Of a stretch of DNA of 54,875 bases, positions 1-54,875 are shown piece by piece. The notes under the pieces were generated by a model. That model was not told the origin of the DNA and ran no database searches. It saw only the letters and a list, made by a program, of their open reading frames with translations. The DNA comes from Altererythrobacter sp. (GTDB taxonomy: Bacteria > Pseudomonadota > Alphaproteobacteria > Sphingomonadales > Sphingomonadaceae), in assembly GCA_031178065.1 (NCBI GenBank), contig JAPSJS010000018.1, positions 1 through 54,875 of the forward strand, given 5' to 3'. Position 1 is the first letter of the stretch, and each line of letters begins with the position of its first letter. Both the position numbers and the translations under genes were made by a program.

Positions 1-95
1 GCCCCACAGCGTCGCCAGCTCCGCCAGAGTCGCGGCGTTCTCGATCCGGTCGAGGTAAGGCTTGGCCGGAGCGAGGCCGGCGGCATCGATCGCGG
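1..95 (-). other. inverted 5' fragment of the M13 peptidase gene
   Basis: Read on the minus strand from about 100 down to 1, this stretch encodes AAAIDAAGLAPAKPYLDRIE followed by NAATLAELATLWG. That is what is expected on the plus strand just before the GGFVTVDAKEPTRYS part of the downstream M13 peptidase. The plus-strand translation of the same bases does not look like an M13 protein. I infer that the segment is inverted relative to its gene, most simply by a fold-back chimera or misassembly at a contig end. A real inversion disrupting the gene is possible but less likely. Confidence 0.75.
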
Positions 96-102
96 CGGCT
101 TC

Positions 103-1728
103 GTGACGGTCGATGCCAAGGAACCGACGCGTTATTCGGTCTACGTCGCTTCCGGCGGCCTCGGCCTGCCCGACCGCGATTACTATCTCGACGAGACCGA
201 GAAGGGCCGCGAGATCCAGGCCAAGTACCGCGAATATCTGGCCTTCCTGTTCCAGCAGGCCGGCTACGCCGATCCCGCCGCGACCGCGCAGCAGGTCTAC
301 GCGCTCGAAGACGCGATCGCGCGCAACATCGCCTGGGATCGTGCCACGCGCCGCAACCGTGACCTGACTTACAACGCCGTGACTCCCGCCGAACTCGGCG
401 ATCTTGCGGGCGGCTTCCCACTGGCCGCGATGCTCGACGCGAGCGGTTTCGGCAAAACCGACCGCTTCGTCGTCTACGACCTGCCGCCGACCGAGCAGGA
501 AGCGACCGCACTCGGCCTGACCGACGATACCCTCGCCAAGATCGGCGGCGGCACGCCCGCGATGCTCGCGCTGCTGGCGAAAACGCCGGTCGAGGTGTTG
601 CAGGCGTGGACGGTCAAGGAATTCCTCGCCGGCAACGCGGCGGTTCTCCCGAGCGCGATCGACGAAGCGGACTTCGCCTTCTACGGCAAGACGCTCACCG
701 GCACGCCCGAGCAGCGCGCGCGCTGGAAGCGGGCGACCGCGGAAACAGAGGGCCTGCTCGGCGAACTCGTCGGCGCTTCCTATGTCGAGCGCTACTTCCC
801 GCCGGAGAACAAGGCGGCGATGGAAGATCTGGTCGCCAACCTGCGCAAGGCGCTGGCGATCAGCATCGAAGAGAACGACTGGATGAGTGCGGCGACCAAG
901 CAGGAAGCCGTCGCAAAGCTCGACAGCTTCGACCCCAAGATCGGCTACCGCGAGAACCTGGAGACTTATCCGGGCCTCGCGATCGGGGCCGGCACGCCGC
1001 TCGCCAACCGCATCGCCGCGGCCGAATGGCAGTGGAACGACATGCTCTCCAAGCTCGGCGGCCCGATCGACCGGACCGAGTGGGGCATGCTGCCGCAGAC
1101 GGTGAATGCCTACTACAACCCCACCAAGAACGAGATCGTGTTCCCCGCGGCGATCCTGCAACCGCCGTTCTACAACGTGTCGGCCGACCCGGCGATCAAC
1201 TACGGCGGCATCGGCGCGGTGATCGGGCACGAGATGGGTCACGGGTTCGACGACCAGGGCTCCAAGTCCGACGGCACGGGCATGCTGCGCAACTGGTGGA
1301 CCGAGGCGGACCGCGCCGCGTTCGACAAGCTCGGCAACGCGCTGGTCGAGCAGTACGGCGAGTTCTGCCCGCTTGACGGCGGGGAGACCTGCGTGAACGG
1401 ACGCCTGACGCTGGGCGAGAACATCGGCGACGTGGGCGGGCTCAGCCTCGCCTACCGTGCCTACAAGCTCTCGCTGAACGGCAAGGAAGCGCCGGTGATC
1501 GACGGCCTGACCGGCGACCAGCGCTTCTTCCTCGCCTGGGCGCAGGTCTGGCGCTCGCAGCAGCGCGAGGACGCGGCGCGTCAGCGCCTGCGGACCGACC
1601 CGCACAGCCCCGAGCAGTACCGCACCAACGGCGCGGTGCGGCAGATGGACGCGTGGTACGAAGCGTTCAACGTGACCGCCGACGATGCGCTCTACCTCCC
1701 GCCCGAGGAGCGCGTGCACATCTGGTAA
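103..1728 (+). CDS. M13 family metallopeptidase (neprilysin/PepO-like), 5' truncated
   Basis: This is a zinc endopeptidase of the neprilysin family, in this group usually a secreted or lipid-anchored protein that degrades oligopeptides. M13 similarity starts near position 91. The GTG at 103 is only the first start codon in an open frame and not the real start, because family members have another 100-150 residues including a signal peptide. Counting from 103, the zinc motif HEMGH is at residues 376-380, the third zinc ligand is the Glu of GENIGD near 439, and the substrate-binding NAYYNP lies upstream. The C-terminus ends in the family's usual Ile-Trp. The 5' part appears inverted in bases 1-95. 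A strong terminator follows 25 bp after the stop codon. Confidence 0.93.
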   Translation: MTVDAKEPTRYSVYVASGGLGLPDRDYYLDETEKGREIQAKYREYLAFLFQQAGYADPAATAQQVYALEDAIARNIAWDRATRRNRDLTYNAVTPAELGDLAGGFPLAAMLDASGFGKTDRFVVYDLPPTEQEATALGLTDDTLAKIGGGTPAMLALLAKTPVEVLQAWTVKEFLAGNAAVLPSAIDEADFAFYGKTLTGTPEQRARWKRATAETEGLLGELVGASYVERYFPPENKAAMEDLVANLRKALAISIEENDWMSAATKQEAVAKLDSFDPKIGYRENLETYPGLAIGAGTPLANRIAAAEWQWNDMLSKLGGPIDRTEWGMLPQTVNAYYNPTKNEIVFPAAILQPPFYNVSADPAINYGGIGAVIGHEMGHGFDDQGSKSDGTGMLRNWWTEADRAAFDKLGNALVEQYGEFCPLDGGETCVNGRLTLGENIGDVGGLSLAYRAYKLSLNGKEAPVIDGLTGDQRFFLAWAQVWRSQQREDAARQRLRTDPHSPEQYRTNGAVRQMDAWYEAFNVTADDALYLPPEERVHIW

Positions 1729-1752
1729 ACGCCATCGGCGCCACCAAGAATC

Positions 1753-1783
1753 GCCCCCGACCCACGCGGTCGGGGGCTTTTTT
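1753..1783 (+). terminator. rho-independent terminator after the M13 peptidase
   Basis: A perfect 9-bp stem (1753-1761 with 1769-1777) and a 7-base loop are followed by six T residues. It lies 25 bp after the peptidase stop and closes that transcript before uppP. Confidence 0.9.
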
Positions 1784-1842
1784 GTGCGCGGCGGCCGATT
1801 TGCGTTTGACACGCCGCGCGCCATCGCCATGACCCGGGCGTA

Positions 1843-2652
1843 ATGAGCCTTACTCTTACCGCGATCCTGCTCGGCATCCTTGAAGGACTGACCGAGTTCC
1901 TCCCCGTCTCCTCGACCGGCCACCTGATCCTCGCGCAGGCCTTCTTCGGCTACGATCCGGCGCAGTGGCGGCAGTTCAACATCGTCATCCAGCTCGGTGC
2001 GATCCTCGCGGTCGTGGTGACGTACTGGAAGACGTTCTGGAAGATGGGCATGGGCCTTCTCCGCCTCGAACCGGAAGCCCTGCGGTTCGTGCGCAACATC
2101 CTGCTCGGCTTCCTCCCCGCGGCGGTGATCGGACTGCTCGCGAAGGATGCGATCGACGTGATGCTTGGCACGCCGATGGTGGTAGCCGTGGCCCTGGTGA
2201 TCGGCGGCATCGCGATCCTCGCGCTCGAGAGGACGATCCCGGTGCGCGAGGACGTGGGCGTGGCCGGCCTGTCGTGGAAGACGGCGATCGCGGTCGGCTT
2301 CGCCCAGTGCCTGGCGATGATCCCGGGCACCAGCCGTTCGGCGGCGACCATCCTCGGCGCGCTGGCCATGGGCGTGGGGCGCAAGACGGCGGCCGAGTTC
2401 TCGTTCTTCCTAGCGGTTCCGACGATGCTGGGCGCGGCGACGGTCAAGATCCTCGACGAACCCGCGCTGCTGGCGGGCGAGGCGACCGTCGGCTGGGGGG
2501 AGATCGCGCTCGGATTCCTCGCCGCCTTCCTGGTCGCGCTGGTCGTGATCCGGGCGTTCGTCGCCTACGTCAGCCGGCACGGCTTCGCACCCTTCGCCTG
2601 GTACCGGATCGTGCTCGGCCTGGGTGCGATCGCCTGGCTCACCCTGGACTGA
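1843..2652 (+). CDS. uppP: undecaprenyl-diphosphatase UppP (BacA)
   Basis: This integral inner-membrane enzyme dephosphorylates undecaprenyl pyrophosphate, recycling the lipid carrier for peptidoglycan and other envelope polymers; overexpression gives bacitracin resistance. The 269 residues are the normal family length. Both hallmark motifs are present: LEGLTEFLPVSSTGH at residues 13-27, with the catalytic glutamates, and PGTSRS near residue 161, with the catalytic arginine. The hydrophobic profile fits seven or eight membrane helices. The ATG at 1843 starts exactly at the conserved N-terminus but has no clear ribosome binding site. A TTGACA at 1806-1811 could be a -35 element, which would give a very short or absent leader. 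The gene stands alone after the preceding terminator. Confidence 0.97.
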   Translation: MSLTLTAILLGILEGLTEFLPVSSTGHLILAQAFFGYDPAQWRQFNIVIQLGAILAVVVTYWKTFWKMGMGLLRLEPEALRFVRNILLGFLPAAVIGLLAKDAIDVMLGTPMVVAVALVIGGIAILALERTIPVREDVGVAGLSWKTAIAVGFAQCLAMIPGTSRSAATILGALAMGVGRKTAAEFSFFLAVPTMLGAATVKILDEPALLAGEATVGWGEIALGFLAAFLVALVVIRAFVAYVSRHGFAPFAWYRIVLGLGAIAWLTLD

Positions 2653-2771
2653 TCGGTCTCGGGGGATAGTTGCCCGGGTGCAACTATCCTGCTCGGCCGG
2701 TCGCAAGCACCGGAACGTTTCGCAGCCGCCCCGGATTGTATCGGGCAGGATGGTTCGCAAACGATAACATC

Positions 2772-3035
2772 ATGGGTTTGATCTTTTTTCTTGCGGGTGG
2801 CGCGCTTCTCGGCTGGCTCGCGGCGATTGTGCTGCGCATCGAGGACGGGCGCGGCATTATGGCCAACGTGGCCGCGGGCAGTCTCGGGGCCGTCATCGGC
2901 GGCGTCGTCGGCAATCGCGGGTCGATCCTGTCCGGCCTCAGCGCGATCTCGATACCCATTGCCGCCGTCGGCGCGCTGATCCTCCTCGGTGCCCTGGCCC
3001 TGTTTCGAAACCGGCTCGACGGGCACCGCAGGTAA
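2772..3035 (+). CDS. GlsB/YeaQ/YmgE-family small membrane protein
   Basis: An 87-residue protein that is almost entirely hydrophobic, with three predicted membrane segments and glycine-rich helices (GGALLGWLAAIV, AGSLGAVIGGVVGNRG). This matches the family once called transglycosylase-associated proteins, usually stress-induced and of unknown biochemical role. The frame is open from 2670, but the ATG at 2772 is the start that aligns with the family, which begins MGLI(F/I). The preceding sequence has no strong ribosome binding site. It may be cotranscribed with the lipoprotein gene 69 bp downstream. Confidence 0.85.
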   Translation: MGLIFFLAGGALLGWLAAIVLRIEDGRGIMANVAAGSLGAVIGGVVGNRGSILSGLSAISIPIAAVGALILLGALALFRNRLDGHRR

Positions 3036-3104
3036 ACGCTATTCACGCCGGGCTGACATATGTGTACAAGTCGGCCCACCCAACAGCAAAGGGGAAAGAC
3101 TGAG

Positions 3105-3395
3105 ATGAAGAGCATTTTCAAGAGCGCGATGGTTGCTTCGGTTGCCGTCATGGGCCTCAGCCTCGCGGCCTGCGACAGCGCGCAGGAGAACGCGGCCGAG
3201 GATGCCGGAGAGCAGAACGCCGAGATGGTGAACGAGCAGGCCGAAGCGATGGAAGACACCGGCCAGATTACCGACGCCGAAGCCGATGCGATGACCGACA
3301 CGGCCGAAGATCAGGCGGACGCGATGGAAGACCAGGCCGAAGCCGCTGCCGAGGGCGATGCCGCCACGGACGCCGCGACGCCGCCGGCCGAGTAA
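3105..3395 (+). CDS. small acidic lipoprotein, Ala/Glu/Asp-rich
   Basis: A 96-residue predicted lipoprotein. The signal peptide runs from MKSIFKSAMV to the lipobox LSLAAC, with Cys about residue 22. The mature part is nearly free of hydrophobic residues and is built from A, E, D, Q and M in a repeating pattern (EAMEDT, DAMTDT, DAMEDQ), probably disordered or a single amphipathic helix. The ATG at 3105 is preceded by GGGGAAAG at a good distance, so upstream in-frame codons from 3060 are not used. It resembles the lipoprotein at 29349 and the secreted protein at 34861 in composition. No function can be assigned. A terminator follows. Confidence 0.82.
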   Translation: MKSIFKSAMVASVAVMGLSLAACDSAQENAAEDAGEQNAEMVNEQAEAMEDTGQITDAEADAMTDTAEDQADAMEDQAEAAAEGDAATDAATPPAE

Positions 3396-3420
3396 GCTCT
3401 TCGCTTCTCGAATTCAGGAG

Positions 3421-3455
3421 AGCCGGTCCGGGTCAGCCCGGGCCGGCTTTTCTTT
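3421..3455 (+). terminator. rho-independent terminator
   Basis: A 12-bp GC-rich stem with one G-U pair (3421-3432 with 3437-3448) and a 4-base loop is followed by TTTCTTTT. It sits between the lipoprotein gene and the convergent phhA, so it may work in both directions. Confidence 0.85.
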
Positions 3456-3464
3456 TGCGGCCGG

Positions 3465-4403
3465 TCAGACCGGCGCTGCCCCGCTCCCGCGGCCGCCGCG
3501 CAGGAGGTATTCCTGGGTGCCGCGGTGGATCACGTTGTCGACGTCGATCACGGCCGAGTTGGCGTAAGTGAAGGCCGGCGGCAGGTTGCGGTAGAGGCGG
3601 TCGAAGTCGCGCTCCACTGTCTGGCGGTAGAGGTCCTCGAAGCTCTCGATCACGAAGTAGGTCGGCTGCAGGTCGCTGATGACATAGTCGGTGCGCATGA
3701 CCCGGTCGACGTTCAGCATGATCCGGTTGGGGCTCTTCGCTTCGGTCGCATAGACGACTTCGGTCGGGCCGGAGAGGATGCCGGCGCCGTAGGCCCGGAC
3801 CTCGCCCCGCTCGAGCATCAGGCCGAATTCCACCGTGTACCAGTAGAGCGCACCGAGCGCCTTCAGGCGGTTGTAGCGCATCGCCTTCCACCCGGCCTTG
3901 CCGTATTCCTGCATGTAGTCGGCATAGACCGGATCCGTCAGCATCGGGACGTGGCCGAAGACGTCGTGGAAGACGTCGGGTTCCTGGATGTAGTCGAACG
4001 TTTCGCGGGTGCGGATGAAGTTGCCCGCCGGGAAGCGGCGGTTGGCCAGATGCCAGAAGAACACGTGGTCCGGGATCAGCATCGGCACCGGGACGACGCT
4101 CCACCCGGTCAGCTTGCCGAGATCTTCCGACAGTCGGCCGAACTCGGGCACGCCGCCCTGGCCGAGGTCGAGCTTCTCCAGCCCTTCCATGAAAGCGCTC
4201 GCCGCGCGGCCGGGCAGGACGCCCATCTGCCGGGCGAAGAGATCGTTCCAGATCGCATCGTCCTCGGCAGTATAGTCGGTCTGCTTCGGCTCCAGCCAGT
4301 CGTCGCCGACGTGCGCCGGCTTCTGCAGCGGGGCGGTGAAGACGTCCGCCGGCATCTCGGGGAGAGCCGTGAAGTCGTGTTCCTGAGGTGCGATCGTTGC
4401 CAT
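3465..4403 (-). CDS. phhA: phenylalanine 4-monooxygenase
   Basis: This non-heme-iron, tetrahydropterin-dependent enzyme converts phenylalanine to tyrosine in the cytoplasm, the first step of aerobic phenylalanine degradation. The protein has 312 residues, close to the bacterial single-domain form without the regulatory ACT domain. The iron ligands are visible: His146 and His151 in FHDVFGH and Glu192 in WYTVEFGL. The pterin/substrate region PDHVFFWHLANRRFP is intact. The start at 4403 has a clear AGGAG eight bases upstream; the longer open frame to 4724 is not supported. No pterin-recycling or aromatic catabolism gene is adjacent. Confidence 0.96.
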   Translation of the reverse strand: MATIAPQEHDFTALPEMPADVFTAPLQKPAHVGDDWLEPKQTDYTAEDDAIWNDLFARQMGVLPGRAASAFMEGLEKLDLGQGGVPEFGRLSEDLGKLTGWSVVPVPMLIPDHVFFWHLANRRFPAGNFIRTRETFDYIQEPDVFHDVFGHVPMLTDPVYADYMQEYGKAGWKAMRYNRLKALGALYWYTVEFGLMLERGEVRAYGAGILSGPTEVVYATEAKSPNRIMLNVDRVMRTDYVISDLQPTYFVIESFEDLYRQTVERDFDRLYRNLPPAFTYANSAVIDVDNVIHRGTQEYLLRGGRGSGAAPV

Positions 4404-4462
4404 GGTTTCTCCTGTAACCAATAACACCGCCGCGGGTGGCTGACAAATGGCGCGCGGCGCCG

Positions 4463-4756
4463 TCAGTCGAAGATTTCCTCCAGCCAGCTCTTGCGCTTCT
4501 TGTACGGCTTGCCGTGATGGCCGTGGCCGTAGCCCGAATGCGCCTGGCCGCCGTGGCGCGCGTAGTTCGGCGCGGGGCGCTGGGGGGCGGCCTGGGGTGC
4601 GCTGCGCTCGACGATCTTGTCGAGTTCCCCGCGGTCGAGCCAGACGCCGCGGCACTGCGGGCAGTAGTCGATCTCGATCCCCTGCCGGTCGCTCATGGCA
4701 AGGGGGACGCGGCAGACGGGGCATTGCATGGCGGCGACTTCGGATTCGGTACGCAT
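4463..4756 (-). CDS. zf-TFIIB-like zinc-ribbon protein
   Basis: A 97-residue protein whose N-terminal half is a zinc ribbon: CPVC at 12-15 and CPQCRGVWLDRGELDKI from residue 32, the signature of the bacterial TFIIB-type zinc-finger family (DUF/zf-TFIIB). The C-terminal half is low in complexity and rich in Gly, His, Tyr and Lys (GYGHGHHGKPYKKRK), which could bind metal or nucleic acid. A GAGAGGA lies about 10 bases before the ATG at 4756; an internal ATG at 4729 is less well supported. The role of this family is unknown. It lies 59 bp upstream of phhA on the same strand, so cotranscription is possible. Confidence 0.85.
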   Translation of the reverse strand: MRTESEVAAMQCPVCRVPLAMSDRQGIEIDYCPQCRGVWLDRGELDKIVERSAPQAAPQRPAPNYARHGGQAHSGYGHGHHGKPYKKRKSWLEEIFD

Positions 4757-4790
4757 CGTGGGGATCGGTCCTCTCTCTAACCTGGTATCT

Positions 4791-5372
4791 CTAGCAAATG
4801 GGGGCGGCGGCGTCCCGATCAAGCGGCCCGCCGGGTGTTGACGCTCCGCCAAGTTTTACGCCGTGTAACCTTGTGGCTGAAGCGGAGGGGCGGCGCCCCA
4901 CCCGGTCCAGCCGCGCGAGATGCTGAAGCAGCGCATTCATGTCGCGTTTCCAATACCTTCCGGCATAGCGCCCGCGGCCCATGACGATCTGGATCAGCCC
5001 GTGCTCGGCCCGATAACCGGCATCGAGGCCTGTGGACTTCGCCGAGGCCAAGTTGACAGGGGAGTGTAACCTTCCGAGCGCCGCGTCCCAGGCAGCGGCG
5101 AAACCCGCCGCCCCCGGGCGCTTGCGCAGGCGGTAGGCGCTTTCCCGCCCCATGCCGACCGCCCGCGCGGCGGCGAGGACCGAGCGCGTTTCGGCGAGGT
5201 AGCCGATGAAGGCCGCCTGCCGTTCGGGTACCCAGCCGTCGCGGCGCGGGCCGACCGGCACGGGGTGGAAAGCGGGGATACGGCAACGGGTGCGCCGCGG
5301 TTCGGGGGCCGGCTCGCAGGCCGACTCGGGCGCCGGCTCGGGGGCTGGCTGAGGGGACGGATGGCGCTTCAT
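4791..5372 (-). CDS. HTH-containing hypothetical protein with Pro/Glu/Ala-rich N-terminus
   Basis: A 193-residue protein. Residues 1-30 are a low-complexity PAPEPAPE-type repeat. A segment follows that reads GWVPERQAAFIGYLAETRSV, then AARAVGMGRESAYRLRKR, a clear helix-turn-helix like those in terminase small subunits and related DNA-binding proteins, then FAAAWDAALGR. This architecture is common in Sphingomonadales as an uncharacterised protein. The C-terminal ~70 residues are basic. The start at 5372 lacks a good ribosome binding site, so its exact position is uncertain. An overlapping frame (4819-5433) codes for an Arg/Pro-rich product and is a shadow. It may bind DNA; the target is unknown. 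Confidence 0.65.
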   Translation of the reverse strand: MKRHPSPQPAPEPAPESACEPAPEPRRTRCRIPAFHPVPVGPRRDGWVPERQAAFIGYLAETRSVLAAARAVGMGRESAYRLRKRPGAAGFAAAWDAALGRLHSPVNLASAKSTGLDAGYRAEHGLIQIVMGRGRYAGRYWKRDMNALLQHLARLDRVGRRPSASATRLHGVKLGGASTPGGPLDRDAAAPIC

Positions 5373-5443
5373 CCGGCATGATGAACCACATTTGTTCCAT
5401 GTAGGAAAATGGTTTTTCAGGCCTCGTTTCCACCCCCGCCGGA

Positions 5444-6049
5444 TCAGTTGCAGTCGATGATCCCCGCGATCAGCCGCCGCTCGAGCGCATCTTCCGCGGT
5501 GAGATACCAGTTGTGCAGCCCCTTATCGAGCACCTCGTCGATCTCGATGTCGCTGCCCGCGATCAACCGCTTGAACCCCTCGACCTCCATCGCGCAGCCG
5601 AGTTCGAGCTGGCGGCACAGCGACTCGACCAGCGGCATGCTGCCGCGCATCGGGCCCGAGAGCTCGACCGTCTTCTGGAGCTGGCGGCAGTGGATCAGGA
5701 ACACGCCGTCGGACGTGACGAAGCGGTCCTCGCGCGGGAAGGCGCTCATGATCGTGACCCCGGCGGAATAGACGATCGTCTTGCCGATGAAAATAAGCCG
5801 CCGCCCTTTCAGCCGTTCGCGCGCGAGGCCGACTTCGAGCACCATGCGGCGCCCGACTTCGGCATCCCCGCCGAGCGTGCAGACTTCGACCGCGACCGGC
5901 CCCTGGCCGTCCTGGGCCTTGGCTACGCCGTCGAGAAAGGTGTCGAGCATGTCATCGTCGACGGTTCCGTGCAGCCGGATCGTCGGATTGTGGACCAGAT
6001 CGCGGGGCGGCAGGGCCGCGGTGTCAGGTTGCTGTTCGTAGTCGGCCAT
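5444..6049 (-). CDS. ClpP-like (S14 family) protein
   Basis: A 201-residue protein with the crotonase/ClpP fold of S14 peptidases. It carries the nucleophile Ser95 in IVYSAG and His120 in GVFLIHC, 25 residues apart as in ClpP. By eye the position of the third catalytic residue (Asp in the ClpP ERDRF region) falls on Asn180 in LHNWYLTAEDA, so activity is uncertain. It also lacks the ClpP processing propeptide, and clpX is not adjacent. It is probably a ClpP paralogue rather than the housekeeping enzyme. The start at 6049 is fixed by GGGGAG ten bases upstream. Start-site context and family length (about 200) agree. Confidence 0.82.
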   Translation of the reverse strand: MADYEQQPDTAALPPRDLVHNPTIRLHGTVDDDMLDTFLDGVAKAQDGQGPVAVEVCTLGGDAEVGRRMVLEVGLARERLKGRRLIFIGKTIVYSAGVTIMSAFPREDRFVTSDGVFLIHCRQLQKTVELSGPMRGSMPLVESLCRQLELGCAMEVEGFKRLIAGSDIEIDEVLDKGLHNWYLTAEDALERRLIAGIIDCN

Positions 6050-6133
6050 CGGCCGGATCTCCCCTGTTGGACAGAGAAGCGGCCGCCCCCGAAAGAGAAC
6101 GGCCGCCGCTCGCATTGCCGTGCGTCGGTGGCG

Positions 6134-6373
6134 TCAGCGGCGCTGGCTGTCGCCGCCGCCCTGCTGTTCGCGTTGACGGTCCTGCTGACCGCCGCCGCCC
6201 TGCTGTTCGCGTTGACGGTCCTGCTGACCGCCGCCGCCCTGCTGTTCGCGCTGGCGGTCCTGCTGGCCGCCACCGCCCTGCTGCTGGCCCTGCTGGCCGC
6301 CTTGCTGCTCGCGCTCACGGTCCTGCTGTTGGCGCTGGCCACCGCCACCGCCACCGGTGTTGTTGTTGTTCAC
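6134..6373 (-). CDS. Gln/Gly-rich repeat protein
   Basis: A 79-residue protein starting at a GTG that has AGGAGA seven bases upstream; the in-frame ATG at 6406 has no such site. After VNNNNTGGGGGG the protein consists of 13-residue units of the pattern GGGGQQDRQREQQ, about four copies, the last ones nearly identical in DNA. It has no hydrophobic segment and should be fully disordered and hydrophilic, resembling hydrophilin or general-stress proteins. It lies 84 bp upstream of the ClpP-like gene on the same strand. Function unknown. Confidence 0.7.
   Translation of the reverse strand: MNNNNTGGGGGGQRQQQDREREQQGGQQGQQQGGGGQQDRQREQQGGGGQQDRQREQQGGGGQQDRQREQQGGGDSQRR
6161..6277. repeat. tandem 39-bp repeat inside the Gln/Gly-rich gene
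   Basis: Copies of a 39-bp unit begin at 6161, 6200 and 6239. The first two are almost identical and the third is diverged, with a further degenerate remnant to about 6330. The unit is 13 codons, so copy-number change would keep the frame. Confidence 0.9.
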
Positions 6374-6544
6374 GACATCTCTCCTATTTCGAAAGGGTCC
6401 GTGCATTGCGGACCTACCTGCACAAGCGGCCTGCGCACGGGTGGTTCCGCCCCTTGCGCCGGGATGACGGGCCGATGCGCCAAGCTGCTGATTTTACTGA
6501 CAGAGTTAATCTATGTTGGAGCTTGGTTGGGGTCTGTGCGCCGG

Positions 6545-6769
6545 TCAGGCGTCGCTCTCGGGGTCGTCCCACCGCGGCAGCCGCTCGAACCGGAAGCGGT
6601 CGCGGATCGTGCGGTTGAAGTAGCCGCCCTTCGATCCCGACCGGGCGAGCGCCTGCGCGACCGCCTCCGGCATGTCGAAGTAGCGGTAGACCCGCCCGCC
6701 GACGAACTGCACGTCGAGCGCCCGCAGCGCGGGGCGATAGGCGAAGCGTGCGATCGCGGTCGACGGCAT
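6545..6769 (-). CDS. KTSC domain-containing protein
   Basis: A 74-residue protein consisting of one KTSC domain, a short fold named after the KTSC motif of lysyl-tRNA synthetase C-termini. The typical pattern is present: S(T)AIARFAYRPALRALDVQF, then GRVYRYFDMPEAV and SKGGYFNRTIRDRF. Stand-alone KTSC proteins are common in bacteria and phages and have no firm function. I prefer the start at 6769 (MPSTAIARF) because it begins just before the domain. The open frame reaches 6832, but that segment is not domain-like. No strong ribosome binding site is visible. Confidence 0.85.
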   Translation of the reverse strand: MPSTAIARFAYRPALRALDVQFVGGRVYRYFDMPEAVAQALARSGSKGGYFNRTIRDRFRFERLPRWDDPESDA

Positions 6770-6812
6770 GCCGGGACAACGCGTGGGGCGGGCGGAGGGG
6801 ACCGCGGGATTT

Positions 6813-7040
6813 TTGTTCGCGCAAAGGCGCAAAGGCGCGAAGAAGAAGCGCCCGCGGCGAAGCCGCGCCTCAAAACTGAACTGGGGCTCGTAGGGAGGGC
6901 CAGCGTGTCGGCATCGCGCACCATCTTGGTGCCTTAGTGCGAGACAAGATGTGCGCGCACTAAGCCACTAAGCCACTAAGAAGGTGAAGGGCGGCTTCGC
7001 CGCCGGGTGACTCCTCTTCGCGCCTTTGCGTGAAAACCCT
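6813..7040. repeat. pair of inverted REP-like repeats plus CCACTAAG triplets
   Basis: The motif CGCAAAGGCGCGAAG, followed at a short distance by GGCGAAGCCGC, occurs on the plus strand from about 6819 and again on the minus strand at about 7000-7033. This makes an imperfect inverted repeat of about 45 bp with a spacer near 160 bp. Between them, around 6957-6982, AGCCACTA is repeated in tandem. The stretch 6838-7061 has no gene. This looks like a mobile palindromic intergenic element. Confidence 0.7.
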
Positions 7041-7061
7041 CTGGGTGAGCGCGGCGGAGGG

Positions 7062-7748
7062 TTACTCGCCTTCGATCCCGCGCCGCATGACCTCGTGCCA
7101 GGCCGGGTTCGGCCCTTCGATCTGGCGCGCGATATCGGCCGCCATGAGCTGCGCCACCGGATCCTCCGCGAGAGCGGCAAGGCGCGCGCGCTCGGCTTCG
7201 AGCAGGGCCGTCCGCTCACCCTCGGGCGCCGCGGCGACCTCGGCGTAGAACCGGGTGAGCCGCAGCCACGGCGCATCCTCGACCAGCACGTCCTCCGCCC
7301 AGCGCGAGAACGGCCCGCCCGACGGCCGCCAACCCTCGCCATCTGGCGCACGCTCGAGGAAGAACAGCGCCGTGGTGCCGGCAGGGAACATATAGCGGAT
7401 GCAGGCGCCAATATAGCTGAGCGGGTGCGCCTGGTTCAGCTCGTAGGGATTGCTGAGAACGCCGAAGTCCGCCCTGTCCTTAGGCACGAGCCCGGAGCCC
7501 GCCAGCGACAGCGTGCCTTCCGGCATCTCCCCCTTGATCGCCTGCACCGGCTCGACCAGCAGCTTGGTGTCCCACGGGTCCGCCCCCTCCACTTCCCCAA
7601 CGACCCGCCCGAGCAGCACCAGTTCGGCCTCTCCGGCGAGTTCGAGGTTGGTGGGGACGCGGTAGTCAGCCGTGACGGAGCATGCGATGGCGGGAGTCGC
7701 GAGAGTAAGCATCAATGGAGCCAACAGAGCGACGCGCGAACCTAACAC
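7062..7748 (-). CDS. secreted hypothetical protein
   Basis: A 228-residue protein with an N-terminal signal peptide (LLAPLMLTLATPAIA, then mature CSVTADYRVP). The mature part has mixed beta-type sequence (ELVLLGRVVGEVEG, LLVEPVQAIKGEMPEGTLSL) followed by a helical C-terminus with LLEAERARLAALAEDPVAQL. The N-terminal half resembles small tissue-inhibitor/NTR-like secreted modules, where a Cys begins the mature protein and GRV and VKG strands follow; this is a weak impression. The start is a GTG at 7748 with GAGG close upstream. It lies 75 bp downstream of the 59-residue ORF and may share its transcript. Confidence 0.7.
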   Translation of the reverse strand: MLGSRVALLAPLMLTLATPAIACSVTADYRVPTNLELAGEAELVLLGRVVGEVEGADPWDTKLLVEPVQAIKGEMPEGTLSLAGSGLVPKDRADFGVLSNPYELNQAHPLSYIGACIRYMFPAGTTALFFLERAPDGEGWRPSGGPFSRWAEDVLVEDAPWLRLTRFYAEVAAAPEGERTALLEAERARLAALAEDPVAQLMAADIARQIEGPNPAWHEVMRRGIEGE

Positions 7749-7823
7749 GACACCTCGATTGGTTCGAGAACCATCAACACTTTCGTTCCGCCCTTGATCG
7801 GCAAATATAGGAAGGTCCCGGGT

Positions 7824-8003
7824 TCAGACGCGCAGATTTTGTAGCTCAACAAACTTGCGCTCACCGCGATCGGTAGGCTTGGCGTTAAGGTGACCGGATT
7901 TTCCACAATAGCTTTGATAGCGGTAGGCCGGAGAGGGCGTTTCCCTGCCCACGATAAGCGTGACTCGCTGTCCTGCTTCGTTGGTCTTCGTATTATGAGA
8001 CAT
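7824..8003 (-). CDS. 59-residue ORF translationally coupled to the Ntn-hydrolase-like gene
   Basis: A small reading frame beginning MSHNTKTNEAGQRVTLIVG and ending KFVELQNLRV. Its ATG overlaps the end of the upstream gene by 11 bases (ATGTCTCATAA contains both its start and the neighbour's TAA), and GGGAG lies eight bases upstream inside that gene. The arrangement is typical of coupled partners made in fixed proportion. The product is basic, with one Cys and a strand-like first half; I do not recognise a family. It may be a partner or modulator of the upstream protein. Confidence 0.6.
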   Translation of the reverse strand: MSHNTKTNEAGQRVTLIVGRETPSPAYRYQSYCGKSGHLNAKPTDRGERKFVELQNLRV

Positions 8004-8844
8004 GGTCGGTCTCCCTCGGGTTTAAGGCGGCATCATAATGATGCTTCCTATCAATCCACTTAAAGCCTTCGTGTTTCGTGACGGTGGCGATATCGGTTGC
8101 GCCGCCTACGACGTCAGCGCCCGGTAGGAAAGCAAAATACCGCTTCGTAAGCTCGACCAGGAAACTCGTCAGATTGATCGCGTCCTGTATCGGCATCGCC
8201 GGATGAACGAGCGGTGTAGAGAGACGAGCCTGCACCTGTTCAAATAGCGGCCGGGTGATCTCTTCGGGTAACCCAAAATCTACCAATGCATCGGCAAGGG
8301 CAGGATCATAGCCTAAAAGAAGACGATTGATTGCTTGGGGTTGGCCGCCCCATGAGACGTGTCCGTCTTGTTCCTGGTCCGCCACCAACTCTAAAGGCAG
8401 CCATTCACCATTTTGCAGAGAAATTTTCCAGATTTCCGCATTATCGCAATTGGCTCCGTAGCCACCAACCCAGAATTCGAACCCATGAGGTCCGCTGGGC
8501 GCTGGCTCGATCTTAGCGTATCGCTCTTGAAAAAAGGCCTCTGACTTCTCAGCAACTTCTTTTAAGGTGTAGGCCTCAGGATCGAGCTTGAAGCCCTCCT
8601 CGGCCACTAGCTTTCTACGTAGATCCTTAGCGAGATTGCTTATGGATGCGGGACCCATATGGCCCATGCCGCAAGTCATCGCGGCTATGGGCTTCGACTT
8701 ATAAAGGTTGAAAACCTTATTGCCGTGAGCCCACACATTCAGAACCACCGGCTCTCCGTCTGGACTCTGACCCATTAGCGACGACGCACTATCCGCTGCG
8801 AAGATCAAGCAATCGTGGACCTTAACGGAAACACAAACTGTCAT
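7993..8844 (-). CDS. proteasome-like Ntn-hydrolase fold protein (candidate)
   Basis: A 283-residue protein starting MTVCVSVKVHDCLIFAADSA. If Met1 is removed, Thr1 becomes N-terminal and the Asp of AADS falls at position 17. Thr1 and Asp17 are catalytic in proteasome beta subunits and HslV. A Lys in NKVFNL at position 42 fits the Lys33 motif (K-V-x-x-L) after a 9-residue insertion. TCGMGHMGP could be the later glycine-rich turn. At 283 residues it is longer than HslV (about 175) or Anbu (about 240). Base composition is less GC-rich than in the flanking genes, suggesting transfer. No hslU or AAA unfoldase is adjacent; the only tight partner is the 59-residue ORF. The fold assignment is my inference from the N-terminus. 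Confidence 0.65.
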   Translation of the reverse strand: MTVCVSVKVHDCLIFAADSASSLMGQSPDGEPVVLNVWAHGNKVFNLYKSKPIAAMTCGMGHMGPASISNLAKDLRRKLVAEEGFKLDPEAYTLKEVAEKSEAFFQERYAKIEPAPSGPHGFEFWVGGYGANCDNAEIWKISLQNGEWLPLELVADQEQDGHVSWGGQPQAINRLLLGYDPALADALVDFGLPEEITRPLFEQVQARLSTPLVHPAMPIQDAINLTSFLVELTKRYFAFLPGADVVGGATDIATVTKHEGFKWIDRKHHYDAALNPRETDHVS

Positions 8845-8891
8845 CCCTCACCCCCAAGTGGAGGTGAATCAGATAATAGTAGTTAGGTCAA

Positions 8892-9959
8892 CTACTCCGC
8901 TGCCACACTGCCCTCGCCATCACCATCTCCGAACAGCCCCGGCCCCTCGTCGCCGAGGTCGTTCGCTTCCTCGCCCTTCCTGGCCTTCTGGCGTTTGTCG
9001 AAGCTCGACCAGACGTCCTGCCAGTTGCCCTTGGTCGCGCCCTTGGAATACTCGGTCGCGCGGGTTTCGAAGAAGTTGGCGTGCTCCACGCCGTTGAGCA
9101 GCGGGGCGAGCCAGGGCAGCGGGTGGTCCTCGACCATGTAGATCGCGGGCAGGCCGAGCTGGCCCAGGCGCCAGTCGGCGATGTAGCGGATGTAGTGCTT
9201 GATCTCCTTCGCCGTCATCCCCGGAACCGGGCCCTGCTCGAACGCGAGGTCGATGAAGGCGTCTTCCAGCCGCACCGTCTTCTGGCACATGTCCATGATG
9301 TCTTCCTTGACCGCCTTGGTCAGGCAGTCGCGCTCCTGCACGAAGGCGTGGAACAGGCGGGTGATGCCTTCGCAGTGCAGGCTCTCGTCGCGGACCGACC
9401 AGCTGACGATCTGGCCCATGCCCTTCATCTTGTTGAAGCGCGGGAAGTTCATCAGCATGGCGAAGCTGGCGAAGAGCTGCAGCCCCTCGGTGAAGCCGCC
9501 GAACATCGCCAGCGTGCGGGCGATGTCCTCGTCGGTGTCGACGCCGAAGTTCTGCAGATAGTCGTGCTTGTTCTTCATCTCCTCGTATTCGAGGAACATG
9601 CCGTATTCGCTTTCGGGCATGCCGATCGTGTCGAGCAGGTGCGAATAGGCGGCGATGTGCACCGTCTCCATGTTGGAGAAGGCGGCGAGCATCATCTTGA
9701 TCTCGGTCGGCTTGAACACGCGGGCGTACTTGTCGTGGTAGCAATCCTGCACCTCGACATCGGCCTGGGTGAAGAAGCGGAAGATCTGGGTGAGCAGGTT
9801 GCGCTCGTGATCGGAGAGCTTCTGCGCCCAGTCGCGGCAGTCCTCGCCCAGCGGCACTTCCTCGGGCATCCAGTGGATCTGCTGCTGGCGCTTCCAGAAG
9901 TCGTAAGCCCACGGGTATTCGAACGGCTTGTAGGTCTTGCGGGCTTCGAGAAGGGACAT
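8892..9959 (-). CDS. nrdB: ribonucleotide reductase class I beta subunit
   Basis: This is the small subunit of class I ribonucleotide reductase, which holds the di-iron/tyrosyl radical used by NrdA to make deoxyribonucleotides. The protein has 355 residues. Key residues keep E. coli spacing: Asp67, then Glu98-x-x-His101-x-x-x-Tyr105 (ETVHIAAY), so the radical tyrosine is present. The second metal-ligand set is in SWSVRDESLHCEGI. The C-terminal tail is acidic (GDEGPGLFGDGDGEG). The start at 9959 has a GGAG nine bases upstream; the longer open frame is not used. nrdA lies 2.2 kb upstream on the same strand, with four small genes between. Confidence 0.97.
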   Translation of the reverse strand: MSLLEARKTYKPFEYPWAYDFWKRQQQIHWMPEEVPLGEDCRDWAQKLSDHERNLLTQIFRFFTQADVEVQDCYHDKYARVFKPTEIKMMLAAFSNMETVHIAAYSHLLDTIGMPESEYGMFLEYEEMKNKHDYLQNFGVDTDEDIARTLAMFGGFTEGLQLFASFAMLMNFPRFNKMKGMGQIVSWSVRDESLHCEGITRLFHAFVQERDCLTKAVKEDIMDMCQKTVRLEDAFIDLAFEQGPVPGMTAKEIKHYIRYIADWRLGQLGLPAIYMVEDHPLPWLAPLLNGVEHANFFETRATEYSKGATKGNWQDVWSSFDKRQKARKGEEANDLGDEGPGLFGDGDGEGSVAAE

Positions 9960-10192
9960 CTGGCGTCTCCGGTTGGCGTTGGCCCCAACATATAGCGTAT
10001 CGGGGCGGATATGTGAATCGGTTTGCGGCGCCGGGAGGGATCTTTGCGAGGGGCGGACCGCACGGGGCGGCAAGGCCCCGCACCCGCGAATCGCTCCCCC
10101 GGCGTGCGCGTCAGGCGAACAACACTATGCCCGCCGCCGGGCGCACCAAACCCGGCGCGCGCGATAGGGTGGGGATAACCGGGGGCGCCTTG

Positions 10193-10702
10193 TCAGGCGA
10201 AGGCGGTGAGCAGGGCGACGACACCGAGGAGCCCAAAAATCCCGACGATGATGGCGGTTTCGCCATCGCTCGCAGGCAGTTCGTCCTCCTCGTCCGCCAC
10301 TGGTGGATCGTTCATTCGGCGCCACAAGCCGTAGAGCATTCCGAGAGCCCCCACGCCCATAAGGGCGATCTCCCATTCCCATTCTCGACCGAGCGCGAAC
10401 ATCACGCCCGCCGCGCCGACAAGCAGAGCGCTGATCAGCGCGTTCATTGCCATGGCGAGCCAGTCGATCGGCGGAGGTTCCTCGTCCATCGCGAAAAGAT
10501 GGTCGCGATGCTCCTCAACGAGCATGTACCCGTCGCGCGCCAACCGCCGTTCGAGCCGCTTGTTCAACCACCAATGGCGAAGGTGTGCCCAGGTCCCGGA
10601 TACAACAGGGGCCACCGCCGCCAGCGCGACGCCGAACAGCATCGGGCCGGGGATTGCCTGGTAGACCTCGAGCAGGTCCGGGAGCGGCTCAAACACTGAC
10701 AC
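10193..10702 (-). CDS. membrane hypothetical protein
   Basis: A 169-residue protein with about four hydrophobic segments: one at residues 18-38 (PMLFGVALAAVAPVVSGTW), two around 85-130 (ALISALLVGAAGVMFALG; IALMGVGALGMLYGLW), and one at the C-terminus (AIIVGIFGLLGVVALLTAF). Between the first and second is a charged cytoplasmic-type stretch with HLRHWWLNKRLERRLARDGYM. The start is a GTG at 10702; the exact start is uncertain because the ribosome binding site is weak. No family is recognised. It lies between nrdA and nrdB on their strand, but nothing links it to nucleotide reduction. Confidence 0.7.
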   Translation of the reverse strand: MSVFEPLPDLLEVYQAIPGPMLFGVALAAVAPVVSGTWAHLRHWWLNKRLERRLARDGYMLVEEHRDHLFAMDEEPPPIDWLAMAMNALISALLVGAAGVMFALGREWEWEIALMGVGALGMLYGLWRRMNDPPVADEEDELPASDGETAIIVGIFGLLGVVALLTAFA

Positions 10703-10795
10703 ATGGCGAACCTACCGGCGGTGCGGGCCCGGTCAAGTGACCGCGGAACGCCCGGGTGCGGCCGGCCGTTGGTCGCTCGCGAAAGGAGAATTGCC

Positions 10796-11050
10796 ATGGG
10801 CGAATACGAGCCGGACGACAGCCGCAACGTCACTCTGAGGCCGGGGCCGGAGCCGGGCGGCATCGAGCGCACCGGCCCGCGCGAGGGCGAGACCCGCAAG
10901 GGCGACAAGCGTCCGCAGGAGGGCAAGGTGCAGGACCTCAACACCGGCGCCATCGGCGAGCGGCAGGCGCAGGCGGGCGAGCCGGTGGTCGGCGAGACCT
11001 CCGACGATCCGGCGCGGCGAGCCAGGGCGGACGCCGAGCGGCCGGTCTGA
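10796..11050 (+). CDS. small hydrophilic hypothetical protein
   Basis: An 84-residue, highly charged protein (MGEYEPDDSRNVTLRPGPEPG then repeated G-E-R-R-D stretches) with no hydrophobic core, so probably disordered. The start at 10796 is firm because GAAAGGAGA lies seven bases upstream. The same AAAGGA-type leader precedes the DUF2171 gene 105 bp downstream, and the two may be cotranscribed. Small proteins of this composition are common in Erythrobacteraceae and are often stress-related, but I cannot name a function. Confidence 0.7.
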   Translation: MGEYEPDDSRNVTLRPGPEPGGIERTGPREGETRKGDKRPQEGKVQDLNTGAIGERQAQAGEPVVGETSDDPARRARADAERPV

Positions 11051-11154
11051 TCCCGCGGTCTCGAACGAGCCGTTCCTCGCGTGCGCCCAGTCACGGAACG
11101 GGCGCCCGCCGGCCTCCGTTGGTCCCGCGTGGGGCAAGCGAAAGGACTGGAACC

Positions 11155-11394
11155 ATGTTCGAGAAAATGCGCATCAAGGAACACATGGAAGTGGCCGACA
11201 GCAAGGGCCAGCACGTCGGCACGGTCGACGAAGTGGACGGCGACGCGATCAAGCTGACCCGCTCCGACAGCGCGGACGAGATGCACCACTTTCTCACGAT
11301 CGAGGATATCGAGTCGATCGACGACAACCGCATCTATCTGAAGGAAGGCGCGCGGGTGCCCAGCGGCCTCGGCACGAGCGCCACACGGGCCTGA
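11155..11394 (+). CDS. DUF2171 domain-containing protein
   Basis: A 79-residue protein with the DUF2171 pattern: IKEHMEVADSKGQHVGTVDEVDGDAIKLTRSDSADEMHHFLTIEDI then IYLKEGA. The fold resembles a small beta-barrel like the PRC-barrel, with the typical V-D-x-V-x-G-D-x-I-K-L-T strand-turn-strand. PRC-like domains often bind partner proteins or RNA; the function of DUF2171 is unknown. The start at 11155 has AAAGGA at good spacing. It probably forms a small operon with the hydrophilic gene upstream. Confidence 0.85.
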   Translation: MFEKMRIKEHMEVADSKGQHVGTVDEVDGDAIKLTRSDSADEMHHFLTIEDIESIDDNRIYLKEGARVPSGLGTSATRA

Positions 11395-11441
11395 GCTCGC
11401 GGGCAGGCAGTCCCGGCGTCCGAGGGCGCCGGGGCCTCGCC

Positions 11442-11786
11442 TTAGCTACGCCTGCGCGAACCGAACCAGGATCCGCCGCCGAGCACGGTGATCCCGAGGA
11501 AGAACCCGAAGTCGTACCATCCGCCGCGGTTGGGCACGGCGTAGACCGCGATCTCCGGGTCGAACAGCGAGCCGATCCAGGCGAACGGGAAGACGAACCC
11601 GTGCCACAGGCCCCAGAGGAAGCCGGGTGCGCCTGAGTCCTGCGACACGCCCGCGTCGACCTGCGACGCGCAGGCGGAGAGGGCGGTGAGGAGGAGGACG
11701 GCCGTTACGCCCCTCTCCCATCGGGAGAGGGAGGTGCCCGCGCCGCGCAGCGGCGTGGGAGGGTGAGGGTGGATGCGAGGTGTCAT
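11442..11786 (-). CDS. small lipoprotein/membrane protein, N-terminus altered by a repeat
   Basis: The recognisable protein begins around VTAVLLLTALSAC, a lipoprotein signal with lipobox LSAC, and continues through SGAPGFLWGLWHGFVFPFAWIGSLF, NRGGWYDFGFFLG and a final hydrophobic segment. Similar short proteins are common in Sphingomonadales. The first ~25 codons of the open frame from the ATG at 11786 are translated palindromic repeat (11710-11771) and not a normal signal start, and the Val codon before the signal is GTA, so no standard start sits there. Either the repeat supplied a new N-terminus or the gene has lost its start. The ATG overlaps the stop of the DUF559 remnant (ATGA). Confidence 0.6.
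   Translation of the reverse strand: MTPRIHPHPPTPLRGAGTSLSRWERGVTAVLLLTALSACASQVDAGVSQDSGAPGFLWGLWHGFVFPFAWIGSLFDPEIAVYAVPNRGGWYDFGFFLGITVLGGGSWFGSRRRS
11710..11771. repeat. palindromic repeat, left flank of the DUF559 cassette
   Basis: CCCTCTCCC..GGGAGAGGG (11711-11731) forms a 9-bp hairpin and is followed by a second GC-rich palindrome, GCCGCGCAGCGGC, then GTGGGAGGGTGAGGGTG. The same modules occur inverted at 12141-12194, on the other side of the DUF559 remnant. Confidence 0.85.
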
Positions 11787-12132
11787 TCGGACCTCCCGTC
11801 AAGATGGGATGCTATCGTATCGAGCACGCCGTCGAGGTTGTCCATCACCTCGCTGTTCCAGAGAAGCCCTCCGCTTCGATATAGCGTGTCCGGCGAGCGT
11901 CGGCTTCGAGCATTTCTGCGTGCTGGCCGCCATCCACTTCGATCACAAGTTTGTGCCGGAAGGTCAGGAAGTCGGCGATGTAGGCGCCGAGCGGGGTTTG
12001 CCGCCGGAATTTCGCTTCGGGGAACGCCTTGCGCATTGCGCGCCAGAGCAGGCGTTCTGCATCGGTCATATCGCGGCGCAGGCGACGGGCTCGGTCGACC
12101 GCGCCGGAGGGAGCGCTGCGGTAGCTCTTCAC
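11783..12132 (-). pseudogene. DUF559 endonuclease-domain protein, frameshifted
   Basis: This is a PDDEXK/Vsr-like DUF559 domain: RRDMTDAERLLWRAMRKAFPEAKFRRQ, YIADFLTFRHKLVIEVDGGQH and RRTRYIEAEGF, with the catalytic-type D-x(n)-E-V-D-GGQH. After EAEGF the frame goes to a premature stop. The family's usual RVLR is absent, but the next frame continues with FWNSEVMDNLDGVLDTIASH and LDGRSE before a TGA at 11783. The simplest reading is a ~13-bp deletion between short TTC repeats near 11855. Inverted palindromic repeats lie on both sides, so the whole looks like a mobile cassette that has decayed. The start is a GTG at 12132. Confidence 0.8.
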
Positions 12133-12140
12133 CGGCCGAG

Positions 12141-12194
12141 CGCCCTCACCCTTCCGCGCCTGCGGCGCTCCCTCCCTCTCCCGGTGGGAGAGGG
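12141..12194. repeat. palindromic repeat, right flank of the DUF559 cassette
   Basis: CGCCCTCACCC, then GCGCCTGCGGCGC, then CCCTCTCCC..GGGAGAGGG (ending 12194). This is the inverted counterpart of 11710-11771. It ends eight bases before the nrdA stop codon and could also act as that gene's 3' hairpin. Confidence 0.85.
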
Positions 12195-12201
12195 ATAAGG
12201 C

Positions 12202-14238
12202 TCACTGGCAGGCCAGGCATTCCTCGTAGTCGGTCTGTTCGCCGGCGGTGAGTTCGTACTTGGCCGCGTCGGGCGTGTTATCGGCCTCGACGCCGCCGGC
12301 GAAGCCGGCGCGCTGCACAGACTTCGACCGCAGGTAGTAGAGCGACTTGATGCCCTTCTCCCACGCCTGGAAGTGGAGCATCATCAGGTCCCACTTGTCG
12401 ACGTCGGCCGGGATGAAGAGGTTCAGGCTCTGCGCCTGGTCGATGTAGGGCGTGCGGTCGCCCGCGAATTCGAGCAGCCAGCGCTGGTCGATCTCGAAGC
12501 TGGTCTTGAAGGTCGCCTTTTCCTCCGGCGTCAGGAAGTCCAGGTGCTGGACCGATCCGCCCTTCTCGAGGATCGAGTTCCACACGTTGGTCGAATCCTT
12601 CGACTTCTCGCGCAGCAGCTTCTCGAGATAGGGGTTCTTGACCACGAACGAGCCCGACAGGGTCTTGTGCGTGTAGATGTTCGCCGGAATCGGCTCGATG
12701 CAGGCCGACGTGCCGCCGCAGATGATCGAGATCGACGCGGTCGGCGCGATCGCCATCTTGCAGGAGAAGCGCTCCATCGCGCCCATGTCCTCGGCATCCG
12801 GGCAGGGGCCGCGTTCCTTGGCGAGCATCATCGAGGCTTCGTTGGCCTTGGCGTTGATGTGCTTGAACATCTTGAGGTTCCACACTTTCGCCATCGGGCT
12901 TTCGAAGCCGATGCCCTTCGCCTGAAGGAACGAGTGGAAGCCCATCACGCCCATGCCGACGCTGCGTTCGCGCATGGCCGAATACTTCGCCCGCGCCATT
13001 TCGGGCGGGGCGCGGTCGATATAGTCCTGCAGCACGTTGTCGAGGAAGCGCATGACATCCTCGATGAACAGCTTGTCGCCGTCCCACTCTTCCCACTTTT
13101 CCAGATTGAGCGAGGACAGGCAGCAGACCGCCGTACGGTCGTTGCCGAGGTGGTCGCGGCCGGTCGGCAGGGTGATTTCCGAGCACAGGTTCGACGTCGA
13201 GACCTTGAGGCCCAGATCGCGGTGATGCTTGGGCATCATCCGGTTCACCGTGTCGGAGAAGACGATGTAGGGCTCGCCCGTGGCAAGCCGCGTCTCGACC
13301 AGCTTCTGGAACAGGCTGCGCGCATCGATCGTCTTGCGCACGCTGCCGTCGCGCGGGGAGACGAGATCGAAGGTCTCGCCGGCGCGCACCGCTTCCATGA
13401 AAGCGTCGGTCACCAGCACGCCGTGGTGCAGGTTGAGCGCCTTGCGGTTGAAGTCCCCCGAAGGTTTGCGGATCTCGAGGAATTCCTCGATCTCGGGGTG
13501 CGAGATGTCGATGTAGCAGGCAGCCGAACCGCGCCGCAGCGAGCCCTGGCTGATCGCCAGCGTCAGGCTGTCCATTACGCGCACGAAGGGGATGATGCCG
13601 CTGGTCTTGCCGTTGAGGCCGACCGGCTCCCCGATCCCGCGCACCTGGCCCCAGTAGGTGCCGATGCCGCCGCCGCGGCTGGCGAGCCAGACGTTCTCGT
13701 TCCAGGTGCCGACGATCCCTTCCAGGCTGTCCTCGACCGAGTTGAGGTAGCAGGAGATCGGCAGGCCGCGGTTGGTGCCGCCGTTCGACAGCACCGGCGT
13801 CGCGGGCATGAACCACAGCTTGGAGATATAGTCGTAGAGCCGCTGCGCGTGGTCCTGATCGTCGGCATAGGCGTCGGCCACGCGGGCGAAGAGGTCCTGG
13901 AACTTCTCGCCCGGCAGCAGGTAGCGGTCGATCAGCGTTTCCTTGCCGAATTCGGTCAAGAGCGCGTCGCGCGATTCGTCGATCGTGATGTCGAACCGGC
14001 GGTCGAGGATCTTCTTCGAATCGTGCTGCTCGACCGAAGCCTTGGCAGCTTCGGCCATGGCGCCGGCGATCGCCTCGCCCGCCTTCTCCGCGACGAGCTG
14101 CTCGCTGCCCTTGTCCGCCTTGTCCATCTTCATCGCCTTCCCGGGCTTGGCGTCCGCCAGGGTTTCGTCACCCTCGAGCGTCATGCCGTCCGTCTGATCG
14201 AGTCCCATCGCCGCATCGTCCCCGGTTCTGAAATCCAT
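12202..14238 (-). CDS. nrdA: ribonucleotide reductase class I alpha subunit
   Basis: This is the catalytic subunit of class I ribonucleotide reductase. The 678-residue protein has the core barrel motifs: PATPVLSNGGTNRGLPISCYL (active-site Cys), NLCSEITLPT (Asn-x-Cys-x-Glu), and PTASISIICGGTSACIEP. The redox-active C-terminal pair is CLAC (Cys674, Cys677). The N-terminus is unusual: about 75 residues of charged, Met/Asp/Lys/Ala-rich sequence precede RRFDITIDESRDALL, and no ATP-cone domain is visible, so dATP inhibition by a standard cone is not expected. The ATG at 14238 has GGTGGGG eight bases upstream. nrdB lies 2.2 kb downstream instead of next to it. Confidence 0.97.
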   Translation of the reverse strand: MDFRTGDDAAMGLDQTDGMTLEGDETLADAKPGKAMKMDKADKGSEQLVAEKAGEAIAGAMAEAAKASVEQHDSKKILDRRFDITIDESRDALLTEFGKETLIDRYLLPGEKFQDLFARVADAYADDQDHAQRLYDYISKLWFMPATPVLSNGGTNRGLPISCYLNSVEDSLEGIVGTWNENVWLASRGGGIGTYWGQVRGIGEPVGLNGKTSGIIPFVRVMDSLTLAISQGSLRRGSAACYIDISHPEIEEFLEIRKPSGDFNRKALNLHHGVLVTDAFMEAVRAGETFDLVSPRDGSVRKTIDARSLFQKLVETRLATGEPYIVFSDTVNRMMPKHHRDLGLKVSTSNLCSEITLPTGRDHLGNDRTAVCCLSSLNLEKWEEWDGDKLFIEDVMRFLDNVLQDYIDRAPPEMARAKYSAMRERSVGMGVMGFHSFLQAKGIGFESPMAKVWNLKMFKHINAKANEASMMLAKERGPCPDAEDMGAMERFSCKMAIAPTASISIICGGTSACIEPIPANIYTHKTLSGSFVVKNPYLEKLLREKSKDSTNVWNSILEKGGSVQHLDFLTPEEKATFKTSFEIDQRWLLEFAGDRTPYIDQAQSLNLFIPADVDKWDLMMLHFQAWEKGIKSLYYLRSKSVQRAGFAGGVEADNTPDAAKYELTAGEQTDYEECLACQ

Positions 14239-14454
14239 GTTCGCCCCACCCGTTTCGCGCTATTGCCGAACAATCGCGCCGCAGGCGCGATGTTCCGCTT
14301 CCGTTCGATTCGGCGGAAGCCTGCTCCCGCCTAGCATTTCCCGGCGAACGGGGGGCAATTACTTATCCCCCGATCCGCCCCGGCCCGGCTCCTGCGAGGG
14401 GGATTCCCGAGACCGATCGCCGCCCGCGCCCCGGAGGGCATTTGCTCGGCGGCA

Positions 14455-14503
14455 ACACGATCTAGTGGGTCCCCCCGCATTCCTGACCACTAGATACTGA
14501 ATC
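14455..14503. promoter_or_regulatory. candidate NrdR-box pair upstream of nrdA
   Basis: Two similar sites face each other: ACACGATCTAGTGG (14455-14468) and CCACTAGATACTGAAT (14487-14502). They share the 9-mer CCACTAGAT in inverted orientation with 18 bases between. NrdR boxes are paired partial palindromes of the form ACAC-W-ATATAT-W-GTGT near nrd promoters, so position and pattern fit, although both boxes deviate from consensus. The sites lie about 220 bp upstream of the nrdA start. The inverted 9-mers could alternatively form an RNA hairpin. Confidence 0.4.
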
Positions 14504-14728
14504 ACCGGCGAGTCGGGTGCAAGGGGGTAAATGCCCCGAAACCCTCGCAGAGCGAGGTGTTCTATCCAGATGCCACACCGCGACGCGTGGGAACTCCTTG
14601 GGTCTGCGCCGGTGCAAGCCCCAAAATGAATCCGTGAAAAAATTTATATGCGGAAAGTGGGTATCGCCGGCCTTTGAATCAATCGAATCGGGCCGCGCAA
14701 TTTCGTGGCGTCGCGCGGCCCTGCGGCG
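14504..14728. other. intergenic, structured leader-like sequence
   Basis: There is no gene here. The stretch holds two short hairpins, GGGG..CCCC at about 14523-14537 and CCTCGC-AGA-GCGAGG at 14543-14557, and an AT-rich patch, AAAAAATTTATATGC, near 14638-14652. The AT-rich patch could be a -10 region for minus-strand transcription into nrdA, which would give a leader of about 400 bases. I see no known riboswitch consensus. Confidence 0.35.
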
Positions 14729-15622
14729 TCATGCTGCTGCGGCCATCCGGGTATGTCCGGCGATGGCGTCGGCTATCGGCTCGACCAGTTCGAGCGGCAG
14801 GTCGTGGCCCATGCCGGGGAAGCTCCGCAGCGTGGCGCCCGGGATCGATGCCGCGGTGTCCCGTCCGCCCGGGAACGGGACGAGCGGATCGTCCTCCCCG
14901 TGAATCACCAGCGTCGGCGCGGTGACCGCCTTGAGCCGTGTGCGCCGGTCTCCATCGGCGAGGATCGCGGCGAGCTGGCGCGAGAGCCCCTCTGGGTAAT
15001 AGCTGCGCCGCACGCCGGCGGTGACGTTTGCGCGCAGCCGCGCTTCGTCGGCCGGGTAGCCGGGGCTGCCGATCGTGCGCGCGATCTTCATGCCGTGCGC
15101 GATCAGCACTTCCTCGTCATCGGACACGGGGCGCTTGGTCAGGACCTCGATGGCCTGCTTTTGCGCGGCCGGCAGGCGGCGGTTGCCGGTGGTCGACATG
15201 ATCGAAGTGAGCGAGAGCACCCGCTCGGGGTGGGTGAAGGCGATATGCTGCGCGATCATCCCGCCCATGCTCGCGCCGACCACGTGCGCCTTCCGGATCC
15301 CCAGCGCGTCGAGCAGCCCGACGCCGTCCGCCGCCATGTCGGCCAGCGTATAGGGCACGCGCGGGGTCAGGCCGAGCCGGCCGAGCAGCATGAGCTTGAG
15401 AATGCCCGGCGCCTTCACGCCGTGGAACTTGTGGCTGAGGCCGATGTCGCGGTTGTCGTAGCGGATCACCCGGTACCCCCGCGCCACCAGTGCCTCGACC
15501 AGCTCGATCGGCCACAAGGTCAGCTGCGCGCCGAGCCCCATGACCAGCAGCACCGGCGGATCGCCCGGGTTGCCGTAGTCCTCGTATTCCAGCGTGATGC
15601 CGTTGGCGGTGATTTGTGTCAT
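14729..15622 (-). CDS. alpha/beta hydrolase
   Basis: A 297-residue cytoplasmic alpha/beta-fold hydrolase. The nucleophile elbow is GASMGG (Ser118), the acid is in HGEDDPLVP and the His in GMGHDLP, so the catalytic triad is complete. The oxyanion region is LLVMGLG. The sequence resembles the group annotated as aclacinomycin methylesterase RdmC-like or general carboxylesterases, with RYDNRDIGLSHKF typical. The substrate is not predictable. The start at 15622 follows GGGAGGAGGGGG; the open frame upstream is not coding. It is alone, divergent from nothing, and followed by the long nrdA upstream region. Confidence 0.92.
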   Translation of the reverse strand: MTQITANGITLEYEDYGNPGDPPVLLVMGLGAQLTLWPIELVEALVARGYRVIRYDNRDIGLSHKFHGVKAPGILKLMLLGRLGLTPRVPYTLADMAADGVGLLDALGIRKAHVVGASMGGMIAQHIAFTHPERVLSLTSIMSTTGNRRLPAAQKQAIEVLTKRPVSDDEEVLIAHGMKIARTIGSPGYPADEARLRANVTAGVRRSYYPEGLSRQLAAILADGDRRTRLKAVTAPTLVIHGEDDPLVPFPGGRDTAASIPGATLRSFPGMGHDLPLELVEPIADAIAGHTRMAAAA

Positions 15623-15712
15623 CGGTCCCCCTCCTCCCTTTCCGTTCGCGGAAAGGCTGTGGTGGACATAGCGCGGGTGCGCCAACCTTCAAACTGCCTG
15701 TGTTGCGCGAGG

Positions 15713-15795
15713 GCCCACCCCGTTGCGACTAACCTCGCCTTCGGCTCGCCAAGTCTCACTCCCCTCCCGCTTGCGGGAGGGGCCGGGGGTGGGTC
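15713..15795 (+). repeat. palindromic intergenic element, copy 1
   Basis: It begins GCCCACCCCGTTGCGACTAA, contains CTCGCCTTCGGCTCGCCAAG and the hairpin CCCCTCCCGCTTGCGGGAGGGG, and ends GGGTGGGTC. The first ~70 bases match a second copy at 31216 in the same orientation with about ten differences. It sits between the alpha/beta hydrolase and nadB. Confidence 0.85.
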
Positions 15796-15802
15796 TGGAA
15801 CG

Positions 15803-17380
15803 TCACGGCACCAGCACCGTGTCGCGCGCCTCCGTCAGTGTCTCCGGGTAATCCAGCGTGAAATGCAGCCCCCGGCTTTCGTGGCGTTTGAGAGCGCTGC
15901 GGACGATCAGGTCGGCGCACTGGTGGAGGTTGCGCAGTTCGATCAGGTCTGTCGTGACGCGGAAGGAGCCGTAGTAGTCCTCGATTTCCTGCGCGAGCAG
16001 CTCGATGCGGTGCTGCGCCCGCTCGAGGCGCTTGGTGGTGCGCACGATGCCGACGTAGTTCCACATCATCCGCCGGATCTCGGTCCAGTTCTGCTTGATG
16101 ACGACTTCCTCGTCGGAATCGGTCACGCGGCTCTCATCCCACTCGCGGATCGGCGGCGGGTCGTCGAGCTCGTCCCAGCACTCCGCGATGTCGCGGGCGG
16201 CCGCCTCGCCGAAGACGAAGCATTCGAGCAGACTGTTGGAGGCGAGGCGGTTGGCGCCGTGGAGGCCGCTTTCGGTGCATTCGCCCGCGGCCCACAGGCC
16301 CGGCAGGTCGGTGCGCGCGTCGAGGCCGACGGGAATGCCGCCGCAGGTGTAGTGCTGCGCGGGCACGACCGGGATCGGCTCCTTCGTCATGTCGATGCCG
16401 AGGCCGAGCAGCTTCTCGTGGATCGTCGGGAAGTGCTGGCGGACGAACTCGGGCGGCTTGTGGCTGATGTCGAGGTGGACGCAGTCGAGGCCGTAGCGCT
16501 TGATCTGGTCGTCGTTGGCGCGAGCGACGATGTCGCGCGGGGCGAGCTCGGCGCGCGGGTCGTAGTCGGGCATGTAGCGGTGCCCGGTCTCCGGGTGGAG
16601 CAGGTGCCCGCCTTCGCCGCGCACGGCCTCTGTGATGAGGAAGTTCTTGACGTCGAGATTGTAGAGGCAGGTCGGGTGGAACTGCATCATCTCCATGTTG
16701 GCGACGCGGCAGCCGGCGCGCCAGGCCATGGCGATGCCGTCGCCGGTCGCGCCGCGCGGGGCGGTCGAGAACTGGTAGACGCGGCCCGCGCCGCCGGTCG
16801 CCAGCACTGTGGCGCGGGCGACATGGGCGACGACCTTGCCGCTCGCCTCGTCGAGCGCATAGGCGCCCCAGACGCGGCCGGAACCGGAGAACGTCTGCTG
16901 GTTGCGCCCGGTGATCAGGTCGATGCAGGCCTGGCCGGGCAGGAGCGTGACGTTGGGATGCGCCTCGGCTGCCTTGAGCAGCGCCTCCTGCACGGCCCAG
17001 CCGGTCGCGTCGTCGACGTGGACGATGCGGCGGTGCGAATGGCCGCCCTCGCGGGTCAGGTGGAGGTCCCCGCTCTCTCGGTTGAACGGCACGCCGAGCT
17101 CGACCAGGCGATCGATCGCGTGGGGTGCGCGTTCGATCACGAACTCGACCGTCTCGCGCCGGTTGAGGCCCGCGCCGGCGACCATCGTGTCGCGGATGTG
17201 GTGCTCGAAGGTGTCGCCTGCGTCGAGCACGGCGGCGATCCCGCCCTGCGCCCAGGCGGTGCTGCCGCCGGTCAGCGAACCCTTGGCGAGGACGAGCACT
17301 TTCTTGGTTTCCGCCAGGGCGAGCGCCGCGCTGAGCCCCGCAGCGCCCGAGCCGATGACGATGATATCGGTGTCGTTCAT
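15803..17380 (-). CDS. nadB: L-aspartate oxidase
   Basis: This flavoprotein oxidises L-aspartate to iminoaspartate, the first step of de novo NAD synthesis, with NadA using the product. The protein has 525 residues, normal for the family. The N-terminal FAD-binding motif is VIGSGAAGLSAA (residues 8-19). The active-site stretches are visible: STAWAQGGIAA, HPTCLY, APRDIVARA and the FAD motif AAGECTESGLHGANRLASNSLL. The fumarate-reductase-type C-terminal helical domain is complete. The start at 17380 aligns with the conserved N-terminus; the longer open frame is not used. nadA and nadC are not adjacent. The divergent gene starts 73 bp away. Confidence 0.96.
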   Translation of the reverse strand: MNDTDIIVIGSGAAGLSAALALAETKKVLVLAKGSLTGGSTAWAQGGIAAVLDAGDTFEHHIRDTMVAGAGLNRRETVEFVIERAPHAIDRLVELGVPFNRESGDLHLTREGGHSHRRIVHVDDATGWAVQEALLKAAEAHPNVTLLPGQACIDLITGRNQQTFSGSGRVWGAYALDEASGKVVAHVARATVLATGGAGRVYQFSTAPRGATGDGIAMAWRAGCRVANMEMMQFHPTCLYNLDVKNFLITEAVRGEGGHLLHPETGHRYMPDYDPRAELAPRDIVARANDDQIKRYGLDCVHLDISHKPPEFVRQHFPTIHEKLLGLGIDMTKEPIPVVPAQHYTCGGIPVGLDARTDLPGLWAAGECTESGLHGANRLASNSLLECFVFGEAAARDIAECWDELDDPPPIREWDESRVTDSDEEVVIKQNWTEIRRMMWNYVGIVRTTKRLERAQHRIELLAQEIEDYYGSFRVTTDLIELRNLHQCADLIVRSALKRHESRGLHFTLDYPETLTEARDTVLVP

Positions 17381-17453
17381 GGCACTTCTGTTGCACAGCG
17401 CGCGGCGGCGCGACAGAGAGGATTCGATGAGAGCCGCGAGAGGAATCATCGCC

Positions 17454-18278
17454 ATGGGTGAAGCTGGCTTTGGCCGCCGCGCGGTGCTCGCCGGGATGGC
17501 GGCGCTTCCGCTCGCCGCCTGCGCGCCGGGCCTTGCGGGCGGGGCGAAAGGGCGCCTGCGCGCCGCGACGTTCAACATCTGGCACGACGCGGGCGGCAAC
17601 TGGCCGGTGCGGCTGGGGCTGCTCGCCGACGTGCTGCGCGCGGCCGATCCCGATGTCATCGCGCTGCAGGAAGTGCTCGAGGATGCGGGCAAGGGCCTGC
17701 CCAACCAGGCCGACACGATCGCGGCGGAGCTCGGCTATCCCGAAGTGCATTTCGTTGCCGTCGAGCCTGAGGGCGCGCCCAAGCGCTACGGCAATGCCAT
17801 TCTCACCCGCCTGCCGGTGATCGAAGTGGCGCGGCGCAAGCTGGAGCCGCTGTCCGACTACCGCACTGCGATCCGCGTTCGGGTGAGGACGGACGCCGGC
17901 CCGGTCGACGTGGTCGGAACGCATCTCGCGTGGAAGCCCGAGCAGGGGCCGGTGCGCGCGGAGCAGCTTGCCGACCTGCTCGCCTGGCTGCCGGACGACG
18001 GGACGCCGCTGATCGTGATGGGCGATTTCAACGCGCCGCTCGACGACCCCGGCCTGAAGACGATGGGGCCGCAGCGGTTCGTATCGGCGCTGCCGCCCGG
18101 CGCGGCCGAGACCACGCTGAACACCGCGCGCGGGCACGAGCCGCGGGTGATCGACCATATCTTCGCCGAACGCTCCGCCTTCGCAGTCGCGGAGGCCCGG
18201 GTGATCGGCGACCGGGCGGTGGACGGCGAGTACCCGTCCGACCACTTCGGCGTCGCTGCCACCCTGACGAGGCGCTGA
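17454..18278 (+). CDS. endonuclease/exonuclease/phosphatase family protein, exported
   Basis: A 274-residue protein of the DNase I-like fold (EEP superfamily). The N-terminus has twin Arg (FGRRAVLAG) and a hydrophobic run to LPLAAC, so it may be Tat-exported and lipidated. Fold motifs are present in order: ATFNIWHD, DVIALQEV (Glu metal ligand), VVGTHLAW, VMGDFNAP (Asp/Asn) and the final SDHFGV (Asp-His). The substrate is unknown; the family includes nucleases, sphingomyelinases and inositol phosphatases. An alternative start at 17427 has a better ribosome binding site (GAGAGAGG); I chose 17454 because it gives a normal signal peptide. The esterase gene follows after 4 bp. Confidence 0.88.
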   Translation: MGEAGFGRRAVLAGMAALPLAACAPGLAGGAKGRLRAATFNIWHDAGGNWPVRLGLLADVLRAADPDVIALQEVLEDAGKGLPNQADTIAAELGYPEVHFVAVEPEGAPKRYGNAILTRLPVIEVARRKLEPLSDYRTAIRVRVRTDAGPVDVVGTHLAWKPEQGPVRAEQLADLLAWLPDDGTPLIVMGDFNAPLDDPGLKTMGPQRFVSALPPGAAETTLNTARGHEPRVIDHIFAERSAFAVAEARVIGDRAVDGEYPSDHFGVAATLTRR

Positions 18279-18282
18279 TCCG

Positions 18283-19197
18283 ATGACGCTTGCCCGCTTT
18301 GCCGCCTGCCTCGCCTTCGTGCTCGGCCTCGCCGCTCTCGCGCAGCCTGCCGCGGCCGCGCCCGTCTGCGCGATCGGCGCACCGGGCACGGCCCAGCGCG
18401 TCGCGGTCGGCGAGACAGGGCGGGCCATGCTGATCCACGTTCCCGTCGGCGTGGAGCGCGTGCGCGACCTGCCGCTGGTCTTTCTGCTGCACGGCAGCGG
18501 CGGCACCGGCGCGGCGATGCTCGAAAGCTCGGGGCTGGCCGCGACGTCCGACCATCACGGCTTCCTGCTCGCCGCGCCCGATGCCGGCATTCCGGTCGAC
18601 AAGGGCTTCGTGTGGAACATTCCCGGCGTGCCGACGATCACCGGCGAGATCCCGACCGCCGAGGATCCTGACGACGTCGCCTTCCTCACCGCCGCAATCG
18701 ACTGGCTGGCTGAGAGCGGGTGCGTCGATCCCGAGCGGGTCTATGCGACCGGCCTTTCGGGCGGCGGGCGGATGACGTCGTGGCTGGGCTGCGTCGCGTC
18801 GGACCGTTTTGCGGCGATCGCGCCGGTCGTGGGCTTGCGCGCGGGCAATCCGCTCGCCTCCGATCCGCAGCGCCCCGATCCGGCCACCTGCCGGCCCGAG
18901 CATCCGATGCCGGTGCTGGCATTCGCGGGGGAGACCGACACGGTCAATCCGGTCGCCGGAGGCGGCGCGGGATACTGGCAGTACCCGATGTCCGCGGCGC
19001 TCGCGCGCTGGGCCGAGCTCGGCGATTGCCGCACCGGGCCCGAGACCGCGGCCCTGTCGGAGACGGTCGAGGAGCAGCGCTACGGCCGATGCCGGGGCCG
19101 CGCGCAGGTGATCGGCCGCCTCGTGGCGAGGCGTGGCCACGAATGGGTCGCGGATAACGAAGCGATGTGGTATTTCTTCTGGCGTCATCGCCGCTGA
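18283..19197 (+). CDS. secreted PHB depolymerase/feruloyl esterase-like hydrolase (LpqC family)
   Basis: A 304-residue secreted alpha/beta hydrolase. The signal peptide is MTLARFAACLAFVLGLAALA then QPAAAAPV. The fold motifs are PLVFLLHGSGGTG (oxyanion side), the nucleophile in YATGLSGGGRM, Asp in AFAGETDTVNPVAGG and the C-terminal His in RRGHEW. This pattern fits esterase family 1 (polyhydroxybutyrate depolymerase, feruloyl esterase, acetylxylan esterase). The polymer substrate cannot be told. The ATG is 4 bp after the preceding stop, so it forms an operon with the EEP-family gene; both products are exported and may act in scavenging. Confidence 0.87.
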   Translation: MTLARFAACLAFVLGLAALAQPAAAAPVCAIGAPGTAQRVAVGETGRAMLIHVPVGVERVRDLPLVFLLHGSGGTGAAMLESSGLAATSDHHGFLLAAPDAGIPVDKGFVWNIPGVPTITGEIPTAEDPDDVAFLTAAIDWLAESGCVDPERVYATGLSGGGRMTSWLGCVASDRFAAIAPVVGLRAGNPLASDPQRPDPATCRPEHPMPVLAFAGETDTVNPVAGGGAGYWQYPMSAALARWAELGDCRTGPETAALSETVEEQRYGRCRGRAQVIGRLVARRGHEWVADNEAMWYFFWRHRR

Positions 19198-19234
19198 GGC
19201 GTACCGGCGAGTTCGGCAACGAGGTCCAGAGGAC

Positions 19235-19426
19235 ATGGAAGACACGAAAACGAAGCGGCTGCGCCAGGAGCGTGACGCGGCCGAGCACGACAAGGCGATC
19301 ATGCAGCGGCTGCTCAACCGCGCCGCCACGGAGATCGAGGAACTGGCCGACGCCGACTGCGAGGACAACACGAAGGATCGCGCCCTCAGCGCCGCGACCC
19401 GTTTCCGCCGCGCCGCGCAATCCTGA
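19235..19426 (+). CDS. small hypothetical protein
   Basis: A 63-residue, charged, entirely helical-looking protein (KTKRLRQERDAAEHDKAIMQ, then LLNRAATEIEELADADC). It probably forms a short coiled coil. The start at 19235 has AGAGG close upstream. It lies 37 bp after the esterase gene on the same strand and ends 9 bp before the convergent ABC gene. No family is recognised. Confidence 0.6.
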   Translation: MEDTKTKRLRQERDAAEHDKAIMQRLLNRAATEIEELADADCEDNTKDRALSAATRFRRAAQS

Positions 19427-19435
19427 AGGTCCGCT

Positions 19436-20395
19436 TCAGCCCGCGCTGGTCAGCTGGACGAACACGTCCTCCAGGTCCGGCTCGCGCGTGGTGACGTCCT
19501 CGATTACGTAGCCGTGTGCCTGAATTCGCGCGAGCACCTGCCCGGCGCTCGCCTTGTCGCGGTCGTAAGTGATCTCCAGCGTGCGCGGATCGAGCGCTTC
19601 GGCCTTGACGAAGCCGGCGTCTGTCGGCGGGCCGGCAATGTCCCTGTCGAGCGTGACCCGCACGATCTTCTCGCGCGCCATGCCGACCAGTTCGCGGGTC
19701 GGCTTGTTGGCGATCAGCTTGCCGCGGTTGATGATCGCGATCCGGTCGCAGAGCTGCTCGGCTTCCTCGAGATAGTGGGTGGTGAGCACCACGGTGACGC
19801 CGCGCCGGTTGAGATCGGTCACCAGTTCCCACAACTGCCGCCGCAGCTCGACGTCGACCCCGGCGGTCGGCTCGTCGAGCACCAGGATCGGCGGCGAATG
19901 GACCATCGCCTTGGCGATCAGCAGCCGCCGCTTCATCCCGCCCGACAGGGTGCGGGCATAGGCGTCACGCTTGTCCGCCAGGTGCACCGCGGCGAGCAGT
20001 TCCTCGCTGCGCCGGTCGCGCTTGCCGATGCCGTAGAAGCCACCCTGGTTCTCCAGCACCTCAAACGGCGTGAAGAACGGGTCGAAGACGATTTCCTGCG
20101 GGACGATGCCGATCATCCGCTTGGCGTTGCGCGGGTTCCGGTCGATGTCGAAGCCCCAGATCTCGGCGCTGCCGCCGGTCTTCCGCACGAGCCCGGCGAG
20201 GATGTTGATCAGCGTCGACTTGCCCGCCCCGTTGGGGCCCAGAAGGCCGAAGATCTGCCCCTGCGGCACGTCGAAGCTGACCCCGTCGAGCGCGAGCTTG
20301 CCTTCCTCGCCCTTCACCCCCGCGTAGCGCTTGGTGAGGTCGCGGATGGCGATGGCGGGTTCGATGGCGGGTCCGGCAGGGGGAGAAGCGGTCAT
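19436..20395 (-). CDS. ABC transporter ATP-binding protein
   Basis: A 319-residue ABC ATPase. Walker A is GPNGAGKST (residues 53-61), the signature is LSGGMKRR, Walker B is ILVLDEPTAGVD, and the H-loop is TTHYLEEAEQL. The C-terminal ~90 residues (KIVRVTLDRDIAG to EDVFVQLTSAG) are the extension typical of the DrrA/NodI/YadG type exporters, where it contacts a separate ABC-2 permease. No permease gene is adjacent, so the partner is encoded elsewhere. The start at 20395 gives a sensible N-terminus although the ribosome binding site is weak. The zinc-finger gene starts 105 bp away on the other strand. Confidence 0.93.
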   Translation of the reverse strand: MTASPPAGPAIEPAIAIRDLTKRYAGVKGEEGKLALDGVSFDVPQGQIFGLLGPNGAGKSTLINILAGLVRKTGGSAEIWGFDIDRNPRNAKRMIGIVPQEIVFDPFFTPFEVLENQGGFYGIGKRDRRSEELLAAVHLADKRDAYARTLSGGMKRRLLIAKAMVHSPPILVLDEPTAGVDVELRRQLWELVTDLNRRGVTVVLTTHYLEEAEQLCDRIAIINRGKLIANKPTRELVGMAREKIVRVTLDRDIAGPPTDAGFVKAEALDPRTLEITYDRDKASAGQVLARIQAHGYVIEDVTTREPDLEDVFVQLTSAG

Positions 20396-20500
20396 GCCGC
20401 TCACTTGGCGTCGCCCGCCCGATCCGTAAAGGGCGAAGGCCCCATTACGATCACGCACGCGCAGTTGCGTGCGGACGCGCTTCGCATTATCGGGCGGCGC

Positions 20501-20761
20501 ATGGACATCGCACCGCCCGAAGTGACTCTGGTCGATCATCGCCGCGTCAAGTGCGACGGCGCGCAAGCGATCCGCGGCGGCGACCGCTATCGCCCCTCCG
20601 CGCTCGGCCACCCCCGCGTCTGGCTCGAGATCGACGAGCACGGCTACGTCGACTGCGGCTATTGCGACCGCCGCTTCGTGCTGCGCGGCGGACCGGCCGA
20701 GGGTGCGGCGCAGGCCGCGCTGGAGGATATCTCCGCCGGAAGCGATCCAGGCCATCGGTGA
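20501..20761 (+). CDS. zinc-finger domain protein (NDUFS6/zf-CHCC type)
   Basis: An 86-residue protein with the pattern VKCDG .. GHPRVWLEID .. GYVDCGYCDRRFVL, with Cys, His, Cys and Cys as zinc ligands. This is the zf-CHCC fold also found in the mitochondrial complex I subunit NDUFS6, and alphaproteobacteria have a stand-alone form. It may take part in complex I assembly or simply bind zinc; that is inference from family. The ATG at 20501 precedes PPEVTLVDHRRVKCDG. An upstream in-frame TTG at 20465 is possible but adds non-conserved sequence. Confidence 0.88.
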   Translation: MDIAPPEVTLVDHRRVKCDGAQAIRGGDRYRPSALGHPRVWLEIDEHGYVDCGYCDRRFVLRGGPAEGAAQAALEDISAGSDPGHR

Positions 20762-20819
20762 CAGTTGGCGCTGACGGGTTACGGCTGACATTCGCGCGGG
20801 CATGCCTATATCGCATGCC

Positions 20820-22271
20820 ATGACCCCATCAGCCGACCCCCAAGCCGACCCCCAAGCCGACCCACGCGCCTTCCTCTACGGCGAAGGCAGGCTCGACCCC
20901 GAACGCGCACCCGCGCTTGCGGCCGAGATGCTCAAAAGCTGCGACGACGGCGAGCTCTACCTGCAATATACCGCGCGTGAGGCGCTCGCGTTCGAGGACG
21001 GGCGGCTCAGGACCGCCGACTACGCGCGCGATTCGGGCTTCGGCCTGCGCGGCGTCTCGGGCGAGACGACCGGCTTCGCCCATGCCAACGAGATCAGCGA
21101 CGCGGCGATCCGCCGCGCGGGCGAGACGCTGCGACTGCTCGACCCGGCGGCCAGCGCGCTGGCCGCGCCGCCGCGCCGGAGCAACCGCCACCTCTACACC
21201 GCCGACAATCCGCTCGACGCCGTGCCCTTCGCCGAGAAGGTCCGGCTGCTGCAGGCGATCGACGCCGCCGCCCGCGCGCGCGATCCGCGCGTGGTGCAGG
21301 TCAACGTCAGCCTGCTGGCGAGCTGGAGCGTGGTCGAGATCGTGCGGCCCGACGGCTTCGTCGCCACCGACGTGCGGCCGCTGGTGCGGCTCAACGTCGG
21401 CGTGGTCGCCGAAGCGAACGGCCGGCGCGAGCGCGGCAGCTTCGGCTTCGGTGGGCGCTACCTCTACGATCCGCTGTTCGAGCCTGCCGGTTGGAGCCGC
21501 GCGGTCGACGAGGCGGTGCGCCAGGCGCTGGTCAACCTCGACAGCGTGGATGCCCCGGCGGGCGAGATGACGGTGCTGCTCGGCCCCGGCTGGCCCGGCG
21601 TGCTGCTGCACGAGGCGGTTGGCCACGGGCTCGAGGGCGATTTCAACCGCAAGGGCACGAGCGCCTTCTCCGGCCGGATCGGCGAACGGGTGGCGGCGCC
21701 CGGCGTGACCGTGGTCGACGACGGTTCGATCCGCGACCGGCGCGGCTCGCTCTCGATCGACGACGAAGGCACGCCGACCGGCGAGACCGTGCTGATCGAG
21801 GACGGCATCCTCAAGGGCTATATGCAGGACCGGCTGAACGCGCGGCTGATGGGCGTCGCGGCAACCGGCAACGGCCGGCGCGAGGATTACCAGCATGCGC
21901 CGATGCCGCGCATGACCAACACCTTCATGCGCGCGGGAGGCGACGACCCGGCCGAGTTGCTCGGCCGCGTGAAGAACGGCATCTACGCCAAGAGCTTCGG
22001 CGGCGGGCAGGTCGATATCGTCTCCGGCAAGTTCGTGTTCTCCTGCACCGAGGCCTACCGGGTCGAGAACGGCGTGATCGGTGCGCCGATCAAGGGCGCG
22101 ACGCTGATCGGTGACGGACCGAGCGTGCTGACCCGCGTCTCCGGCATCGGCAACGATCTCGCGCTCGACGAAGGCGTGGGCGTGTGCGGCAAGGCCGGGC
22201 AGAGCGTGCCGGCCGGCGTGGGCCAGCCCACGCTGCTGGTCGACCGGCTCACTGTAGGCGGAACGGCCTGA
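20820..22271 (+). CDS. tldD: metalloprotease TldD
   Basis: TldD forms a heterodimeric zinc protease with TldE/PmbA in the cytoplasm that trims peptides, known from microcin B17 maturation and CcdA antitoxin decay. The protein has 483 residues, the family length. The metal motif HEAVGHGLEGDF lies near residue 264, and the conserved RMTNTF, SFGGGQVD and ATGNGRREDYQH.. regions are present. The N-terminus contains a short duplicated DPQA from a 12-bp tandem repeat at about 20835. The ATG at 20820 sits just before the conserved start. tldE/pmbA is not in the window. Confidence 0.95.
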   Translation: MTPSADPQADPQADPRAFLYGEGRLDPERAPALAAEMLKSCDDGELYLQYTAREALAFEDGRLRTADYARDSGFGLRGVSGETTGFAHANEISDAAIRRAGETLRLLDPAASALAAPPRRSNRHLYTADNPLDAVPFAEKVRLLQAIDAAARARDPRVVQVNVSLLASWSVVEIVRPDGFVATDVRPLVRLNVGVVAEANGRRERGSFGFGGRYLYDPLFEPAGWSRAVDEAVRQALVNLDSVDAPAGEMTVLLGPGWPGVLLHEAVGHGLEGDFNRKGTSAFSGRIGERVAAPGVTVVDDGSIRDRRGSLSIDDEGTPTGETVLIEDGILKGYMQDRLNARLMGVAATGNGRREDYQHAPMPRMTNTFMRAGGDDPAELLGRVKNGIYAKSFGGGQVDIVSGKFVFSCTEAYRVENGVIGAPIKGATLIGDGPSVLTRVSGIGNDLALDEGVGVCGKAGQSVPAGVGQPTLLVDRLTVGGTA

Positions 22272-22326
22272 CGCCGCTGCGCCGCCGCTCATCGCGCATT
22301 CACTCCGGACGTGCTATAAGGCTGGC

Positions 22327-22755
22327 ATGATCGGTACCAAGTCCATCTCTGTCCTGCTGGCGTCGCTCGCGCTCGCCGGCACGGTTTCCGCTTCTGCGGA
22401 GGAGCCGACGCGCGGCGAGACGAAGCTCGCCGAAATGCTGGAAGGGCGCGTGGCCGGCGAGCCGGTCGACTGCCTGAGCGAGTCGCAGCGCGACTCGATC
22501 CAGATCATCGACGGCACGGCGATCGTGTTCCGCGACGGCGGCACGCTGTGGGTGAACCGCCCGGCCGGCGCGCAGTTTCTCTCGCGGGGCGACCTGCCGG
22601 TGTTCCACCAGTTCAGCTCGCAGCTCTGCCGTCTCGATCAGGTCGAACTGCGCGATCGGCTCGGCAGCGGCACGATGCCGGGACCAAGGTTGGCGCTCGG
22701 TGACTTCGTCCCATACACGAAGGCGGACGATCAGGAGGCCGCCGAAGGAGGCTGA
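22327..22755 (+). CDS. secreted hypothetical protein, first of a tandem pair
   Basis: A 142-residue protein with a signal peptide (ISVLLASLALAGTVSASA). The mature part reads LAEMLEGRVAGEPVDCL .. IQIIDGTAIVFRDGGTLWVN .. SSQLCRLDQVEL .. LGDFVPYTKA, with two Cys that probably form a disulfide. The next gene encodes a paralogue with the same motifs, so this is a local duplication. Similar secreted proteins of ~130 residues occur in Sphingomonadales with no known role. Only 3 bp separate the two genes. Confidence 0.82.
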   Translation: MIGTKSISVLLASLALAGTVSASAEEPTRGETKLAEMLEGRVAGEPVDCLSESQRDSIQIIDGTAIVFRDGGTLWVNRPAGAQFLSRGDLPVFHQFSSQLCRLDQVELRDRLGSGTMPGPRLALGDFVPYTKADDQEAAEGG

Positions 22756-22758
22756 CCG

Positions 22759-23154
22759 ATGAAAACAGCAACCCTCTTTGCCGCAATCGCCGCGGGCGCC
22801 CTGTTCGCGCCGGCCGCGGCCGAGGAAGCCAAGCCCAAGGGCCAGGCCGAGCTCGCCAAATTGCTTGAAGGCCGCGTGGCCGGCGAACCGCAGAACTGCG
22901 TCCAGACCTTCCCCAACACGCACATGCGCATCATCGACGGCACCGCAATCGTGATCGAGCGGGGCAGCACGCTCTACGTAAACATCCCCCAGCATCCCGA
23001 ATCGCTGGACGAGGGCGATGCGATGAAGATCCGCAGGACCAGCAACCAGCTCTGCCGCACCGATATCGTGACGACCTTCGATCGCACGGGCGGGTTCTAC
23101 ACCGGCAATATCTTCCTCGGCGATTTCGTCCCTTACAAGAAGGTCGAAAGCTGA
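22759..23154 (+). CDS. secreted hypothetical protein, second of a tandem pair
   Basis: A 131-residue paralogue of the preceding protein: signal MKTATLFAAIAAGALFAPAAA, then LAKLLEGRVAGEPQNCV, MRIIDGTAIVIERGSTLYVN, SNQLCRTDIVTTFDR and LGDFVPYKKV. The two Cys are at matching positions. The ribosome binding site GGAGG lies inside the end of the upstream gene, so translation is probably coupled. The block I-x-D-G-T-A-I-V is the best-conserved part of the family. Confidence 0.82.
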   Translation: MKTATLFAAIAAGALFAPAAAEEAKPKGQAELAKLLEGRVAGEPQNCVQTFPNTHMRIIDGTAIVIERGSTLYVNIPQHPESLDEGDAMKIRRTSNQLCRTDIVTTFDRTGGFYTGNIFLGDFVPYKKVES

Positions 23155-23162
23155 TCTGACGC

Positions 23163-23711
23163 ATGGCCGCCGCCCCGCGCCGCTGGGCGGCGGAACTGCT
23201 CCATCTCTGGTTTCACAGGCTCGGCCCGGCCGACTGGTTCGGCGGCGACGCCGAGGTCGACGCACTGCTGCGCCGCCGCTTCGCACGCGAGTGGCATGCG
23301 CTGCGGCACCGGCCGGCGCGCGAGTTCCTGACCGATCCGCTGACCGCGCAGGCGGCGGTGCTGCTGTTCGACCAGGTGCCGCGTAATATCTTTCGGAACG
23401 ATCCGCGTGCGTTTGCCTCGGACCGGCTCGCGCTCGCCATTGCCAGAGGCATGATCGCGTGCGGCTGGCACGAGCGTCTGCCGCGGCGGATGCGTGCTTT
23501 CACCGGAATGCCGCTGATGCATAGCGAGACGATCGCGGACCAGCGCGCCTCGCTCGCCTTCTTTGCGCGCGAGGCGGGGAATCGCGGCTTCGCCGTCAGC
23601 CATCACCGGATGATCGCCCGCTTCGGCCGCTTCCCGCACCGCAACCCGGTGCTCGGCCGCCGCTCGACGCCGGCAGAGGAGCGCGCGGTGGCGCAGGGCT
23701 TCGCGTGGTAG
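23163..23711 (+). CDS. DUF924 family protein
   Basis: A 182-residue, all-helical protein with DUF924 motifs: LLHLWFHRLGPADWFGGD, FDQVPRNIFRNDPRAFASD, MPLMHSET and the C-terminal FGRFPHRNPVLGRRST. The family has a TPR-like fold and no established function. It begins 8 bp after the preceding stop and ends 10 bp before the convergent nitronate monooxygenase gene. The ATG at 23163 fits the family start. Confidence 0.9.
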   Translation: MAAAPRRWAAELLHLWFHRLGPADWFGGDAEVDALLRRRFAREWHALRHRPAREFLTDPLTAQAAVLLFDQVPRNIFRNDPRAFASDRLALAIARGMIACGWHERLPRRMRAFTGMPLMHSETIADQRASLAFFAREAGNRGFAVSHHRMIARFGRFPHRNPVLGRRSTPAEERAVAQGFAW

Positions 23712-23721
23712 CAGGCCCTGC

Positions 23722-24696
23722 TCAGGCGGCGCGCAGCGCGTCCATCCGGTCGATGATCTCGCTCGCCTGGCGCATGATCCGGTCGATCAGCTCCTGGCAG
23801 GTCGGAATGTCGTAGACGAGCCCGGCGACCATGCCGCAGCTCCACGCGCCGCGGTCCATCTCGCCCTCGCGCATGATCGAGGGATATACACCGGCGACTT
23901 CCTCGATGATGTCCTCGAACTTGAGGTCCGCGCCGAGTTCTTGCTCCTTCTCCAGCAGGCGCTCGACCGCGGCATTGTTGAGCACCCGCTCGGTATTGCG
24001 CAGCGGGCGCATGACCAGCCGCGTGTCGAGCTCGCTCGCGGCGAGGATTGCCTGCTTGACGTTGTCGTGGACCGGCGCTTCCCTGGTCGCGATGAAGCGC
24101 GTGCCCATGTTCATGCCCGCCGCGCCGAACGCCAGGCTGGCGACGAGGCTGCGCCCGTCGGCCATACCGCCGCTGGAGACGAAGGGGATCTCCAGCTCGT
24201 CCGCCGCGCGGGGCAGGAGGATGAAGTTCGGCACGTCGTCCTCGCCCGGGTGGCCGCCGCACTCGAACCCGTCGACCGACACCGCGTCGCACCCGATCGA
24301 CTGCGCCTTCAGCGCATGGCGCACGCTGGTGCACTTGTGGATCACCCTGATCCCGGCGTCCTTGAGGTACGGCAGCACGGCCTGCGGATTGTTGCCCGCG
24401 GTCTCGACCACCTTGACCCCGCCCTTGATAATCGCGCGGACATAGCCCGGATAATCCGGCGCGTTGACCATGGGCAGGAATGTCAGGTTCACCCCGAACG
24501 GCCGGTCGGTCATATCCCGGCAGCGCGCGATCTCGTTCGCAAGGTCGCCCGGCGTCTTCTGCGTGAGGCCGGTGATGATCCCGAGTCCACCCGCATTCGA
24601 CACCGCCGCCGCCATCTCCGCCAGCCCGACGAAGTGCATCCCGCCCTGGATGATCGGATGCTCGATCCCGAACATCTCGGTAATCGCGGTCTTCAT
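23722..24696 (-). CDS. nitronate monooxygenase family protein
   Basis: A 324-residue FMN-dependent TIM-barrel enzyme of the 2-nitropropane dioxygenase family. Motifs are HPIIQGGMHFVGLAEMAAAVSNAGGLGII at the N-terminus, HKCTSVRHA, DAVSVDGFECGGHPGEDD, PFVSSGGMADGRS and GAAGMNMGTRFIATREAPVH. Class I enzymes detoxify propionate 3-nitronate; many members have other FMN-linked roles such as enoyl reduction. The start at 24696 has GGGAGGA at good spacing. It lies at the end of a minus-strand run recQ, trans-sulfuration enzyme, antiporter, nitronate monooxygenase. Confidence 0.92.
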   Translation of the reverse strand: MKTAITEMFGIEHPIIQGGMHFVGLAEMAAAVSNAGGLGIITGLTQKTPGDLANEIARCRDMTDRPFGVNLTFLPMVNAPDYPGYVRAIIKGGVKVVETAGNNPQAVLPYLKDAGIRVIHKCTSVRHALKAQSIGCDAVSVDGFECGGHPGEDDVPNFILLPRAADELEIPFVSSGGMADGRSLVASLAFGAAGMNMGTRFIATREAPVHDNVKQAILAASELDTRLVMRPLRNTERVLNNAAVERLLEKEQELGADLKFEDIIEEVAGVYPSIMREGEMDRGAWSCGMVAGLVYDIPTCQELIDRIMRQASEIIDRMDALRAA

Positions 24697-24757
24697 GATG
24701 CGTCCTCCCGTCCTCGTGCGCCGGACGGGACTGTCGCAATTCGCGGCACGTGGCAAG

Positions 24758-26182
24758 TCAGGCGGCTGGCTTCAGTCCCTTGCCCGTCAGGCGGTGGCGC
24801 AGGGCCATCAGCAGGCTGAAGACGGGGCCAAGCCAGCAGAACACGGCCCACGGCGCGTAGGCGAGAGTCGCGACGCCGAGGGTGGAGGCCATGAACAGGC
24901 CGGAGACGGTCCAGGGCATCAGCGGTTCGGTGATCGTGACCGAGTCGGCCAGCGCGCGGCCGAGGTTTTCGGGGGCGAGGTCGCGTTCGGCATAGGACGG
25001 GCGGAACAGGCCGCCGACGACCAGTGAGGTGACGCCGCCGTGGCTGGTCATCCCGACCATCGTCGCGCCCGCGGCCATGGTCGCGGCGATGAGCCCGAAA
25101 GCGCCGCGCACCGCGCCCAGCAGCCGCGTGAGCAGCGTATCGAGCGCGCCGGAGACTTCCATGCCCGCGGCCAGCAGGAAGGCGGCAAGAATGAAGACCA
25201 GCGTCGGCGCCATGGCATAGAGGCCGCCGCGCTCGACGAGGCCGGTCAGTTGCTCGCTCACGGCGGCGCCGGGCGCGACCTGATCCAGCGTGAAGCCGGC
25301 GACGAACGCGTGCACGCCCGCAGCGGCGGGGAACCCGTTGACTGTCACCCCGATGACGAGCGCCACCAGCGCTGAGGCGATGATCACCGGCGCCGGCGGG
25401 TAGCGGAGCGCGATTCCGCCGATGGCGACCGCGAGCGGCAGCGCGGCCCAGAGACCGGGCGCGAAGAGGGCCACGAGTTCACCCCGGATCGCCTCGGCCG
25501 GGTTGGCGCCGGCCAGCTCCGCGCCGGGCGCGATCAGCGCGAAGGCGGCGATCGCGATCAGCGCGGGCGGCAGGCTGGTCGGCAGCATGTGGCGGATATG
25601 CGCGTAGAGCTCCGCCCCGGCGCCGATCGCGGTGATGTTGGTCATGTCCGAGATCGGCGAGAGCTTGTCTCCGAAATAGGCGCCGGAGACGACCGCGCCC
25701 GCGACCGGCGCGAGCGGCAGGCCCATGGCCTCGGCCGCGCCCATCAGCGCGACGCCGATCGTGCCTGCGGAGCCCCACGAGGTGCCCGAAACGACCGACA
25801 TCACCGCCGTCGCGAGGAAGGCCGTCAGCGCCATCCACTGCGGGCTGATGAGGTCGATCCCGAGCACCACCAGCAGCGGGATCGTGCCTGCGAACATCCA
25901 GCTCCCCAGCAGCGCGCCGATGCTGAGCAGGATGAGCACGGCTGGCAGCGCCTCGGCCAGCAGCCGCCCGGCCGCGGCCTGGACCTCTGCCCAGCCGTGC
26001 CCGCGCGCCCGGGCGATCCCGGCCGCGACAGCGGCGGCGAAGAGCAGCGCCAGCAGCAAGGGCTCGCCGCCGAAGCCGAACACCGCCGCGCTGCCGACTC
26101 CGGCTGCGAACAATGCCACTATCGGCGCCAGCGCGAGCGCCAGCGGCAGCGGGGTCCGCTCGGTCCGTGCGATGTCGCTCAT
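24758..26182 (-). CDS. NhaC-type Na+/H+ antiporter family transporter
   Basis: A 474-residue inner-membrane protein with about twelve hydrophobic segments. Family motifs include MSVVSGTSWGSAGTIGVALMG, GAVVSGAYFGDKLSPISDMTNI and ITEPLMPWTVSG, typical of NhaC antiporters, which exchange sodium for protons or carry small organic molecules. Its ATG overlaps the stop of the upstream trans-sulfuration gene by 4 bp (ATGA), so the two are translationally coupled. That suggests a substrate link to sulfur amino acids, as some NhaC relatives carry amino-acid-like compounds, but this is inference. Confidence 0.9.
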   Translation of the reverse strand: MSDIARTERTPLPLALALAPIVALFAAGVGSAAVFGFGGEPLLLALLFAAAVAAGIARARGHGWAEVQAAAGRLLAEALPAVLILLSIGALLGSWMFAGTIPLLVVLGIDLISPQWMALTAFLATAVMSVVSGTSWGSAGTIGVALMGAAEAMGLPLAPVAGAVVSGAYFGDKLSPISDMTNITAIGAGAELYAHIRHMLPTSLPPALIAIAAFALIAPGAELAGANPAEAIRGELVALFAPGLWAALPLAVAIGGIALRYPPAPVIIASALVALVIGVTVNGFPAAAGVHAFVAGFTLDQVAPGAAVSEQLTGLVERGGLYAMAPTLVFILAAFLLAAGMEVSGALDTLLTRLLGAVRGAFGLIAATMAAGATMVGMTSHGGVTSLVVGGLFRPSYAERDLAPENLGRALADSVTITEPLMPWTVSGLFMASTLGVATLAYAPWAVFCWLGPVFSLLMALRHRLTGKGLKPAA

Positions 26183-27330
26183 GCCAGTGCCTGCTCCAGA
26201 TCGGCGATCAGGGCCTCGGCGCCTTCGAGCCCGACCGAGAAGCGCAGAAGGGTACGCGGCATGCGGCCGCCGTGATCGGGCCTCGGATCGGTCCGGTGCG
26301 CGCTCGACACGAGGCTTTCGACGCCGCCCCAGCTTATCGCCTTGCCGAACAGGCGCAGGCGGTTGCCGAGCGCGAGCGCCGCGGCATGATCGGGCAGGTC
26401 GAATTCGGCGGAGAGCAGGCCGGAGTGGCCGCGCATCTGCCGCGCGAACAGCGCTGCCTGCGCGCCCTCGGCCAGCGCCGGATGGAACACGCGGCGGACC
26501 TTCGAATGATCCGCGAGGAAGCGCGCGACCGCGAGCGCATCCGCCTGCTGCCGGGCCAGCCGCGCAGGCAATGTCGCGAGCCCGCGCAGGAGCAGCCAGG
26601 CGTCGAACGGCGCCATCACCGCGCCCATCAGCATGTAGCCGCGGCGGAACACGCGCTCCACGAGCTCGGCCGAGCCCGCCACGGCGCCGCCCAGCGTGTC
26701 CGAATGCCCGCCGATGTACTTGGTCAGCGAATGGAGCACGAGGTCGCAGCCCATCGCGAGCGGCTTCTGCAGCAGCGGGGTCGCCACGGTGTTGTCGGCC
26801 GCAGTCAGGATGCCGCGCGCCTTGGCGAGGGCGCAGATCTCCGCGATCGGCAGCAGCTCGAACCGCATCGAGCCGGGGCTTTCGAAGTAGATCATCTTCG
26901 TAGCGGGCGTCAGCGCCGCCTCGATCTCGTCGATACCGGCGGCGAAGCACCGGCTGTGTGTGACGCCGTAATCCTCCAGCCGCTGTGCGAACTCGATCGT
27001 CGGGCCGTAGATGTCGCCGCAGAACAGCACGTGATCGCCCTCGGCGAGCAGCGCGAAGAGCGTGGCCGAGATCGCGCCCATGCCGCTGGCGAAGCACTTC
27101 GCGGCCTCGGCGCCTTCGAGCCGGGCGAGCGTCTCCTCCAGCTCACGCACGGTCGGGTTGGTGCCGCGGGAATAGACGCAGACCTCGTTCTCGCGCGCCT
27201 GCGCGGCGTGCAGTTCCTCAAGCGTTTCGAAGCGGAACAGCGAGGCCTGCACGATCGGTGGCATGGCCGGCCCCGCAGCATCGCCGGCGCGCAGGCAGAT
27301 CAGCGCATCGTCCGCATCGATTGGATTCAT
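26179..27330 (-). CDS. PLP-dependent trans-sulfuration enzyme family protein
   Basis: A 383-residue enzyme of the Cys/Met metabolism family (cystathionine gamma-synthase/beta-lyase, methionine gamma-lyase). Motifs are VCVYSRGTNPT, CFASGMGAISAT, NTVATPLLQKPLAMGCDLVLHS, the PLP lysine in LTKYIGGHSD and the C-terminal RFSVGLEGAEALI. Which reaction it catalyses cannot be told from sequence; coupling to a transporter suggests a catabolic lyase. The start at 27330 has GAGGGGAG ten bases upstream; a TTG at 27339 is an alternative. Confidence 0.92.
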   Translation of the reverse strand: MNPIDADDALICLRAGDAAGPAMPPIVQASLFRFETLEELHAAQARENEVCVYSRGTNPTVRELEETLARLEGAEAAKCFASGMGAISATLFALLAEGDHVLFCGDIYGPTIEFAQRLEDYGVTHSRCFAAGIDEIEAALTPATKMIYFESPGSMRFELLPIAEICALAKARGILTAADNTVATPLLQKPLAMGCDLVLHSLTKYIGGHSDTLGGAVAGSAELVERVFRRGYMLMGAVMAPFDAWLLLRGLATLPARLARQQADALAVARFLADHSKVRRVFHPALAEGAQAALFARQMRGHSGLLSAEFDLPDHAAALALGNRLRLFGKAISWGGVESLVSSAHRTDPRPDHGGRMPRTLLRFSVGLEGAEALIADLEQALA

Positions 27331-27420
27331 CGGCGCCAAACTCCCCTCACCTCAATGCAACGCTGGCCGCGCGCCATCGACGAGATCGCGCAGTCATGCA
27401 ACCCCGACCCGGATCCTCCG

Positions 27421-29211
27421 TCAATGGCGCCTGATCGCGTCGAGGAAGCGTTCGCCATAGGCCTGCAGCTTCTTTGCGCCGACGCCGCCGATCTCGCCCA
27501 GTTCGGCGAGCGACGAGGGGCGGCGGGCGGCCATTTCGCGCAAGGTGGCGTCGTGGAAGATGACGTAGGGCGGCACCTGCGCTTCAACCGCGAGTTCGCG
27601 GCGCAGTTCGCGCAGGGCGTCGAACAGCGGATCGCCGACCGGGTTCGGTCCGCTGTCGCGGCGGCGGCTGCGTTCCTTGCGGGGAGGAACAACGATCTCC
27701 ACCGCCTGCTCCCCCTTCAGGATCGCGCGCGCATCGCCGGCGAGCGCAAGGCCGCCGTGCTCGTTCGATACCAGCGCACCGCGCGCCTGGAGCGCGCGCG
27801 CGAGCGGCTGGAGCAGGCGCGCCTCCTCCCCATCGACGATGCCGAACACGCTCAGCCGGTCGTGCCCGCGCTGGCGCACGCGCTCGTCCTCCGCCCCGGT
27901 CAGCACTTTCTGCAGGTGCCCGAAGCCGAAGCTCTGCCCGGTGCGATAGGCGGCCGAGAGCAGCTTGCGCGCAGTTTCGGTGGCATCGGTGACGCCGGGC
28001 GGGGAGAGGCAGTTGTCGCAGTTGCCGCAGCTCTCGGGTGGGCTTTCGCCGAAATGGCGCAGCAGAACCGCGCGGCGGCACCCGGCGGTCTCCACCAGGC
28101 CCGCGAGCGCATCGAGCCGCGCGCGTTCGCCGGCCCGCCGTGCCTCGTCCACTTCGCTCAGCCGCTGGCGCGCCTGCGCGAAATCGCCTGCGCCCCACAG
28201 CATGACCGCCCGCGCCGGATCGCCGTCGCGCCCGGCGCGGCCGGTTTCCTGATAATAACCCTCGATCGACTTGGGGATGCCGGCATGGGCGACGAAGCGG
28301 ACGTCGGGCTTGTCGATCCCCATGCCGAAGGCGACCGTGGCGACGATCACCATGTCCTCGCTCGCGACGAAGGCGGCCTGGTTGGCGGACCGCACCGCGG
28401 GATCGAGCCCCGCGTGGTAGGGGAGCACCGCGCGGCCGGTCGCCGCCGCCAGCTTCTCGGCCAGATCCTCCACCTTGCGCCGCGTCGGCGCGTAGACGAT
28501 CCCGGGCCCCGGTTCCTCGTCCATCAGCGCGGCGAGCTGGCGCGCGGGATTGTCGCGGTGGCGCATGACGTAGCGGATGTTGGGCCGGTCGAACCCGGCG
28601 AGCACGAGCCCTTCGGCCGGAATGCCGAGCTGCTCGAGAATGTCCGCCCGCGTATGCGCGTCGGCCGTGGCGGTCAGCGCCAGGCGCGGCACCTGCGGGA
28701 AAGCGTCGAGCAGGCCGCGCAACTGGCGGTAGTCGGGGCGGAAATCGTGCCCCCATTCGGAAACGCAATGCGCCTCGTCCACCGCGAACAGCGCGACCGG
28801 GGCGGACGAGAGCAGTTCGCGAAAGCCCGGCTGGCTGGCGCGTTCGGGCGCGACGTAGAGCAGGTGGAGCGCGCCGGCGCGGAAGGCATCGATCGTCTCG
28901 CGCCAGTCGGCATCGACGCTGGTGAGCGCTGCCGCCTCGATCCCGTTCGCCCGCGCGGCGCGGAGCTGGTCGTGCATCAGCGCGATCAGCGGCGAGACGA
29001 CGACGCAGGTGCCTGGCAGTATCGTCGCGGGAAGCTGGTAGGTCAGCGACTTGCCCGCGCCGGTGGGCATGACGGCCAGCGTCGATTCGCCGCCCAGCAG
29101 GCGTTCGACCACGCGCGCCTGGACACCGCGGAAGTCGTCGTGCCCGAACAGCCGGCGCAGCTCCGCGCGTGCCGTGTCGAGCGGCTGTATCCTTTGGTGC
29201 CCCGCGTCCAT
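27421..29211 (-). CDS. recQ: ATP-dependent DNA helicase RecQ
   Basis: A 3'-5' SF2 helicase used in recombination and restart of stalled forks. The protein has 596 residues. Helicase motifs are VMPTGAGKSLTYQLP (Walker A), VDEAHCVSEWGHDFRP (DEAH and aromatic loop), LALTATA and GYYQETGRAGRDG. A zinc-binding region with CRRAVLLRHFGE..CGNCDNC follows, then the winged-helix RQC segment and a C-terminal HRDC domain (residues ~520-596). The domain set is complete. It is the first gene of the minus-strand run ending with nitronate monooxygenase; the 90-bp gap to the next gene makes cotranscription plausible. Confidence 0.97.
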   Translation of the reverse strand: MDAGHQRIQPLDTARAELRRLFGHDDFRGVQARVVERLLGGESTLAVMPTGAGKSLTYQLPATILPGTCVVVSPLIALMHDQLRAARANGIEAAALTSVDADWRETIDAFRAGALHLLYVAPERASQPGFRELLSSAPVALFAVDEAHCVSEWGHDFRPDYRQLRGLLDAFPQVPRLALTATADAHTRADILEQLGIPAEGLVLAGFDRPNIRYVMRHRDNPARQLAALMDEEPGPGIVYAPTRRKVEDLAEKLAAATGRAVLPYHAGLDPAVRSANQAAFVASEDMVIVATVAFGMGIDKPDVRFVAHAGIPKSIEGYYQETGRAGRDGDPARAVMLWGAGDFAQARQRLSEVDEARRAGERARLDALAGLVETAGCRRAVLLRHFGESPPESCGNCDNCLSPPGVTDATETARKLLSAAYRTGQSFGFGHLQKVLTGAEDERVRQRGHDRLSVFGIVDGEEARLLQPLARALQARGALVSNEHGGLALAGDARAILKGEQAVEIVVPPRKERSRRRDSGPNPVGDPLFDALRELRRELAVEAQVPPYVIFHDATLREMAARRPSSLAELGEIGGVGAKKLQAYGERFLDAIRRH

Positions 29212-29348
29212 CGCGGATCCGCATGGCAGATGCGGCGCGGCAGGTGAACGGCCAATCGGATCATTTGCCGTTTGCCGGAGGACTTGTGCGCCGCTAGCGT
29301 GCGCGCGCCCTGGCCATGCCGGGGCAGGAATTCACAGGAGAACAATCG

Positions 29349-29648
29349 ATGAGGAAGATCCTTGCCAGCGCGTTCGCGGCTTCGGCGGCGCTTGCGCTCG
29401 CCGCTTGCGGCAGCTCCGAAGACGCGTCGGCCGATGCCGAGGCGGACACGGTCGAGATGCCGGCCGACGAGGCGCTCGCGCCCGTGACCGAAGAGCCGGT
29501 CGAAGCGCCGGTGGCCGAGCCGACCGCCGAGGACACGACGGCCGTCGACGCCAATGCCGCCGCCGACGAGGCGGGTGCAGCCGCCGCTGCCGCGGCCGCC
29601 GACGTCGCGGCCGAAGCCGCAGCCGCTTCGGAAGAGACGACCGAGTAA
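29349..29648 (+). CDS. small acidic lipoprotein, Ala/Glu-rich
   Basis: A 99-residue predicted lipoprotein. The signal MRKILASAFAASAALALAAC ends in the lipobox ALAAC with GSSED following, an outer-membrane type sorting context. The mature part is almost only Ala, Glu, Asp, Thr, Val and Pro, ending in an Ala-rich stretch. The ATG at 29349 has CAGGAGA at good spacing. Composition and layout resemble the lipoprotein at 3105 although the sequences are not clearly homologous. Confidence 0.8.
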   Translation: MRKILASAFAASAALALAACGSSEDASADAEADTVEMPADEALAPVTEEPVEAPVAEPTAEDTTAVDANAAADEAGAAAAAAAADVAAEAAAASEETTE

Positions 29649-29690
29649 GCTTGTCCGCGCGCCCTTCGCGGGGCCGCAGCCAATCGATGA

Positions 29691-29729
29691 AGCGGGCGGA
29701 TCGTTCAGGCGATTCGCCCGCTTTTCCTT
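29691..29729 (+). terminator. rho-independent terminator
   Basis: AGCGGGCGGA pairs with TTCGCCCGCT (29691-29700 with 29713-29722, one mismatch near the loop), a 12-base loop between them, then TTTTCCTTT. It closes the lipoprotein transcript 43 bp after its stop. Confidence 0.8.
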
Positions 29730-29757
29730 TGTCCGCCGTTCGCTATGGTGCGCGGCG

Positions 29758-29985
29758 ATGACGCGCTTCGCCCTTCTCGCCTTCCCGCTCCTGCTCGCCG
29801 CCTGCGAGCCGGCCGACAACCAGCCCGGCCCCGGCGGAGTCACGGTGGGCGAGGCCAAGGCGCTCGACGATGCGGCCGAGATGCTCGATCAGCAGCGACT
29901 GCCGCCTGACGCGCTCGACGAGGGCGCCGAAACCCCATCCTCCCCAGCCGCGACCCCGACGGCGGAGCCGGCACCCGCCGGATAA
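29758..29985 (+). CDS. small lipoprotein
   Basis: A 75-residue predicted lipoprotein: signal MTRFALLAFPLLLAAC with Cys16, then a short acidic/proline-rich tail (EPADNQPGPGG .. AEMLDQQRLPPDALDEGAET .. PAPAG). No family is recognised. The ATG at 29758 has no strong ribosome binding site but gives a textbook signal peptide. It ends 37 bp before the acyl-CoA dehydrogenase gene. Confidence 0.65.
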   Translation: MTRFALLAFPLLLAACEPADNQPGPGGVTVGEAKALDDAAEMLDQQRLPPDALDEGAETPSSPAATPTAEPAPAG

Positions 29986-30022
29986 CCCCGCCGATTCATC
30001 ACAGCGAGAGGACAAGACACAG

Positions 30023-31198
30023 ATGATTCAAAGCGGCATGGATCCGGAACTCTTCGAGCAGTTCATCGACCAGCTCGAGCGCTACGTCCGCGAACGGCTG
30101 ATCCCGGCCGAGCGCGAGGTGATCGAGCACGATTCGATACCCGAGCCGATCCTGACCGAGATGCGCGACATGGGCCTGTTCGGTCTTACCGTGCCGGAGG
30201 ACTATGGCGGCGCCGGCCTCAACACCAGCCAATATGCCCGCGTGGTCAGGACGATGGCTTACGCCGCGCCCGCGTTCCGATCGATCTTCTCGATCAACGT
30301 CGGCATGTTCAACTCGGCGATCAAGAACGGCGCGACCGAGGCGCAGAAGGCGGAGTGGTGGCCGCGGATCGCCGGAGGCGAGATCGCCTGCTTCGGTCTG
30401 ACCGAGCCCGGTTCGGGCAGCGACAGCGCGGCCATGCAGACGACCGCCAGGCCCGATCCCGAGGGCAACGGCTGGATCCTCAACGGCACCAAGCGGTACA
30501 TAACCAACGCACCGCAGGCCAAAGTCGGCCTGATCATGGCCCGCACCCAAAAGGAGGCGCTGCCCAAGAACGCGCACGTCTCCGCCTTCATCGTGCCGAT
30601 GGATGCGCCGGGCGTCTCGGTCGGCAGCGCGGACAAGAAGATGGGCCAGTCGGGGGCGCAGATCGCGGACATCATTCTGGAAGACGTGCACGTGCCGGGC
30701 GATGCCCTGCTCGGCGGGGAGACCGGCAAGGGCTTCGTCTTCGCGATGAAGAGCCTCGACAACGGGCGCATCTCGGTCGGCGCGGCGTCCACCGGCTACG
30801 CGCGCCGCGCGCTCGATTCGGCGCTGCGCTACGCCACCGAGCGCAAGGCTTTCGGCGAGCCGATCGCCAATTTCCAGCTCATCCAGCAGATGCTCGCCGA
30901 GAGCGAGACCGAGATCTACGCCGCCGAATGCATGATGGCCGACGTTACCGCGCGCGCGGACCGGGGCGAGAACATCCTGCGGAAAGCGGCCGCCTTCAAG
31001 GTCTTCGCCAGCGAGATGTGCGGGCGCGTGGTCGACCGGGTGGTGCAGGTCTACGGCGGCGCGGGCTACCTCGCCGAATACGACGCCGAGCGCTTCTTCC
31101 GCGACGCGCGGATCTACCGCATCTACGAGGGCACGACGCAGATCCTCCAGCTTCAGATCGCCAAGCACATGCTGCGCGACTTCGCGGCGGGATCGTGA
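30023..31198 (+). CDS. acyl-CoA dehydrogenase
   Basis: A 391-residue FAD-dependent dehydrogenase that introduces an alpha-beta double bond into an acyl-CoA. Motifs are CFGLTEPGSGSDSAAMQTTA (FAD/substrate), SGAQIADIILEDVHVPGDALLGG, the QLIQQMLAESETEIYAAECM helix, QVYGGAGYLAEYDAERFFRDARI and IYEGTTQILQLQIAKHMLR, where the catalytic-base Glu lies in YEGT. Chain-length preference is not readable. The ATG at 30023 has GAGAGGA about 12 bases upstream. It is the first of four acyl-CoA genes on this strand, with a palindromic repeat element before the next. Confidence 0.95.
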   Translation: MIQSGMDPELFEQFIDQLERYVRERLIPAEREVIEHDSIPEPILTEMRDMGLFGLTVPEDYGGAGLNTSQYARVVRTMAYAAPAFRSIFSINVGMFNSAIKNGATEAQKAEWWPRIAGGEIACFGLTEPGSGSDSAAMQTTARPDPEGNGWILNGTKRYITNAPQAKVGLIMARTQKEALPKNAHVSAFIVPMDAPGVSVGSADKKMGQSGAQIADIILEDVHVPGDALLGGETGKGFVFAMKSLDNGRISVGAASTGYARRALDSALRYATERKAFGEPIANFQLIQQMLAESETEIYAAECMMADVTARADRGENILRKAAAFKVFASEMCGRVVDRVVQVYGGAGYLAEYDAERFFRDARIYRIYEGTTQILQLQIAKHMLRDFAAGS

Positions 31199-31215
31199 CG
31201 ACAAAGGTGGCTCGG

Positions 31216-31328
31216 GCCCACCCCATTGCAGCTAGGCTCGCCTGCGGCTCGCCAAGCTTCATTCCCCTCCCGCAAGCGGGAGGGGAGCGAGACTTGCCGG
31301 CTTGCCGGCTAGTCGCAGCGGGGTGGGC
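31216..31328 (+). repeat. palindromic intergenic element, copy 2 (MITE-like)
   Basis: This 113-bp element has terminal inverted repeats of 20 bp with five mismatches: GCCCACCCCATTGCAGCTAG at 31216-31235 and CTAGTCGCAGCGGGGTGGGC at 31309-31328. Inside is the hairpin CCCCTCCCGC..GCGGGAGGGG (31264-31285). Its first ~70 bases match 15713-15795. It ends 8 bp before the next start codon. Confidence 0.88.
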
Positions 31329-31336
31329 TCCGCGCG

Positions 31337-32581
31337 ATGTATAGACTCCTCTCCGGCCTCTCGATCGTCGAAGTGTCGAGCTTCGTCGCCTCGCCGACGG
31401 CGGGGCTCTACTGCGCGCAGATGGGAGCGGAGGTCGTGCGGGTCGACCAGATCGGCGGCGGGCTTGACTACGACCGCTACATGCAGACCGCCGAGGGGCG
31501 CAGCCTGTCGTGGGAGAACCTCAACCGCGCGAAGAAGAGCGTCGCGCTCGACTTGCGCAGCGCGGAGGGACGCGAGCTGTGCGTCGAGCTGGCGCGCAGG
31601 ACCGGCCAGCTCATCACCAACCTGCCGGAGAAGAGCTTCCTCAGCCACGCGGCGGTGAGCGAGGGGCGGGCGGACATGATTTCGGTGCGGATCATGGGCT
31701 GGCACGACGGGCGCCAGGCGATGGACTTCACGGTCAACGCCGCGAGCGGCTATCCGCTGATGACCGGCCCGGCCGAATGGGACCCGCAGACCGCGCCGCC
31801 GGTCAACCAGATCCTGCCCGCGTGGGACTTCATCACCGGCGCCTACTGCGCGTTCGTGATGATGGCCGCGCTGCACCATCGCGCGGCGACCGGCGAAGGC
31901 AGCGAAGTGCGCGTGCCGCTGGGCGACGTGGCGCTGGGCACTGTCGCCAACAGCGGCGCCATGGCCGAGATGCTCTATCGTGGGGCCGACCGCGAACGGC
32001 TCGGCAACGCGATCTGGGGCGCCCTGGGACGCGACTTCAGCAGCCGCGACGGGAAGCGCTTCATGGTCGCGGTGCTTACGCCCAAGCAGTGGACGGCGAT
32101 GGTCGAGGCGCTCGATATCGCCGAACCGGTCGCGGCGCTGGAGGCGGAGACGGGCCTGTCGTTCGCCCGGTCGGACCGCAACCGGTTCGAGCACCGCGAG
32201 GCGCTATTCGCGATCGTGCAGGAGGCCGCAGGGCGCGAGGACTACGCGGTGCTGGCGGAGCGGCTGGCCGCGGCCGGCGCGACGTTCGAACGCTACCGCA
32301 CGATGCACGAGGCCGTGACGGATCCGGTGCTCGTCGCCGAGAACCCGCTGTTCGGCCCCTCGCCCGCCAACCCGAGTGGATTCGCCTATCCGGCAGCCCG
32401 CTCGCTCGCCAATCTGCCCGGCCGCGCCGCCGGCGATCCGGCGCCCGCGCCCTACCTCGGCCAGCACAGCGAAGAAGTGCTCGCCGAGCGGCTGGGACTG
32501 TCCTCGGGCGCGATCGGCGACCTGATCGACCGGGGCGTTGTGGCACCGAGCGACAGGGAATCCTTCCGGGGAACTGCCTAA
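31337..32581 (+). CDS. class III CoA transferase (CaiB/BaiF), Mct-like
   Basis: A 414-residue CaiB/BaiF-family protein. The family moves CoA between carboxylic acids through an aspartyl-CoA intermediate; Asp164 in PAWDFITGAY is the likely nucleophile. N-terminal IVEVSSFVASPTAGLYCAQMGAEVVRVDQ and NLNRAKKSVALDLRS are typical. The closest type I recognise is 2-methylfumaryl-CoA isomerase (mesaconyl-CoA C1-C4 CoA transferase, Mct), and a hydratase resembling its pathway partner lies 1.4 kb downstream. The start at 31337 abuts the palindromic element, so the natural leader may have been replaced. Confidence 0.88.
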   Translation: MYRLLSGLSIVEVSSFVASPTAGLYCAQMGAEVVRVDQIGGGLDYDRYMQTAEGRSLSWENLNRAKKSVALDLRSAEGRELCVELARRTGQLITNLPEKSFLSHAAVSEGRADMISVRIMGWHDGRQAMDFTVNAASGYPLMTGPAEWDPQTAPPVNQILPAWDFITGAYCAFVMMAALHHRAATGEGSEVRVPLGDVALGTVANSGAMAEMLYRGADRERLGNAIWGALGRDFSSRDGKRFMVAVLTPKQWTAMVEALDIAEPVAALEAETGLSFARSDRNRFEHREALFAIVQEAAGREDYAVLAERLAAAGATFERYRTMHEAVTDPVLVAENPLFGPSPANPSGFAYPAARSLANLPGRAAGDPAPAPYLGQHSEEVLAERLGLSSGAIGDLIDRGVVAPSDRESFRGTA

Positions 32582-32594
32582 CAAAAATGTTCCT

Positions 32595-32638
32595 ATTTGG
32601 TTATATATCTTGACATGAGTCAATTATTCGGTTATAAG
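32595..32638 (+). promoter_or_regulatory. sigma70-type promoter with two direct-repeat operator candidates
   Basis: TTGACA (32610-32615), 17 bases, then TATAAG (32633-32638): close to a perfect housekeeping promoter, rare in this GC-rich DNA. The 11-mer ATTYGGTTATA occurs at 32595-32605 and 32626-32636, 31 bp apart (three helical turns), the second overlapping the -10. This is what a repressor binding two same-face sites would use. The expected leader to the thiolase ATG is about 20 bases. Confidence 0.75.
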
Positions 32639-32664
32639 ACCGGCCGAGATTCGGAGATTTTCAG

Positions 32665-33879
32665 ATGACCAAACGCCGCGCCGCCATCGTCAGTCCCTTG
32701 CGCACGCCGGTTGGGCGCTTCCTCGGCACGCTCGCGCCGCTGACCGCGGGCGACCTCGGGGCCGCGATCCTCAAGGCGCTGATCGAGCGGAGCGGGATCG
32801 ATCCGGCACAGGTAGACGACGTGGTATTCAGCCAGGGCTACGGCAACGGCGAGGCGCCGGCGATCGGGCACTGGGCATGGCTTGCGGCAGGGCTGCCGTT
32901 GGAAGTCCCCGGCTATCAGCTCGACCGGCGCTGCGGTTCCGGCCTGCAGGCGGTGGTCAACGCGGCGATGATGATCGAGGCGGGGCATGCCGACGTGGTC
33001 GTCGCCGGCGGGTGCGAATCCATGTCCAACGTCGAGCATTACACCACGGCGCTGCGCGGCGGTGTGAAGGCCGGCAATGTCGAGCTGTGGGACCGGCTGA
33101 CTCGCGGGCGGCTGATGAGCCAACCGATCGAGCGCTTCGGCGTGATCAGCGGCATGATCGAGACGGCCGAGAACCTCGCGAAGGACTACGGCGTCACGCG
33201 CGAGCAGGCCGACGCCTTCGCGGTGCGTTCGCACCGGAACGCCGCCGCAGCGTGGGACGCGGGCAAGTTCGACGCGCAACTCGTCCCGCTCGAAGTGCCG
33301 CAGCGCAAGGGCGATCCGGTCGCGTTCGACCGCGACGAGGGCTTTCGCGCCGATGCCAGCACGGACACGCTGGGGCGCCTGCGCCCGCTCGAAGGCGGCG
33401 TGGTCACGGCGGGGAACGCCAGCCAGCAGAACGACGCGGCGGCCGCGTGCCTGGTCGTGGCCGAGGACAAGCTGGAGGAGCTCGGGCTCGAACCGATGCT
33501 GTGGTTCTCCGGCTATGCCGCGGCGGGCTGCGACCCGAGCCGCATGGGCATCGGGCCGGTCCCCGCGGTCGAGCGCCTGTTCGCGCGCACCGGCAAGGGC
33601 TGGGACGACGTCGGCCTGGTGGAACTGAACGAGGCCTTTGCGCCGCAAGTGCTCGCGGTGCTCAAGGGCTGGGGCTGGTCGGAGGACGACAGCCGGCGCG
33701 AGATCCTCAACGTCAACGGCTCGGGCATCTCGCTCGGCCACCCGATCGGCGCGACCGGCCTGCGCATTCTCGCCGACATGGCGCACGAGATGCACCGGCG
33801 CGAGGTGCGCTACGGGCTCGAGACCATGTGCATTGGCGGCGGCCAGGGGATTGCCGCGCTGTTCGAGCGGGCGGCGTGA
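32665..33879 (+). CDS. acetyl-CoA C-acetyltransferase (thiolase)
   Basis: A 404-residue thiolase that cleaves 3-ketoacyl-CoA with CoA, or condenses two acetyl-CoA. The catalytic Cys90 lies in LDRRCGSGLQAVV, the His in NVNGSGISLGHPIGATG and the second Cys in ETMCIGGGQGIA. N-terminal IVSPLRTPVGRFLGTLAP is typical. The start at 32665 has CGGAG nine bases upstream. It has its own strong promoter, so it is controlled separately from the CoA transferase 84 bp upstream. Confidence 0.95.
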   Translation: MTKRRAAIVSPLRTPVGRFLGTLAPLTAGDLGAAILKALIERSGIDPAQVDDVVFSQGYGNGEAPAIGHWAWLAAGLPLEVPGYQLDRRCGSGLQAVVNAAMMIEAGHADVVVAGGCESMSNVEHYTTALRGGVKAGNVELWDRLTRGRLMSQPIERFGVISGMIETAENLAKDYGVTREQADAFAVRSHRNAAAAWDAGKFDAQLVPLEVPQRKGDPVAFDRDEGFRADASTDTLGRLRPLEGGVVTAGNASQQNDAAAACLVVAEDKLEELGLEPMLWFSGYAAAGCDPSRMGIGPVPAVERLFARTGKGWDDVGLVELNEAFAPQVLAVLKGWGWSEDDSRREILNVNGSGISLGHPIGATGLRILADMAHEMHRREVRYGLETMCIGGGQGIAALFERAA

Positions 33880-33898
33880 GAGAGTATGGGTCTTCGCC

Positions 33899-33926
33899 CG
33901 TCATCCCAGCTTTCGCTGGGATGACG
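33899..33926. repeat. 12-bp perfect hairpin repeat
   Basis: CGTCATCCCAGC, loop TTTC, GCTGGGATGACG. The GTCATCCCAGC palindrome is a widespread intergenic repeat type in proteobacteria. It lies between the thiolase and the hydratase, just before the latter's ribosome binding site, and could affect mRNA processing or stability. Confidence 0.85.
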
Positions 33927-33942
33927 AATGCGGGAGTGCAGC

Positions 33943-34794
33943 ATGACTGAATGGAACGCCTGGATCGGCCGCGAGCAGCGGAGTGCCGACCGGCTCGACC
34001 CGTCGCTGGCGGCGCGCTGGTGCGCGACGTTCGATCTGCCGACGCCGGGGGGCGAGGCCATGCCGCAGGGGATCCACTTCTGCCTCTGCACGCCCGAAGC
34101 GCCGACGGCGCAGCTCGGCGAGGACGGGCATCCGCAGCGCGACGACAGTGCGGCGAGCTTCCTGCCGCCCGTGCCGCTCCCCCGCCGGATGTGGGCCGCG
34201 AGCGAAGTCGCGTTCCTCGGTCCGATCGCAGTCGGGGCGCCGGTCGAGCGCGTCTCGCGCGTCGCGGCGATCGCCGAGAAGGACGGGCGCAGCGGACCGA
34301 TGACCTTCGTCGAGGTCGTTCATGAGACGTCGGCAGGCGGCGCGCTCGCCGTGCGCGAGACGCAGACGCTGGTCTACCGCGAGGCGGCCGCGGCCGATGC
34401 GCCGCTGGCCCCGCCTCCGCCGACGGAGGACACGTTCGACGCCGCAGGCTGGGATTCGCACCGGACGGTGCACCCCGATCCGCGGCTGCTGTTCCGCTAC
34501 TCGGCGCTGACCTTCAATACGCACCGCATCCACTACGACGCGCCCTATGCCCGCGAGGTCGAGCGCTATCGCGGGCTGGTGGTCCACGGGCCGCTGACGG
34601 CGAGCCTGCTGCTGCAGCTCGCCGCGCGCGAACTGGGCGACAACGCGCTGACGCGCTTCGCTTTCCGCGGCCTCAGCCCGGCGATCGCGGGGGAACCGCT
34701 GCACCTCGTCATGCGCGGGGCGGGCGAGGCTATCGAGCTTGCCGCCTTCGCGGGCGACGGGCGCCAGGTCACCCGGGCGAGCGCCGCCGCATAA
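33943..34794 (+). CDS. MaoC/HTD2-type hydratase, mesaconyl-C4-CoA hydratase-like
   Basis: A 283-residue protein with a FAS1-like dehydratase N-terminal domain (MWAASEVAFLGPIAVGAPVERVSRV) and a C-terminal hot-dog domain with LLFRYSALTFNTHRIHYDAPYA .. GLVVHGPLTASLL, the MaoC hydratase pattern with catalytic Asp/His type residues. This two-domain form matches HTD2 and 3-methylfumaryl-CoA hydratase (Meh) of the 3-hydroxypropionate bi-cycle. With the Mct-like transferase upstream it may process C5 branched unsaturated acyl-CoA; that is inference. The start at 33943 has GGGAG seven bases upstream. Confidence 0.88.
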   Translation: MTEWNAWIGREQRSADRLDPSLAARWCATFDLPTPGGEAMPQGIHFCLCTPEAPTAQLGEDGHPQRDDSAASFLPPVPLPRRMWAASEVAFLGPIAVGAPVERVSRVAAIAEKDGRSGPMTFVEVVHETSAGGALAVRETQTLVYREAAAADAPLAPPPPTEDTFDAAGWDSHRTVHPDPRLLFRYSALTFNTHRIHYDAPYAREVERYRGLVVHGPLTASLLLQLAARELGDNALTRFAFRGLSPAIAGEPLHLVMRGAGEAIELAAFAGDGRQVTRASAAA

Positions 34795-34811
34795 GAGGCT
34801 GGCGCGCAAGA

Positions 34812-34839
34812 AAAAGGGCGGCAATGCTGCCGCCCTTTT
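34812..34839. terminator. bidirectional rho-independent terminator
   Basis: AAAAGGGCGGCA, loop ATGC, TGCCGCCCTTTT: a 12-bp stem with A and T tails on opposite sides, between convergent genes (hydratase and the secreted protein at 34861). It should terminate from either side. Confidence 0.9.
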
Positions 34840-34860
34840 CCGTTCGTCGCGATCCGGGCG

Positions 34861-35181
34861 TTAGGCTTCGGGATCGGTTTCCGCTTCGGCGTCGGCCGAC
34901 GCAGAGGTGTCGCCCACTTCGGCGTCCGCCGCGACATCGGCTTCGACGCTCGCGTCCGCGGCGTCGTCCGCATGCTCCTTGGTGTGGTCGACGGTGTCGG
35001 CCACTGCGTCGGTCGCGGTGTTCACCGGACCTTCGAGGCCGGTCTGCGCGTCCGCGCTGACGTCGACTTCGCCGGTGACCGGGCCGACCGCGCCGGTGGC
35101 ATCGTTGGCCGACTGCGCATGGGCGACCGAGCCGGCAGCGCCAAGCGCCAGGGCGAGCGAAAGGGAAATCATCTTCTTCAT
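34861..35181 (-). CDS. secreted acidic, low-complexity protein
   Basis: A 106-residue protein with a cleavable signal peptide (MKKMISLSLALALGAAGSVAHA, then QSAND). The mature part is rich in Ala, Asp, Glu, Val and Thr (TGEVDVSADAQTGLEGPVNT .. DDAADASVEADVAADAEVG), without Cys, probably disordered and periplasmic or secreted. The start at 35181 has AAGGA eight bases upstream; the ATG at 35190 is too close to that site. No family is recognised. The gene at 35392 is divergent. Confidence 0.78.
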   Translation of the reverse strand: MKKMISLSLALALGAAGSVAHAQSANDATGAVGPVTGEVDVSADAQTGLEGPVNTATDAVADTVDHTKEHADDAADASVEADVAADAEVGDTSASADAEAETDPEA

Positions 35182-35391
35182 CGAGTCCATCCTTAATCCC
35201 GTTGGCTGGGATGGCTAGGACGTGCCGACCCCGTGAAAGGTCCCCGAGTTGCGGCGATCCGCGCCGTAAGACCGCCGAGGTGAGCCCGTTAATCGGGGGT
35301 TTAGCTTCCGGCCCTCCCGCTCGATGGCGCTTTCCAGCGCGCAGCACAGCCGCTAAGCGCGCCGGGCTTGCGCAGGCAGGAGGTTTTTCGA

Positions 35392-36291
35392 ATGAACCGC
35401 AGCGACGAGATGGCGACGATCGCCAAGGCCCAGGTGCTGATCGAGGCGCTGCCTTACTTCCAGCGATATGCGGGGCGCACTTTCGTGGTCAAATACGGCG
35501 GCCACGCGATGGGCGACCCGGCCGCCGCGCGCGACTTCGCCGAGGACATCGTGCTGCTGAAGGCCGTCGGGATCAATCCGGTGGTGGTCCACGGCGGCGG
35601 GCCGCAGATCGGGGCCATGCTGAAGAAGCTCGGGGTCGAGAGCACCTTCGTCGACGGCCTGCGCGTGACCGACGCGCAGACGGCGCAAGTCGCCGAAATG
35701 GTCCTGTCGGGCGCGATCAACAAGGAACTGGTCGGCTGGATCAACCAGGCGGGGGGCAAGGGGCTCGGCATTTCCGGCAAGGACGGGCGGCTCGTCACCG
35801 CGTCCAAGGTGCAGCGCACGGTCAAAACTCCGGGCAGCAATATCGAGCAGGCGGTCGACCTCGGCTTCGTCGGTGAGCCGTCGGCGGTGGACACGACGAT
35901 CATCGACACCGCGGTCGCCGCCGGGATGATCCCGATCGTCGCCCCGATCGGCGCAGGCGAGGACGGGCAGACCTACAACATCAACGCCGACACCATGGCC
36001 GGTGCGATCGCCGCGGCGCTGGGCGCGGCGCGGCTGTTCCTGCTGACCGACGTTCCGGGCGTGCTCGACAAGCAGGGCGCGCTGCTCAGCGATCTCAGGC
36101 CGTCCGACATCGAGCGGCTGCGCGCCGACGGCACGATCGGCGGCGGAATGATCCCCAAGCTGGAGACTTGCGTCCACGCGGTCGAGGCCGGGTGCGAGGC
36201 GGCAGTGGTGATCGACGGGCGCGTGCCCCATGCCATGCTGCTCGAACTCTTCACGGCGCATGGCGCGGGCACGCTGATACGGGCAGAATGA
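35392..36291 (+). CDS. argB: acetylglutamate kinase
   Basis: This enzyme phosphorylates N-acetylglutamate with ATP, the second step of arginine synthesis. The protein has 299 residues. Motifs are [10 protein letters not shown] (ATP-binding Lys and glycines), [33 protein letters not shown] and [10 protein letters not shown]. The N-terminal extension of about 25 residues ([19 protein letters not shown]) is the helix found in hexameric, arginine-inhibited forms. The start at 35392 has AGGAGG at good spacing. Other arg genes are not adjacent. Confidence 0.97.
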
Positions 36292-36386
36292 GGATGGTCG
36301 TGCGACCGTCTTAGGCAGTTGATACAGCCGCCACGAAGCGGGTAGGAAGGCGGCCGAACCTCAACGCGGCCAGGAAAGGACAATAC

Positions 36387-36671
36387 GTGGGTCTCATCAT
36401 CGACATCCTCGGCATGCTGATCAACGTGATCGTAATGCTGGTCATCATCCAGTTCATCATCGGGCTGCTGTTCGCCTTCAACGTGATCAACCAGCGCAAT
36501 GAATTCCTCTGGCAGGTCTACAACTCGATCAACTCGCTGCTGGAGCCGGTGCTGGCGCCGATCCGGCGAATCCTGCCACAGACCGGAACGATCGATTTCT
36601 CGCCGCTGGTGCTGATCATCGGCCTGCAGATCTTCATGCGTATCCTGATCTACGCGGTCTACGGCCAGTAA
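36387..36671 (+). CDS. YggT family membrane protein
   Basis: A 94-residue protein with two hydrophobic segments ([21 protein letters not shown] and [18 protein letters not shown]) separated by a short loop with [23 protein letters not shown], the YggT signature. The family has been linked to membrane integrity, osmotic stress and cell-division or chloroplast membrane proteins, but its biochemistry is unknown. It starts with GTG at 36387, after AGGAAAGGA. Its TAA overlaps the folD ATG by one base (TAATG), so the pair is translationally coupled. Confidence 0.92.
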
Positions 36672-37567
36672 TGGCGGCCGAGATCATCGACGGGAAGGCG
36701 TTCGCCGCGTCCCTGCGCGAGAAGGTCGGCGCGCTGGCGGCCGCGTTCGAGGCGCAGGCCGGGCGCAAGGCGGGCCTCGCGGTCGTGCTCGTGGGCGAGG
36801 ACCCGGCGAGCCAGGTCTATGTCGGCAGCAAGGGCAAGGCGACCGTCGCCGCCAACATGGCGAGCTTCGAGCACCGCCTTCCGGCCGAAACCAGCGCGGC
36901 GGAGCTGCTGGCGCTGGTCGACCGGCTGAACCGCGACCCGGCCGTCGACGGCATCCTGGTGCAGCTTCCTCTGCCCGGCCATCTCGACGAACAGGCGGTG
37001 ATCGCGGCGATCGATCCAAACAAGGACGTCGACGGCTTCCACGTCATCAATGCCGGCCGGCTCGCGGTCGGCCAGCCCGGCTTCGTGCCCTGCACGCCGC
37101 TCGGCTGCATGATGATGCTGACCGACCGGCTGGGTGACCTCTCGGGGCTCGAGGCGGTCGTGATCGGCCGCTCGAACATCGTCGGCAAGCCGATGGCGCA
37201 GCTCCTGCTCGGCGCCAATGCGACCGTCACGATGGCGCACAGCCGCACGAAGGATCTGCCGGATGTGGTGCGGCGGGCGGACATCGTCGTCGCCGCGGTC
37301 GGGCGCGCGGAAATGGTGAGGGGCGACTGGCTCAAACCGGGCGCGACCCTGATCGACGTTGGCATCAACCGGCTGGAGCCGGAGCCCGGCGCGGCGAAAG
37401 GCCGCCTGGTGGGCGACGTCGCTTTCGATGAGGCACGCGAGGTCGCGGGCGCGATCACGCCGGTGCCGGGCGGGGTTGGGCCGATGACCATCGCGGTCCT
37501 GCTCAGGAACACGCTCGTCGCCGCGCACCGCAATGCGGGAATCGCGCTGGCGGAGGATGCGATATGA
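36671..37567 (+). CDS. folD: bifunctional methylenetetrahydrofolate dehydrogenase/cyclohydrolase
   Basis: FolD interconverts 5,10-methylene- and 10-formyl-tetrahydrofolate with NADP, supplying one-carbon units for purines and formyl-Met. The protein has 298 residues. Motifs are [17 protein letters not shown] (with the catalytic Lys), [46 protein letters not shown] (NADP) and [18 protein letters not shown]. It starts in a TAATG overlap with yggT and its stop overlaps the next ATG (ATGA), so three genes are coupled in a row. Confidence 0.97.
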
Positions 37568-38262
37568 AGCGCGCGATCGGCGCCGTGCTCCTCGCAGGCC
37601 TGCTCGCCTCCTGCGCGTCGGGCAGCAACGATCCGCGCGAGCGTTTCTACCGCTCGCTCGCGCCGCGGGCGAACCCGAGCGCGGTGATAGCAACCGAGCT
37701 CGCCTTCGCGCGCGAGGCGCGGGAGGAAGGGCAGTGGACCGCCTTCCGCGAATTCGCCGCCGAGGATGCGGTGATGTTTGTGCCCGAAGCGGTGAAGGCG
37801 CGCGACTGGCTGTCCAACCGCGCCGATCCGCCGCAGCCGGTGCAGTGGCAGCCGCACCAGGTCTGGTCGAGCTGCGACGGCTCGCTCTCGGTCACCAGGG
37901 GCGCCTGGCAGCGGCCCGACGGCAGCACCGGCTATTTCACGACCGTGTGGCGCCGCGAGGGCCGCCGGGGGGACGAGGAATACCGCTGGGTGCTCGACCA
38001 GGGCGACACGCTGGCCGAACCGCTGCCCGAGCCGGACATCATCCGGACCACGGTGGCGGACTGCGCGAACGACGGCCTGCCCGTGGCGGCTGCATCCGGG
38101 GCCAGCGCCACAGCCGGATCGGGCAGCTCCCGCGACCGCACGCTCACCTATACCTGGCAAGTCGCGCCCGATCTCTCGCGCACCGTTACGGTCACCATGC
38201 TGATCGACGGTGAGGCGGAGGATGTCCTGACGGTCACGGTTGCCGCGCCCGGTGGCGGCTGA
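37564..38262 (+). CDS. lipoprotein with NTF2-like region
   Basis: A 232-residue predicted lipoprotein. The signal [17 protein letters not shown] has Cys17. Residues ~35-150 ([21 protein letters not shown] to [10 protein letters not shown]) resemble the DUF4440/SnoaL-like NTF2 fold ([20 protein letters not shown], then [20 protein letters not shown]). A C-terminal part follows with [20 protein letters not shown]. The ATG overlaps the folD stop by four bases. Its function and its link to folD are unknown. Confidence 0.82.
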
Positions 38263-38895
38263 ATGGTCGAGCTCTTCATCTCCGCCTTCGTCACGCTGTT
38301 CGTAGTGATCGACCCGCCGGGGTGCGCGCCGATCTACGCCGGGCTGACCAAGGACGCGAGCGCTGCGCAGCGCCGCAACATGGCGATCCGCGCGGCCCTG
38401 ATCGCGGGTGCGATCCTGTTGGCCTTCGCCTTCTTCGGGGAGGCGCTGCTCGGCGCGCTGCACATCGATCTCGAGAGCTTCCGCATCGCGGGCGGCATCA
38501 TGCTGTTCGTGATCGCGCTCGAGATGGTGTTCGAGAAGCGGACCCAGCGCCGCGAGGACCGGGCCGAGAAGATCATGGCGCAGAACGAGGCAACCCCCGA
38601 GGTCGAGGACGTGTCGGTCTTCCCCATGGCCATGCCGATGCTCGCCGGGCCGGGCGCAATCGCCTCGATCATGCTGCTCACCAGCGGGACCGACATGAAC
38701 GGAATGCTGACCGTGCTCGCCGCGCTGTTCAGCGTGCTGCTGCTGACGATGCTGGCGCTGATGGCCGCGGGGCCGCTGATGCGGCTGTTCGGCGACCGGG
38801 TGGAGGCGGTCATCACGCGCTTGCTCGGCGTGCTGCTCGCCGCCCTGGCCTCGCAATACGTGATCGACGGGCTGCGCGGCAGCTTCGCGTTCTAG
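38263..38895 (+). CDS. MarC family membrane protein
   Basis: A 210-residue inner-membrane protein with six hydrophobic segments and the MarC/UPF0056 motifs: FVTLFVVIDPPGCAPIYAGL at the N-terminus, FRIAGGIMLFVIALEM and FPMAMPMLAGPGAIASIMLL. The family was once proposed to confer multiple antibiotic resistance, which was not upheld; function unknown. Its ATG directly follows the stop of the lipoprotein gene, so it is the last gene of the yggT-folD-lipoprotein-marC operon. Confidence 0.92.
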   Translation: MVELFISAFVTLFVVIDPPGCAPIYAGLTKDASAAQRRNMAIRAALIAGAILLAFAFFGEALLGALHIDLESFRIAGGIMLFVIALEMVFEKRTQRREDRAEKIMAQNEATPEVEDVSVFPMAMPMLAGPGAIASIMLLTSGTDMNGMLTVLAALFSVLLLTMLALMAAGPLMRLFGDRVEAVITRLLGVLLAALASQYVIDGLRGSFAF

Positions 38896-38940
38896 GCTGC
38901 CCGGTGCGGGGGGGCCTGCCCACACGGCGCTTGAGGGCGT

Positions 38941-39552
38941 TTACTGCAGCGTTACGCGATCTTCGTCGCCGTCGCGGCGGCCGTAGAACTGCATCAGCTG
39001 GATCAGCAGCTCGCAGCGTTCGCGCAGCGTATCGACTTCGAGCAGAGCCTGCTTCGACGCGGGATCGAACGGCGCGATCTGCGACACGCCGTTGATCAGC
39101 GACATGTCGTCGAGCCGGGCGACCGATTCCCAGTCGACGCTGTAGCCCTGGGCATCGGCGAAGCGGCGCGCCTCGCGCTCGAAGCCGGCGCGCTCGATGC
39201 TGCTCAGCACCTCGTCGGCATCGTCGCCGATCAGTTCGGCCTCGACCTTGCGGAACGGCGTGGCGCTCTCGACCTCGCGCAGCACGCGGAAGCGCGCCTC
39301 GCCGTCGAGCACGATGTTGTAGCGCCCGTCCTCCAGCGCCTCGACTTCGCCGATCCGGCCGACGCAGCCGATCGCGAACAGCGGCGCACCTTCCGCGGCG
39401 CGGTGCGGCTGGATCATCCCGATCCGCCGGTCGCGCGCGAGCGCGTCGCCGACCAGCGCGCGGTACCGCGGCTCGAAGACGTGCAGCGGCAGTTGCAGCC
39501 CCGGGAAGAGGATCACGCCCGGCAGGGGGAAGATCGAAAGGCGGGTGGTCAT
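38941..39552 (-). CDS. LON peptidase substrate-binding domain protein
   Basis: A 203-residue protein equal to the N-terminal substrate-binding domain of Lon without ATPase or protease domains: LSIFPLPGVILFPGLQLPLHVFEPRYRALV .. IGMIQP .. FAIGCVGRIGEVEALEDGRYNIVLDGEARFRVL. Such stand-alone forms (PUA-like fold) may present substrates or act as adaptors. The ATG at 39552 aligns with the family; an in-frame ATG at 39588 is possible. It follows 40 bp after the thioredoxin-TPR gene on the same strand, so the two probably form a proteostasis operon. Confidence 0.9.
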   Translation of the reverse strand: MTTRLSIFPLPGVILFPGLQLPLHVFEPRYRALVGDALARDRRIGMIQPHRAAEGAPLFAIGCVGRIGEVEALEDGRYNIVLDGEARFRVLREVESATPFRKVEAELIGDDADEVLSSIERAGFEREARRFADAQGYSVDWESVARLDDMSLINGVSQIAPFDPASKQALLEVDTLRERCELLIQLMQFYGRRDGDEDRVTLQ

Positions 39553-39592
39553 CGGCCTGACCGATCCCTGCTCCACCGGGCCCGGCATCGCC

Positions 39593-40507
39593 TCATCCGA
39601 ACAGTATCCTGGACAATCGCCGCCGCGTCGCGACGACCCACGGATCTTCGAGCCCGACGGCTTCGAAGATCTGCAGCAACTTGGCGCGCGCGGCGCCATC
39701 GTTCCATTCGCGGTCGTGCTCGATCATAGCCAGCAACGTGTCCGCCGCCTCGTCGCGCCGGTTCGCCGCGAACGCCGCCTCGGCGAAGGCGAGCTGCTTG
39801 TCCATATCCGCCGGCGCTTCGGCCGCCGCGGCGCGCAGCGCCTGGAGCTCGCCTTCGTCGACCTGCGTTCCGGCCAGCTCGAGCGCACTCTTCGCGGTGC
39901 GGATCACCGGGTCTTCAGCGAGCGCCGGATCGAGCGCGTCGAGCGCCGCCTGCGCTTCGTCGGGCCGCCCGGCGGCAATCAGCGCGCGGATCAGCCCGGC
40001 CTGCGCTGCGGCGTTGTCCGGCGTCATCTCGGTCACCTGCGCGAAGATGCCTGCCGCGCGTTCGCCATCGCCGTCGGCAAGGATCTGCTCTCCCATGGCG
40101 ACGAACTGCGCAACGTCCTGCTCCTGCCGCTGCGCGGCGCCGCCGTCCCCGCCGTTCACCGGAAGTTGCTCCAGCAACTGGTCGAGCACTTGCTTCAACT
40201 GCGATTCGCTGCGCGCATTGGTCAGGTCGGCGACGGGCTGGCCCTGGAACAGCGCATAGACGGTCGGGATCGAGCGGACCTGGAACTGGCTCGCGATGAA
40301 CTGCTCCTCGTCCACGTTGAGCTTGGCGAGTATCACGCCCTTGTCGGCATATTCGGCGGCGACTTTCTCCAGCATCGGCGCAAGCGCCTTGCACGGCCCG
40401 CACCACTCGGCCCAGAAATCGAGGATGACGAGTTTCGACATCGACGGTTCGACGACATCCTTGCGGAACCGATCGACTGCCTTCTGCTCGTCGAGATTGA
40501 GGCCCAT
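39593..40507 (-). CDS. thioredoxin-TPR fusion, CnoX-like co-chaperone
   Basis: A 304-residue cytoplasmic protein with an N-terminal thioredoxin fold (FWAEWCGPCKALAPMLEKVA, Cys36 and Cys39) and a C-terminal tetratricopeptide-like region (residues ~120-304). The layout is that of CnoX/YbbN, which protects substrates and hands them to GroEL or DnaK. Both active-site Cys are present, unlike E. coli CnoX but like the alphaproteobacterial form, which is also a functional thioredoxin. The start at 40507 is the first ATG. The upstream gene boundary is the tRNA-Gly at 40683. Confidence 0.92.
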   Translation of the reverse strand: MGLNLDEQKAVDRFRKDVVEPSMSKLVILDFWAEWCGPCKALAPMLEKVAAEYADKGVILAKLNVDEEQFIASQFQVRSIPTVYALFQGQPVADLTNARSESQLKQVLDQLLEQLPVNGGDGGAAQRQEQDVAQFVAMGEQILADGDGERAAGIFAQVTEMTPDNAAAQAGLIRALIAAGRPDEAQAALDALDPALAEDPVIRTAKSALELAGTQVDEGELQALRAAAAEAPADMDKQLAFAEAAFAANRRDEAADTLLAMIEHDREWNDGAARAKLLQIFEAVGLEDPWVVATRRRLSRILFG

Positions 40508-40682
40508 GCTAGCCAAGGCGCGCTCCCATTCGTTAGGTGTTCGGACAAGCGGCCAATGTGGGTGTTTTGCCCGGATTGTGAAGGAAAAAGCGCCGCGCGA
40601 TTTTCCCCTTGCGGCCCTGGGTCCCCACTGCTAATCGCGCCGCCTCCAGCCGGAACGCCAGGCGTCCGGCAGCGCCAAGTGA

Positions 40683-40757
40683 GCGGGCGTAGCTCAGGGG
40701 TAGAGCACAACCTTGCCAAGGTTGGGGTCGAGAGTTCGAATCTCTTCGCCCGCTCCA
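40683..40757 (+). tRNA. tRNA-Gly(GCC)
   Basis: A 75-base cloverleaf with encoded CCA. The acceptor stem is GCGGGCG/CGCCCGC; the D arm is GCTCAGGGGTAGAGC, and the anticodon arm ACCTTGCCAAGGT places GCC at the loop. The T arm GAGAGTTCGAATCTC is complete, with discriminator T. It marks the left edge of the less GC-rich accessory region and is a typical integrase target. Confidence 0.97.
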
Positions 40758-41072
40758 AAAATGCCGGCGATTTCAAAGGGAAGTGGTGGGTTCGCTAGTG
40801 CGGACCCGGCGTTCTCGCTGGTCGTCTACCACCTGTCTACCACCGAACGAATCCTGTCCGCGGTAATGCAGTGGCGTTCCAGTGCGTCCGGGATTGAGGA
40901 AGCCAAGCGGCTTGTGCCGCAGCGACATAGGCTTCTGTGCTCGCGAAGCTTGGTCCGGTAGTGAGTTTCATTCGCTGAACTGCATCTTCCAGGCCGAACG
41001 TCGATAGGCGGGTGTGCGGTGACATAGGCGACAAATCGGACTTGATGAACTCGTGCACGCAAAAGCGCCCGC
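40758..41072. other. intergenic stretch downstream of tRNA-Gly, island edge
   Basis: I see no gene I can support. An 11-bp tandem, GTCTACCACC at 40824-40833 and again at 40835-40844, is the only clear structure. A minus-strand open frame (40837-41157) overlaps arsR and reads TEAYVAAAQAAWLPQSRTHW, which could be a remnant of an unrecognised gene. No copy of the tRNA 3' end is seen at the far edge of the island. Confidence 0.4.
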
Positions 41073-41396
41073 TCACTTGCGCCTCTTGCCGCGTGCCACC
41101 TCCGTTTCGAGCGCCATGAGCTTGTGATCCCCAAAGCGCCGGAACGGTGCTAGCCATCGATCGACTTCGGCGATGGGTGCTGCGTCGATCGAGTAAATGC
41201 GGCGCTGAGCTTCAGCGCGCACGATGGCGAAGCCGCTTTCGCGCAGAACTCGCAGATGCTGTGATACGGCCGGCTGGCTGATTCCGAACTCGGCACCGAC
41301 ACGCTCGACGATCTCGCCCGACGAAAGCTCGCTCTCCCGCAGGAGATCGAGAATACGCCTGCGAACAGGATCGCCAAGAACGTCGAATGCGTGCAT
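41073..41396 (-). CDS. ArsR/SmtB-family transcriptional regulator
   Basis: A 107-residue winged-helix repressor: MHAFDVLGDPVRRRILDLLRESELSSGEIVERV .. GISQPAVSQHLRVLRESGFA .. RRIYSIDAAPIAEVDRWL. It lacks the metal-binding CxC of true ArsR and belongs to the branch usually paired with SRPBCC (AHSA1-type) proteins. Its ATG overlaps the stop of the SRPBCC gene by one base (TGATG). A 14-bp palindrome upstream of that gene is the likely operator. Intact. Confidence 0.92.
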   Translation of the reverse strand: MHAFDVLGDPVRRRILDLLRESELSSGEIVERVGAEFGISQPAVSQHLRVLRESGFAIVRAEAQRRIYSIDAAPIAEVDRWLAPFRRFGDHKLMALETEVARGKRRK

Positions 41397-42047
41397 CACT
41401 CAGCCTTTCCGGCTGCCCCGCCAGTGAAGAAGTGGGTGGCGCGTTCGCCAGCAGCACGAGCGGCGCTTTCCTGGGTTCCGAATGCAATAGACGCTTCAAC
41501 CCACTCCCTGCTCGATTGCACGGTGAACGAAAGCCCCTCTTCGGAGGCCACAAATGCCGCCTCATCCTCCGGCTTTGTCCACTGGGGGTCGCTGACATGC
41601 AAGGCAAGGCCCAGCAGCGAGAGATCCCAGCCGATGCCGACTGCGCCTGGGCCAAACTGATCCCAGAAGGCTTGGCCTTCGGGGCTCTCGTGGGCGATGT
41701 GCTCGATGGTAAGCCGCGTTGCGTCCTCGCCCTCAGCGGTGAGAGTCACGTTGACCCAGCTGATCGCGCCGTTGAACTCCCAAGTTACCGCAAGTGCACG
41801 TGGAGCCGAGCAGGCCGTGATTGTACCGCCAGCGTTGCCCTCCAGCTGGTAGCGACCGCCTTCGCGAAGATCGCCAGACACAGGCATGAACCAGCGCACC
41901 ATTCGCTCGGGTATGGTCAGAGCCTCCCATAGGATCTTCGATATCGGTCGCGTATATTCGGGTAGCGATGACCGCTCGCGCTGGCTTGCCCTCCCACTCA
42001 CACGAGCGAACCTTCCTATCAACTACGTCTACCTGCCCAGGTATCAT
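41396..42047 (-). pseudogene. SRPBCC (AHSA1-like) protein, single-base frameshift
   Basis: The N-terminus MIPGQVDVVDRKVRSCEWEG .. IYATDIED lies in one frame from the ATG at 42047. The rest, LWEALTIPERMVRWFMPVSGDL .. GGRYQLEGNAGGTITACSAP to the end, lies in another. The frames meet near 41932, where one extra C in GATCCTATGGG restores the family sequence if removed. The start has AGGAG eight bases upstream. SRPBCC proteins of this type have a hydrophobic cavity and are coupled to ArsR-type regulators. It may be a pseudogene or a sequencing error; other genes in this region are also broken. Confidence 0.85.
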
Positions 42048-42071
42048 GATCAAGCTCCTAAAATAAGATGT

Positions 42072-42085
42072 TCCTTATATAAGGA
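42072..42085. promoter_or_regulatory. 14-bp palindrome, likely ArsR operator
   Basis: TCCTTATATAAGGA is a perfect palindrome 25 bp upstream of the SRPBCC start. AT-rich palindromes of this size near the -10 are typical SmtB/ArsR-family operators, so the ArsR protein encoded downstream in the same operon probably represses here. Its TATAAG may itself be the -10. Confidence 0.65.
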
Positions 42086-42159
42086 TAGACTTAATTGGAG
42101 TCCAGCCCAATCGCCGGACCAACGCGTTCGGTTCAGATCCGGCTACGAAACTCGATGGA

Positions 42160-42492
42160 TTATGCCGCAGTTTGGGCAGGCGCCGTCACGAGGTCGATAA
42201 ACACGCGGACCGCGGGGAGTTGCCCGCGCTTATGCGGTGACAGCAGTGTAGTTGTAATAGTTCCTGCAGCCCAATCGGGCATGACGTGAACAAGCCTGTC
42301 CTCGTCGATGGCCGGCCTGACGATGGTTGCCGACAGGCGCGTTATCCCGGCACCGGTTTCAGCGAGCCGCAGGAGAACTCCACTCTCATCGGCACTGATC
42401 CTGGCCGGCGGCGACAAGGCGACCTCAACGCGCTCGGGGTTGCGCAGGTGCCAGACTTCCTTTGCTTGCCATCGCCATTCAGTCGACGGCAC
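42160..42492 (-). pseudogene. LysR-type regulator, C-terminal fragment
   Basis: The fragment reads WHLRNPERVEVALSPPARIS, SGVLLRLAETGAGITRLSAT, RLVHVMPDW and a final LPAVRVFIDLVTAP, which matches the C-terminal half of a LysR effector-binding domain. The DNA-binding N-terminus is absent upstream, and the frame begins in unrelated sequence. It is the remnant of a regulator, not a functional gene. Confidence 0.7.
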
Positions 42493-42527
42493 CTACGCCA
42501 CATCCGCGGCAGGAGGAGGCACGAGAG

Positions 42528-42729
42528 CTAGTGACCGCTGTCCAAGCAAGATCCGACCAGCGCTTTCTTCAGATCGGCCGCGCCGCCGGTGTCGTCGAAC
42601 GCGTTAAGCGGCCAGGGCTCGATCGCACGCCCGCAGTCGAGCCGGGTGAGGCTTACTTCCACGGTCGGTTTCGGCCGCGCTTACCGCCATGGGCGTGCAG
42701 GCGAGTGTGATCGCCAGAAGTTGTTTCAT
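42528..42729 (-). pseudogene. MBL-fold metallohydrolase, N-terminal fragment
   Basis: The ATG at 42729 starts a signal-like MKQLLAITLACTPMAVSAAE. After a frameshift the sequence continues with VEVSLTRLDCGRA and NAFDDTGGAADLKKALVGSC, the N-terminal pattern of secreted MBL-fold lactonase-like enzymes (TRLDCG .. SDT .. SCYLIRHG). It stops before the metal-binding HxHxDH. A short broken fragment next to the LysR remnant, so the two were perhaps once a divergent regulator-target pair. Confidence 0.5.
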
Positions 42730-42780
42730 CGGCTTGCTCCTCTCTTGCCGGTTGCGGTGTGGAACCGATGCAGCCAATCG

Positions 42781-43455
42781 CTAACGGGATGCACCGTCGC
42801 TAAATGCCCGCCAAGTCGACGGACACTGAGCCGCTGGGGTTGGAATGGTCTGAGCGCCTTCAATTATCCAGCAGTCGTTATAGATAGAGCAATAGCAGGC
42901 ACGAACCCGCAGTTTCCAACGTTCTTCGTTTAGCTTGTCCCAAGTTGAACTGCTCTGGGCGGTACGCTTCAAACGAAAGAACTGGACGCTTTCGCCGGGT
43001 CTCACCGCTACGTTGCTTGCGGGCGAGGTCATGAACGCGAGGCCGCTGTTCGGCTTGAGGCCGCAACATTGCTCCAGCAGATCGGCAGGGCTGTCGATAA
43101 TTTTGCCCTCATACCGGATTTCAAGCGGTCCGAGGATCGCGGGACCGAGGCCGTTATTGGCTAGCGAAAGTGAAATCTCGCGGCCGCCTTGGTCATCGAC
43201 ATTGCTGGTACCGTAGGTGACGAACGGCATCGCACCTCCGACCTGCATTTTTCTGGTGGCGTCCGCCTGGACAAAGGCAAAATAGGCCAGAGCCAGAGAA
43301 CCGATCAATGCTGGAACCGCAAATAGCAGTTGTGCTGCCGTGAAGAGCGGCAAAAGCCGCAGTAGCTTGTCTAGCGCGGCGGCGCTGGAATCGCTCGAAC
43401 TGCTAAGCCGAAGCTCGAGATCATTCAGCCGGTCACCTAGGTCTTTTTCGTCCAT
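42781..43455 (-). CDS. membrane-anchored hypothetical protein
   Basis: A 224-residue protein. Residues 1-35 form a charged, coiled-coil-like start (EKDLGDRLNDLELRL), residues ~36-65 a membrane segment (FTAAQLLFAVPALIGSLALAYFAF), and the rest a beta-rich domain (GREISLSLANNGLGPAILGPLEIRYEG) with five or more Cys (QCCGL, ACYCSIYNDC). The beta domain resembles periplasmic immunoglobulin-like folds in weak terms only. Start at 43455. No family is recognised. It lies in the accessory region between gene debris and the PfpI-like gene. Confidence 0.65.
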   Translation of the reverse strand: MDEKDLGDRLNDLELRLSSSSDSSAAALDKLLRLLPLFTAAQLLFAVPALIGSLALAYFAFVQADATRKMQVGGAMPFVTYGTSNVDDQGGREISLSLANNGLGPAILGPLEIRYEGKIIDSPADLLEQCCGLKPNSGLAFMTSPASNVAVRPGESVQFFRLKRTAQSSSTWDKLNEERWKLRVRACYCSIYNDCWIIEGAQTIPTPAAQCPSTWRAFSDGASR

Positions 43456-43593
43456 CTCGATCCCGGATTCCCGCAGCTCGCGCGCCGAGCGCCTGCCGCG
43501 GATAAGCTTTACATCGACTGCGATTCAACTGCCAAGAACTTGGCCCCTGTGTCCAGCAACAGTCGCTCTGCGACCGGCAGCTCGAGCGGGCCA

Positions 43594-44739
43594 TCAGCGT
43601 GCTCGCTGAGTCGGGTATTCGAGCTGCATCGCAACGACGCCGGCAGTCTTGTCACCATACCGAGCGCGGAGAGCTTCGAGCGACAGGTCGAGCGCCGCCG
43701 CTGGGGGATTATAAACATAGGTCGAGAGCTGCCTGCCTCTCATCGGGGCTGTCGGCTTCGCGTCCGGAAGGATGCGGACACCGTTCGCGGTGATGACGGG
43801 CGATGCCGATGATGCAGATGAAGTGACGCTCGCGCGGTATGTTCGGGACCATGCGTCAGCCACCAGAGCGAGCGATACTTCGTCCATCCCCGGTTCAAGC
43901 CTGAGATCGAGGTCCTCATGTTTCCAGAATGCTGCTCGATTGCCGATGACGGTCGTGGCGAAGTCGCGAGTGAGCCGAAAGGAATCGCTGGCGTGCTGGG
44001 CGTTCCAATCGTCAAGGCCGAGCTCGCCGGCGACCTCCTCCGCCTTGGCACGGCCCCCTATCGCCTCGATGAGTGTCAACATCATGGGCATGGAGGCTGA
44101 GATGCCAGTGGTTGTTGCGACGCGTTCGTCCACCACCATCCTGCGGTCCTTGACGTACTGGATCGTCGGATGCCGGGTTAATAGCTCATCTAGATAGTAC
44201 CAGTGCGTGGTTGCCCGTCTGCCATTGAGAAGACCGGCTGCACCGACGACCTTGGCACCGGCACAGATGCCTATGATGAACGCTCCTTTTGCAGCCTGCT
44301 CATTCAACCACTCAAGCACTGCCTGGTCGTCGTCGCGGCTCATTGCAGGAACGATCACGTAATCTGCCCCGCGAGCATGCGCCGCATCGAACTGAGCGAT
44401 GGTCGCGTCGGGCTGCACCTTCAGGGCCGGGTAAAGGTGCACAGGACCAGGCTCTGTTGCCAAAAGCATCACGTCGGCAATGTCCGCCCGCCTGAGGATA
44501 CCAGCCGGCATGAGATAGTCGGTCGTCTCGGTCGCATCATTGACCCCAACTACCGCTATCAAGGGTCGCCCGTTATCGGTGGGGCGGAGCGCCGCAAGCA
44601 TCGCGGCCTGCTCACGTCTTGGAACCGGCGGCGCCGGAGCACCGGCGCCGGACGCCGGCAGGCTGAAAAGCCAGACGCCGAAGCCCGCGAGGGCTAGTGC
44701 AAGCGCTGCCGCCAAAATCCAGTACCGCCGATGCCTCAA
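43594..44739 (-). CDS. DJ-1/PfpI-type (GATase1-like) membrane-anchored protein
   Basis: A 381-residue protein. An N-terminal membrane segment (WILAAALALALAGFGVWLF) precedes a DJ-1/PfpI domain as in the N-terminal half of GlxA-type regulators. The nucleophile Cys159 is in FIIGICAGAKVVGAAGLL, and VIVPAMSRDDD and HPTIQYVKDRRMVVDERVAT.TTGISASM fit the family. No AraC-type DNA-binding domain follows; instead a ~170-residue C-terminal part reads like a second, diverged region. The start is a TTG at 44739 with GGAGAGG seven bases upstream; the frame to 44808 lacks such a site. It is divergent from the LytS gene, with a shared 260-bp control region. Confidence 0.8.
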   Translation of the reverse strand: MRHRRYWILAAALALALAGFGVWLFSLPASGAGAPAPPVPRREQAAMLAALRPTDNGRPLIAVVGVNDATETTDYLMPAGILRRADIADVMLLATEPGPVHLYPALKVQPDATIAQFDAAHARGADYVIVPAMSRDDDQAVLEWLNEQAAKGAFIIGICAGAKVVGAAGLLNGRRATTHWYYLDELLTRHPTIQYVKDRRMVVDERVATTTGISASMPMMLTLIEAIGGRAKAEEVAGELGLDDWNAQHASDSFRLTRDFATTVIGNRAAFWKHEDLDLRLEPGMDEVSLALVADAWSRTYRASVTSSASSASPVITANGVRILPDAKPTAPMRGRQLSTYVYNPPAAALDLSLEALRARYGDKTAGVVAMQLEYPTQRAR

Positions 44740-44825
44740 GAGCAACCTCTCCGCTGCTATCCGGTCACCTGGGCGATGGTCGACAAGTCCAACCGACCAA
44801 ACATACAATCAGGCGGGCGTAGCGA

Positions 44826-44962
44826 TTCTGCGGCCGAACGTAGAGATAATCGGCACATCGGCTGCCGAACGCGCGCGTACCTGGTGAAGCTATTTCCTAA
44901 CCTCCGGTTGGGCATAGTCTTGCATGGGATGCCCGAACGTCATCTTTCTGCGGCCGAGCGTA
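44826..44962. promoter_or_regulatory. 17-bp direct repeats in the PfpI/LytS divergent region
   Basis: TTCTGCGGCCGAACGTA (44826-44842) and TTCTGCGGCCGAGCGTA (44946-44962) differ in one base and are exactly 120 bp apart in the same orientation. A weaker version, GGCTGCCGAACG..CGTA, lies at 44860-44879. They sit between the divergent PfpI-like gene and the LytS/LytTR operon and may bind the LytTR regulator encoded there. Confidence 0.5.
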
Positions 44963-44999
44963 CATCGACAGATTTGCGCCGCTCTGCGAAACTGTCGAA

Positions 45000-46121
45000 A
45001 TGAACGTCATGCCTATTCTGGACGCGGGTCCATCTCTCGGCGCTTCGCCTCCTCAAGGCGGGCGATCGCACTATCACCGTGCTGAGAACAGAGCGAAAGT
45101 CTGGCTGACGCTCGCGATGTGGGGCTCTACTTTCGTCGCATTCACGCTTCTCAGCTTTATCGAATCGGAGCGGGCGTTCGGCCCTGCTGCGGCAATGCGA
45201 GCCGCGGTGATGCTTCTGGGGATCGGATTCTGCTACGCGCTGCATCGCTTGTTACAGTCGATGCGGTCGCACCGGTTCTCGACACGAGCCGCGACGCTGA
45301 TCATTGCGGCGCCCGTCGTGGCCGAAATCTTCGCATGGACTAACTATTTCGGTTTCGCGTGGCTCTCCGGCGCGCCCCTGGCGTTCGTAGTAGAGGATTG
45401 GAACGCGGCCATTCGCCAGTTGCTCCTCTATACCTGGTTCTTCATCGCGTGGTCCGGGTTGTACCTGGCGATCGAGTACAGCTTCCTTGCGCGAGGAGAG
45501 CAGCAGCGCGCTGCCGAACTGCAAATCCATGCGCATCGAGCAAAACTGCGGGCGCTGTCGAACCAGCTCAACCCTCATTTCCTGTTCAACAGCTTGAACT
45601 CGATCTCGGCGCTCGTGCTAGAAGGCAGGCGCGAGGACGGTGACAAGGCCTTGGGCCTCCTGTCATCCTACCTCCGGCAGACGCTGAGCTTGGATCCCGT
45701 TGCCGATTTGCCGTTGTCGAAGGAGATCGATTTCCACCGCACGTATCTCGCGGTCGAGCAGTTGCGCTATCCCGACATGCAGGTGCAGATCGATTTGCCC
45801 GATCGCCTCCGGCACGCAGCGGTGCCTGCATTGATCCTGCAGCCGATCATCGAGAACGCAATCAAGCACGGAGTCGCGAGATCAAAACCACCGACCTCCG
45901 TTCGCGTCGTAGCCGGAGAGAAAGCGGGTCGGCTCGAGTTGCGCGTCGAGAACCGCGGAGCAGTCGAGGGCCGCGCCCCGCGTGGCGAGGGGCATCGCAT
46001 TGGCCTCGAGAACATCAGAAGTCGGTTGCATGAGCGTTTCGGCGGCGAGCAGGAGCTGGTTACCACCGCGAAAGAGAACGGGTTCGAAGCGAAGCTGTCG
46101 ATCCCGCTCGCCTTCCTCTGA
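45000..46121 (+). CDS. LytS-type sensor histidine kinase
   Basis: A 373-residue membrane kinase. Four predicted membrane segments lie in residues ~35-165 (e.g. VWLTLAMWGSTFVAFTLLSF, AAVMLLGIGFCYALH, LIIAAPVVAEIFAW, LLLYTWFFIAWSGLYLA). The His_kinase domain follows with the phospho-His193 in LNPHFLFNSLNSISAL, then a HATPase with PIIENAIKHGV and GIGLENIRSRL-like sequence (HRIGLENI). This is the LytS/YehU class. No extracytoplasmic sensor domain is visible, so it probably senses within the membrane. Its stop overlaps the regulator ATG (TGATG). Start at 45000; an ATG nine bases later is an alternative. Confidence 0.93.
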   Translation: MNVMPILDAGPSLGASPPQGGRSHYHRAENRAKVWLTLAMWGSTFVAFTLLSFIESERAFGPAAAMRAAVMLLGIGFCYALHRLLQSMRSHRFSTRAATLIIAAPVVAEIFAWTNYFGFAWLSGAPLAFVVEDWNAAIRQLLLYTWFFIAWSGLYLAIEYSFLARGEQQRAAELQIHAHRAKLRALSNQLNPHFLFNSLNSISALVLEGRREDGDKALGLLSSYLRQTLSLDPVADLPLSKEIDFHRTYLAVEQLRYPDMQVQIDLPDRLRHAAVPALILQPIIENAIKHGVARSKPPTSVRVVAGEKAGRLELRVENRGAVEGRAPRGEGHRIGLENIRSRLHERFGGEQELVTTAKENGFEAKLSIPLAFL

Positions 46122-46927
46122 TGTCGCCGCTCCGTGTGGTCATCGTCGACGACGAGCCGCTCGCGCTGCGGCGGCTGAAGCTCATACTCGCGGATATGGC
46201 GGATGTGCAGCTTGTGGGGGCTGCATCCAGCTGCGCGGAAGCACTGGAGGTGGTGGAAGCGAGTTCGCCCGACGTGCTCCTGCTCGATATCCGGATGCGG
46301 GACGGGACCGGCTTCGACGTGATCGAGAACCGGGGTGAAGGGCACCAGCCGTATGTGATATTCGTGACAGCCTTCGATCACTACGCGGTCAGGGCGTTCG
46401 AGCAGGCTGCTATCGATTACCTATTGAAGCCGATCGACGCGGAGCGCCTTGAAGAGGCGCTGGACCGGGTGCGAAGCCGCTACGAAGACGAGCGAGAGAG
46501 TTCGCGCATCGACGAAATGCGGGAAGTCATCGAGAACCTGCGCGCTGCTCTTCATGAGCAACAAAAGGATGCGGATGACGGCGAACTATGGATCAGAAGT
46601 GCGAACGGTAGCTTCAGCCGTGTGTCGCTGCCTGACGTTCATTGGATCAGCAGCGAAGACGACTACGTCAGGCTTCACCTCGACAGAACGACACATCTTG
46701 TACGATCATCTATTCGTGCGCTCGAGCCAAAGTTGGAAGAGGGTCAATTCGTACGCGTTCATCGGTCGGCACTGGTCCGACTGGCTTCAATCGCCGAGGT
46801 GCGGCGCTCGCCTTCGGGGCGACGGGAAGTGATCCTGAAAAACGGGGAAAAGATCCCTGCGGGACGGGTCAATTTTCGCACGCTGCGCGAACTTTTTAGG
46901 AAGAATGATCTTCTCTCGGACGCCTAA
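46121..46927 (+). CDS. LytTR-family response regulator
   Basis: A 268-residue regulator. The receiver domain has the acidic pair DDE at 10-12, phospho-Asp56 in LLLDIR, Thr in FVTAFD and Lys in YLLKPID. A linker helix (RIDEMREVIENLRAAL) leads to a LytTR DNA-binding domain (residues ~160-265) with VHWISSEDDYVRLHL, FVRVHRSALVRLASI and NFRTLRELF. It is translationally coupled to the LytS kinase. Likely targets are the 17-bp repeats upstream and the TonB receptor gene convergent to it, by proximity only. Confidence 0.95.
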   Translation: MSPLRVVIVDDEPLALRRLKLILADMADVQLVGAASSCAEALEVVEASSPDVLLLDIRMRDGTGFDVIENRGEGHQPYVIFVTAFDHYAVRAFEQAAIDYLLKPIDAERLEEALDRVRSRYEDERESSRIDEMREVIENLRAALHEQQKDADDGELWIRSANGSFSRVSLPDVHWISSEDDYVRLHLDRTTHLVRSSIRALEPKLEEGQFVRVHRSALVRLASIAEVRRSPSGRREVILKNGEKIPAGRVNFRTLRELFRKNDLLSDA

Positions 46928-46945
46928 CCCAGACCGTCAAAATGA

Positions 46946-46990
46946 AGCGGATGAAAGCTTTGGGCAAGCTTTCATCCGCTGGGTATTTTC
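46946..46990. terminator. rho-independent terminator, perfect 15-bp stem
   Basis: AGCGGATGAAAGCTT (46946-46960) pairs perfectly with 46966-46980 around the loop TGGGC. GGGTATTTTC follows. It separates the LytTR operon from the convergent TonB receptor gene and may act on both. Confidence 0.85.
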
Positions 46991-47026
46991 CTCGAGAGCG
47001 TCAGCAGTGCCCCTCCGGGAGAATGG

Positions 47027-49891
47027 CTAGAACGTCATCGTCGCAGTGATGCTGTACCGCCGGCCGAGAACGTCATACGTGCTCGGGTAGGTGTTGCCTG
47101 AGTTCTGCGCCGTGGTTCCGACATAGCTGCTGACGTTGGGCGGATCCTTGTCGAGCAGATTCTGCACCGAGAACGTGAGGCCCAGAGTGTCGGCGACCTC
47201 GGTCCGAAAGGTCAGATCCAGGTAGCTGTAGCTGGGTATGCCGAGATAGTCGGGATGGACGTCCTCCGTGGATAGAATCCGCTCGTAATCGACGCCATCG
47301 ATCCAGCGCCAGAACAGCGATATGTCGCCTACCTCGTCGATCCTCGCCGTCGTGCGGAGGTTGACGCTGAATTCCGGTGTGATCTCGCCTGCGAAGAAGC
47401 CGCAGTTCGAGCTGTACTGGCCGACGCACTCGCGATTGATCGCAGTTGGCGATGCCTGGAACTTGGACTGCTCGGTCCAGTTGCCCGTAAGATCGAAATT
47501 CAACCCTCCGAAGCTCATCGGCAGGTCGTAATTTATCCGCAGGTCAACGCCGGAAGTCACGATTGTGCCCTGGTTGCTCAGAACGGTGATGAGACCTGGC
47601 GTATCCCCGCCGCCGTTCAGCGAACCGTTCAGGGGATTCCGCCTGATCCGGGCGCAAGCCTCGGCATCACCTTCGTCGAAGCACGGTCCGAAGATGTCAT
47701 TCGGTGTAGGCAGGGTAATCGCGTCGGTGATCTTGATGTGATAGTAGTCTGCCGTCACCGCCAGTCGGGGAATCTGTGGCGGCGTCAGCACCACGCCGAG
47801 CGTGTAGGAATCCGCGGTTTCGACGCCAAGGTCCGGATTTCCTCCATTTGTGAGGTTGATCTGTCCGGCCGAAGGCGATGGGATACGTCCAATGGTGCCC
47901 GGAGGCGCGCCCTGCGCGATACAGATTGCCGTCAGCTCAGGATTTCCGACAGGGTTTGTCCCCTCGCACGGGTCTTCTGCCAAGTTCGAGAGCCCGGTCG
48001 TTACCGGCGTGAACAGTTCTGATATGTTGGGAGACCGCACCGAGTGCTGGAAAATTCCGCGGATCTTGTAGCCGCGGATTGGCTCCCAGGTGCCGCCGGC
48101 CTTCCAGGTCGTGCTCCCGCCGGTGTTGGAATAATCGGATAGGCGCAGACCGCCTTCGAGTGTCAGCCCGTGGATGCCGGGAACATCCTCGACCAGCGGG
48201 ACGAGGACTTCGGCGAACACCTCCTTGACATCGTAGGCACCGGAGAACGACGGCGACGGCGCACCAGTCCCAAGCACCTCGTCCTGTGTCCCGAATGCAA
48301 CGTCTGAGACCTGCGACGCGCCGTACTTCCTGTACTCTGCGCCCAATGCGTAGCCGATTGGCGTTTCGCCGGCGAGGAAGTTGCCGACCTCGCCCGAGAC
48401 GCTTCCGCTTACGACCGAAAGCCGCGTGCTGATGGTCGCACCGGCCGGCTGGTTGAAGAAGGCGATCGACTCTGGTGAGATATCGGTTCCGTCGCCGAAC
48501 AGATTGATCGGCACGCACCCATTGGACGGATCCGCGCATTCGGTCTCGCTGACGGCGCGGAGCGCCTGCTGGACGCGCGACTTCAGACCCCAGTTGATGT
48601 TGCTATTCTTGCGGTCGGACTCGCCGTGCAGTCCATAGATGTCGAAGTCGATCGTGTCCGTGATCTCACCGCGCACACCTGCCCAGACCTGGAACTGGTT
48701 GGTCGTGAGATTCCTGATACGCGGCCCCTGCTCGATAAACCGCCGATTGATGGTCGCGGCGACTTCGCGATAGTTCGGGTCGGTCGGATCGGTGGCGCCC
48801 GCGGCGACTGCGCAGTCGGCAGCCGAGATTCCGTTGGAAGCGCAAACTTCGCCCCGCACAGCGTCGGGCAGGAACGGGTTGTTTAGCGGTAGGAGCCAAG
48901 TATCGCCAAACATGCCGGACGGAGCCAAGCTGAGCTGGACCGTGGACTTGGTGAACATGCCCTTGGCGTACACCTCGATCGCGTCGGCGATCTCGTATCG
49001 GGCGGCCCCAAAGACGTTATAGCGTTCAAGCGGCGTCTGGAAGTAATTGTCCGGTGCAAAATTGAAGGCATCTGAGACGAGATACTCTCGCAGGGAGCCG
49101 GTTTCCGGATTGTAGATGCGCTCGTTGATCCGCGTCGGAGATGTTGTTCCGGAGCCGATCTGTCCGCCGCCAATGGAGTAGGTGTCGCGCGAAACCGCGC
49201 GGTCGCCCTGCAAAACGGGCTCGACCTTCTGGTATCCGACATTGAGCACTGCATTGCCGCGCCCGTCGTCGAAGTTCGCGCCAAGGGTGACATCCGCCCG
49301 GTAGCGTGCACCATCGCCGCGCTCATTGATACCCAGCGTCCCTGCGAGCTCGGCGCCTGAGAAATCCCTCTTTGTGATGAAGTTCGCGACCCCGGCGATT
49401 GCGTCGGCGCCGTAGACCGAAGACGCACCGCCCGTGACGATCTCGACTCTCTCGATCAACGCCACGGGAATGATGTTCAGGTCGGTTTCGCTCAGGAGTG
49501 AGGAGGGGACGAGACGCGTTCCGTCGAGCAAGACCAGGTTGCGGTTGGTTCCTACTCCGCGAAGATTGAGCGATGCGAAGCCGCCACTGCCGTTGTTGAC
49601 GCCCGCGCCGGCACCTGGAGACACGCCCGGAAGTTCGCCGATGAGTTCTTCTGCGTTCGTTGCTTGCCGAAGGCTGATCTCGGCTTCCCCCACGACCTGG
49701 ACCGGACTCGACTGATCCAGATTGGGGTTCGAGATGCGCGAGCCCGTCACGACGATCAGCGGTGGTTCGTTCGCTCCGGCCTCCGTCTCTGGAACTTGTG
49801 TAGCGTCCGCGGTCTGCGCGTGCGCAGGCACCGCGAGTCCGGCGACGAGTACGGTCGATGCGAACAGGTGTGCCCGAATTCTGGTCCTCAT
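47027..49891 (-). CDS. TonB-dependent receptor
   Basis: A 954-residue outer-membrane receptor. The signal peptide is MRTRIRAHLFASTVLVAGLAVPAHAQ. A TonB-box-like LIVVTGSRI precedes the plug domain, with SSPVQVVGEAEI, LPGVSPGAG.., LNLRGVGTNRNLVLLDGTRL and IERVEIVTGGASSVYGADAIAGVANFITK. The barrel ends RRYSITATMTF with a terminal Phe. This IROMP-type N-terminus and size are common in Sphingomonadales receptors for peptides, sugars or plant compounds; the ligand is not predictable. The start at 49891 has GGGAGGA eight bases upstream. The gene is convergent to the LytS/LytTR pair. Confidence 0.95.
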   Translation of the reverse strand: MRTRIRAHLFASTVLVAGLAVPAHAQTADATQVPETEAGANEPPLIVVTGSRISNPNLDQSSPVQVVGEAEISLRQATNAEELIGELPGVSPGAGAGVNNGSGGFASLNLRGVGTNRNLVLLDGTRLVPSSLLSETDLNIIPVALIERVEIVTGGASSVYGADAIAGVANFITKRDFSGAELAGTLGINERGDGARYRADVTLGANFDDGRGNAVLNVGYQKVEPVLQGDRAVSRDTYSIGGGQIGSGTTSPTRINERIYNPETGSLREYLVSDAFNFAPDNYFQTPLERYNVFGAARYEIADAIEVYAKGMFTKSTVQLSLAPSGMFGDTWLLPLNNPFLPDAVRGEVCASNGISAADCAVAAGATDPTDPNYREVAATINRRFIEQGPRIRNLTTNQFQVWAGVRGEITDTIDFDIYGLHGESDRKNSNINWGLKSRVQQALRAVSETECADPSNGCVPINLFGDGTDISPESIAFFNQPAGATISTRLSVVSGSVSGEVGNFLAGETPIGYALGAEYRKYGASQVSDVAFGTQDEVLGTGAPSPSFSGAYDVKEVFAEVLVPLVEDVPGIHGLTLEGGLRLSDYSNTGGSTTWKAGGTWEPIRGYKIRGIFQHSVRSPNISELFTPVTTGLSNLAEDPCEGTNPVGNPELTAICIAQGAPPGTIGRIPSPSAGQINLTNGGNPDLGVETADSYTLGVVLTPPQIPRLAVTADYYHIKITDAITLPTPNDIFGPCFDEGDAEACARIRRNPLNGSLNGGGDTPGLITVLSNQGTIVTSGVDLRINYDLPMSFGGLNFDLTGNWTEQSKFQASPTAINRECVGQYSSNCGFFAGEITPEFSVNLRTTARIDEVGDISLFWRWIDGVDYERILSTEDVHPDYLGIPSYSYLDLTFRTEVADTLGLTFSVQNLLDKDPPNVSSYVGTTAQNSGNTYPSTYDVLGRRYSITATMTF

Positions 49892-50191
49892 TGGTTTCCT
49901 CCCTGTGTACGTTCTTGTTTGCGGTCACTGAGCGGAGGAACGGTGCGATCGCCATTGCGCGCATGCCCACGAAGGCGCGGCGCGGCTCCACTGCTCGTGA
50001 CTTGGCTTGCTGTTGCTAGGAGCGAAGGGTGCGACTGACTTGGATCTTGCCGGTCAGCGGCCGTTCAATGCCGCCGAACGGAGGGCGCTGGCCGAACGTC
50101 AGATCCCGCGGGGCCAACGTAGGCACGATCGAGCAGTTGGGCGGCACGCACGTCCGTTCGGGTGGCTTCTCGCCATGGCTAAGGGGCCGCC
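49892..50191. other. intergenic region upstream of the TonB receptor
   Basis: About 300 bp without a gene I can support. The receptor's ribosome binding site lies at its left end. A minus-strand frame reaching from the neighbouring gene to about 50016 gives no recognisable protein. I see no clear promoter or palindrome. Confidence 0.4.
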
Positions 50192-50686
50192 TCAGGCCCT
50201 CCCCTTCGCTGAGACGAGCTCGGCAGACAGACGAGAGCTGCGGCGGCTGGTGCCGGAGACGATCAGCGAAATGGGCAGCCCAACCAGCACAGCATGGATA
50301 AGCATCGGAATGGCAACTGTTCGTATCGAGACGATCTGCGCAGAGTCGGGCCAGCGTGCCGGGAGAACAAGCCAGTACATCACGACGTAGATCGCTAGCC
50401 CGTACAGGATGCCTGCAGCGACAGATCGACGGCTCAAATCGGGGTACCGCCAGACCAGCCAGGCGAATACGAGCACCATCACTGCCATCAGAACATAATG
50501 CGTCGCCAATCCTAATATCGACGCGGTGAGGCCAAGGGCGAGCACGCGGTCGCCAAATGGCCCCGAGGCGATACCGGCCAGCATCCGGTCGACCGGATTT
50601 CCCGCCAGGATCGTCAGCACGATAGCCGACAAGATGTCGAGAGTTCCCGCGGTAACGATGGCTTTCAATATAACTCCTCGGGTCAT
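50192..50686 (-). CDS. four-helix membrane hypothetical protein
   Basis: A 164-residue integral membrane protein with four hydrophobic segments (VILKAIVTAGTLDILSAIVL, VLALGLTASILGLATHYVLM with VMVLVFAWLVW, AAGILYGLAIYVVMYWLVLP, and IPMLIHAVLVGLPISLIV). Similar small proteins occur in proteobacteria without known function and resemble the DUF1440/YagU type only in hydrophobicity. The start at 50686 has GAGAGGA nine bases upstream. It is 300 bp upstream of the TonB receptor on the same strand and may belong to that system. Confidence 0.75.
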   Translation of the reverse strand: MTRGVILKAIVTAGTLDILSAIVLTILAGNPVDRMLAGIASGPFGDRVLALGLTASILGLATHYVLMAVMVLVFAWLVWRYPDLSRRSVAAGILYGLAIYVVMYWLVLPARWPDSAQIVSIRTVAIPMLIHAVLVGLPISLIVSGTSRRSSRLSAELVSAKGRA

Positions 50687-50970
50687 CGGTCTTGTCCTCT
50701 CTGCACTCCGGGACAATTCCAACATCGAGCCCATCCTCCCACCCCGATGCCGCCCAACGGCGCGGTTCTGAGGACATGCGTCCGGCGAAGCGGACCGGCG
50801 CGGATGAGCGAACGCACAAACGTCAGGCAGCGCTGACCGGCCAGGATGGGGCGTTGGGCAGATGCCCGATGCGCTCAGCTACATTGTTTCGCCGCTGGCA
50901 GAGTCTGCCACTGCGATCGCGGAGGCCGCCCTGCACTCTTGCCCCCAGTGTCGACAAGGGGGTTGGACGC

Positions 50971-51987
50971 ATGGCGACGAAGTCTCGGGACCAGGCACTC
51001 GGCGATCCCGATGAAATCATGGACAGGGGCAATATAGCCGAGTTCCGCACCTTGACTGCGCGGGCGAAACGGCTGGCGGACAGGATCATGATCTGTCCAC
51101 CCCAGGTCCGCGTCTCGAAAGGCTTGCCACAGCCAAGATTTCTAACGGGCGTTGGCTGTCGGAACGAAGAGATAGCGAACGTGCCCGTGCGGTATATTCT
51201 GCAGCCGGAGGTTGCATCCTGGTGCTGCGAAATCGTCCGCTCGGCCGATAGCTATCTCGACACGCGCAATCCGCGCATGAAGATGCCTCATCCCGCCTTT
51301 TGGCTCGAGTGGCCGTCGGAAGACGCAGCGTCCCAGCACTCCTTTGGCGCACTCGTCACCTCGAGTCCGGACGGTCGCAGCGGAGAAATCCGCTCTTGGT
51401 GGGCGGGTGAGGGTGCCATGCCGGATTTGAATATCCTCTCCGCCGAATTCGACTTGGACGCGCCGATGGCAAAGGCGGCAAACGGGCGGAACGCATTCGC
51501 CGTTCGCAACGCCGCACTTCCGCAGCTCGACCAACTGCTTTCGCACGTCGTCGCCCGGCTGGATCCTACGTGGGAGGAGTTTCTCGTTCGCTGCGAACGT
51601 GGAAGCTTTGCCCAGCACATGCAGCATTGCATGGAGAACACGTGGTATCTCCTCCCTCAGATCCTGGCATTCGTCGCTGTGCTCGAAAGCCGCTCCCCGC
51701 TGACATTTTCCTCGAGCGACCTGTCCCGGCTGAACAAGGCGCGACGCCGGAGAGGAAAACACCCGTTGCTCGACCATGCCGAAGTCGGCCTCGATCTCGC
51801 GCGGAGGAACATCCCGTCGGGCGAGCACGGGGCGAATGCGAAAACCCGGCAAACGCCGCGTCTGCATCACGTGCGCGGTCATGTCGTGCATCGCGGCGAC
51901 ACCACTTTTTGGCGCGCGCCGCATCTACGTGGCGATATCGCGTTGGGAGTGGTCAGGCGAACAGTGACGGTTCGCGGCTCAGTGTGA
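50971..51987 (+). CDS. hypothetical protein, phage/island-type
   Basis: A 338-residue soluble protein. It has no signal or membrane segment. The C-terminus HHVRGHVVHRGDTTFWRAPHLRGD .. VVRRTVTVRGSV resembles the end of uncharacterised proteins found in mobile islands and prophages of alphaproteobacteria, in which a H-x-R-G-H pattern precedes W-R-x-P-H-x-R-G. This could be a metal- or DNA-binding tail. The start at 50971 has AGGGGG nine bases upstream; the frame further up is not coding. Function unknown. It is the only long plus-strand gene in this part of the island. Confidence 0.65.
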   Translation: MATKSRDQALGDPDEIMDRGNIAEFRTLTARAKRLADRIMICPPQVRVSKGLPQPRFLTGVGCRNEEIANVPVRYILQPEVASWCCEIVRSADSYLDTRNPRMKMPHPAFWLEWPSEDAASQHSFGALVTSSPDGRSGEIRSWWAGEGAMPDLNILSAEFDLDAPMAKAANGRNAFAVRNAALPQLDQLLSHVVARLDPTWEEFLVRCERGSFAQHMQHCMENTWYLLPQILAFVAVLESRSPLTFSSSDLSRLNKARRRRGKHPLLDHAEVGLDLARRNIPSGEHGANAKTRQTPRLHHVRGHVVHRGDTTFWRAPHLRGDIALGVVRRTVTVRGSV

Positions 51988-52030
51988 GCCACAAATACTA
52001 CCAGTCTCTCGTCTAGAAAGAGGCTCTCGC

Positions 52031-52071
52031 AGCGCAGCCATAAAGGACATTTAAAATGCCCTTGCTGCGCT
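52031..52071. repeat. imperfect long hairpin
   Basis: AGCGCAGC (52031-52038) pairs with GCTGCGCT (52064-52071), and inside it AAGG..CAT pairs with ATG..CCTT around the loop TTAAA. There is no T-run after it on either strand, so a terminator is unlikely. It directly abuts the stop of the following minus-strand fragment. Confidence 0.55.
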
Positions 52072-52340
52072 AGTTCTCAGCATCCGCAGCAATGATCGTC
52101 CGTACCGCCGGATAGCCGCGCAGACCGACTTCGGTTGGTCGCCCCGCGGAGACGATCGTATAGATCTCGCGAACCGGATATGTGTGGATGGCCGTTACCT
52201 GTCCGGTAAGTTCGTCAACCGCCAACCTCGCTGACCGCTTTCGAGTCGTTGATGTCGTAATGGGTCGCGTTAGGAATCACGGCAAAGTGGTTGCTGCCAC
52301 GATCAAACATTATGGTGCGTTGGAACAATCCTGGCCTCCC
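52070..52340 (-). pseudogene. remnants of one or two genes
   Basis: One minus-strand frame reads GSNHFAVIPNATHYDINDSK to a stop near 52225, like the C-terminal His region of an alpha/beta hydrolase (PNATHYDI). The adjacent frame reads LTGQVTAIHTYPVREIYTIV .. GLRGYPAVRTIIAADAEN and stops at 52070. Neither has a start or a full domain. Both are decayed pieces; the hydrolase assignment is tentative. Confidence 0.4.
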
Positions 52341-52395
52341 GGTTCTGTCACACGATCAAACGATGCTGGTTGAGAATGGCAGGACCTTCAAACGC

Positions 52396-52420
52396 AGCGC
52401 CGCTGAGCGGCGCTTTTTTT
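52396..52420 (+). terminator. orphan rho-independent terminator
   Basis: AGCGCCGC, loop TGA, GCGGCGCT followed by six or more T. It is a textbook terminator on the plus strand, but no plus-strand gene ends just upstream. It is either left from a lost gene or closes a short untranslated transcript. Confidence 0.75.
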
Positions 52421-52550
52421 CCGGAAAGGTCACGGCGAGGAACGGTGGGAGCGAGAGCGCCGTCACGTGACAGCGCCATGAGGCTACGCTTACCGATAGA
52501 GAGGTGCTGAATGCCGACCTTAATCGCGCGCACCGCGCATCCAGGCAGTG

Positions 52551-53120
52551 GGCCAATCCGGGAAATGCCGGCTGTGGCTCGATCAGCGGCAAGTCGGGCG
52601 GGGTCATGGTCGATGTGGGCGTCGATTTGCGTCGATCGAGCATTTGCATGGCCGAGGAGGGCTCCGACCATCAAGAGCGCTTCGCCGCCTGATGCAGCGG
52701 CACTTCCCAACGTATGGCTGAGGGTATGAGGAGTTACGTCGGTCAGGCCGGCTCTGGCGACAATGGTCGGCCACAGTCGCTTCGTTCCCTGGTAGAATCC
52801 ATCACCGCGTATGGGCGGGAACATAGACCGCACCATCCGCGGCATTCGCGAACACCTCCCGTAAAAGGGCCGCAGCTGCGGTTCCCAGGGGGCGGATACT
52901 CTCTCCGGTCTTGCTATCTGCCAGGGTTAAGCAATCCTCGGCCTAGGTCACACTCAGACCACTTCAGAGCGGCAATCTCGTCGCGTCGGCATCCTGTGAG
53001 CGCCCAGAGGCGGGTGATTTGCGCAGCCTTCAGATACATGCCTTCTGCAACTATACCCCAGCCATTTAGCGGTTCGTCGAGAACCCCAGTGGACATGGCG
53101 GCGGGAATCGTTATGAAGCC
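52551..53120 (-). pseudogene. tyrosine recombinase (integrase), multiply broken
   Basis: In three frames the minus strand reads WALTGCRRDEIAALKWSECD (box I, with the first catalytic Arg), then SKTGESIRPLGTAAAALL, then DVTPHTLSHTLGSAAASGGE (box II), and LLGHANARSTQIDAHIDHD. Frameshifts lie near 52925 and 52855. The HxLR of box II reads HTLS (Arg lost), and the catalytic Tyr before A-H reads Asp (QIDAH instead of QRYAH). The N-terminal arm-binding domain is missing. It is an inactive relic that probably once inserted this island. Confidence 0.88.
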
Positions 53121-53126
53121 GCCGAT

Positions 53127-54875
53127 ATGTTGTATCGTCATCTGATCGCGGCGCGGCCGCTTGTCCTTCCGCTCGGCCTGGCCCTCTGCGCCATGGCTGC
53201 TCCCGTTCACGCTCAGGACCGCGCTCAGGATCGGCGCGAGACGCCGGAGCCAGACGACTTCCACGATCGGCGTGTCGCGCCGAGCGGGGAGATCGTCGTC
53301 ACGGCCGCCGGGCTCGAGCAGCTCGATGTGCTCGCTGGCACCTCGGTCGTCGAAGGCGTGGAACTTCAGCGCAATCTCGACGGGCAGCTCGGCGAAGTGC
53401 TCGCCAAGGTCCCGGGCGTCTCGGCGACCAGCTTCTCCCCCGGCGCCTCGCGCCCGGTGCTGCGCGGCTTCTCGGGTGAGCGGGTCAAGGTCCTGATCGA
53501 CGGGATCGGCGCGATCGACGTCTCCAACACCTCGGCCGACCACGCCACCTCGATCGACCCCCTCACGGCCGAACGGATCGAGGTCCTGCGCGGCCCTGCG
53601 GTGCTGCTCTACGGCAGCCAGGCGATCGGCGGTGCGGTCAACGTGATCGACAAGCGCATTCCGCTACGCCGGCTGAACGAGCCGTTCCACATCGACGCGC
53701 TGGCCGGCGTCGATACCGCGTCCGACCTGCGCCAGGGCGGCGCTTCGCTCGACGTGCCGCTGGGCGACCGCTTCGTGGTCCACGTCGACGGCTCGTACCG
53801 CAAGACCGACGATCTCGAGATTGCCGGCTATGCCGCCGCGCCCGGTCTGCGCGCGGACCTGCTCCACGACGCGGAGCACGAGGAGGAGGAAGGCCATCTC
53901 GACGAGGCCGAGGAGCTGCGCGAGCTCGCTGGCCAGCGCGGGGTGCTGCCGAACAGCGGGACCGAGACCTGGAGCGTCAACACCGGCTTCGCGTTCTTCG
54001 AGGGTGACAGCAATCTCGGCGCAGCGATCGGCTGGTACGACACGACTTACGGCGTGCCGATGCGCCCGGGCACCGGCCACCATCACGGCGAGGAAGAGCA
54101 CGATCACGAGGAAGGCGAGGAGCACGAGGAAGGCGGGGACCACGAGCACGGCGACGAGCTCGTCACCATCGGCCTCAGGCAGTTTCGTGCCGACATGCGC
54201 GGGCGGCTCGCGCTCGGCGACGGGTTCTTCTCCGCGCTGAACACGCGCGTCGGCTTCAGCGACTACACCCATACCGAGTTCGAAGGCGAGGCGGTCGGCA
54301 CCGTGTTCGACGTGCAGGGCCTGGAAGCGCGCGCCGAGCTGGAGCAGAACGACCGCGGCGGCTGGGGCGGCTCGACCGGCGTGCAATACTACTTCCGCGA
54401 TTTCGACGCCTATGGGGCCGAGGCCTACGTGCCCAAGAACCGCACCGACCAATTCGCGGTGTTCACCCTGCAGGAGATCGCGTTCGATCCGCTCCAGCTC
54501 GAGCTGGCGGGGCGCTACGAGGCGACCGACGTCGAATCGCAGGTGCTCGGCTTCCAGCGCTCGTTCGACACGTTCTCGGGCGCGCTCGGGCTCGTCTACG
54601 AGACCGACGGCGGCCTGCGCTTCGGCGCGAACGGCAGCCGCGCCGAGCGCGCGCCGAGCGCCGAGGAGCTGCTGTCGAACGGCCCGCACATCGCGACTCA
54701 GGCGTTCGAAGTTGGCGACCCGAACCTCGAAGTCGAAGGCGCCTGGGGCGTCGAGGCCTTCGCGCGCGGCCCGATCGGCGACGGCACGGTCAGCCTCGCG
54801 GTGTTCAACAACTGGTTCGACAACTACATCTATCTTGCCGAAACCGGCCTCGAGGAAGACGGGCTCCCGGTGTTC
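53127..54875 (+). CDS. TonB-dependent receptor with His-rich loop (ZnuD-like), partial
   Basis: The gene runs off the window end. From the ATG at 53127 the protein starts MLYRHLIAARPLVLPLGLAL, a signal peptide ending near HAQ. A TonB-box-like GEIVVTAAG follows, then a plug domain (LDGQLGEVLAKVPGVSATSF .. PVLRGFSGERVKVLIDGIG .. IEVLRGPAVLLYGSQAIGGAVNVID). Two acidic/His loops occur, the main one around residues 315-345 with HHHGEEEHDHEE and DHEHGDE. Such loops are typical of zinc receptors of the ZnuD type, so zinc uptake is likely. The start codon has only a weak GAAG upstream, and the integrase relic abuts it, so the original leader may have been changed. Confidence 0.88.
   Translation, partial: MLYRHLIAARPLVLPLGLALCAMAAPVHAQDRAQDRRETPEPDDFHDRRVAPSGEIVVTAAGLEQLDVLAGTSVVEGVELQRNLDGQLGEVLAKVPGVSATSFSPGASRPVLRGFSGERVKVLIDGIGAIDVSNTSADHATSIDPLTAERIEVLRGPAVLLYGSQAIGGAVNVIDKRIPLRRLNEPFHIDALAGVDTASDLRQGGASLDVPLGDRFVVHVDGSYRKTDDLEIAGYAAAPGLRADLLHDAEHEEEEGHLDEAEELRELAGQRGVLPNSGTETWSVNTGFAFFEGDSNLGAAIGWYDTTYGVPMRPGTGHHHGEEEHDHEEGEEHEEGGDHEHGDELVTIGLRQFRADMRGRLALGDGFFSALNTRVGFSDYTHTEFEGEAVGTVFDVQGLEARAELEQNDRGGWGGSTGVQYYFRDFDAYGAEAYVPKNRTDQFAVFTLQEIAFDPLQLELAGRYEATDVESQVLGFQRSFDTFSGALGLVYETDGGLRFGANGSRAERAPSAEELLSNGPHIATQAFEVGDPNLEVEGAWGVEAFARGPIGDGTVSLAVFNNWFDNYIYLAETGLEEDGLPVF

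What the first reader, a model, noticed from the sequence alone, without database searches (positions are those of the whole stretch)
7993..8844. Possible new proteasome-like Ntn hydrolase
After Met removal the N-terminus has Thr1 and Asp17 with proteasome beta/HslV spacing, and a Lys in a K-V-x-x-L context at 42. Length (283) and context (no hslU, no Anbu partners) differ from the known bacterial classes. The gene is less GC-rich than its neighbours.
Basis: partly seen in the sequence, partly recalled or inferred. Interest (0 to 1): 0.72.

Follow-up and report, generated by a model that had tools for sequence, protein, structure and literature searches.

The report
Proteasome-like protease with antitoxin-like partner
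This bacterial gene encodes a relative of the proteasome's cutting subunit, paired with a small overlapping gene; in distant relatives the same pair is followed by one of several toxin genes, which suggests toxin-antitoxin modules that carry their own protease, a combination we did not find described.

Summary

What looks new is the context. The gene is the first of a two-gene cassette: a fast-evolving small ORF overlaps its 3' end (7824-8003). A strict test finds such an ORF after 57 of 74 homologues and 19 of 440 control genes. In distant relatives this second gene is longer and is followed, at a fixed position, by a PIN, PemK/MazF, ParE/RelE or Fic/Doc toxin gene. The cassette sits just after nrdB, where congeners carry nothing or other cargo, once a PADLOC-listed ATPase.

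I propose protease-controlled toxin-antitoxin-like modules, the window's being a toxin-less version. Proteolysis, substrate and phage defence are untested. Interest 0.76.

The parts
7993..8844 (-). Proteasome-like protein (PLP), 283 aa; Thr2 (codon 8841-8839) nucleophile, Asp18 (8793-8791), Lys43 (8718-8716)
7824..8003 (-). Small partner gene, 59 aa, overlapping the PLP gene by 11 nt; conserved P-x-Y-x-(Y/F) region in its clade
   Evidence: same-position ORFs in relatives; strict test 57 of 74 versus 19 of 440; purifying selection with faster change than PLP; alignment; partners of this group are rich in disorder-promoting residues (0.59 versus 0.475 in PLP)
8010..8017 (-). GAGGGAGA, Shine-Dalgarno-like sequence for the partner, inside the 3' end of the PLP gene
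   Evidence: sequence; similar signals stand before many partners, partly by construction because starts were chosen with a Shine-Dalgarno score
7914..7931 (-). Partner residues 25-30 (PAYRYQ): Y27 invariant, P25 at least 90% in 16 aligned partners
   Evidence: a regular expression for this region did not extend beyond these relatives
7710..8893 (.). Approximate inserted segment (lower GC) between the nrdB stop codon and the downstream gene 7062-7748; no flanking repeats found
   Evidence: blastn against relatives, empty site in L108; sequences; GC; repeats
8892..10073 (-). nrdB (ribonucleotide reductase small chain, named by eye from its sequence), flank of the variable site; not part of the module
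   Evidence: matches in 16 of 17 genomes, the own one included; the cargo after its stop codon varies; 1 of 145 near neighbours of other PLP loci matches Ribonuc_red_sm, and L016's neighbour is 84.7% identical to this protein

Best explanation
The gene encodes a catalytically intact proteasome-beta-like threonine hydrolase (fold and conserved residues shown; activity inferred). It works as a pair with the small protein of the overlapping next gene (conserved position, overlap and selection shown; physical contact inferred). The partner is its dedicated substrate or plug, playing an antitoxin-like part. In toxin-bearing relatives the second gene is longer, and its extra, presumably C-terminal, part would hold a separate toxin encoded by the third gene; there the protease would destroy the antitoxin on a trigger, perhaps infection, and so free the toxin (inferred). 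In the window's clade no recognised toxin gene follows, and the pair acts alone: either the protease itself is the effector restrained by the partner, or the partner restrains something outside the operon (inferred). The pair, or its larger relatives, is found in prophage-like and viral contigs, phage and satellite records, plasmids and a variable chromosomal site after nrdB (shown), so a role in conflict between hosts and mobile elements is likely but untested.
For: Fold and active site. Partner: strict criterion 57 of 74 PLP genes versus 19 of 440 other genes of the same loci; in 34 of 34 compared pairs (one pair is listed twice through duplicate loci) synonymous change per site exceeds non-synonymous change, and the partner diverges faster than PLP, for example 39% versus 80% identity for L027/L029. 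Toxins over the Pfam cut-off: PemK in L037, L048, L054; PIN in L064, L068, L080, L082; ParE-like in L059 and ParE in L089; ParE in L039; Fic in L154 and L156, PIN in L142. In 121 loci (1.19 Mb) 20 of 22 hits of profiles made from these toxins lie on the PLP strand 228-489 nt past its end. Partners with a toxin behind them are longer (median 105 aa, n=21) than those without (58 aa, n=54). At least 12 changes of toxin label on a quick PLP tree, 11 of presence or absence. Mobile setting: phage records, viral contigs, nrdB site.
Against: No recognised toxin gene follows in the window or its sequence clade, where the next called gene of 90 aa or more lies on the opposite strand in 20 of 24 loci. 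Partners of the toxin-less clade and of the PIN type show no detectable sequence kinship, and a motif drawn from the first group failed on the rest (3 of 56 versus 2.9 in shuffles), so 'the same partner' rests on gene position, not sequence. The toxin profiles were built from the very genes they then found, so one search tests position, not presence. Most label changes on the tree are gains or losses, not swaps of one toxin for another (12 against 11). 17 of 74 homologues fail the strict partner test. No enzyme activity, complex or phenotype is known. Defence genes beside PLP were not counted per locus and no enrichment is shown.
Confidence: 0.55

Rival explanations
1. The small partner is an adaptor or sensor that brings foreign (for example phage) proteins to the protease; antitoxin segments were added to it in some lineages so that the toxin is freed when the adaptor is consumed.
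For: The partner changes faster than the protease (dN about 1.2 to 4.8 times that of PLP in the 34 pairs, which were kept only if partner identity was 36-99%), as expected of an arms race; mobile and variable surroundings.
Against: No partner tested matched a Pfam domain (L039, L049; L155, L156; the window's own partner was scanned only against PADLOC and PHROGs, with no match); the window's partner is only 59 aa.
Confidence: 0.2
2. The enzyme is a connectase-like ligase or maturation protease and the partner is its peptide substrate or tag; the toxin genes are incidental passengers.
For: Connectase is a proteasome-like monomeric, highly specific protein ligase, and an H3/H4 insertion such as the model shows could prevent double rings (PMC8665760).
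Against: No recognition sequence is conserved between partner groups; four toxin groups at one fixed position do not look incidental.
Confidence: 0.12
3. It is an ordinary quality-control protease acquired by transfer, and the small ORF is a minor assembly factor or propeptide in trans.
For: [quoted passage not shown] the PLP begins directly at Met-Thr.
Against: Does not explain toxin genes coupled to the second gene, longer partners where toxins follow, or patchy occurrence (2 of 59 genomes, the own one included).
Confidence: 0.13

Closest known systems
PMI proteasome homologues (PMI-2, and PMI-4 for the large relatives; Fuchs, Alva, Lupas 2021)
   Same: Proteasome fold, Thr/Ser-Asp-Lys site, insertion between H3 and H4, spread over many bacterial phyla and Euryarchaeota, PMI-4 also in phages
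   Different: Their sequences could not be compared here, so the numbers PMI-2 and PMI-4 are my guess; that paper reports no genomic context suggestive of function, whereas a coupled small gene and toxin genes are seen here
Anbu
   Different: 16-18% identity over the aligned part; the same genome has a separate Anbu-like gene; the window protein has extra helices at about 182-208
HslV
   Same: Thr1 after Met removal, D17, beta-type fold (HslV features recalled)
   Different: No unfoldase beside it; a separate HslV-like gene with an HslU-like gene exists in the genome; Lys at 42 rather than 33
Toxin-antitoxin-chaperone (TAC) systems such as HigBA-SecB and CmdTAC (PMC5105189, start of abstract in a listing; PMC11618068, abstract)
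   Same: A third, protein-quality-control gene in a toxin-antitoxin operon; antitoxin stability decides toxin release
   Different: The third component is a chaperone that protects the antitoxin, not a proteasome-like protein
Type II toxin-antitoxin modules (VapC/PIN, MazF, ParE/RelE, Doc)
   Same: Third genes of relatives match these toxin families and overlap or abut the second gene
   Different: A proteasome-like gene stands first; the window's version has no recognised toxin gene

Membership tests
Proteasome-like (Ntn) family | alpha-beta-beta-alpha proteasome fold | tested here: met
Proteasome-like (Ntn) family | N-terminal Thr/Ser, Asp17 and a catalytic Lys | tested here: met
   T/S 62 of 62, D18 62 of 62, K43 62 of 62 (K43 partly selected by a search pattern); model residue 2 aligns with residue 1 of most listed chains. 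Side-chain distances were not measured
Proteasome-like (Ntn) family | Peptidase or ligase activity; oligomeric state | not testable with these tools
   Needs purified protein
Pfam PF00227 (Proteasome) | Score over the curated cut-off | tested here: not met
   No Pfam match up to E 10; in the own genome PF00227 up to E 1 finds two other genes only
HslV | Operon with the unfoldase HslU | tested here: not met
   Neighbours are nrdB and the 228-aa ORF 7062-7748; the HslU-like gene lies beside the other, HslV-like gene (by eye)
PMI families of Fuchs et al. 2021 | Insertion between H3 and H4 | tested here: met
   Helices 182-189 and 194-208 between 170-176 and 219-238 in the model; assignment to H3/H4 by eye
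PMI families of Fuchs et al. 2021 | Sequence cluster membership | not testable with these tools
   Their alignments are not held; supplementary look-ups are capped at 0
Type II toxin-antitoxin module (window locus) | Toxin gene in the operon | tested here: not met
   No recognised third gene in the window's cassette; the next gene 7062-7748 belongs to the flank shared with relatives
Type II toxin-antitoxin module (toxin-bearing relatives) | Known toxin domain translationally coupled to the second gene | tested here: met
   PemK, PIN, ParE, Fic by Pfam; 4-nt overlap in 12 of the 15 toxin-bearing loci
Type II toxin-antitoxin module (toxin-bearing relatives) | Second gene neutralises the toxin | not testable with these tools
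   Bench assay needed; the four second genes tested gave no Pfam match (L039, L049; L155, L156)

The most novel reading that the evidence does not exclude
A new class of tripartite toxin-antitoxin system, protease-antitoxin-toxin, in which a dedicated proteasome-like enzyme senses infection and destroys its own antitoxin to release interchangeable toxins (PIN, MazF, ParE/RelE, Doc); the window's two-gene form is the reduced version in which the protease itself is the weapon and the peptide its safety catch.
Probability: 0.35. Interest if true: 0.9.

Novelty: new variant of a known kind. Interest (0 to 1): 0.76.

Why it matters
Fuchs et al. 2021 left the function of their 22 new proteasome homologues open and reported no telling gene context. 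A coupled antitoxin-like partner and, in some lineages, toxin genes of several kinds give a testable hypothesis for part of that group: that proteasome-like enzymes can be the trigger of toxin-antitoxin modules. If true, it answers for these modules a standing question in the field, which protease removes the antitoxin and on what signal, and it places the proteasome fold in bacterial conflict systems.

Tried and rejected
Motif shared by all partners: a pattern taken from partners of the window's group hit 11 of 24 of them (0.9 in shuffles) but 3 of 56 others (2.9 in shuffles); a second pattern hit 10 of 24 and 6 of 56 (2.5 in shuffles, reached in 17 of 500). I do not claim a universal motif (L067, L093, L096 and L101 were left out before the count). 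Profile comparison of the window-type and PIN-type partners: probability 0.4%, no kinship.

Conserved neighbours beyond the cassette: all-against-all comparison of the neighbouring ORFs (921 called in 87 loci; those of 60 aa or more compared) found no family near PLP in more than 7 loci, and the distances were mixed. PADLOC scan of 145 nearest and 100 far neighbours: the 25 families shown for the nearest (of 186) include DISARM, AriA, AbiLi, restriction, BrxH and HEC-01A, those for the far ones (of 72) restriction methylases, PD-T4-6 and mad proteins. Members are not itemised, so no enrichment is claimed. The Pfam tallies showed only scattered families, at most 3 of 145.

Promoter and terminator scan: nothing. 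Repeats around the insert: no direct repeats, one weak inverted pair inside the gene. MNT/HEPN reading of L155 and the third genes of L138, L139 and L036: no Pfam support for those tested (L155, L138, L036), left unassigned. L076's third gene had no Pfam match and only unrelated weak PDB matches; it is called ParE-like from its kinship to L074 and L089. A second structure job (the PIN-type partner) had not finished at the last collecting call; nothing is drawn from it.

Full report
What is there. Window 7993-8844(-) is a 283-aa ORF. It matches no Pfam, NCBIfam or PADLOC model up to E 10; PHROG 5990, of unknown function, matches residues 217-275 (1.4e-9). Against PDB sequences, the 5 distinct sequences that a single-sequence search lists up to E 10 are all proteasome alpha type-6 (E 1.1, not significant). 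The family profile lists 22 distinct sequences up to E 1: 17 are proteasome beta chains (best E 0.009), 5 are unrelated.

Distribution. Among the window's genome and 58 relatives, 2 of 59 match, the own genome being one. In its class 7 of 289 genomes match, own included; only two of these, the own one and G146, over the full short form. In the classes of three relatives 12 of 299, 3 of 245 and 18 of 249 genomes match at a looser family level, each count including the starting genome. One scan of species genomes confirmed 89 relatives and kept 78 loci, by title in Alphaproteobacteria, Acidobacteria, actinobacteria, Firmicutes, Bacteroidetes, Chloroflexi, archaea and others. Viral contigs gave 10 loci. 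29 phage records match up to E 0.1, none above 60% identity and 16 over 80% of the query: Pseudomonas phages (24%) and, weakly, Streptococcus satellite phages, where in the record read the gene is the last but one. Larger relatives of about 400-430 aa occur in phage and plasmid records; in plasmids no place covers 80% of the query.

The second gene. In the window an ORF of 59 aa starts 11 nt before the end of the PLP gene, with GAGGGAGA in front. Of 80 PLP rows examined, duplicates included, 77 have some ORF of 40 aa or more starting within -30 to +60 nt; several of those picks are poor and chance ORFs are common in GC-rich DNA. A strict test (ATG, Shine-Dalgarno-like, 40-150 aa, within 30 nt) is met by 57 of 74 PLP genes (window not counted) and 19 of 440 other genes of 200 aa or more in the same loci. 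In 34 of 34 pairs of partners with 36-99% identity (33 distinct, as L101 repeats L079) synonymous differences per site exceed non-synonymous ones, and the partner's dN exceeds that of PLP. Third codon positions carry 463 of 944 differences over 14 pairs. The large relatives also have a small ORF at this place in 5 of 5 annotated records whose PLP was read; some may be chance ORFs, and a sixth record (L011) gave no reading in that script.

Toxins in relatives. Behind the second gene relatives carry toxin genes, with a 4-nt overlap in 12 of the 15 such loci. PemK/MazF: L037, L048, L054. PIN: L064, L068, L080, L082 and L142 over the Pfam cut-off; L143 below it; L066, L075, L078 and L087 by profile (L087's third gene looks shortened). 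ParE or ParE-like: L039, L059, L089 over the cut-off; L074 below it; L076 without Pfam match, by profile. Fic/Doc: L154 and L156. RelE just below the cut-off: L159. Profiles made from the PIN, PemK and ParE genes were searched over 121 loci, 1.19 Mb: 22 hits, of which 20 lie on the PLP strand 228-489 nt past the PLP match (12 of 12 PIN, 3 of 4 PemK, 5 of 6 ParE). L140 and L141 repeat L075 and L064, so 18 of 20 are distinct. Because the profiles come from these genes, the test shows that such genes stand at this place and rarely elsewhere in the same DNA, not how common they are. Second genes with a toxin behind them have a median of 105 aa (71-135, n=21), others 58 aa (45-76, n=54). Before that count six loci with an unclear third gene or a poor ORF pick (L036, L049, L067, L071, L077, L085) were set aside, L138, L139 and L155 were not entered, and L092, L096 and L101 were dropped as duplicates, L092 needlessly. 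On a quick tree of 76 PLPs with many open forks, L036 not included, the toxin label changes at least 12 times, presence or absence at least 11 times. L074 is titled Clostridium, but its PLP is 81% identical to that of Methanosphaera L076.

The site. In the window 47 nt separate the nrdB stop codon from the PLP start. Among six congeneric genomes the same site is empty in one (L108, about 120 nt between homologous blocks) and holds in others DUF4160 plus a DUF2442 match just below the cut-off (L103; a DUF4160-like ORF by eye in L107), a 156-aa ORF without Pfam match (L106), an ORC-CDC6-like ATPase (L105) and an AAA_21 ATPase matching PADLOC HEC-01A at 3.5e-156 (L104). Of these cargoes only L104's has a PADLOC match. 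In L104 and L105 the far flank was not reached within the locus. A second PLP cassette, in a Sphingomonas MAG (L016), also lies 366 nt after nrdB. The lower GC agrees with insertion. No flanking repeats were found, so the mode of insertion is unknown.

What it likely does. Shown: fold, residues, the coupled second gene, toxin genes at a fixed place in some relatives, an accessory site. Inferred: that PLP acts on the second gene's product, that this product is an antitoxin where a toxin follows, and that infection may be the trigger. The window version lacks a recognised toxin, and the next called gene is on the opposite strand in 20 of 24 loci of its group (exceptions L016, L017, L024, L027), so it must act in another way: I favour PLP as the effector with the peptide as plug or substrate. 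The link between the window's partner and the antitoxin-like ones is by position only.

Print. Fuchs et al. 2021 (PMC8665760; parts 1-4 of 6 of the main text read, passages; figures and supplements not seen) describe PMI-1 to PMI-6 and state that no gene context suggested a function. Searches of the open library for proteasome-like with Ntn hydrolase or phage defence, proteasome homologues with prophage or defence, toxin-antitoxin-protease or -chaperone (25 of 147 papers listed), tripartite toxin-antitoxin with protease and proteasome, proteasome-like protease with antitoxin and phage and proteasome with toxin-antitoxin and operon listed no title or abstract start that reports such modules. 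Reviews on proteases and toxin-antitoxin systems were checked by word search only (PMC4963847, PMC7167474, PMC8165232): the passages shown name a chaperone, paaR-paaA-parE and a quorum-sensing module, no protease gene. Most subscription journals and all preprints are outside that library.

Noticed in passing
window 8893, and L103-L108: The position just after the nrdB stop codon is a variable cargo site in this genus: empty, DUF4160/DUF2442, ORC-CDC6-like ATPase, HEC-01A-like ATPase or PLP cassette.
   Followed up: partly
window 5444-6115 (-): An ORF that looks by eye like a ClpP-type serine peptidase lies about 2 kb from the cassette, next to a gln-arg-gly-rich repeat ORF (6134-6406).
   Followed up: no
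L138 2710-3375, L139 191-883 (-), L036 4228-4695: Third genes with a similar C-D-L-containing stretch (by eye) stand where toxins stand in other loci; L138 and L036 have no Pfam match. Possibly an undescribed toxin or effector family.
   Followed up: no
L155 2108-2978: The second gene is 165 aa and the third 127 aa, resembling by eye an MNT/HEPN pair; Pfam gave no support.
   Followed up: partly
L012 3930-10086: On a Rhizobium gallicum plasmid the large PLP relative lies about 1.4 kb from genes annotated as multiubiquitin, ThiF-type adenylyltransferase, DUF6527 and ClpP-like.
   Followed up: no
L008 287-1309: In Pseudomonas phage LESphi2 the distant relative is annotated 'proteasome subunit beta' and stands near the end of the record, on the strand opposite to the tail fibre genes.
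   Followed up: no
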